A stretch of 29,480 bases of DNA, taken from positions 1 through 29,480 of IMG/VR virus record IMGVR_UViG_3300049259_000121, one strand, 5' to 3'. Below are positions 1 through 29,480 of this stretch, piece after piece. The translations under genes and the position numbers were made by a program. The DNA is from a virus. How positions within the stretch are numbered: position 1 is the stretch's first letter; the number at the start of each line of letters is the position of its first letter. The notes under the pieces were generated by a model. The model was not told where the DNA came from, searched no databases, and saw only the letters and a program-made list of their open reading frames with translations.

Positions 1-963
1 GACCACCCCGGCGTAGGCGGCCGCGAGGTAGAAGCCGTCCACGGTGACCGTCTGGTTCAGGACGCCGTTGTAGTACTCCAGCTGATTCGGGTAGGCCATG
101 ACGATCCGGCTGGAGCCGATGCCGCTCGCCAGGGCCGCCACGTTCGCGATCGTGCCCACGTAGGTCTGGTCGAGGCCACAGATGGCCATCCGCAGGATGC
201 CCTTGTTCGCGTCCGCCTGGAGGGCCGCGTTTAGCGTCGCGAGCATGCCACCGAGAGCCGCCTGGTCGGTTACCCCGTCGAACAGGGGAACCACCAGGTT
301 CACGTTGATGTTGTTCGCCGACAGCGTCTGGTAGGCGTCGGAGAACTGCTGGGCTACGGTGCCGATCGCGGGGTCGAGCGCGATGGCGTAGATCTGGTTC
401 GCGCCGTTGAGGATGGCCACTCCGGCGGCGAAGGTGATCGGGCTGACCAGGGCGCCGGTCGTCGGGTCCAGGGCCGGGCCGTACGTCTCCACGATCGAGG
501 TGTAGTCCTCGAAGAAGTTCAGCGAGTGGTAGCTCGCGTCGGTGTACTGGTAGGTCACCGTGACCTGCGGGTACGCGGTCTCGATCTTGCCGCCGGACGA
601 CTTGGTGACCGTCGTGGTCGAGTTCGCCGTGCCACCCGAGGTGTTCGTGGTGACCGCGTAGTCGTGCGTCACCGCGCCGACGTCCGGCGCGAACAGGTAC
701 GGGATGCTCTGGCCGGTGGCGTTCGGGTCGGTGATGTACCCGCGCATCTGGATTGTTGCCGGGTTGATCCCGCGCTTGGTCAGCTGCACCGCGTTTCCGG
801 CGGCGAAGCTGATGGTCTCGGTGAAGGTGTTGTAGCCGACACCGGACCCGACGATGCACACGACAGTAGGAGCAACCCCGGCCGTGGCGATCGTGGGGGT
901 CTGACCGGCGTCCACGTACACGCCAGGGTGGCGATACTGGCTGAAATCGATACTGGCGGTCAT
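1..963 (-). CDS. Tail sheath protein, N-terminal part (runs off left edge)
   Basis: This is the contractile tail sheath subunit, which polymerises around the tail tube and contracts to drive it through the host envelope. The 321 visible codons start with ATG at 963 behind a CGGAGGGG ribosome site. The N-terminus reads MTASIDFSQYRHPGVYVDAG, the typical sheath opening that places a P-G-V-Y strand near residue 13. Near the edge the protein reads YNGVLNQTVTVDGFYLAAAY, matching the conserved region before the C-terminal sheath fold in which the chain runs through an AAAYAG stretch. The reading frame is open to base 1, so the C-terminal part lies outside the window. It identifies the virus as a myovirus. 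A 67-base gap separates it from the upstream connector gene. Confidence is high because both ends of the visible part fit the family. Confidence 0.88.
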   Translation of the reverse strand, partial: MTASIDFSQYRHPGVYVDAGQTPTIATAGVAPTVVCIVGSGVGYNTFTETISFAAGNAVQLTKRGINPATIQMRGYITDPNATGQSIPYLFAPDVGAVTHDYAVTTNTSGGTANSTTTVTKSSGGKIETAYPQVTVTYQYTDASYHSLNFFEDYTSIVETYGPALDPTTGALVSPITFAAGVAILNGANQIYAIALDPAIGTVAQQFSDAYQTLSANNINVNLVVPLFDGVTDQAALGGMLATLNAALQADANKGILRMAICGLDQTYVGTIANVAALASGIGSSRIVMAYPNQLEYYNGVLNQTVTVDGFYLAAAYAGVV

Positions 964-1030
964 CGACCCCTCCGGGCAGCAGGTGCTCGTTCGTCAGTTG
1001 GGCTGGGCACCCGGGGAGCCGACAGGATGA

Positions 1031-1711
1031 TCAGGTCCAGTTGGTGCGGTCCCAGTTGCCCGGAGTGGGCGGCGCCGTCGGTGAGCCGGGACCGGGCCAC
1101 GGTGGTTCGGGGCTGCCCTCGACGTAGTCGATGAAGGTGACTCCGGAGAGCGGGACCAGCGCGGTGTTGAGCTGATCGGTCAGGAACTCGCCGCGCACGT
1201 CGAACCGACAGGAGATCTCATAGATGATCTCGTCGGTGCCCCACGGGGTGCCGATCGGCGTGGCGTCGCCCATCGGCTCGATGTCGTCGAAGTTCGCGTT
1301 GACCGCGATCAGGTCGTTGCCCTCGATCTTGGTCCGGAAGCTGGCCAACGCGGGGTTGAAGCGGGCGCCGACGAACACCCGGACGACCTCGTCGAAGAGC
1401 CGGTCCCGTTCGTAGCTCGACAGCGCGACGATGGTCATCGTCACCGAGCCCGAGAAGATCCAGCGGCTGTACTCGATGAGCCGGTTGTTTACCTCGTCCA
1501 CAGCCGTCTCGACGTGCCCGATCCCGGCGATGCTCAGCTCGGAGTCATCGGCGTACTGCACCCAGATGCCCGGGTAGTGCGCCTGTTTCACCGGGTATTC
1601 GATGGACACCAGCGGCTTGTTCTGGCCCCGGAAGTCGGCGTTCGGGTGGGTGTCGGTGAAGACCGACTCCAGTGCCTCGACCACGGCGGCCTTGATCGGA
1701 ACTCGGTACAT
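1031..1711 (-). CDS. Probable tail terminator / head-tail joining protein
   Basis: This 226-residue protein lies directly upstream of the sheath and one base downstream of the preceding gene, which is the usual position for a tail terminator or neck protein. The N-terminus (MYRVPIKAAVVEALESVF) is an amphipathic helix. It is followed by mixed alpha/beta sequence containing RLIEYSRWIFSGSVTMTIVA and LFDEVVRVFVG, like tail-completion folds with a central sheet. The last 25 residues are Pro/Gly-rich and probably disordered. No catalytic motif is visible. The functional call rests on size, fold impression and gene order rather than on a diagnostic motif, so a general neck protein is the alternative. 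Confidence 0.6.
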   Translation of the reverse strand: MYRVPIKAAVVEALESVFTDTHPNADFRGQNKPLVSIEYPVKQAHYPGIWVQYADDSELSIAGIGHVETAVDEVNNRLIEYSRWIFSGSVTMTIVALSSYERDRLFDEVVRVFVGARFNPALASFRTKIEGNDLIAVNANFDDIEPMGDATPIGTPWGTDEIIYEISCRFDVRGEFLTDQLNTALVPLSGVTFIDYVEGSPEPPWPGPGSPTAPPTPGNWDRTNWT

Positions 1712-1712
1712 G

Positions 1713-2429
1713 TCAGAGCCCTCCTCGGGTCAGGAAGTGCTCCCACTCGGCCGCGTCGGTCGCGTAGACGGTGGTAAGCGGGACATTCGAGCGGAAGGCC
1801 ACTCCGGAGAGCGCGGCGTTGAGGAACTGGAGGGCGCGCAGGCCCGGGTGTCGCCAGCGCACGCCGACGTTGCCCGCTGCGATCTGGCCGGACGCTCCTC
1901 GGCCCCAGCCCATGCCGTCGGAGCGGCGGCTGATCCGACCGGGCGCGCCCGGGTAACTGGCCACCGTCCACACGGTCTCCATCTCGCCAGTCCACTTGTT
2001 CCGGCGGCGGACCTGCTTGCGCTGCCCGATCGGCGCCGCGCGGCGGAAGATGAGCACCTGGGTCCGGCCGTCCATCGTGGTGCGAACGCGGGTCTTCGGG
2101 TTCTTCGCCCGGATCCGGCCGTCCTCGTCGGACACCCACATCGGCACGGTCTTGCCCGCCAGGCTCCGCATGGTGCGTGGGCCGGTGCCCTGCTCCATGA
2201 ACCAGGTCCAGCTGTCCGGGAAGTAGATCCCGAACCAGCCCTCCTCGTAGATCGGTGTCAGGCGGCTGGCCGTGGCGCCGGTGACGCGCGGCATGCTCAT
2301 CCGGGCCGTGTAGACCGCGTCGATCGCGAGGTAACGCGTGACGTCCCGGCCGTACCCCTCGGCGCGCATCACCATCCGGTCGGGGGTGCCGGACCCGAGT
2401 CGGAGGATCTGCGCGGTGATGGAGGCCAT
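1713..2429 (-). CDS. Neck / minor head-tail connector protein (HK97 gp10-like size and position)
   Basis: This protein of 238 residues starts at ATG 2429 with only a weak ribosome site and ends one base before the terminator gene. Residues near 65-80 read WFGIYFPDSWTWFMEQGTGP, where a W/F-rich stretch leads into an EQGTGPR turn. It resembles the FxExGT(G/K) signature of HK97 gp10-type neck proteins, which sit between portal complex and tail. A basic central stretch (about residues 100-150, with RRRNKW) and a C-terminal helix follow. Gene order, immediately before terminator and sheath, supports a neck role. I cannot separate a gp10-like neck protein from another minor tail protein on sequence alone. 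Confidence 0.62.
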   Translation of the reverse strand: MASITAQILRLGSGTPDRMVMRAEGYGRDVTRYLAIDAVYTARMSMPRVTGATASRLTPIYEEGWFGIYFPDSWTWFMEQGTGPRTMRSLAGKTVPMWVSDEDGRIRAKNPKTRVRTTMDGRTQVLIFRRAAPIGQRKQVRRRNKWTGEMETVWTVASYPGAPGRISRRSDGMGWGRGASGQIAAGNVGVRWRHPGLRALQFLNAALSGVAFRSNVPLTTVYATDAAEWEHFLTRGGL

Positions 2430-2449
2430 TTCGTCACTTTCTGTATTTG

Positions 2450-2479
2450 CACAGGGGTGGCGGTTTCGCTACCCTTGTG
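2450..2479. other. Intergenic 13-bp hairpin
   Basis: The 92-base gap between two neck genes contains an inverted repeat with arms 2450-2462 and 2467-2479 and a four-base loop. Read on the plus strand all 13 positions can pair, with two G-U wobbles. Read on the minus strand, the coding direction, those two positions become A-C mismatches. No U-tract follows on either side. It may be a weak terminator, an RNA processing site or a plus-strand RNA element; its role is unknown. Confidence 0.4.
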
Positions 2480-2521
2480 TCAACTTCGCAGGTCAGCGCC
2501 TTGGAGCTTCATTTTCTTTCG

Positions 2522-2914
2522 TTACTCTCCGTCTCGCTCCGCGTAGAGCGGCGTCCAGTCGAGGACCTCGGTCTCTCTCAGCAGCTGCACCGTCAACCCC
2601 GCTGCCGCCGAGATCCACCACCCAAGCCAGGACATCTCCGGCGGGCAATCGGCGTGCGGAGGGATCCGGATCGCCACGCGGGACTCGGCGACCTGCGCGA
2701 GCGCGCCCTCGACCGGCCGCGAGAGCATGTCCGGAGCCAGATGCACTGGCGCCCAGTCCGCCACCTCGTCGTCGCTCAGCCTCTTCAGATCCAGGAAGCC
2801 GGTGGCGTCGTTCCAGTAGAACTGCCGCCAGGTGGGGTTCACCTCGGCGTCGATAGCCCGGAAGGCCAGCTGGCTCTCCGGGCCAGCCAGCAGATCCAGC
2901 ACGTAGTTGACCAT
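2522..2914 (-). CDS. Small structural-region protein, function unknown
   Basis: This 130-residue acidic protein overlaps the stop of the preceding gene in a TGATG arrangement, implying translational coupling. It begins MVNYVLDLLAG. It contains an aromatic patch around WRQFYWNDATGFLDLKRL (about residues 29-46) and a C-terminal hydrophobic stretch, MSWLGWWISAAAGLTVQLL, that is too short and polar-flanked to call a membrane helix with confidence. There is no recognisable domain. Its place between a zinc-ribbon neck protein and a gp10-like protein suggests a role in head-tail joining. That is context inference only. Confidence 0.7.
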   Translation of the reverse strand: MVNYVLDLLAGPESQLAFRAIDAEVNPTWRQFYWNDATGFLDLKRLSDDEVADWAPVHLAPDMLSRPVEGALAQVAESRVAIRIPPHADCPPEMSWLGWWISAAAGLTVQLLRETEVLDWTPLYAERDGE

Positions 2915-3642
2915 CAGTCGATCACCCCATCGCTCGGGATCAACGGCGCCCGGATCTGTTCGAACTCCGGAAACTGTCGCGGGAAGTCGCTGTGCGTCGT
3001 CAGCAGGGTGTGCAGGCCGACCTTGCTGCTCGGCTCCAGCAGGTAGGCCACCGTGCCGGGTTCCTCCAGCCGGGCCTGCATCCGGGCATAGGTGATCGCC
3101 GCATCGGCCTGGGCCGGGTGGTCATAGCCCGAGCGCAGCGTGGTCCGGCGTGGCGCGGCGGGCAGCCGCCAGCGGGAGGCGTCGGCCCGGATGATGTAGT
3201 CGCCCTCGCGCATCCGGAAGTCCCAGGTGGATTCGACATTCACCGACTCGGGGTGCACGACGCCCTGCCGGTTGAGCTTCTCGTCCTCGTCGTTGTCGGC
3301 CCAGAGCGCGGGCCGGACAATGCGCGCCCGGTAGCCACCCTCGAAGGTGGTGCCGAAGCAGTCCGGGCAGCGGTTGATCGAGGGCTGCTGGTAGACCCGG
3401 GCCTTGCGATCGTCCAGGGATCCGCTGGCGCCGTAGCAGCGCGAGCAGCGGGTCACCAAACCTGCCTCGAAGTCGAGCAGCGACCACATCAGGTAGAAGA
3501 TCGAGTACTCGCCGAGACTCCACAGCGCCTGATCATGCCGGTAGCGCTCCTGGTCGATCGCCCAGTTCTGCGGGGCGCGGACGTAGAAGCGCTCGCCGGT
3601 GGCCGCGCTCGGGGCAGGCGGCTGCGGGATCGGAAGGGGCAT
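2914..3642 (-). CDS. Zinc-ribbon head-tail connector-type protein
   Basis: The chosen start is ATG 3642 (MPLPIPQPPAPS), preceded by GAGAGGTG and lying 10 bases after the upstream stop. A longer open frame to 3921 runs through the lectin gene and is not used. The 242-residue product has a Pro-rich leader and an aromatic helix region (SLGEYSIFYLMWSLLDFEAG). Next comes a four-cysteine zinc ribbon of two CxxC knuckles, RCSRC and RCPDC, separated by about 21 residues. A beta-rich half follows with REGDYIIRADASRWRL. The ribbon is probably structural. Position in the neck cluster supports a connector or neck function, but no family name can be assigned confidently. Confidence 0.72.
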   Translation of the reverse strand: MPLPIPQPPAPSAATGERFYVRAPQNWAIDQERYRHDQALWSLGEYSIFYLMWSLLDFEAGLVTRCSRCYGASGSLDDRKARVYQQPSINRCPDCFGTTFEGGYRARIVRPALWADNDEDEKLNRQGVVHPESVNVESTWDFRMREGDYIIRADASRWRLPAAPRRTTLRSGYDHPAQADAAITYARMQARLEEPGTVAYLLEPSSKVGLHTLLTTHSDFPRQFPEFEQIRAPLIPSDGVID

Positions 3643-3652
3643 CGAGCACCTC

Positions 3653-4306
3653 TCAGAAGTAGGCCATGAAGGCGCTCGTGACGTACGGGGAGGGACCGCC
3701 GGATACCGCCGTGTCCCGGTAGGTCGCAATCTCGGTATCGGTGGGCACATGCGAGAAGAAGCGCAGGTCGTCGATGGTGGGTCCAGTGTTAGACCACTCA
3801 GCCATGTTGATTCGGTCAGCGTTGATCGTGAGCTGAGTACCTGCTGCAAAAGATTGGATGCCGGTTTGGACACCATCCAAAAGCATACGACAAGCTCCTG
3901 TTGAACGGAGATATGTCGCACAATAATGGTGGTAGGTGGCGGAGGGCGATGTTCCAGTAGGCCTGGCTAACAACGAGTCATCGGAAGCTCGGCGAGCTTG
4001 AACGCCCATTGTTCCATTGATGTTTACGACACCCCAGGTGCCAGAGTTGATCGCATCCTTTTCCCAGCGCACCCACCAATTGACGTAGTTGTTCTTTGCC
4101 CAGAACATCACGCACCGGTCGTCGGTCTGGGTGGCAGTCAGCAGGGAGCCCGGGAAGACCGGCATCGTGGCGCCGGTCTTGCCCAGGGCATTGCCGGTAT
4201 GCCCGCCCGCGACAGATACGGCGTTGGCGCCGAAAGTCAGGGTCCGGCCGTTGCCGGAGAAGTCCGTCCCATCGACGTCGAAGCTGTAGGCACCCTCCAG
4301 CGACAT
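3653..4306 (-). CDS. LamG / concanavalin A-like lectin-domain virion protein
   Basis: The 217-residue product opens EGAYSFDVDGTDFSGNGRTL, the classic start of a LamG/pentraxin-type jelly roll (YxFD..G.D.SGNG). Later strands carry MFWAKNN, a YHHYCATY motif, a LLDGVQ turn and the ending TIDDLRFFSHVPTDTEIATY. This last is the usual terminal DDxRxxxxxLTxxEI element. Such domains bind carbohydrate and decorate phage heads or fibres. It is preceded by AGGTGGGG and lies three bases after the next upstream gene. Base composition is visibly lower in GC than its neighbours between about 3780 and 4110, suggesting recent acquisition. Whether it binds the host cell wall or environmental glycans cannot be told. 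Confidence 0.8.
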   Translation of the reverse strand: MSLEGAYSFDVDGTDFSGNGRTLTFGANAVSVAGGHTGNALGKTGATMPVFPGSLLTATQTDDRCVMFWAKNNYVNWWVRWEKDAINSGTWGVVNINGTMGVQARRASDDSLLARPTGTSPSATYHHYCATYLRSTGACRMLLDGVQTGIQSFAAGTQLTINADRINMAEWSNTGPTIDDLRFFSHVPTDTEIATYRDTAVSGGPSPYVTSAFMAYF

Positions 4307-4309
4307 TGA

Positions 4310-4591
4310 TCACCCCACCTTGAGTAGGGTGAAGTGCCATTGGATGTGGTCAGTAAAGGACGTACTTGCGATGCTGCCGAAAAATACCCCAGTATCCAAA
4401 ATGTAGGCATCCCGCAATGTAAAACCGCTATTTACTTGATTGCCATCGAATTGGCTAGTGAACCCCCAATTGAGGATTACCCAGCCTTCGGGCGGCGAGT
4501 AGTTGCAGTAGTTGTCGCCGCCAATAGCAGTAGGCTCGGTGACCGTGACATGATCCAGCTCGAAAGAGACTGAAATTGGGAGCGAAGGCAT
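4310..4591 (-). CDS. Small beta-rich virion-type protein, function unknown
   Basis: This 93-residue protein starts at ATG 4591 inside a TAATG junction with the preceding gene. It is rich in aromatic and small polar residues (NYCNYSPPEGWVILNWGF), alternating in a beta-strand pattern, and has no helix-forming stretch. Its base composition is distinctly AT-richer than the flanking genes, and it shares this with the lectin gene just downstream. The two look like one transferred unit. It could be a decoration or fibre accessory protein, but no family is recognised. Confidence 0.7.
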   Translation of the reverse strand: MPSLPISVSFELDHVTVTEPTAIGGDNYCNYSPPEGWVILNWGFTSQFDGNQVNSGFTLRDAYILDTGVFFGSIASTSFTDHIQWHFTLLKVG

Positions 4592-4992
4592 TAGTACCCC
4601 TTTACGAAAGCGGTCACGTAGAACTTGTCCGTCGCGGAGTTGTAGAAGGCGCCCAGGAAGTCGCGCTTGCTGGCCGTCGTCGTGAGGGTCACCGCCGTCA
4701 GGTCGGTGCCCAGCACGAACTTGGTGTCAAGGGTGATCGTCCGGCTACCCGTGGCGTCCTGGATCAACTCCCAGAGGATGCGCTGGCCATCGACCGCGTT
4801 GGTGGGGTTGCCCAGCGTCCGGTTGCCGCCCAGGGTCACCCGGTAGTGGTTGCCCAGCGCGGCGTTGGTGGCCACCGTGGCTGCGTCCGTCAGGGTGACC
4901 GGTGCGAACTGGACTCCGGGCGCGACGACATCGCCAGAGGGCATCTCCTGGATGGTCCCGCTGACGGTGACGAGTGGACGCCGTGCTGTCAT
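4591..4992 (-). CDS. Phage beta-strand fibre/decoration domain protein
   Basis: The product has 133 residues with a TGATG junction upstream. From about residue 32 it matches a domain that recurs at the ends of phage structural proteins. It contains LTDAATVATNAALGNHYRVT, then GGNRTLGNP, then DGQRILWELIQDATGSRTIT, and finally FLGAFYNSATDKFYVTAFVKG. This is an all-beta module normally found on fibres, head fibres or tail appendages. Here it forms nearly the whole protein. A surface-display role is inferred from family use and from its position between two decoration-like proteins and the lectin gene. Confidence 0.75.
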   Translation of the reverse strand: MTARRPLVTVSGTIQEMPSGDVVAPGVQFAPVTLTDAATVATNAALGNHYRVTLGGNRTLGNPTNAVDGQRILWELIQDATGSRTITLDTKFVLGTDLTAVTLTTTASKRDFLGAFYNSATDKFYVTAFVKGY

Positions 4993-5498
4993 CAGGCCAG
5001 GACGACCGGCGGAAGCGACTGGAAGTTGATCGCGGTGGCCGAGGTGGCGAAGCCGACCCGCTGAACGACCTGACCAGTACCGGACGGTGCCGTGCCGGTG
5101 GCCGCGCCCGGGGTCGCTGCTGACAGGTAGACGACGCCGGGCGTCTGGCCCGTCACCTGCGTATCGGTGCCCTCGAAGTAGACCGTGGCGGCGGCGGCGT
5201 TGGACACGGCCGCGAGCACGAAACCGTGGGCCTCCTTGCCCGCCGTGGATGCATCGGCCTTGCGCACCTTGGCGCCCGTGCTGTTCCAGACGTTGACCAG
5301 GTCTCCGGCGGCCAGCGCCTCGGAAGCGGTGATCGTCGCGGTGTCGGCGCCGATGCCGACCGGCATCATCGAGTTGTCGATCCGGCCGGTCGCGTCGAGT
5401 GCAGGAATTTTGCCAGTGTCGCCCGCGCCCGCCGAGGTGACGATGGCCGCCTTCTCGGTGATCGTCCCCGCGTTGTTGTAGAGGTACTTGTCCGCCAT
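4992..5498 (-). CDS. Head fibre/decoration-like protein with C-terminal beta module
   Basis: This 168-residue protein starts at ATG 5498 behind AAGGAG. The N-terminus (MADKYLYNNAGTITEKAAIV) is followed by a linker, KIPALDATGRIDNSMMPVGI, similar to the LD-x-G-K/R-ID-x-x-x-(M/L)P repeat of phage fibre stalks. The C-terminal half (about 55-168) is a small beta barrel. It has ALAAGDLVNVWNSTGAKVRKAD, then PGVVYLSA, and ends VVQRVGFATSATAINFQ. This kind of module is often seen in capsid decoration and head-fibre proteins. The next protein upstream ends in a related module. I judge it a virion surface protein; the exact location on head or tail is uncertain. Confidence 0.75.
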   Translation of the reverse strand: MADKYLYNNAGTITEKAAIVTSAGAGDTGKIPALDATGRIDNSMMPVGIGADTATITASEALAAGDLVNVWNSTGAKVRKADASTAGKEAHGFVLAAVSNAAAATVYFEGTDTQVTGQTPGVVYLSAATPGAATGTAPSGTGQVVQRVGFATSATAINFQSLPPVVLA

Positions 5499-5508
5499 GG
5501 TCGTCTCC

Positions 5509-6186
5509 TTAAATGATCTTGATCGATGGGCTGCGGTCGACGAACAGGGATATCGGGCTGGTAGCCATGCCCACCTGCGCGAGGAACACCGCCCCCGGAG
5601 CGGCCGGGGGAGTCTGGGTCAGCACGCCGTTGGTGCCGAGGTACACGGGCTGGCTGGGTGTCCAGGTCCAGGTCGGCTCGATCATGGAGCCGAACATCAG
5701 CGCTTCTACCTCAGAGCCCTGACTTGCCGCGCTGGCCGTGACCCACAGCGGCGCGTTGACGTCGCCGACGTCGTCGTTGCTGGCGTAGTCCAGCAAGCCG
5801 TCCGGAGCCGGGGTCACCACGCGGTGGCCTGACAGCGCGGATGCCGCCACGCCGGTGGCCCACAGCTGCCGGGCGGTTCCGCCGACGCCGCTGTTCTCCA
5901 GCAGCGACGAGGCCTGCGCGTCCAAGGGGTACGCGGTGCCGCCCTGGATGCCCGTCCAGAGCCGCGTGACGGCGTCCGGGCCCAGGAACTCCGGCAAGAG
6001 CCCATGGGCGGTGTACAGCGTGCTCAGGGCGATTGCCTGACCCTCGGGGGTGGTGATGTCGGCCGGAGTCGTCAGCGCCTGGTCGGCGTAGACCACCACG
6101 GCCGTGCGCGGCGGCGTCAAGATCGGGGCCAGGTCATCGCCATAGAGGTAGGTCGCCCGGTCCTGGGGGAATCGGTATCGAGTCAC
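5509..6186 (-). CDS. Structural protein with C-terminal decoration-type beta module
   Basis: A GTG start at 6186 behind GAGGTGACCG gives 225 residues. The first 80 residues (RATYLYGDDLAPILTPPRTA, VVVYADQAL) look like the N-terminal region of phage fibre or baseplate-spike proteins that lists a value pair and then a sequence with TTPEGQAI. The last 45 residues (QPVYLGTNGVLTQTPPAAPG then VFLAQVGMATSPISLFVD) share the VYLG..G.LT..PP..PG.V...VG.A.S pattern with the next gene downstream. The two genes therefore carry homologous surface modules. The gene lies eight bases after the connector gene stop. Function is inferred as head decoration or short fibre. Confidence 0.72.
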   Translation of the reverse strand: MTRYRFPQDRATYLYGDDLAPILTPPRTAVVVYADQALTTPADITTPEGQAIALSTLYTAHGLLPEFLGPDAVTRLWTGIQGGTAYPLDAQASSLLENSGVGGTARQLWATGVAASALSGHRVVTPAPDGLLDYASNDDVGDVNAPLWVTASAASQGSEVEALMFGSMIEPTWTWTPSQPVYLGTNGVLTQTPPAAPGAVFLAQVGMATSPISLFVDRSPSIKII

Positions 6187-6194
6187 CGGTCACC

Positions 6195-7064
6195 TCAGTA
6201 CAGTCCGGGCCGGTAGAAGCGCGGCCGCCCTCGGGTGCCCATGTACCGCGTCCCTGCCGGAGAGCGGCCGTACGCGCCGCCGGACACGAGGATGGCCGGG
6301 CGGCCCAGGCCCATGGAGCGGATCTTGAAGACGTCGAGCTGCTCCTTCAGCTGCTGCTGCTCGTCGGAGAGCACCTGGCTCCAGCGGTCCATGTAGTCCC
6401 GTCGCTCATGCCGGGTGACCTCGCCGCCCATCAGCAGCGGCTGCTCGACGTAGGAGCGCCGCAGGTGCTTGAGGATCTCGACGTAGAGCGCCTGTTCCAG
6501 CAAGGCGCCCCACTGGGTCAGCGGGAAGGCCGCGCCGCCGTCGCCGTCGAGGGTGTAGGTCTGGTACGGCTGGGCGGCGGTGTTCAGCCGCCCGACGGCG
6601 AAGCGCAACAGCTGCGCGATCCGGCCTCGATTGAAATGGCTCTGGGCGTACACCTGGAGGTTCGGCCCGCCCAGTGGCGAGTCGAACAGGTCCTCGAAGC
6701 GGTTCCAGCCCTGCTCGACGACGCCCTTCATGCCGTCGGAGAGCGCCGCGTAATCCGGGCTGAACTCGCCGACCTGGACATGGGTCGTGTAGCTCTCGCC
6801 GGTGCCGTCGAGCGTGTAGGACCAGGTGAGCGCGAAGGGGCCGATGGCCGCCGTCTCATCCGAGGTCAACTGGATCTCGTAGGCGCCCACGTCGGCGCGG
6901 GTGGCCGCCCGGTTGGTGAAGACCGGGGCACTGGTGTCCTCGCTCTTCATGGTCACCCGGACCAGGTTCGAATCGGGGTCGCCGATCTGCCCGCGCACGT
7001 AGACGTGCATGCCCAGCACGGAGGGGTCGTACTGATTGATCCAGATCCTGTCGGACAGGGTCAC
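6195..7064 (-). CDS. Head-to-tail connector / tail-completion protein
   Basis: The 289-residue product uses GTG 7064 behind GGAGGAGCTG. Residues 1-110 form a beta-rich domain (HVYVRGQIGDPDSNLVRVTM, GAYEIQLTSDETAAIGPFAL). This is followed by a helical half: DYAALSDGMKGVVEQGWNRF, RIAQLLRFAVGRLNTAAQ, then ALLEQALYVEILKHLRRSYV. The C-terminal tail is basic and rich in Gly, Arg and Tyr. A beta N-domain followed by a helical bundle with an RRDYMDRW segment fits head-completion proteins lying several genes after the capsid gene in large actinophages. I did not find an enzymatic motif. The call rests on architecture and position. Confidence 0.65.
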   Translation of the reverse strand: MTLSDRIWINQYDPSVLGMHVYVRGQIGDPDSNLVRVTMKSEDTSAPVFTNRAATRADVGAYEIQLTSDETAAIGPFALTWSYTLDGTGESYTTHVQVGEFSPDYAALSDGMKGVVEQGWNRFEDLFDSPLGGPNLQVYAQSHFNRGRIAQLLRFAVGRLNTAAQPYQTYTLDGDGGAAFPLTQWGALLEQALYVEILKHLRRSYVEQPLLMGGEVTRHERRDYMDRWSQVLSDEQQQLKEQLDVFKIRSMGLGRPAILVSGGAYGRSPAGTRYMGTRGRPRFYRPGLY

Positions 7065-7074
7065 CAGCTCCTCC

Positions 7075-7764
7075 TCACAGCTCGAAGACGTCCATGGAAG
7101 TGCCGATGATGAAGCAGGTGCCGCCGCCCTGCTGCGAGCCGACGACGGCCGGGTCCTGGCAGCGCAGCTTCACCTGGAAGTTCACGTTCTGCTGAGCGCC
7201 CGGCGCTCCGTAGATGTAGCCGTGCATCTGCGACTGGGGCGGGTAGGGCAGAGACGCGGAGTAGGCGGGGCCGAAGCTGTTGCCGTTGAACCGCGCCTCC
7301 TGCACGCTCGACGAGTTCGCGAGCAGGTTGATCGTGGCAAAGCGCGCCGAGTCGTTGCCGATGAAGGTCCACCGGTAGAGAACCAGGACCGGGCGTCCGC
7401 CGGGGATGAGGGTGTTGACGTTGACGATCGTCGGTGCGGTGTTGACGCTGATCGCCGTCGTGTTCACCTGAGCCGCGTTGCCCGCGCCGCCGAGCCAGCC
7501 CTTCGTGCCGGAGCGCTGCCAGGATCCGGCCACATTGGACACCGGCTGGGTCCAGACCCACATGATGTTCGAGTCGGCCTGCCAGTACATCCGGCCGTGC
7601 TGAGCGGAGCCCAGGTTGCTCGGCCGGGCCGCCTGGTTCGCGACCACCTCGACACCCGGGTGCTGGTCCAGGATCCCGAAGGTCTGGGCGAAATCGTCTG
7701 GAGTGAACGAGTCGGATAGCACCGGCGACATCAGGCCGAGGTTCGGGGTCTTGCTCGCGGTCAT
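7075..7764 (-). CDS. Fibre-like structural protein
   Basis: The product is 229 residues starting at ATG 7764 just after GAGGTAGAG. The opening TPNLGLMSPVLSDSFTPDDF and the following HGRMYWQADSNIMWVWT pattern resemble the N-terminal part of phage fibre and appendage proteins, which attach to the virion and lead into a YxAD.N..W.W strand pair. The rest is beta-rich and small-residue-rich, with a late pair of cysteines (LRCQDP and GTCFI). No sugar-binding site is visible. It lies at the start of the decoration/connector block and follows a candidate terminator, so it may lead its own transcript segment. A head fibre or minor tail protein are both possible. Confidence 0.7.
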   Translation of the reverse strand: MTASKTPNLGLMSPVLSDSFTPDDFAQTFGILDQHPGVEVVANQAARPSNLGSAQHGRMYWQADSNIMWVWTQPVSNVAGSWQRSGTKGWLGGAGNAAQVNTTAISVNTAPTIVNVNTLIPGGRPVLVLYRWTFIGNDSARFATINLLANSSSVQEARFNGNSFGPAYSASLPYPPQSQMHGYIYGAPGAQQNVNFQVKLRCQDPAVVGSQQGGGTCFIIGTSMDVFEL

Positions 7765-7806
7765 CTCTACCTCATGCGCTCATGGGGTTGAACAGGGCGA
7801 GGAGGG

Positions 7807-7836
7807 GGCCGGGCGGGGAAGGGAACCCACCCGGCC
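7807..7836 (-). terminator. GC-rich hairpin, candidate terminator
   Basis: Arms 7826-7836 and 7807-7817 pair over 11 positions with one wobble around an eight-base loop. The hairpin lies 19 bases after the stop of the 178-residue gene and before the next gene start at 7764. There is no U-tract, as is common for actinobacterial intrinsic terminators. Partial read-through is likely because the downstream genes have no obvious promoter. Confidence 0.5.
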
Positions 7837-7854
7837 TGCCTCGGGGCGGAGGCC

Positions 7855-8391
7855 CTACTTCGTCTCGGTCTTCTTCGCGGTGGTGCTCGTCGAAGTCGAC
7901 TTCGCCGGGGTCTTGGCCGCCGTGCTGGTGCTGCTCGTGGTGGATTTGGCCGTGGTGGCCTCGCCCTTGCTGTCGCCGTCGTCTTCCGTGGGAACGACAC
8001 CCTGGCCGTACGGGCCGCCCATGCCATCGGCGTAGGTGCCCGCCGGGCGGCGTTCCGCTTCCTCGTCCGGGATCTGCTCGGCCAGCTTGCGCACGTGCTC
8101 GCGCTGCCGGTCGGCCTCGTCGTGGTCGTCGGAGAACACGACGTTGTCCGGCGCGTAGTCCTCGTCGGCGGCGAGCGCGGCCGCGCGGACGGCGTGCTGA
8201 CGGGCCTCCTCGAAGACCGAGGAGATGCGGTGGATGTCCACCGGACCGCCGCCGGTCGTGTCGAGGTGCTCAGTCTGGAACTGCGGGTTCAGCCGCAGGC
8301 CCTCACGCCGCAACGCGTCCTGCGGGTGCTCTTCGTCGGTGGCCGGGTCCTCGGTGGTTTCCGGCTTGCTTTCGGACTTCTCGGTCGGCAT
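7855..8391 (-). CDS. Acidic, disordered structural-region protein with Lys/Thr/Ala tail
   Basis: The start is ATG 8391 behind AAAGGAGCAGGGA. This protein of 178 residues begins with a charged Glu/Pro/Thr leader. A helical middle follows with RISSVFEEARQHAVRAAALA and AEQIPDEEAERRPAGTYADG. The final 40 residues are a low-complexity Ser/Thr/Ala/Lys repeat (TSSTSTAAKTPAKSTST) that resembles a histone-tail-like or linker region. No family is recognised. Its location between capsid and connector genes, and its own ribosome site and downstream hairpin, suggest a head-associated protein. The basic tail could contact DNA or neighbouring subunits, but that is speculation. Confidence 0.7.
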   Translation of the reverse strand: MPTEKSESKPETTEDPATDEEHPQDALRREGLRLNPQFQTEHLDTTGGGPVDIHRISSVFEEARQHAVRAAALAADEDYAPDNVVFSDDHDEADRQREHVRKLAEQIPDEEAERRPAGTYADGMGGPYGQGVVPTEDDGDSKGEATTAKSTTSSTSTAAKTPAKSTSTSTTAKKTETK

Positions 8392-8455
8392 TCCCTGCTC
8401 CTTTGCTGATGATCTTCCCGAGGTCCGAGGCCCCGAGCTTTGTGAGGACGGGAGG

Positions 8456-8920
8456 TCAGATCCCGTTGCGGACGAGGGAGACGCGCATCGTCTTCATGCG
8501 CGGGGTCGCGGTCTCGTCACCGGTGTCCACGCCGACCTCGACCTCGACCGACTTGGGCAGCTCGCCGGGGCCGACCTTGGGCTTCGACTGCTCGAACTCC
8601 TGGGGGACCGTGCCCGCTTCGGCAGGCAGCTGGCCGAGGCTCGCGAGGTTGATGCCAGCGCGCTGGCCCTGCTGGCGCTGCCAGGCGGCCTTGGTCTTGT
8701 CGAGCAGGGCCTGGATCTCTTCCTCGGCTTCGACCACCTCGAAGATGCCGAGCATCCGGGCCCGCTGGAAGTTGTGGTTGTCCACCAGGGTGGAGGGCAC
8801 CGGCAGCACGTCGGCGCCCATCGGATTGCCCAGGCCCTCCCACTGGAGGAACTCGAAGCCCTCCTCGTCCAGAACGGTGGGGCCGGGCTGGTTGTTGCGC
8901 ACGAACATGGTGCTGGTCAT
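8456..8920 (-). CDS. Head-region protein following major capsid, function unknown
   Basis: The product is 154 residues with an AAGGAG site before ATG 8920. An N-terminal beta part (MFVRNNQPGPTVLDEEGFEF) precedes a helical middle, ARMLGIFEVVEAEEEIQALL, and an extended C-terminal part that ends MKTMRVSLVRNGI. It lies directly downstream of the capsid gene but behind a strong hairpin, so its level may be lower than capsid. Its position is the classical slot for a head completion or minor head protein. No motif allows a closer call. Confidence 0.7.
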   Translation of the reverse strand: MTSTMFVRNNQPGPTVLDEEGFEFLQWEGLGNPMGADVLPVPSTLVDNHNFQRARMLGIFEVVEAEEEIQALLDKTKAAWQRQQGQRAGINLASLGQLPAEAGTVPQEFEQSKPKVGPGELPKSVEVEVGVDTGDETATPRMKTMRVSLVRNGI

Positions 8921-8980
8921 CGGGTGCTCCTTCGTCTGGTTCCCTTCGCGAATTGGCAGCGCACCTGCGACCGTCGACAG

Positions 8981-9022
8981 GCGAAAGCCCCGGTCTCCAC
9001 GTGGGGAAACCGGGGCTTTCGC
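8981..9022 (-). terminator. Strong hairpin terminator after the capsid gene
   Basis: Perfect 14-base arms lie at 9009-9022 and 8981-8994 with a 14-base loop, 17 bases beyond the capsid stop. The descending arm reads ACCGGGGCTTTCGC in the coding direction, with a short T run inside the arm and no T-tract after it. Location and strength fit a terminator that separates the capsid message from later genes, or a 3' stabilising hairpin for that message. Confidence 0.75.
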
Positions 9023-9039
9023 TCTGCTGATCAGGTCGG

Positions 9040-10080
9040 TCAGGGAGCTGCGGGGACCGTGATCGGTGCATTGGAGACAGTCTTCGTAATGGTGGCGAGC
9101 CCGCGCGGGTTCAGGATGGCCATGCAGACCATCTCGTCGAACACCCAGCCCTTCCAGAACGACTCGACCTGGTGGTTCTCCTCGACGTCGAGCGAGTAGA
9201 GCACCGGGAAGACACCCAGGAAGTTCGGCTCCGGGGTCAGGAAGATCGTGCCCTGCGGGACGATGATCGACCGCTGGATCTGGAACTCGCCGAAGCTGGT
9301 GATCGACTCACCGGCGACGACGCGGTCCTTGAAGGCCCAGCCGGTGTCGTTGATCGTCCACTTGTACAGGTCCCGGTAGTCCATCGGGTTGACCAGCAGG
9401 CGCGAGGACTGAAGCTCGTGCATGTCGGTCTGAGAGACCGCCGCGTAGAGCGCCGCCGGGGTGAACTGCGTGCCCGCCTGGGTCACCCGGTGGTCCGGGG
9501 TAACCACGTGGTCGGCGCGGTTCGCGTAGTCGTTCACCGCCGCCTGGAGGATGAGCATGAGCCGCGCATCCTCCTGCTTGAGGATGCTCTGCTTCGTCTC
9601 GTCCTGAGCCTGCTCGACTGCGTTGATCCGCAGGTAGACCAGGTCTTCCTTGCGGATCGCCGGGAACGAGGCGATCCGGTAGAACCGGATCGGCACGCGC
9701 TTGCCCTCGAAGGCGTTGATGCGGACTTCGCCTTCGTGACCGGACATGATGTACGCCTGGCCCAGGTCGTCCCACACGTCGTATTCGACGGGGGTGCCCG
9801 GGGTGACCGGGTCCTCCATCAGGACGTTGCGGGTGATGCCCTGGTAGCGGAGCTTCAGCTGGATCGGGCCGACCATGCCGACGCCGAGGCGCCGGATGCC
9901 GTTGGTGCCGTCCTGGAGGATCAGGGCCAGCTTCTCGGTCTTCGCCTTGAAGGTGAGCTTGCCCTGCTTCTCCTGGCGCTCGATCAGCTTGGCCACGTAG
10001 TCGTCGGACTTGGTCGGCGCGGCCTGCTTCCTCAGGCCGTTCGCCTCCAGACCCGGCGTCTGGACGAGAGCTGCGGTCAT
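9040..10080 (-). CDS. Major capsid protein
   Basis: This 346-residue protein forms the icosahedral shell and is placed in the HK97-type fold by architecture. A charged helical N-arm is visible (DDYVAKLIERQEKQGKLTFK), then a long beta and helix mix. A spine-helix-like part contains EQAQDETKQSILKQEDARLM then LILQAAVNDYA, and an axial-domain-like end contains LLVNPMDYRDLYKW and GEFQIQRSIIVPQGTIFLTP. The phrase LLVNPMDYRDL is typical of capsid proteins of large actinophage myoviruses. Downstream of the maturation protease, probable scaffold and decoration genes, it fits the standard head order. ATG 10080 follows GGAAGGAAC. It is bracketed upstream (before the decoration gene) and downstream by hairpins, fitting high independent expression. 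Confidence 0.86.
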   Translation of the reverse strand: MTAALVQTPGLEANGLRKQAAPTKSDDYVAKLIERQEKQGKLTFKAKTEKLALILQDGTNGIRRLGVGMVGPIQLKLRYQGITRNVLMEDPVTPGTPVEYDVWDDLGQAYIMSGHEGEVRINAFEGKRVPIRFYRIASFPAIRKEDLVYLRINAVEQAQDETKQSILKQEDARLMLILQAAVNDYANRADHVVTPDHRVTQAGTQFTPAALYAAVSQTDMHELQSSRLLVNPMDYRDLYKWTINDTGWAFKDRVVAGESITSFGEFQIQRSIIVPQGTIFLTPEPNFLGVFPVLYSLDVEENHQVESFWKGWVFDEMVCMAILNPRGLATITKTVSNAPITVPAAP

Positions 10081-10110
10081 CGTTCTGTTCCTTCCTTTGC
10101 TCTCGCCAGA

Positions 10111-10671
10111 TCAGGCGACGTCGCTGGCCCAGTTGGGGTCGAGCCCGCCGATGACGATCTTGGATGCGCTGCTCACCTTCAGCAAACGCGCCACAGGCTT
10201 CGCGGTGATGGTCGTGCCGATGGTGCCTGCCCCGACGGGGCAGAGCTGACCCCGCTTCGCGGTCGTGGTGTACGCGTACACCAGCGCCGGGAATCCGGTG
10301 CCCGGGTCGAGCCAGGTGGCCGTGGAATCGAAAGCCGGGGCCGCGACCTCGAACTCGGAGTCCGGGCCCAGGACCCAGACGGCGCACGGGTTCGGGCCGC
10401 CCTGGTTGGTGATCTCGGACTCGATGCCCGGGACACCCTCCATGAACGCCGCGAGGCCGTAGGGCGTGAGCGGGCCGGTGGTGCCGTCGCCGACGAGCGT
10501 GACCGCGTCACCGATGGTCTTCGCCATCGCCATGCCCGCGTAGATCGGCACGGCCGGGGCCGCGATCCACGCCGGGTCCAGGAACACGGCCTTGGGGGTG
10601 CTCTGGGAGAACGCGTACAGCGGCTTCAGCGTGCGCTTGGCCCAGGAGTTGGCCAGCGTGGTCCTCAGCAT
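10111..10671 (-). CDS. Head decoration protein
   Basis: The selected start is ATG 10671 (MLRTTLANSWAKRTLKPLYA), because GGAGGAGGGAAAGACAC lies directly before it; an upstream in-frame start at 10746 would place this site inside the gene. The 186-residue product is beta-rich with many small residues (AMAKTIGDAVTLVGDGTTGP). It ends with CPVGAGTIGTTITAKPVARL and a short strand, KIVIGGL. A small beta protein encoded directly upstream of the capsid gene, behind its own strong ribosome site, fits a capsid-stabilising decoration protein such as lambda gpD in role, though not necessarily in ancestry. Probable scaffold and capsid neighbours support this. A minor capsid protein is the alternative. Confidence 0.68.
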   Translation of the reverse strand: MLRTTLANSWAKRTLKPLYAFSQSTPKAVFLDPAWIAAPAVPIYAGMAMAKTIGDAVTLVGDGTTGPLTPYGLAAFMEGVPGIESEITNQGGPNPCAVWVLGPDSEFEVAAPAFDSTATWLDPGTGFPALVYAYTTTAKRGQLCPVGAGTIGTTITAKPVARLLKVSSASKIVIGGLDPNWASDVA

Positions 10672-10791
10672 GTGTCTTTCCCTCCTCCAGCAAGAGGTTC
10701 TTTTGGTGGAGGGCTCCCCGCCGCCGGGTTGCGTCCCTCTCTTCACACATTGGCGGTGCTCCGCCGAGCGGTTGAACAGGCGTATGGCACG

Positions 10792-10830
10792 AGAAAGGCC
10801 CTGAACTCAGGGGGAGTTCAGGGCCTTTCT
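10792..10830 (-). terminator. Perfect 16-bp hairpin before the decoration-capsid unit
   Basis: Arms 10815-10830 and 10792-10807 are perfectly complementary over 16 bases with a seven-base loop, 15 bases after the stop of the probable scaffold gene. A second small hairpin (arms 10752-10756 and 10761-10765) follows. The surrounding gap is about 175 bases, the longest in the window. A terminator or an RNA processing point that separates scaffold and capsid levels is likely. I could not see a convincing promoter in the gap. Confidence 0.75.
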
Positions 10831-10845
10831 GGCGAGCCTACTCGG

Positions 10846-11793
10846 TCACATGAAGAGGCCTTCGGCGTCATCGTCGACCGCCGCAGCCGAGCCGCCGCCC
10901 ACCATCGACGGGGCCTGGCGGCCGGACGCCGACTTCGGCACGAGGCGCTGGTTGCGCGCGGCGTCGGAGCCCGCCTGCTTCTTCACGACTGCGTCCAGCG
11001 TGGCGATCTGGCTCTCGATTTCCTCGATCGAGATGCGCGCGTCCTTCTCGATCTTCCCGGCGATCTCGAAGTCCGGCGACACCGCGCCCTCGCTCGCCGT
11101 GGCGATGCCCGCCCGCATCTGGAGCCTGGCCAGCCGGATGCACGCCATGGTGCGCAGCGCCGAGTCGTCGGCGATCTCCTGGGCCGACTTCTGCACCGAT
11201 CCGGTCGTCCGCTGCGGCTGCATCCACGGCTGGGTCGGGAAGGCCCGCTGCGGGTTCATCGGGTCGCCCACGCGGACATCGGTCTCGGTCTTGGTCTCAT
11301 TCAGCGGCCGCTGCGTCTGGGTGCCGTCGACCGGCTGCGTGACATCGACCAGCTGGTGCACTGCCGGAGCGGGGATATCCTCGCCCGGAGTGTAGTTCGT
11401 GGTCGTCCCGTCGGCCGCCACGTCCTGGGTCGAGCCCGGCACCAGGCCCGGCGCCTGCACGTCGGCGAAGGCCTCCGGGGTGTTGACCTCCTGCGTGGTC
11501 TGCGTCGGCGGACCGGCGGGCGGCTCGGGGATCGGCTGGGCCGGGTTCTGCACGTCGGCCTGCACGAGCTTCAGCCCCATCGCGCTGGCCACCCGAGGTT
11601 CGATGCCCGCGTACCGCGACAGGTACTGGAGACCGGCCGTCAGCCGGGCGATCTGGCCCTGCTGGTCCCTCACGATCTGAAGGACGCTCGCCAGGCTGTC
11701 GTTCGTCGCCGAGGCCTGCTTACGGTGAGTGGCCTCGATGCTCTCGATGAGCTTCTGCTGATCGGCCAGTGCGGCCAGTGCGGTGCGGGTCAT
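10846..11793 (-). CDS. Probable scaffolding / head assembly protein
   Basis: The 315-residue product has an N-terminal coiled-coil-like helix (ALADQQKLIESIEATHRKQA, then LQIVRDQQGQIARLTAGLQY). A long Pro/Thr/Gln-rich disordered middle (about 75-200) follows. A second helical region has SALRTMACIRLARLQMRAGI and ISIEEIESQIATLDAVVKK, and the short acidic tail ends DDDAEGLFM. Coiled coil, low-complexity linker and a C-terminal helix next to protease and capsid genes are typical of phage scaffolds, which guide shell assembly and are then removed. No sequence signature proves it. The 16-bp hairpin just after the stop separates it from decoration and capsid. Confidence 0.58.
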   Translation of the reverse strand: MTRTALAALADQQKLIESIEATHRKQASATNDSLASVLQIVRDQQGQIARLTAGLQYLSRYAGIEPRVASAMGLKLVQADVQNPAQPIPEPPAGPPTQTTQEVNTPEAFADVQAPGLVPGSTQDVAADGTTTNYTPGEDIPAPAVHQLVDVTQPVDGTQTQRPLNETKTETDVRVGDPMNPQRAFPTQPWMQPQRTTGSVQKSAQEIADDSALRTMACIRLARLQMRAGIATASEGAVSPDFEIAGKIEKDARISIEEIESQIATLDAVVKKQAGSDAARNQRLVPKSASGRQAPSMVGGGSAAAVDDDAEGLFM

Positions 11794-11881
11794 GACCTAC
11801 TCTTTTCCTTCGATCACTGGGTAGTGCGCTCGTAGTGCTGCCGCCTGTACTCGCGCTGGCAAGCCCGGCAGGCTCGGGGTT

Positions 11882-12613
11882 CTACTGCTTGGGTTTGGGC
11901 TTGCGCTTGAAGACAGGCTGATCGTCTTCGTCGTCGGCCTCGTCTTCGTCGTCCTCGGGGCCGTCGGAGGACTTCACCGCCACGCCGGGCGGCTCCTCTT
12001 CGTCTTCGTCTTCCTCGTCGTCCGGGATGCCGTCCTCGTCCTCGTCGGCGTCCGGATCCGCGCCACCGAACGGGGTACTCTCGCCCTCGGCGTCCGGATC
12101 CTCCTCGGGGTCGATCACGCCTTCCTGGGCGTCCTCGTCGGCCATGGTGTCCTGGGCCACGAGGGTGCCGTTCTCGCACGCCGGGCAGATGTCGCCCTCG
12201 GTGGCCCCCTCACCTTCTTCGGTCTCCTCGGCAGAGACGTCCGGCGCGGCCTCGTCGGTGTCGACGGTCTCCGGCGGCTCCTGCGGGAACTCGGTGCCAC
12301 AGTTGTTGCAGATGAGGGTGCCGCCCTCTTCCTGCTCGGCCATCCGGTCAGGGTCGGCCATCATCGACTGGTCGAACTGGTCCTGCTGGTGACGCAGGTC
12401 GATCCGGCTGGCCATGCCCAGGTCCGGGTCCTTGAACGGGCTCGGCGGCGCGACGTACCCGCAGATCGAGCAGCGGTGGCCGTCGTAGGCGTTGTCCTCG
12501 CCGCAGATCGGGCAGTTCTCGTCCCGGAGGGTGTCCACCTTCGGCGGAGCGATCGTCTCGCCGTAGGCGAGGTGGGGGACCCCGTTACGGGGCCGCTCGA
12601 AAGCTGGCACCAC
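11882..12613 (-). CDS. Zinc-ribbon, acidic-tail protein of the head cluster
   Basis: The preferred start is GTG 12613 after AAGGAG, overlapping the upstream gene by 29 bases; ATG 12655 after GGAG is possible but overlaps by 71. From the longer start, four cysteines form a ribbon (C48, C51, C62, C65: CPICGEDN then RCSICGYVAPP). The segment PPSPFKDPDLGMASRIDLR then follows. Two more CxxC pairs lie at 116/119 and 157/160. The last 90 residues are almost all Asp/Glu with a basic end, KRKPKPKQ. The acidic tail may mimic DNA or bind basic partners. It could assist scaffold or capsid assembly. No enzyme motif is present. An open -1 frame across its stop is described under findings. Confidence 0.75.
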   Translation of the reverse strand: MVPAFERPRNGVPHLAYGETIAPPKVDTLRDENCPICGEDNAYDGHRCSICGYVAPPSPFKDPDLGMASRIDLRHQQDQFDQSMMADPDRMAEQEEGGTLICNNCGTEFPQEPPETVDTDEAAPDVSAEETEEGEGATEGDICPACENGTLVAQDTMADEDAQEGVIDPEEDPDAEGESTPFGGADPDADEDEDGIPDDEEDEDEEEPPGVAVKSSDGPEDDEDEADDEDDQPVFKRKPKPKQ

Positions 12614-13673
12614 CTCGTCGGGACTCCTTGGCGTAGCCGGTGCCCGGCCCGGCATGTTCCATCTCCGGCAGGTGCTGCTTCCGGAAGTCCTGCCAGCCCT
12701 TCTCGGCGTTCTGCCGGGAGCGCTCGCGACCCTTGTTCAGCCGGTCGACGTTCGAGTCCGATCCGGCGGCGGCCTTCTCGCCCTCCTGGTTCAGTCGCTG
12801 GCGGACCAGCCAGGTGGTGGCCTGCACCGCGTGCCCGGGGATGTGCTCGCCCTCCTTCTGAGAGATCCGCTTGCCCGCCTCGTGATAGGCGTTCACCACG
12901 TGGTCGTAGCCCGCCGAGCGCGGAATGGTGCCGTCCTTGCGCTTGGACGCGGCCGCCACCGGCGCCGAGCCGTAGTCGTCGTTCGAGAGCCGCTTGCCGG
13001 TGGCCACGCCCAGGGCGTGCCGGTCGATGACCACGTGCGACTGGTGCTCGGGGTGGCCCTCGGGATGTTCGTCCCCGCCATGCTCGATCAGGTGGCCGAA
13101 GTCGCGGATCTTCGGACCGCTCACGGCCTCGTGCATGTGCCCGCCCGCGAGCACCTTGTCCGCCGAGGCCGCCTGGCTCTTCGAGGCGAACATGCCCGAG
13201 CCCGGCCCGCCGATGCCCTTGCCCTCGTGCAGCACGCGAGCGGCGTTGTGCATGTTGCCCGCCCAGCCCTGCTGCGGGCTGTAGATCGCCAGCATCGAGG
13301 CGCCCAGGTGCGCGTCGCCGTTCGGGTGCCGCAGGTCGTTCGGCTCCTTCGGCGGTTCCTCGTTGAACGGCTTGCCCGCCTGCAAGGCGTAGGACTTGCG
13401 ACGCTCGTGATCGGAGAGCTTCAGCAAGTGGTCCGCGTGATCCTGGAGCTTCTCCGGCCGGACCGGCGCGAGCTTGGCGATCGACTTGGCCACCAGGTGC
13501 GCGTCCGGGTACCAGCGCTTGCCCTGGGCCTTCTCGTCGTCGGTGGCCTGGTTCCAGTGGTCCACGATGTGGTCGGAGTGGACCGGGTTCGCCTGGAACC
13601 ATGGGTGCTCGCTCGGGTGGCTGTAGCGAGCCGCCTCGCGCACGATGAACTCCGAGAGCAGCGGGCCGGTCAT
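12585..13673 (-). CDS. Phage family protein with SPQ / GPK / DRHA motifs, function unknown
   Basis: ATG 13673 overlaps the protease stop in an ATGA junction, giving 362 residues. The core (about residues 120-300) has ordered motifs: AIYSPQQGWAGNMHNAARVL, then VSGPKIRDFGHLIE, then HVVIDRHALGVATGKRLSND. A helical end, TWLVRQRLNQEGE, follows. This SPQ...GPK...DRHA arrangement recurs in proteins from actinobacterial phages and plasmids whose function I do not know. Its helical spacing is reminiscent of helix-hairpin-helix glycosylase folds, but no catalytic proof is visible. The coupling to the maturation protease suggests it is made with head proteins. The C-terminus (about 320-362) is basic and probably disordered. 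Confidence 0.75.
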   Translation of the reverse strand: MTGPLLSEFIVREAARYSHPSEHPWFQANPVHSDHIVDHWNQATDDEKAQGKRWYPDAHLVAKSIAKLAPVRPEKLQDHADHLLKLSDHERRKSYALQAGKPFNEEPPKEPNDLRHPNGDAHLGASMLAIYSPQQGWAGNMHNAARVLHEGKGIGGPGSGMFASKSQAASADKVLAGGHMHEAVSGPKIRDFGHLIEHGGDEHPEGHPEHQSHVVIDRHALGVATGKRLSNDDYGSAPVAAASKRKDGTIPRSAGYDHVVNAYHEAGKRISQKEGEHIPGHAVQATTWLVRQRLNQEGEKAAAGSDSNVDRLNKGRERSRQNAEKGWQDFRKQHLPEMEHAGPGTGYAKESRRGGASFRAAP

Positions 13674-14452
13674 GCGCGGGTCCTTTCGTACCACTCGGCG
13701 AAGCGCGGGCCGAGGTCTTCAACGGGGGTGAACCGGCTCGGCGCGCGGCGCGAAGCCGTCCGCTGGAGTCCGGCGGTGAGATGCTCCAGGCCGGGCCCGG
13801 CGACGGGCGCGGAGGTGAACATGGCGGTGGGGTCGGCGGGGTCTTCGACGAGCAGACTGTTCTCGAAGAACCGCAGGCCGAAGCACTGCTCGAAGACGAA
13901 CTTGCCCGGCCCGCCGGAGGCGAAGTACTTCTTGCCCTTCATCCCCGGGATGTGCTGGCAGTAGCTGAAGGTGTCCTTGGCCTTGTTTCCGCAGGCCGAG
14001 CAGACCGAGTAGTCGACGTCGACTCCCATCGAGGTCTTGTCGATCCGCTTGAGCAGGACGGCGCGCGCCAGCCGGGGGAAGGTCTGGGCGTCGATCTCGT
14101 GCAGCCCCTCGACCCAGATGTCCGGGCTGCCGTCCGGCTGGCTGTGCTGGTGCAGCGCGGCGTCCACGATCACGCCCCGCGCGCGGCGATGGTTCTCGTT
14201 GTGGTGGTTGACGAAGGCGGGCTTGCCGAAGAAGGTCTTCCAGCCATAGCCGGGCTTCTCCGAGGCGATCTCCTCGGCCGGGAAGCCGTCCCAGTTGTCG
14301 TTCACCCGGTTCGAGATCATCCGAGATCGGGCGTAGATCATCCCGCGCCGGGGCTCGTACTGGAACTCGTGCCGCGCCGCGTTGCGGATCAGCCCCCGCC
14401 GGGGATGCTCCATCGCGTCGATGATCTGGGCGATCGCCCGCTTTTTCAGCAC
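13670..14452 (-). CDS. Capsid maturation (prohead) protease
   Basis: This 260-residue protein cleaves scaffold and capsid during head maturation. It uses GTG 14452. A hydrophobic core strand leads to FGKPAFVNHHNENHRRARGV, where H84 or H87 is the likely catalytic histidine. The following strand pair (GVIVDAALHQ and DIWVEGLHEIDAQTFPRLAR) leads to KTSMGVDVDYS with S141 as the likely nucleophile. His then Ser in a T-S-M-G turn is the arrangement of prohead serine proteases of the U9/S78-like type. Just after the serine lie C151, C154, C165 and H167, a probable zinc knuckle that appears as an addition. The order protease, then others, then capsid supports the call. Its ribosome site is buried in a hairpin. 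Confidence 0.8.
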   Translation of the reverse strand: MLKKRAIAQIIDAMEHPRRGLIRNAARHEFQYEPRRGMIYARSRMISNRVNDNWDGFPAEEIASEKPGYGWKTFFGKPAFVNHHNENHRRARGVIVDAALHQHSQPDGSPDIWVEGLHEIDAQTFPRLARAVLLKRIDKTSMGVDVDYSVCSACGNKAKDTFSYCQHIPGMKGKKYFASGGPGKFVFEQCFGLRFFENSLLVEDPADPTAMFTSAPVAGPGLEHLTAGLQRTASRRAPSRFTPVEDLGPRFAEWYERTRA

Positions 14453-14504
14453 ACCCGCTCACCTCGTTCCTGCTCGCCCATTGGGCGGCGCGAGGTGAGT
14501 GGGT
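14453..14504 (-). promoter_or_regulatory. Hairpin covering the ribosome site of the maturation protease
   Basis: Arms 14491-14504 and 14453-14466 pair at 13 of 14 positions, with one A-C mismatch in the coding direction. The loop holds a second small stem (CGCCC with GGGCG). The distal arm contains GAGGTGAG, the apparent ribosome site of the protease, whose GTG starts at 14452. The upstream gene stop is only seven bases before the hairpin, so ribosomes finishing that gene could open it. This suggests translational coupling or a delay of protease synthesis; a terminator is the alternative. Confidence 0.55.
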
Positions 14505-14510
14505 GACAGC

Positions 14511-15428
14511 TCAGCGACCGCCGAGCAGGCCTGCCGAGGTGGTCTGGGTGACCGTGGTCGTTTCTGGCGGCGGCGCCGAAGTCTGGTCGCAGGTGTACTG
14601 CGGGGCCTGCGGGTCGAAGTCGTGCGTGCGGGTGCAGTTCATCGTGCTGCCGTCGGCGAAGTGCTCCACCCAACTCAGGGGTGGCTGGCCGTCACTGCCT
14701 TTTGGGAGCGGTCCCACGTCCTGCGTGGTGCCGTCGGTGTAGGTCACCACCAAGTCACCGTTCACCTGGGCGGTGCTGGCGATCCCCCGGCCCGGCTTGC
14801 CGGTCTCGCCCACCTTGCCCTCGGCGCCGTCCTTGCCGACCACCTGGCCGACATCCTCGGTGGTGGCGTCGGAGTAGATCAGCGTCAGGTGGCCGTTCGT
14901 GATCGTCGAGCCGGTGATCCCGCGCCCGGCCGCGCCGGTCTCGCCCTTGATGACGCCCTTGTCCTCGGTGACACCGTCGGAATAGGTCACCCGGAAGTGG
15001 CCGTCCACGATCGAAGTGGAGGCGATCCCCCGGCCGTTCTGGCCCGAGACGCCTTGGGCACCCTGCTGCGGCGGGGGAGCGGCGGCCACGGCGGCGGCCT
15101 TGAGCTGGCGGGCCAGCTCGCACACCCCGCTCTCGGCCATCTTCTTGGCTGCATCGTCGCCGCGCAGGCACAGCGCCAGCGTGCTGTCCGCCGAGTTGTT
15201 CGCCACGGGGCTGATCGCTCCCAACTGGCTGACGGCGTGGTCCTTCGCCTGGGTCACCGCGTCGACCTTGGCCGTGGGGATGGCGAAGGCGGCGGCGAAG
15301 ATCGCTACACCGAGGCCCGCCATGCCCAGACGACTCAGGAAGCTGTTCCGGCGATCGCGGGAGCGCTGGCGTTTGTGCTCGTTGACGAGCAGATTCGCCT
15401 GAGGCGTCAACGTCGGATCAATGGACAT
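14511..15428 (-). CDS. Membrane-anchored collagen-like repeat protein
   Basis: ATG 15428 behind GAGGGGACTGG gives 305 residues and an 11-base overlap with the upstream gene. A basic N-terminus (NEHKRQRSRDRRNSFLSRLG) precedes one membrane helix (about 35-52). The positive-inside rule places the rest outside the cytoplasm. After an Ala-rich helical part come three tandem repeats (about residues 132-240). Each has GRGI, about six residues, then a strand pair ending YSDGTTEDVG and a short collagen-like GxxG link (GETGAAG, GKDGAEGKVGETG). Two cysteines (C265, C280) and a Pro/Thr tail ending GLLGGR follow. Collagen-like triplets are common in phage fibres, but a membrane anchor is unusual. The role may be surface display or exclusion of other phages; it is unknown. 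Confidence 0.75.
   Translation of the reverse strand: MSIDPTLTPQANLLVNEHKRQRSRDRRNSFLSRLGMAGLGVAIFAAAFAIPTAKVDAVTQAKDHAVSQLGAISPVANNSADSTLALCLRGDDAAKKMAESGVCELARQLKAAAVAAAPPPQQGAQGVSGQNGRGIASTSIVDGHFRVTYSDGVTEDKGVIKGETGAAGRGITGSTITNGHLTLIYSDATTEDVGQVVGKDGAEGKVGETGKPGRGIASTAQVNGDLVVTYTDGTTQDVGPLPKGSDGQPPLSWVEHFADGSTMNCTRTHDFDPQAPQYTCDQTSAPPPETTTVTQTTSAGLLGGR
14712..15035 (-). repeat. Three tandem GRGI...YSDGTTEDVG repeats
   Basis: Within the anchored collagen-like protein, three copies of about 36-45 residues begin at GRGIAS, GRGITG and GRGIAS and end at DGVTEDKG, DATTEDVG and DGTTQDVG. The copies are diverged in nucleotide sequence, so the repeat is maintained at protein level. Collagen-like glycine triplets link them. 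Confidence 0.75.
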
Positions 15429-15717
15429 GGCCAGTCCCCTCACCGGGCACCGGGATATCGTTCTGGATCAGCGCTCGCCGGTATCGAGCCGCCTCATCCT
15501 CGGCTTGATGCATCTTCTTGCGGTAGTCCTCGGTCTCCATCTCAGCCTCATCGGCGCGTTCGCGGGCCTTGCGGTTCTCGGCCTCCAGACGGGTGATAAC
15601 AGAGTCTTCCGACTCTATTTTTCCTCTGCGGCGGCCGTCTATCACCCTAGCCAGCGTGGCAATGAGAGTGGCCAGGCCGCCGCCGAAGACGGCGCCCAAG
15701 ATCAGTTCAAGACTCAC
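15418..15717 (-). CDS. Small membrane-anchored coiled-coil protein
   Basis: The product is 99 residues with an ATGA junction at its start. Residues 3-25 (LELILGAVFGGGLATLIATL) form a single N-terminal membrane helix, followed by a basic RRRGK segment. A charged coiled coil (about 36-85: VITRLEAENRKARERADEAE) follows, and the tail ends GHVH. The basic residues right after the helix suggest that the coiled coil is cytoplasmic. Inner-membrane spanin or holin-partner function can be imagined, but an i-spanin would face outward and the sign pattern argues against it. No family is recognised. It is in a four-gene membrane cassette. Confidence 0.75.
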   Translation of the reverse strand: MSLELILGAVFGGGLATLIATLARVIDGRRRGKIESEDSVITRLEAENRKARERADEAEMETEDYRKKMHQAEDEAARYRRALIQNDIPVPGEGTGHVH

Positions 15718-16139
15718 TTCTCGTCACCTCGCACACGGGGTGCGTGGTGGAAGATCGTCCACAGCTCGGCGTAGCGCCGGACCAGCAGCAGGCACAGGGC
15801 GAGCGTGCTGAAGAGGACGTAGACCAGCCCCGGGATCTCGGCCAGCCGGTGGTCGGAAATGAGGGTCACTCCGCGAGCGAACAAGATCACTGTGTACGCG
15901 GCGTAACCAGTGAGCAGCAGGGTAATGGCCGCCAGCTCGAAGCCGAGGTTTCGCAGGGATGCACCCAGGACACCCACGAGGCCTCCCACGGTCAGCGACG
16001 CGGCCCACACGTAGATGTAGATCTTCCAGCTGACCAGCGCGAAGCTGGCCAGCGGGACGAAGAACGACATGACGGCCGAGACGCTCATGAACAGGTAGGC
16101 GAGGAGGTGCAGCCATCGCGGAAGCGGACGCATCGGCAC
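15714..16139 (-). CDS. Four-helix membrane protein, holin-like in size
   Basis: GTG 16139 behind GAGGAG gives 141 residues with four membrane helices: about residues 9-29 (LLAYLFMSVSAVMSFFVPLA), 38-60 (AASLTVGGLVGVLGA), 68-89 (LAAITLLLTGYAAYTVILFA) and 103-121 (IPGLVYVLFSTLALCLLLV). Ends are basic and probably cytoplasmic. Its stop overlaps the next start as ATGA. Small polytopic proteins next to other membrane proteins in phages are often holins or superinfection exclusion factors. However, no endolysin gene is visible in the window, and the location inside the head operon is unusual. I leave the function open. Confidence 0.78.
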   Translation of the reverse strand: MPMRPLPRWLHLLAYLFMSVSAVMSFFVPLASFALVSWKIYIYVWAASLTVGGLVGVLGASLRNLGFELAAITLLLTGYAAYTVILFARGVTLISDHRLAEIPGLVYVLFSTLALCLLLVRRYAELWTIFHHAPRVRGDEK

Positions 16140-16199
16140 GGCTCAATCTCCTCGTCACCTGACGGACGTGCAGTTACAGGGGTCAGGACCCGTCCGGCG

Positions 16200-16358
16200 C
16201 TACTTCAGCGCCAGCACGAGCACGGCCACGAAGCCGCAGAGGGCTGCCAGATGGAACAGCAGCGGACTGCGGTAGCTCGGGACCGTGGCCCACAGGATGG
16301 TGTGCAGCGCGGTACCGGCGACGGCGAGGATGGCCAAGACCAAAACGAGCAGCTCCAC
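16200..16358 (-). CDS. 52-residue two-helix membrane peptide
   Basis: A GTG at 16358 is preceded by AAAGGAGGTAATC, one of the best ribosome sites in the window. The peptide of 52 residues has two membrane helices (ELLVLVLAILAVAGTALHTI and LLFHLAALCGFVAVLVLAL) joined by a short TVPSYRSP turn, ending ALK. Size and topology resemble small holins or antiholins. It follows a strong hairpin and heads the membrane cassette, so its transcript may be separately controlled. The strong ribosome site and ideal topology are why I consider it real despite its short length. Confidence 0.75.
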   Translation of the reverse strand: MELLVLVLAILAVAGTALHTILWATVPSYRSPLLFHLAALCGFVAVLVLALK

Positions 16359-16391
16359 GATTACCTCCTTTGTCGCAAATTGGCACCAGAA

Positions 16392-16423
16392 TCAGGGCTA
16401 CGGACAGGCATCCGTAGCCCTGA
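16392..16423 (-). terminator. Perfect 13-bp hairpin terminator after the 139-residue gene
   Basis: Arms 16411-16423 and 16392-16404 pair perfectly over 13 bases with a six-base loop, 12 bases after the stop at 16436. The coding-direction sequence continues TTCTGG, so there is only a hint of a U-tract. It separates the virion-effector genes from the membrane cassette. Confidence 0.7.
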
Positions 16424-16435
16424 ATGATCAGGTGA

Positions 16436-16855
16436 TTACGCCCCCTGCGACCGGAGGATGAGCCCCTTGAGCGCGGTCTGGATCTCGTCCTGGCTGAGCT
16501 GGTAGCTCTCGTCCTCGATGATCTTCCGCACCAGCGCGAGGAAGTCGCGAGCACTGCCCGGAACGCCCCACTCGGGATCGGCCTCATGCTCGTCGATGAC
16601 CGTCTGTACCTGCTCCTTGTCGACGTCCCCAGGTACTAGCCACAGCGTGCTGACCGTGTCTCCGGGCGCCTGCGAGGTGGAGAGCTGGACCGGGACGTCC
16701 AGCGCCTTCTCCAGCTCGCTGTGTAGCTGAGCCTGGTTCAGCGGCTTGTCCACGTCGAAGACGGCCGGGTCCTGGTCCGGGAACGGCGACCAGGGAGTCT
16801 CCTCGGCGGCGGGCTGCTCCTGCGGGACTTCCTCGACGGGGGCGACGTCGGTCAT
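16436..16855 (-). CDS. Small acidic phage protein, function unknown
   Basis: ATG 16855 behind AAGGAG gives 139 residues; a longer open frame upstream is a shadow of the neighbouring gene. The N-terminus is Glu/Pro-rich (VEEVPQEQPAAEETPWSPFP). The middle (about 40-95) is an alpha-beta unit with LHSELEKALDVPVQLSTSQA then TLWLVPGDVDKEQVQTVIDE. The end is helical (LALVRKIIEDESYQLSQDEI, then TALKGLILRSQGA). Similar small proteins occur near fibre and collagen-like genes in actinophages, but no function is known to me. It lies 14 bases after the Nudix-containing gene and before a strong hairpin, so it appears to close that transcript. Confidence 0.75.
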   Translation of the reverse strand: MTDVAPVEEVPQEQPAAEETPWSPFPDQDPAVFDVDKPLNQAQLHSELEKALDVPVQLSTSQAPGDTVSTLWLVPGDVDKEQVQTVIDEHEADPEWGVPGSARDFLALVRKIIEDESYQLSQDEIQTALKGLILRSQGA

Positions 16856-16869
16856 GGGGCTCTCCTTGA

Positions 16870-19701
16870 TCAGCTGAAGATGTCGGACGGATCGGCGTCC
16901 TGGTGGGCAAGGGCTGCTTCCAGCAGCTCGTAGTGGGTCCCCTCGATCTTGAGGTCCCCGAGGTTGCGCGCCTTGCGGCCGTCGTTCCCCTCGTTGATCA
17001 GCGCCTGTTGCTCGGCGAAGTCGAACTTGGCCGCCGCCTCCTTCGCGAGGTGGGCCTTCGCGGCCGCCGCGATGTCGTCGTCGGCTTTGCTCGCGCCCGC
17101 CGCCAGCTCCTGCCCGGCCGCCGTGCGCTGGAAGGCGGCGATCACGTCGGCCACCTCCTGGCTCTCCGGCACCGCGCTGGCGTGGTAACTGTTCGGCAGC
17201 GAACTGCCGCCGTCGAGCAGGTGGATGTTCGCGTCCTGGTCCGGCGCCACCTGTGCGGGCGGGTTGTCCGGGATGGGGTCCAGGTCGGCCGGGGTCGCCT
17301 CCATCGGGCGCATGGTCGCGTCCTCGTCGCCGTAGGTCGTCGGCAGAGCGGGCTCGGGTTCGTTGTGCAGCACCGCGTCGAAGCCCAGCGACGGAGTCAG
17401 CGGCTCGGGGTTCGCGTCCAGGTTGTTCCAGTTGTCCGGATCCTCCCCGGCGGCCCAACCGGTACTGGCCGGGTTGGTGGTGTTCGAGTGCGCGGGCTCG
17501 CTCGTACCGCGCCCCGGCTGCGGGTTGGTGTTCGAGATCGGGTCCCAGGCGCTGGCCTGCTTCGGCGCGTCCAGCGAAGCCTTGGTGATCTCGTTCCACG
17601 GCGTATGCGCCTTGACCTCGGGCCGGAGCGCCGGATTCTTCTTCGCGTGCTCGACCTCCCACCAGGCAGCCTGCTCGTGGCAGTCGCCCTTGGGGTCGTC
17701 CGGGTTAGGCACCACTCGGCCGTCCTTCATGGACAGGTCCTTTTCGGACGGGATCACCACGACGTGTCCCTGGTACACCCCGTTCGGAGAGGTCCAGGTG
17801 TGCTTGACCACGCCGTGCAGCGGGAACTCCTGGCCGATCTCTTCCTCAAATTCCCTGATCCCCGCGTGCAGGCTGGTGCGGTCGCCGTCCTCGTGGTGGC
17901 CTCCGGGTAGCTCCCAAAGACCTCGTGCCGGATCTTTCTCGTCGTCGAGCCCGCGCTGGAGCATCAGCACGCGGCCGGTGTCGTGTGCCTTCAGGGCGAT
18001 GCCGGAGACCTTCGGGCCGGGCGGGTTGCTCTTGGCGGCCTCGTGGTGGTGTTCGTGGCCCTCGCCGCCCAGCGGCGCCCCGCAGTGCGGACAGCGGTGG
18101 TGCTCGACGGCCTCTACGCCGATGAAGCCCCCGCAGTGCGGGCAGCGGCGCTCGCCGTCGTCTTCGTGGTGCTCGGCGGTCTTCCACAGCAGTACAGCCG
18201 TACGGTGACGCACTCCGGCGCGCACCAGGTTGCCGACGACCTCGGCCGGGTCGGCGTCCTCGTCGCGCAGCCGGGCGACCAGCGACCCGATCAGCGAGCC
18301 CTCGTAGGGCCGGGCAAAGACATGGGCGCCCTCGTCCGGGTCGTACCGGACGATCGATCGCTCGCGCGAGGTCGGCTCGGCGGGGTGGATCTCCTTGCCG
18401 AACATGCCCTGGCTCTGGGCCTCGAACTGGAGCGCCAGCGCGTGCGAGCACTTGCGGCCCTCGAACCGCTGGAAGCCGGGGCTGCGTTCGAAGGCGTAGG
18501 CCGCCCACTTGCAGCCGCAGGTCCAGTCGGCCACCTTGTGCGTGCCCGGCCGGTAGACCAGCAGTGCCTCGTAGGTGCCGTGGTCGCCCTTGACGTGGCC
18601 GCCGACGCCGTCGTTCGAGGCGATGACGATCGTCACCCCGCCCTCGGCGCGGATCCGCTTCGCCTTGCGTTGGACGTCGGCCCAGCTGGCCGTCACGTGG
18701 AAGCCAAACTCGCGATCACGCGCGGCCGTGCGCAGCATGGTCGCCGCCTCCGGGGTCAGCCTGCCTCGGAAAGCTCCTCCAGTTGGGCTTCGATCTTCTC
18801 GATGGCCCGCTCCACCTCCGGAGTTGACTCCTTCTGGTGCAGCTCGGCCAGCAGAGCTTCCAGCTTCTCCCGCGTGGGCGCCTCGATCGTCATCGGGTTC
18901 TCCGTCCAGGTGTCGCCCGACTACCCGAGCAGCGTCGCTCGGCTCGGGGTGATGATGATGCTGGGCATACAGTTCGCCGATCAGTTCCGACGCGCTCGTT
19001 GCGGCATAGGGCCCGACGTGGTTGATGAAGTGCTCGCGGTTGTCCAGCATCCAGCGGTACTTGCTGGACCCGTGCTTATACGGGGTCGTTCCGGGAATCG
19101 TCTTCGCGATCCTGTTGAGCAGGTGCGAGCGCTCCTCGTTGCCGCCGTCCTCGTCGTCGGCAGGGACTTCGTGCTTGCTGAAGTCCAGTGCGTGCCCACT
19201 TTCGTGGGTCAAGACGTGACTTTTCAACGGCGTGCTCCCGTGCTTGGAGAGGTATCCCTTGGAGATCACGACTCCGGGGATTTTCGGATCGTGCTCCATG
19301 CTCCGCGCCAAGCCACGGTGGACGCCGATCCTGTTCCGTTCCGGCGAAAAATACGCGACGGTGTTGTCCTCCATCGCCCCGTCATGTTTCGGGCTGGAGA
19401 TGCTGACATTCGGCCTTTTCCCGGCGGGCAGATAAACCAGGTGCCGGGACAGTTGCGCGGCAATGGGAGCCTTGACCTCGGGCTCCTCCGTGAGGTGGGT
19501 GTTCACCTCGAACTTCGGGACGCCGTGCTCTTGGTGGTGTACGGCCAGTGGGTGATGCCCCTCGCCGTACGCCTCGTCTTCGGGCCCCGGGTCGTCCTTC
19601 AGGTACTGGTAGTGCTGCGTGAGTTTGGTCGTGCGCTCTTCGTGCGTGTCGTGCGGGTGCAGCAGAGGCAATCCGGATTCGGGAGTCAGCTTCTGAATCA
19701 T
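16870..19701 (-). CDS. Giant multidomain protein: HExxH metallopeptidase, SWIM finger, zinc ribbon, Nudix hydrolase
   Basis: One open frame of 943 codons starts at ATG 19701 ([10 protein letters not shown]) in a TGATG junction. Residues about 80-255 resemble ATLF-type (anthrax-lethal-factor-like) zinc metallopeptidases. HESGH at 166-170 lies in LTHESGHALDF, and a downstream ELIGELYA helix supplies a likely third ligand (E243). After a poor-quality linker, a second part starts at an internal ATG (18738) with its own GGAGG site. This part has a SWIM finger (CGC...KCSH), a two-knuckle zinc ribbon (CPHC twice) and a Nudix domain. The Nudix box, GGHHEDGD then REFEEEIG, has one extra spacer residue and D for the first E. 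It ends with a helical tail (AEQQALINEG, IEGTHYELLEAAL). The linker is antisense-free but overlaps a 45-codon gene, so the metallopeptidase and the rest may be separate products. Confidence 0.72.
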   Translation of the reverse strand: MIQKLTPESGLPLLHPHDTHEERTTKLTQHYQYLKDDPGPEDEAYGEGHHPLAVHHQEHGVPKFEVNTHLTEEPEVKAPIAAQLSRHLVYLPAGKRPNVSISSPKHDGAMEDNTVAYFSPERNRIGVHRGLARSMEHDPKIPGVVISKGYLSKHGSTPLKSHVLTHESGHALDFSKHEVPADDEDGGNEERSHLLNRIAKTIPGTTPYKHGSSKYRWMLDNREHFINHVGPYAATSASELIGELYAQHHHHPEPSDAARVVGRHLDGEPDDDRGAHAGEAGSSAGRAAPEGVNSGGGAGHREDRSPTGGAFRGRLTPEAATMLRTAARDREFGFHVTASWADVQRKAKRIRAEGGVTIVIASNDGVGGHVKGDHGTYEALLVYRPGTHKVADWTCGCKWAAYAFERSPGFQRFEGRKCSHALALQFEAQSQGMFGKEIHPAEPTSRERSIVRYDPDEGAHVFARPYEGSLIGSLVARLRDEDADPAEVVGNLVRAGVRHRTAVLLWKTAEHHEDDGERRCPHCGGFIGVEAVEHHRCPHCGAPLGGEGHEHHHEAAKSNPPGPKVSGIALKAHDTGRVLMLQRGLDDEKDPARGLWELPGGHHEDGDRTSLHAGIREFEEEIGQEFPLHGVVKHTWTSPNGVYQGHVVVIPSEKDLSMKDGRVVPNPDDPKGDCHEQAAWWEVEHAKKNPALRPEVKAHTPWNEITKASLDAPKQASAWDPISNTNPQPGRGTSEPAHSNTTNPASTGWAAGEDPDNWNNLDANPEPLTPSLGFDAVLHNEPEPALPTTYGDEDATMRPMEATPADLDPIPDNPPAQVAPDQDANIHLLDGGSSLPNSYHASAVPESQEVADVIAAFQRTAAGQELAAGASKADDDIAAAAKAHLAKEAAAKFDFAEQQALINEGNDGRKARNLGDLKIEGTHYELLEAALAHQDADPSDIFS
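18736..18755 (-). promoter_or_regulatory. Internal ribosome site and start for the SWIM-Nudix product
   Basis: GGAGGCGGCGACC followed by ATG at 18738 lies inside the 943-codon frame and in phase with it. Initiation here would give a 622-residue product (MLRTAARDREFGFHVTASWA onward) containing SWIM finger C74/C76/C97/H99, zinc ribbon C199/C202/C216/C219 and Nudix residues about 244-330. The site begins immediately after the stop of the overlapping 45-codon gene, matching the normal gene-to-gene spacing in this genome. Confidence 0.55.
18756..18893 (-). CDS. 45-residue coiled-coil peptide overlapping the giant gene out of frame
   Basis: ATG 18893 has GGAGA seven bases upstream and encodes 45 residues with a clear heptad pattern: REKLEALLAELHQKE, then PEVERAIEKIEAQLEELSEA. 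The stop at 18756 is followed by GGAGG and the start of the SWIM-Nudix part. The ATG sits in an ATGA sequence whose TGA would end a frame different from the metallopeptidase frame. The same bases read in the giant frame give a Gly/Ala/Arg-rich linker without secondary structure. The coiled coil therefore looks like the selected reading. The peptide may be a partner of the neighbours, or it may have been the original C-terminus of the metallopeptidase before an indel. Confidence 0.5.
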   Translation of the reverse strand: MTIEAPTREKLEALLAELHQKESTPEVERAIEKIEAQLEELSEAG

Positions 19702-22208
19702 CACGCCCACTCCTCGTGAGGAACTTCGCGCACTACGCGCAGCGGATGCGGTGTCTTGAAGTCATTCGGGCCGTAGTCCTTCTTGAAGTCGCCGGTCGGC
19801 TCGACTTCGTACACCCGTCCCTTGTGACCGAGGTTGCGAGCGTAGGATGCGGCCGTTTCTCGGTCGGTGGTGAAGTAGTTGTGCGTCGATTTCGGCCCCT
19901 CGTCACCCCAGTTGTTCGGCTTCCGGCCGACAGTGATGTGATCACCAGGTCCGACCTTCGCCCGGCCGCCGTGGTAGAGCGGGCCTTCGATCTCCCGGTC
20001 CTGATCCTGGTAGCCGCTGGCCGTCTGCACGGTCTGGCGGTATGGGTGCCTCGCGCCATGCGTGACCATGTTGTTGCTCTGGGGACGATTCGCTGAGCCC
20101 GGACCGAGGACTTCGGCCATCTTGCTGGCGAGACGCGCCATGGCGCTCGCCGTCTCAGCGGCTTCCTTCTTCGGTCGCCGCTGAACCTGCTTGATGATCC
20201 CGTCGGCGTTGTGCCGGACTTCCTGGTTGTGGCCTCCCTTGTAGACCACCATCCCGTGCACGGTGTCCGGGCCGTTGTAGCCCCACTCGTGCACGTCACC
20301 CTCGGTGTGCAGGTGCTTGGCGGGGACCCGGGCGCGGATCACCGGGTAGTCGTTCTTGGAATCGCTCATTCGGCCTTCGCCGCGCGCGTAGTCCTTGGAG
20401 GTCGACACCCAATCGCCGGGGCGGATGCCTTTGTGCGCGTGCTCGGCAGGCAGCGCCCGGTAGACGTGGATCATTTTCTCAGGCTGATCTCGGGCAGCAC
20501 GGATCACGCTCGCGCTGTCGTGGAAGTGCTCCTGGCCGTAGTGGTAGTACTCCGGGTGCTCGTAGAAGTCCGGCATGTGCTTCTCGACGTCGTGCAGCGG
20601 AGCGCCATAGTCGGCGTCCGGCGCCTGGTGCTGCATCCGGTAGTCGTCTTCGTCAGATGCCACGCGGGCCTCCAGTGCGGCTGTCGTCGCACCGGATACT
20701 ACCTGAAGAGGTAGTTCAATGGATCCCTTTGCCTGCATGAGCGCCATCGGGCCGGGCTCGGAGATCGGGCACACCTGCTGCTGCCAGCGGGTCTCCCAGG
20801 GACACGGACCCCGGTCCTGTGGGATGCCCAGCACGTGACCACCGGCGCTGATGTCGCCGGGGTAGGTGCAGCGCGCTGTCCGGCGCCAGGTGCACCAGTC
20901 CGGCCCGTCTGCCGCCGCCGTCTTTTGGTGGCCGGGCGCCGAGCAGAAGCCGTCGTCGTGGTGGTCCAGCTCATGCCGGAGCGCCTCGGCCTCGTCGTCG
21001 GTGTCGAAACCGCAGCCCAGGTACGCGCCCGCCAGCGCCGAGTACTTCTTCAGCGAGCGCGGCAGGCGCTTGGAGATCGGCGACCATTCGGGCTCGGGGA
21101 ACCCGTGCTTGTCGGCGTCGTAAACGTGGCCTTCGACCTGCTTGTCCCCGCGCAGCATCGCGGCGGCAGTCCGGTGGTGGCCGTCCAGCGTGTAGTAGTC
21201 GTCGTGGTGCTTGACGAAGATCGGCCGGTCGTTGGCCGGGTAGTTCGGCCGCCCGCTGCCCGACTTGCGCCCGGGGTCGTTCAGGTACGCGTCAACACCC
21301 CGCTTCGTCACACGCGGCTGCGTCGCGTAGACGTTGCCGCCGCCCAGCGGGACCGGCCGGATTTCGCCCTTGGCGTGCCAGTGCGCGAAGTCGTTCTCGC
21401 GACCGCTGTAGCCCCGGAACTCGTGCACACCAGCATGCGCACCGACCGCCTGCTCGTCGTCCCAGTCGGGGTTGTCGCCGTGGTCGGGGAAGTTCGTCTT
21501 CTGGGATTCGACGTACCCGGCGAAGCCCACTCGCTTGGTCGGGATCGTCTTGGTGTCGTCCTCCGGTTCGGCGGCCGCCGTGGTGCTCACGCGCGAGTCG
21601 AAGTCGAGGAAGTCGTTGATCCCGGCCTGCCCGCCCGCTCCGGACGCGCCCGAGCGCGGATCGACTGCCGGGGACGGGTGGTTCGAGGGGTCGCCGATCA
21701 GCTCGGGCGTCCACTGCGCGCCCTCGTGCGCGGACATCGTGCCGCCGCAGGTCGCGCAGGTGGCCTGCCGGACGCGGCCGTTGTCCGTCAGGTCCTTGAA
21801 GTCGGTCGAGCCGCAGTACGAGCAGCTGGACGGTCCGTCGCCGCCGGGCTCATCATGGTCCTCGGCATCCGCTTCCTGGCGCTCTTGACTCAACGTCGCC
21901 GTGAAGGTCATCTTGCCCGGGTCCGGCCGTTCGTCGAGGATGCCACCCAACTCGGGGTAATCCTCGACGGCCAGGTGCACTCCGGCGGCAGACCGACTGG
22001 TCGGCATCTTGGACAGCATCGAGGCGCTGTAGTTGCCGCCGCCCATGCCGTTGTCGAGCTTGACGACGTAGTTCTCCGCGCCCGCGATCGGACCGTCTTC
22101 GACCTGCTCGACCACGCCCGGGAATCCGTCGATGGTCATGACGTGCTCGCCCGGCTGGTACTCCCAGTAGTCCTCGGGACGAACGCCGCCGACGTGCCGC
22201 GTGGTCAT
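19701..22208 (-). CDS. Multidomain effector-like protein: zinc ribbon, ParB-like domain and two ADP-ribosyltransferase-like domains
   Basis: ATG 22208 follows GAGGAGGCCAC; the product has 835 residues. Residues about 15-70 look like an SH3/KOW barrel ([20 protein letters not shown]). C129, C132, C151 and C154 form a zinc ribbon. Residues about 293-365 are ParB/Srx-like, with [18 protein letters not shown] carrying the GHHR motif. Residues about 437-485 are cysteine-rich, ending CPISEPGP. Residues about 540-665 are an R-S-E ADP-ribosyltransferase-like domain (VYRALPA with R584, VSTSKDYA with S602-S604, HEWGY with E641). Residues about 742-835 match rifampin ADP-ribosyltransferase Arr (PLYHGG with H746, [24 protein letters not shown]). 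Such proteins may be packaged and injected like T4 Alt, but no MuF domain is visible. Targets are unknown. Confidence 0.8.
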
Positions 22209-22261
22209 GTGGCCTCCTCAGTGTTTGGGTGGCCTGGCCACCACGACCGGCAGGCCGGGCG

Positions 22262-24466
22262 TCAGCCCGTCTCCTCGTCCCACTCCGGCTTCCACTTCTC
22301 GCCGGGGTCGACCTGGACATATCGGCGCATCCCGATGTGCCGGGGCGGTCCGTAGAGACCGGTGGGCCGGTAGTTCTCCGGGCGCTTGACGACCGTCCCG
22401 CTCTCCTCGTCGTGGATGTCCTCGATCGAGTTGTCCGGAGGGACGTAGTGCGCGGCGATGGCATGCCGGATCTGGCCGTACCGGTAGCGGAACGAGGCCA
22501 CCTTGCGCGACGCGGGCTTCGGCATGCTGGCTCGCTGCTCGTCAGACTCCGGCGGCCGCTGGTCGCCCTCCTCGGGCACCTGGGCGTTGATCGGCATGGG
22601 GATCACCTGGGCCTGCGAGTCGGTGTTGTCCGCGCCCTCGCCCTCGGCCAGGTCCTCTTCGGTCGGAGCCAGCGCAGGGGTCGGCGTGTCGCTGTTGCCC
22701 ATCGTCGGGATGACCATGTCCTGCTCGGATGGGTCCTGGGCGTTGAGCGCCATCGGCTGGAAATCCTTCTTCAGATCGTCCGGGATCGGCAGACCCGCGT
22801 CCCGGAGGGCCTCGTAGGTCTCCTTGCGGGTCTCCTGTTCCAGCACGGCCAGCCGGATCTGCTCCTGCTTCTTCTGCTCCAGCATCTCCTCGAAGTCAAG
22901 GCCGGTGCCGAGGATCCGGCGCTCCTGCGGGATCGGCACGCCGGTGGCGGTGAGGGCCTCGATGAACTGGCGCTCCTGGGCCTGGTCGGCCAGGTTGAGG
23001 GTGTCGAACTCCAGCTCGGGCACGAGCAGCTTCGGCTGCTCGACGATCTTGTCCTCGCCGGTCTCCTCGTCGCGCAGCAGGACCTCTTCCATCTTCACGT
23101 ACCGCTTGCCGTTGCGGACGTCGTAGTCGAAGTGCTCCTGGGCCTCGGCCACGATCCGCATGCGATCGCGCGCGAAGTCCTTGAGCTGCTTCTGGTGATC
23201 GGTCATCAGCTGCGTGACGATGTCTCGGTTGAGCGCATCGGCCGCATAGGTCTCGCCCGCCTCGGCGCCCTGGAGCATGGTCCGGCTCAGCCCGAAGGTC
23301 TGGAGCATCCGGTCCTCGATGCGGTCGAAATCGCCAGAGAGATCCGGCATCTCCTCCTTGCCGAAGACGTTCTCGATGGTCGTGGCGAAGTTGTGGACCA
23401 TGACGCGGAAGTCGGCGGCCAGTGCGTCGTCCAGCGACTCGCGGAAGTCGTCCAGCTCGTCCTGGGTCGGGATCCAGGGGACGTCGGTACCCAGGTCGCT
23501 CGCGGTGGCGCCGAGCTTGGCCAGCAGCAGCGGCGTATAGAGCCGGTCGGAGATGGCGTCCTGCGCGGTGTTGAGCATCTCCTCCTGGAGCACGGCCCGG
23601 AACGCCCGCATGATGATCGGGATGCCGCGCTTGTGGAAGGTGTCGGCCTCGAACTTGATCTGCTTGAGCAGCATGCCGCTGACCGGCATCCGGCTGTTCT
23701 CGCCCGCGTAGGCGACCAGCTCGGGGTAGCTGTCCACCAGCTGCTGGTACTCCCACACCGGCTGCCGGTTGCGCAGCACGTCGCGCAGGGCCTGCGGCAG
23801 CTTGATCAGGAAACGGGGGTCACGGCTGATCGGGCTGCGCTCCACGAACACGTCGTTCGGGTGCAGCAGCTCCTCGGACTCCCAGACGCCGAGGACCTCG
23901 TTGAAGGTCCCAAGCGGGAAGGCCTCGCCGACCATCCACTTCTCGCGGGAGACGTCGACCAGGAACTTCCGGTAGTCCAGCTGCTCGAAGAACAGGTCCT
24001 CGTAGAATTCCTTGAGCTGATTGTCCTTGCATTTGATGGACATTCCCTGAAGCGGGTACTTCGCGTAGATGTCGATGCAGCTGGCGATAATCGGGTGGCT
24101 CAGGTAAAGCAGGCGACAGAATTCCCGCAGCTTCGCCATTTCCTCGTCTTTGGAAATGTCGAAGGGGAGATTGTTCTGTCGCCAGTAGAACATCGGGTCG
24201 CGCGGGCGCCCCAGGGCGAATGCGAGGTCACCGCCCCCGCCCCCGCCGGTGAAGGTGTCGGAGACGATCCCGCCGCCACCGGTAGCGCGCTTGCGCAGCG
24301 CCGAGACCCGGCGGTTGCGGCGCATCTCGGCGACCACGGGATCCTCGGTGTAGGCCCGGCCAGGGGAGAGGCTCCGGGTGGGCACGACAATGCCCGAGGA
24401 CCTGGCTCCCGGCGTTCCCTCGGGACGCGGCTGCCCTCGACGATCGTTGACCCGGAAGTCGGCCAC
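22262..24466 (-). CDS. Portal protein
   Basis: This 734-residue protein forms the dodecameric head vertex through which DNA enters and leaves. GTG 24466 follows TAGGTGG. The N-terminal 80 residues are basic and Gly-rich. The portal core has LLYLSHPIIASCIDIYAKYP (about 119-138), an EKWMVGEAFPLGTFNE strand pair (175-190) and a wing region. A stem or crown region follows, with FGLSRTMLQGAEAGETYAAD (391-410) before the long helix LKDFARDRMRIVAEAQEHFD. The end has coiled-coil EEMLEQKKQEQIRLAVLEQE, a Pro/Asp/Glu-rich linker and a tail with PASRKVASFRYRYGQIRHAI. Length is above the usual 450-600 because of the tail. The call is supported by fold order and position. Confidence 0.85.
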   Translation of the reverse strand: MADFRVNDRRGQPRPEGTPGARSSGIVVPTRSLSPGRAYTEDPVVAEMRRNRRVSALRKRATGGGGIVSDTFTGGGGGGDLAFALGRPRDPMFYWRQNNLPFDISKDEEMAKLREFCRLLYLSHPIIASCIDIYAKYPLQGMSIKCKDNQLKEFYEDLFFEQLDYRKFLVDVSREKWMVGEAFPLGTFNEVLGVWESEELLHPNDVFVERSPISRDPRFLIKLPQALRDVLRNRQPVWEYQQLVDSYPELVAYAGENSRMPVSGMLLKQIKFEADTFHKRGIPIIMRAFRAVLQEEMLNTAQDAISDRLYTPLLLAKLGATASDLGTDVPWIPTQDELDDFRESLDDALAADFRVMVHNFATTIENVFGKEEMPDLSGDFDRIEDRMLQTFGLSRTMLQGAEAGETYAADALNRDIVTQLMTDHQKQLKDFARDRMRIVAEAQEHFDYDVRNGKRYVKMEEVLLRDEETGEDKIVEQPKLLVPELEFDTLNLADQAQERQFIEALTATGVPIPQERRILGTGLDFEEMLEQKKQEQIRLAVLEQETRKETYEALRDAGLPIPDDLKKDFQPMALNAQDPSEQDMVIPTMGNSDTPTPALAPTEEDLAEGEGADNTDSQAQVIPMPINAQVPEEGDQRPPESDEQRASMPKPASRKVASFRYRYGQIRHAIAAHYVPPDNSIEDIHDEESGTVVKRPENYRPTGLYGPPRHIGMRRYVQVDPGEKWKPEWDEETG

Positions 24467-24473
24467 GCGCCAC

Positions 24474-24662
24474 CTACTTCTTCCTGCTGGAGGACGTGCC
24501 CGCAGCCTTCTGGGTGGCGGGTTCGATCACACCGTAGTTGATCAGCCGGTCCACCTCGGCGGCCTCGGCCGGAGTGTCGCGGCTCAGCTCGACGGTGCTG
24601 TCCAACGCGTGCTCGCCGGAGTCGTCGGTCCAGCCGTCCTGGAGGACGCGGTAGTGCGGCAT
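24474..24662 (-). CDS. 62-residue protein before portal, function unknown
   Basis: ATG 24662 overlaps the preceding stop by one base (TGATG type), and the stop lies seven bases before the portal start. The small protein has MPHYRVLQDGWTDDSGEHAL, a helix (PAEAAEVDRLINYGVIEPAT) and a Ser/Lys tail ending SSRKK. The pattern of a short strand, a turn and a VDRLI-GVIEP helix is like small capsid-cluster proteins that end in a residue-poor basic tail. No function is known. Confidence 0.72.
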   Translation of the reverse strand: MPHYRVLQDGWTDDSGEHALDSTVELSRDTPAEAAEVDRLINYGVIEPATQKAAGTSSSRKK

Positions 24663-25279
24663 CAGTGAACCCCGATCTGGCTGCGGATGACCTTCAGGAC
24701 TGCCTTCCGGTCGCGCGCGGCCTCCAGGGCCACGTGCCGGAGAAAGGCGTCGTGGGGGACGGCCACGCCCGAGCGCGTCCGGTAGGACTTCTTGGCAAAC
24801 GGGTTGCCTCCGCCGTCCTTGTCGTCCTCTTCGTCGTCGTCCGGCGGCCCAGCGGCGTCCTGGCCGTCCGCGAACGGATTGTCGGACTCCTCGTCCTCCG
24901 GATCGACGTCGATGCCCTCAGCGGCGTCCTGAGCCTGCATCATCTGGTCGTCGTCCTGGCCGGGCCACTGCGGGCCCATCCCGGGCACCTGGATCGGCTG
25001 GCCGTTGATGGTCTGCGGGAAGGCCGGATAGCGCGGTTGGACCTGCACGGTGAAGCAGTTCTTGCAGAAGCCGCACTCGATCGTGCCATCCGAGCGCGCG
25101 ATCACCTGGCCGGAGCCACAACTGGGGCAGTGGTAGACCACCTGAGGATCGCCAGAGTCGTGCGCGAGCTTCCGAATCGGCGGCATGTCCTCGGCGAGCA
25201 GCCGGGCCAGCCGCTGCCCGCGCGGTGCGTTCTCCGGCAGATCGGTGAAGCCCAGCCGGACCACGTAGCGCTCAGTCAT
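24662..25279 (-). CDS. Zinc-ribbon protein upstream of portal
   Basis: This 205-residue protein overlaps its neighbour by eight bases at its start. Residues about 48-75 contain YHCPSCGSGQVIARSDGTIE followed by CGFCKNCF, giving C50, C53 and a CxxCxxC cluster; this is a standard zinc ribbon. A Pro/Gln-rich part (PGMGPQWPGQDDDQMMQAQ) and an acidic segment follow. A basic helical tail (VPHDAFLRHVALEAARDRKA then VLKVIRSQIGVH) ends the protein. The ribbon plus tail could bind DNA or the portal. It is one of several zinc-ribbon proteins in the region. No catalytic residues are seen. Confidence 0.74.
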   Translation of the reverse strand: MTERYVVRLGFTDLPENAPRGQRLARLLAEDMPPIRKLAHDSGDPQVVYHCPSCGSGQVIARSDGTIECGFCKNCFTVQVQPRYPAFPQTINGQPIQVPGMGPQWPGQDDDQMMQAQDAAEGIDVDPEDEESDNPFADGQDAAGPPDDDEEDDKDGGGNPFAKKSYRTRSGVAVPHDAFLRHVALEAARDRKAVLKVIRSQIGVH

Positions 25280-25778
25280 CGGTCCCTCCGCAGGCCTGGG
25301 TGAGCAGGTCCCGGCTGGCCACGCGGTAGATCAGGTTCCGATCCTCCTCGTCCAGCTCGGCGAGGTAGGCCTGGAGGCTGGCCGAGTGCCGCAGCCGAGC
25401 CTCGGCGAAGGCCAGGGCTTCCTCGCCGACGTCCGTCGTGTCGGCGAAGGCGCCGACGCTGGCCAGCTGCTGGATCACGCTCGCGACACCGCCGGTGGCC
25501 ATCAGGTGCGCGGCGCCGGTCTTGCTCACCGGCCCGACCTCCAGCGAGTCCTCCCAGCCGTCCGGGTCGACCATGGCCGCCTGGACCCGCTTGGTGGCCG
25601 GGGCCGCGACCTCGTCCAGCTCGCGCTCGAAGGTCACCGAGGCCCCACGGGTCCCGGTGAACCACTGCACGTGCCCGGCGTTCGAGCTGGCGAGCGCGAG
25701 GATCTTGCCGTGCGTGCCGAGCCGGATACCGTTGCTGCCGTCGCCGATGCTGGTGAGCATCTGCCCCTCGTGGAACAT
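25272..25778 (-). CDS. SH3-barrel-like small protein, function unknown
   Basis: The 168-residue product starts at ATG 25778, directly after the previous stop. Residues 1-55 have the alternating pattern of a small SH3/KOW-like barrel (FHEGQMLTSIGDGSNGIRLG then THGKILALASSNAGHVQWFT). Residues about 60-105 form a second beta/helix part, and the C-terminal half is helical (EEALAFAEARLRHSASLQAY then LAELDEEDRNLIYRVASRDL). The design suggests a protein-protein adaptor. Position in a coupled row before the portal supports a head-associated role. I recognise no family. Confidence 0.74.
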   Translation of the reverse strand: MFHEGQMLTSIGDGSNGIRLGTHGKILALASSNAGHVQWFTGTRGASVTFERELDEVAAPATKRVQAAMVDPDGWEDSLEVGPVSKTGAAHLMATGGVASVIQQLASVGAFADTTDVGEEALAFAEARLRHSASLQAYLAELDEEDRNLIYRVASRDLLTQACGGTDD

Positions 25779-26651
25779 TCACGCCTCCGGGTACTGGATC
25801 ACCGATTGACGAGCCAGATGCACCGCTTCGGACAGGGAGAGCCCCGGATTGACCTGGCCGATGGTGGCGATCCTGCGCAGGATCTGGCCGTCCTTCTTGC
25901 CCGCGAAGACGCGCTTCTTGTCGCGCCGGAACTGGTCCTGACCCCAGCCGCCCGCGCGCTCTCGCGGCGGGTGGTACGGGTCGATCTCCGGGTGCACATC
26001 GAGGTCGGCCAGCGAGCCGCAGAGCTTCATCCCGCAGAACCAGTGCGCGTGGTCGCGGTAGTCGGGGATGATCGATGTGTCGGCCGTGCCGCAGCGCGGG
26101 CAGCTGGCGCCCCTGAGCAGCAGGCCGGGCTTGTCCGTCTGCGCCACGCGCCGCTGGCCCAGGAACGGCGTCTTGGTCACCCAGGGATCGTCGTAGCCGT
26201 GCTCGGCGACCAGCGGCGCGGGCGGGTTCTCGCCGTAGCCGGGGTGCGGGTCGTGCTTGTCGTAGACGTAGAGGTTCGACTCGTTCACCTGGCCCGGGAC
26301 CGGGCGCGTCGGGGCGCGGCCCTGGGTCTCGGTGTGTGCCGGGGCATTCAGGCCGTTCGGGTGCGGCCCGGGGCCGGGGTACTCGTCCCAGCCCGCCACC
26401 GGGTCAGTGCCCACCGGCGCCCGGCCATCGTCGTCTTTCGGACGCGGCATCGGCGGCTGTGAGGCCTCGCGCAGGAACGCGGTGAAGGTCGGCTCCGGTC
26501 CGGCTCGATGGACTGCGATCCGGCGCTGTGCCTCGTCGCTGTCGTCCCAGAGATCGACGTTCTTCGAGCCGCAGGCGTGCAGGATCTCCGGCTCGGGGCG
26601 ATCGATCTTGCCGCGTTCGCCGCAGTCCAGGCAGATGATCTGGATGCTCAC
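25779..26651 (-). CDS. Protein with two zinc ribbons, function unknown
   Basis: GTG 26651 overlaps the preceding stop as GTGA. The 290 residues begin with a ribbon (IICLDCGERGKIDRPEPEIL then HACGSKNV). After a Pro/Gly-rich part, a second cysteine cluster follows with CPRCGTADTSIIPDYRDHAH then WFCGMKLCG. The last 90 residues are basic and helical (DQFRRDKKRVFAGKKDGQI, GLSLSEAVHLARQSVIQYPE). Short-chain ligands fit zinc binding in both clusters. It might recognise nucleic acid or be a structural adaptor. The gene is coupled to both neighbours. Confidence 0.74.
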   Translation of the reverse strand: MSIQIICLDCGERGKIDRPEPEILHACGSKNVDLWDDSDEAQRRIAVHRAGPEPTFTAFLREASQPPMPRPKDDDGRAPVGTDPVAGWDEYPGPGPHPNGLNAPAHTETQGRAPTRPVPGQVNESNLYVYDKHDPHPGYGENPPAPLVAEHGYDDPWVTKTPFLGQRRVAQTDKPGLLLRGASCPRCGTADTSIIPDYRDHAHWFCGMKLCGSLADLDVHPEIDPYHPPRERAGGWGQDQFRRDKKRVFAGKKDGQILRRIATIGQVNPGLSLSEAVHLARQSVIQYPEA

Positions 26652-28627
26652 TCCCGCTCCTCCTCTTCTTCCTCGTCGGGGCCGCCGTCGGAAGAGCGCA
26701 CGGGGATGGGTCGGCCGGGCCGCTGCGGAGTGTTGACGTTCCGCGAGACTGCATCCTGCCGAGGTCGCTGCTCGGCGGGCTTGTCCCAGTTGTTCAGGTC
26801 GAACTCGTCGCCGGAGTCGACGCCGAGCGGGTTGTCCGCCGTGGGCCGGTTCATCGTGTCCGCGACCACGTACCGGCTGGCCATGAAGGGGTTGTTGCCG
26901 CTGTTGGGGTTGGGACCCGCCTGCTCCGGTCCGCCTCCCCCGGTGGCGAAGGGATTGGCGCTGGCCGACTGGTTCGGGATCGTCAGTGGCTGGCCCGCCT
27001 CCGCGCCGGGCCCACCGGGCTGCATGGAAGCCGGGGGCGTCGGCGCGCTGCTGGTGTCGGTCTGCGAGGGGGCGACGCCACCGGTGTCCGAGGAGGACGC
27101 TTCGGCGACCACCCAGCGCAGCGAAGCGGCCTTCGCCGATTCACTCGCGCCGGGAACGTTGGCGTAGAGCGCCTTCTGGAATTCGTGAGCGTCCTCTTTG
27201 GACTTCGGCTCGTCGTTCTTGCGTTCGCCCTTGGCGTTGAACACCGCGTAGCCACCATCGACCGGGCGGACCTCATACGGGGCGTGTTCGCCACCGCCGG
27301 GGGCGGTGTGTCGGACGGCCATGACCCGATTCGCCTGCTGAGCGGCGATCCAGGGGTGATCCTCGTGCAGCCGGACACCGTGACCTGGGTTGCCGCCGAG
27401 GTGCTTCCAGGTGTCGCCCTCGCGGTAGACCGGGCTGTTGCAGTGCGCGCAGGCGCCGTGGTTGTCCTTGTCGGCCACCACCCAGCGCGAGGCCTGCTTG
27501 CCCGAGTTCGAGTAGGACACGTCCCCGCCGGTCGATCCACCGGACTGCACCGGCGGCACCCCGCCGTAGGCGTCGACCCGCTCGTCCGGCTCGGGCAGCG
27601 CGATGTCCGGCGGGAAGCCGCCCTGGTTCGCGGTGCCCGCCGTGCCCTCGGTGTCGGTGAAGTAGTCCGGGTTCTGGCCGGGGCCGGTCTGCACGCCCTC
27701 GCCGACGTAGCCCGCCGAGCTGGCCTTGCCGAAGTTCATCGGCCGGTCGACCCAGCCCGCGTTCGGCGGGACCACCCACTGGCTCGGCTGCATCGGGTAC
27801 TGCTCGTTCATCGGGTTGTACGGGTCCGGCTCCATCTGCGCGAACTGGCCATCGGAGCCGGTGTTCGGGCCCGCCTCCGGCCCGTTGCTGAAGTAGGCCG
27901 GATTGCCCGGGGTGCCGCTCTGCCCGCCGTCGGGGACGTCGGACTCGGCCAGCGCCTCGTGCCGGATCCAGTCGACGCCCTGGGCCGTGGCCACGATGGG
28001 GTCGGCGGTGATCTCCCGGGTGTCGAAGTCGATCGCCTCGTAGTCGGCCTCCTTGACCAGGAGGAAGTCCTGCGTCAGCGACGCGGTCACCCGCGTGCGG
28101 AAGTCGTCCTCGGGGAAGAGCTGCTCCAGCTCGTCCCCGCACAGCGCCATCCGGTGACCGAACTCCCGCTCGGTTCGCGCGGCTGAGAGGAACGGCCAGA
28201 TGGCCGACGTGGCCACCTTGGCGCGCACCAGGCGCTCGTGCTCCAGTTCCTGCGCGACGTCGTGGGACGCCTCGACCCACAGATCGACGGTCATCGTCTC
28301 CTCCACCGGTCGAAGCCGGGCGTTGTGCAAGGTGGTCACGTCCACACTGGGTCCCGGGCCGAGATACGGCGTCGGGCTGTAAGGCGGCTTCGGCGGCTCG
28401 TCCGGGCTCTGCCACATCGGGTCCGTGGTCACCGGCTTCCCGGTGGGCTCGGCGCCGTTGTAGGGAGCCGGGCCGCCGGGTGTCGCCGGGTCCTGGCCAT
28501 CGGTGTCCGGCCGGGTCCCGAGGTCGCGCGGAGTCTGGTAGCCCGCCGGGTCCTGGGACTGCGGATCCAGGCCCATCCCCTCGACGTCGGCCGACGAGAA
28601 GCCGTCGGCGGTGCGTACCAGGCTCAT
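26648..28627 (-). CDS. Large Pro/Gly-rich virion-type protein with three SRWVVAD-like motifs
   Basis: The preferred start is ATG 28627, six bases beyond the previous stop; ATG 28657 is in frame but overlaps that gene. The product has 659 residues. Residues about 95-225 are a folded helical domain (MTVDLWVEASHDVAQELEHE, FLSAARTEREFGHRMALCGD). The rest is mainly disordered Pro/Gly/Asn/Gln-rich sequence. A small zinc-like cluster (GACAHCNSPVYREGDTWKH) lies near 391. The motif ASRWVVAD, SLRWVVAE or ASRYVVAD occurs three times in the C-terminal half and may be an anchoring or cleavage motif. An acidic tail ends EEEEEERE. Location before the portal suggests a virion protein or assembly factor. Confidence 0.74.
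   Translation of the reverse strand: MSLVRTADGFSSADVEGMGLDPQSQDPAGYQTPRDLGTRPDTDGQDPATPGGPAPYNGAEPTGKPVTTDPMWQSPDEPPKPPYSPTPYLGPGPSVDVTTLHNARLRPVEETMTVDLWVEASHDVAQELEHERLVRAKVATSAIWPFLSAARTEREFGHRMALCGDELEQLFPEDDFRTRVTASLTQDFLLVKEADYEAIDFDTREITADPIVATAQGVDWIRHEALAESDVPDGGQSGTPGNPAYFSNGPEAGPNTGSDGQFAQMEPDPYNPMNEQYPMQPSQWVVPPNAGWVDRPMNFGKASSAGYVGEGVQTGPGQNPDYFTDTEGTAGTANQGGFPPDIALPEPDERVDAYGGVPPVQSGGSTGGDVSYSNSGKQASRWVVADKDNHGACAHCNSPVYREGDTWKHLGGNPGHGVRLHEDHPWIAAQQANRVMAVRHTAPGGGEHAPYEVRPVDGGYAVFNAKGERKNDEPKSKEDAHEFQKALYANVPGASESAKAASLRWVVAEASSSDTGGVAPSQTDTSSAPTPPASMQPGGPGAEAGQPLTIPNQSASANPFATGGGGPEQAGPNPNSGNNPFMASRYVVADTMNRPTADNPLGVDSGDEFDLNNWDKPAEQRPRQDAVSRNVNTPQRPGRPIPVRSSDGGPDEEEEEERE
26856..27493 (-). 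repeat. Three dispersed S-R-W/Y-V-V-A-D/E motif copies
   Basis: Copies lie at about 27470-27493 (ASRWVVAD), 27099-27128 (SLRWVVAE) and 26856-26882 (ASRYVVAD). Spacing is uneven and the bases differ between copies. The surrounding protein is low-complexity, so the conserved octamers stand out. Confidence 0.5.
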
Positions 28628-28632
28628 CGCGG

Positions 28633-29480
28633 TCAGCCCTGCGCCTGGTCCAGCCACGCCTCGCGGGTGGCGATGAACTTCAGCGCGAGGCTGATCTCCG
28701 GGTCGGCCGCGTACCGCGAGCCGGTGGTCATCACGCGGCCGCCGACGTCGGCGTGCAGGTCGGCCCCCGGCTGGAGGTTGTCGCCCGGGTCGTTGGTGTA
28801 GTCGTTGGCCTCGTCGGCGCCGAAGGGCTTCAGCGGCTGGTTGCCGTTGTCGCCGCCGGTGCCGTAGGGCGGCGGGGCCTGACCCAGGTTGCTGCCGCCC
28901 GCGCCCTGCGGCGGGACGCCCGGCTGGTAGCCGCCCGCGCCCATGTCGCCCGCCCAGCCCGAGTCGTCGTAGCCCGCCTGCTTCATCGCGGCCACGTAGG
29001 CCTGCCGCGCGGCGAGGGCCGCCTGCCGGGCCGCGCCCTTGCGCTGATCACGCTCGGCGATCTGCTGCTCGGCCTGCTGGATGCTCTGGCCGACGTTGTT
29101 GGGCGAGAGCACCCAGGGGAAGGCCACGTCCTGGGGCAGCTGCGTGGGACGCTGCTGGGTGTCGCTGGGGTCCACCGTCTGCTGGACCTGGTCCAGGCCG
29201 GAGTACGCCTCGTGGCGGCTGGCCGACCGCTGGTTGCCGTTCATGTTGCTCCCGTCTCGCTGGGTTCCTTCGTCACCGTTGGCCACATCCGCCGAGGGGT
29301 CGGACTGCCCGAGGGCCGGGTCGTTGACCGGCACCACGTCCTGAGAAGCGCCAGAGCCGGTGTTGGCTTCCAGCTCCTGGATCTGCGGCGCACGCTCGGA
29401 GGTCGTGGCCTCCAGCGGCAGCGCGTTGTCGTAGTTACCCTGGCCGAACCCGGAGCCCGGCATGCCCTGCTGAGCGGCCG
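28633..29480 (-). CDS. Gln/Gly/Pro-rich virion-type protein, probably 5'-partial
   Basis: The frame is open to the right edge. ATG 29463 is available, but the codons before it (AQQG) continue the same Gln/Gly-rich style without a stop, and the spacing of a ribosome site to that ATG is poor, so the true start is probably outside. From 29463 there are 276 residues: a disordered leader, a helical middle (QSIQQAEQQIAERDQRKGAA then RQAALAARQAYVAAMKQAGY), a Gly/Tyr/Pro-rich stretch and a folded end (GSRYAADPEISLALKFIATR then EAWLDQAQG). No enzyme motif is visible. A virion or assembly role follows from position before the portal. Confidence 0.68.
   Translation of the reverse strand, partial: AAQQGMPGSGFGQGNYDNALPLEATTSERAPQIQELEANTGSGASQDVVPVNDPALGQSDPSADVANGDEGTQRDGSNMNGNQRSASRHEAYSGLDQVQQTVDPSDTQQRPTQLPQDVAFPWVLSPNNVGQSIQQAEQQIAERDQRKGAARQAALAARQAYVAAMKQAGYDDSGWAGDMGAGGYQPGVPPQGAGGSNLGQAPPPYGTGGDNGNQPLKPFGADEANDYTNDPGDNLQPGADLHADVGGRVMTTGSRYAADPEISLALKFIATREAWLDQAQG

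Follow-up and report, generated by a model that had tools for sequence, protein, structure and literature searches.

The head maturation protease gene of a large actinobacterial virus is directly preceded by an inverted repeat that contains its ribosome-binding site (RBS), which raises the question of when and from which transcript the protease can be translated. The locus lies in IMG/VR virus record IMGVR_UViG_3300049259_000121, of which positions 1 to 29,480 were analysed (29,480 nucleotides, the window in the following). The protease was assigned by PHROG matches to phrog_2774 (E 1.2e-45) and phrog_18299, head maturation protease (E 1.2e-24), and had no match in Pfam; the matches of the upstream gene to phrog_13565 (E 2.2e-9) and phrog_1806 (E 4.8e-5) were weak. 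The stretch from 11882 to 14452 is occupied by three separate genes with small overlaps, which encode the protease, a DUF7178 protein (PF23802) and a zinc-ribbon-like protein. The long phrog_2774 profile (1263 aa) covers parts of both the protease and the zinc-ribbon-like protein, and in the relatives L012 and L013 the protease and the DUF7178 protein are fused in one long frame. In the structural region, a 946-aa frame (16870-19710) carries a NUDIX domain at residues 577-696 (PF00293, E 3.2e-12). A LysM-like gene is annotated in front of the protease homologue in Pleione, Settecandela, Tonenili and E3 (among L207-L212 and L294), and in the window this position is taken by a collagen-like and not a LysM-like protein.

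Table 1. Position of the features at the protease start and of the two-block motif copies in the window.
Feature	Positions	Strand	Basis or remark
Head maturation protease gene, 260 aa, GTG start	13670..14452	-	PHROG matches
Upstream gene, collagen-like / tail-like	14511..15443	-	Weak PHROG matches; ORF bounds, true start uncertain
TGA stop of upstream gene	14511..14513	-	Sequence and ORF list
Block A, CTGTC, putative upstream promoter element	14505..14509	-	Two-block motif, between stop and 5' arm
5' arm of hairpin	14491..14504	-	Inside 20-nt motif spacer 14504-14485
Block B, CCAATGGGCGAGC, apical loop, putative downstream promoter element	14472..14484	-	Invariant in six loci
3' arm of hairpin	14453..14466	-	Pairing, fold
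Shine-Dalgarno (SD) GAGGTGAG of GTG 14452	14458..14465	-	Sequestered in 3' arm
Second motif copy, CTGTC-N20-CAATTT	16377..16407	-	Regex scan
Third motif copy, CTGTT ... CCAATGT	10747..10779	-	Regex scan
Fourth motif copy, CTGTC-N20-CAACTG	995..1025	-	Regex scan

The arms ACCCACTCACCTCG (14504-14491) and CGAGGTGAGCGGGT (14466-14453) of the minus strand form 13 of 14 pairs with one A.C mismatch, and the 3' arm comprises the 14 bases immediately preceding the start codon GTG 14452. A preliminary description of the locus had reported this pairing, the ribosome site in the 3' arm and a stop codon just upstream of the 5' arm, all of which was confirmed, with six bases between TGA 14513-14511 and the arm. 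The 81-nt fold has -40.2 kcal/mol compared to -28.2 ± 3.4 kcal/mol in 200 dinucleotide shuffles (z -3.49), none of which was as good. With 28.1 kcal/mol, the cost of opening the protease RBS was the highest of 29 crudely called genes in the window (runner-up 17.6, mean 12.3, sd 4.6 kcal/mol). Chance pairing in GC-rich DNA does produce costly structures, as shuffled upstream parts still gave mean opening costs of 16.7-22.6 kcal/mol at six loci, but in view of this rank, the fold z and the compensatory changes described below it is scarcely credible as an explanation. A strong GC-rich hairpin between two genes could also be an RNA processing site or a weak terminator, the overlap with the SD being secondary. 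An intrinsic terminator is however not apparent, as a U-tract is absent and GTGCTGAAAAAG follows directly after the 3' arm; the hairpin end is moreover fixed to the start codon in six of six sequences and the SD-core pairs are invariant, so that this reading is very unlikely. Rfam gave no matches in the window at gathering score, and at the hairpin locus only sub-threshold matches, mainly to microRNA families.

Close relatives of the protease were found on five viral contigs (L002-L006, 71-97% identity), and none were found in genome_contigs. A hairpin ending at the start codon was present in all five. A comparison of compensatory changes had been proposed in the preliminary description, and covariation was indeed found. 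Pairs were taken from single-sequence folds, with positions counted backward from the start codon, and the count covered the 16 pair positions present in three or more of the six. Seven of these changed on both sides, two on one side, and seven, including the five SD-core pairs, were invariant; the six sequences amount to about four lineages, given that the window, L002 and L003 are near-identical, and one of the seven both-sided positions (-20) belongs to the inner helix, where the registers differ. The true pairing of 5' and 3' arms ranked first of 120 permutations (five sequences, near-duplicate L002 omitted). RNAalifold on a MAFFT alignment showed both-sided change in just 2 of 21 pairs because MAFFT misregisters the arms, and pairs from single-sequence folds were therefore used instead. 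Four-fold degenerate sites of the protease agreed at 47-74% among five of the sequences; the loop word GCMGCCCAATGRRYGAGC and CTGT[CT] after the stop were kept in all six loci. In the distant relatives L012 and L013, another small gene precedes the protease and the loop word is absent. On the strength of folds and covariation, the hairpin is real and the protease SD is predicted to be sequestered on RNA arriving from upstream.

The preliminary description had also proposed that protease synthesis depends on translation of the upstream gene and is thereby delayed or limited. While delay or limitation is likely, the dependence is less supported. In such translational coupling, the ribosome finishing the upstream gene would melt the hairpin, and the amount of protease would scale with that of the upstream protein. 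In each of the six folds the main stem follows the stop at a distance of 3-7 nt, and models of coupling by RNA unfolding and scanning are established (PMC12548453). However, when the stop and the next 9 nt were held open in the fold, 9-11 outer pairs persisted in six of six sequences, which cover the SD completely in the window, L002, L003 and L004 and partially in L005 and L006. Coupling also leaves unexplained why the loop is invariant and why a two-block motif described below stands at other genes. It is unlikely as the main mechanism and could possibly act as an extra layer on top of the promoter-based control proposed below.

The conserved part of the structure, overlooked in the preliminary description, is its loop. 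With CTGTC (14509-14505) as the other half, it makes up a motif of two blocks. The form found here, CTGTC-N20-CCAATGRRYGAG, is a variant of CTGTC-N20-GAAGGGGTGA. The 5' arm falls within the spacer at each of the six loci, where block B forms the loop and the SD lies in the 3' arm. A regex scan of the window returned four intergenic copies on the coding strand (16407, 14509, 10779 and 1025), one match inside a gene (23995) and none on the opposite strand.

Further protease loci were collected by a major capsid protein search, of which the best 80 loci were kept. Among 82 loci examined, 44 had a protease match, 42 of them with a usable start, leaving out 38 loci without a protease match and two without a usable start. 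Six near-duplicates (L012, L013, L233, L237, L244 and L283) were dropped from the 42 before scoring; L219 and L220 in the scored set still have common upstream sequence. The hairpin is missing from most of the protease loci, at which CTGTC is still followed, after a spacer of about 20 nt, by a block resembling GAAGGGGTGAG or CAATGRRYGAG. The motif scored at least 9/11 at 28 of 37 protease starts including the window and 7-8 at four, with no convincing site at the other five, values that are flattered because each is the maximum over several offsets and two consensus forms.

This retention of both blocks bears on whether a regulatory protein or a small RNA binds the loop and thereby stabilises or opens the hairpin, with CTGTC-N20-block B acting as an RNA element. 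Such a role would suit a loop that is invariant over lineages with differing stems. It was demoted since the loop is half of a motif that most relatives keep without the hairpin; there is also no Rfam family, and words complementary to the loop did not exceed the reversed-pattern control in the five hairpin-bearing records, so that an antisense partner was rejected and the whole reading is rather improbable. In G007, which has no hairpin, such words numbered 19 versus 7 in the control. A leader peptide starting at the loop ATG was likewise discarded: it shares the reading frame of the protease in only some of the sequences, has no SD, and in L004 lacks a nearby stop. The same loop word occurs in a perfect hairpin with an unrelated stem at L031:5299-5336; this hairpin is antisense to its neighbours, has no CTGTC at the right distance and was regarded as coincidence. 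Matches from a looser sequence-pattern search looked like chance.

The motif proved to be strongly directional. The window and 79 partly redundant loci contain 101 copies (89 distinct) on the late strand and 11 on the opposite one. Ten related contigs of 151-166 kb were scanned for CTGTC-N20-GAAGGGGTGA with up to two mismatches, which gave 77 copies on the capsid strand, two on the opposite strand, both overlapping a forward copy, and none for the reversed-pattern control. Copies were present in nine of the ten genomes, one of which has 15 perfect copies, and G007 has none at this threshold. At two sites, G014:C1:84718-84755 and G011:C1:102259-102296, the spacer is complementary to its own block B, so that they are near-matches on both strands and would fold a hairpin over block B.

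Spaced four-letter pairs were also counted without a seed upstream of annotated genes in isolated phages. CTGT-N21-GAAG ranked first in Myrna (5 of 22 regions), tied with its own one-base shift. It also reached the top ten in Pleione (3 of 30 regions), where it was tied with others, and CTGT-N20-TCAA did so in the first stretch of E3 (3 of 29). In Finch, Stormageddon and the second E3 stretch, a spaced CTGT pair was outside the top ten. The reverse lists of this count are no control, as they hold complement words of the same regions. In the window's own clade the motif is far rarer and block B differs from the family consensus. Genome-wide, the clade form with up to three mismatches was not clearly above the control, with 16 and 15 matches on the two strands of G001 and 5 and 17 on those of G003, compared to 11 and 9 in the control in both cases. 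Matches with no or one mismatch stand out, being on the protease strand in five of five records; CTGTA-N20-CCAATGTCCGA in G001 and G003 is an example.

Directionality and fixed spacing suggest a promoter, and we infer that CTGTC-N20-block B would be the late promoter of this family, perhaps read by a phage sigma-like factor. A strong terminator-like hairpin stands directly before the motif at 11 of 88 sites compared to 4 of 264 random places (p 8e-5; 12 of 88 versus 10 of 264 at a looser cut), which places the motif at starts of transcription units. One protein resembling sigma-70 region 4 was detected in 11 of 12 family genomes by Pfam search, exceeding the cut-off in six of them; the match of the near twin G001 is below it (20.4 bits), and in G003 no such domain was found. 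E3 gp160, annotated as sigma-70 region-4-like, itself scored 24.4 against a cut-off of 25.7 and has direct protein matches in only two of the 12 family genomes. Several relatives have a block B that merges with the SD (GAAGGGGTGGAGGTG), so that a transcript start that keeps the SD would have to fall in block B there. Transcription would accordingly begin in or just after block B, as far as the sequences indicate.

From this we consider it probable that a late promoter embedded in the RBS hairpin splits it and thereby gates translation of the protease. A read-through mRNA from the upstream gene would carry the 5' arm, fold and hide the SD, and would yield little protease. An mRNA begun at the embedded promoter, with its start between 14490 and 14466, would lack the 5' arm, retain the SD and be translated. 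The head protease would then appear only when the late promoter fires and not from run-on transcription. A promoter within the hairpin accounts both for the invariant loop and for the presence of the motif before other late genes of the family, where CTGTC-N20-block B also stands.

The two transcripts were compared by modelling, on the assumption that the promoter's own RNA starts 33 nt downstream of the initial C of CTGTC. The modelled RBS opening cost fell from 29.4 kcal/mol on the long RNA to 6.6 kcal/mol on the own-promoter RNA in the window, and from 23.9-30.0 to 5.5-8.4 kcal/mol over the six loci on losing the 5' arm, a drop that is partly trivial after truncation. Shuffling only the sequence upstream of block B is the fairer test. 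It gave z 2.65 for the window (3 of 200 shuffles as high) and z 2.7-3.1 for four relatives, and for L019 just z 1.2 (25 of 200 as high); the test set consisted of 26 chosen cases, taken partly from the top of the opening-cost ranking.

Recurrence of the arrangement was studied in 45-50 kb stretches of the isolated phages Pleione, Myrna, E3, Finch and Stormageddon. The ranking of their annotated genes took only the read-through opening cost and not the motif into account, and the motif matrix was trained only on uncultured genomes and the window, so that these phages were held out. Ten genes reached a matrix score of at least 8 in the forward and none in the reverse direction, and the excess shrank at lower cuts (14 versus 6 at 6 and 32 versus 18 at 2). 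The upstream gap was 28 nt or longer for 142 genes, and among these a motif score of at least 6 was reached by 6 of 14 genes with opening cost of 20 or more and by 7 of 128 others (p 3.5e-4); at opening cost of 25 or more, two of five genes had the motif (p 0.07). Genes with the motif had a mean opening cost of 18.1 and the others one of 11.2 (p 0.002; p 0.013 and 0.011 at cuts 4 and 8). Over all isolated-phage genes, motif score and opening cost were uncorrelated (Spearman 0.06, p 0.28), and at most a subset of promoters thus bears such a hairpin.

The six costly genes with a motif are Myrna gp110 and gp96, Pleione gp99 and gp108, E3 gp84 (lipase) and Finch 20596, the last of which is possibly a terminator at a doubtful TTG start. 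Judged by sequence, the arrangement of hairpin and scored motif is repeated at Myrna gp110, Pleione gp99 and gp108 and E3 gp84. The hairpins of Pleione gp79 and gp80 and of E3 gp98 (endolysin) are among the strongest, with loop words that resemble block B by eye (GAATAGGTAGAG, TAACAGGTAGAGG and CAATTCGTG, respectively) and low matrix scores (2.0, -4.6 and -9.2). Upstream shuffling gave z 6.7, 4.8, 3.4 and 2.9 for Pleione gp79, gp80, gp99 and gp108, 5.8 for Myrna gp110, and 5.7 and 3.5 for E3 gp84 and gp98, which argues for 5' sides that are specifically complementary in these genes; Myrna gp96 reached 1.9, and no effect was seen at E3 16599 and Myrna 34037. Annotated starts at Myrna 27012 (L294) and Finch 21508 and 20195 (L293) lie on terminator-like hairpins, rank high in opening cost and may be wrong.

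In front of the LysM-like gene Pleione gp99, the stem GTTCCTCCTCGAA/TTCGAGGAGGAAC lies within the spacer and the SD inside the stem. A stem is kept at this place in five further Bxz1-group records and in Myrna; for Breeniome, the ATG homologous to that of Pleione was taken as start, the annotated one lying 27 nt upstream. Covariation inside the Bxz1 group is limited: for gp79, 176 of 190 are at least 99% identical, and for gp99 87 of 190, with the other 103 at 90-95%.

Several other relatives show different structures at the protease. A terminator-like hairpin with a score of at least 11 stands directly before CTGTC at 7 of 33 protease loci, the motif of L256 being doubtful, and weaker ones (8.0-8.5) are found in the window and two of its five relatives. 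L284 and L290 have a different RBS hairpin with an arm overlapping CTGTT (z 2.1 and 3.2). The end of the upstream gene in L221 can pair with the SD, not above shuffles (z 0.8), and L241 and L248 showed no effect in the upstream-shuffle test. These relatives may solve the same read-through problem in other ways, and selection would appear to keep read-through from yielding protease.

On balance, we lean slightly towards a more general reading. Large actinobacteriophages of the Bxz1, Myrna and E3 type and their uncultured relatives would have in common an undescribed late promoter of the CTGTC-N20-[GC]AA[GT] type, perhaps together with a sigma-like protein. This promoter would have been wrapped repeatedly in RBS-hiding hairpins, often with the spacer as the inhibitory arm, silencing potentially harmful late enzymes (head protease, LysM-like protein or endolysin, lipase) until it fires, like the T4 lysozyme switch. 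If true, a much-studied phage group would gain a testable late promoter and a sigma-like candidate, the timing switch of T4 gene e would be found reused at several genes of unrelated phages, and a compact expression switch insensitive to read-through transcription would be at hand. A literature search that covered few subscription papers returned no description of the motif or the device in these phages. Cluster K mycobacteriophages also have inverted-repeat elements near gene starts, their extended start-associated sequences, which differ from the window hairpin in sequence and phage group.

As in coupling by RNA unfolding (PMC12548453), the downstream RBS is closed by a structure shortly after the upstream stop. 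The present case differs in that a conserved motif divides the structure in two and in that a ribosome halted at the stop would fall short of opening the whole SD in four of six sequences. The hairpin would rather work by analogy to T4 gene e. In T4 genes e, soc, 49 and I-TevI, the SD is hidden in long early RNA, and RNA from a late promoter located in the DNA of the 5' strand is without that strand; the structure cuts lysozyme synthesis from gene e about 100-fold (PMC3014915). A late promoter within an RBS-sequestering structure is also given for I-TevI, segB and Aeh1 mobE (PMC2988022) and for I-TevII and I-TevIII (PMC3014915 and PMC2988022). The present locus is like gene e in that the SD lies in a stable helix on upstream RNA, here a predicted fold backed by covariation. 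A strand-specific two-block motif lies at the corresponding place in all six loci, and RNA begun there, if the motif is indeed the promoter, would lack the 5' strand as in T4. The T4-type genes include a lysis enzyme, whereas a head-protease gene is concerned here. The arrangement differs from T4 in that the phages are unrelated, that the putative promoter is CTGTC-N20-block B rather than TATAAATA, and that the promoter spacer itself serves as the 5' strand.
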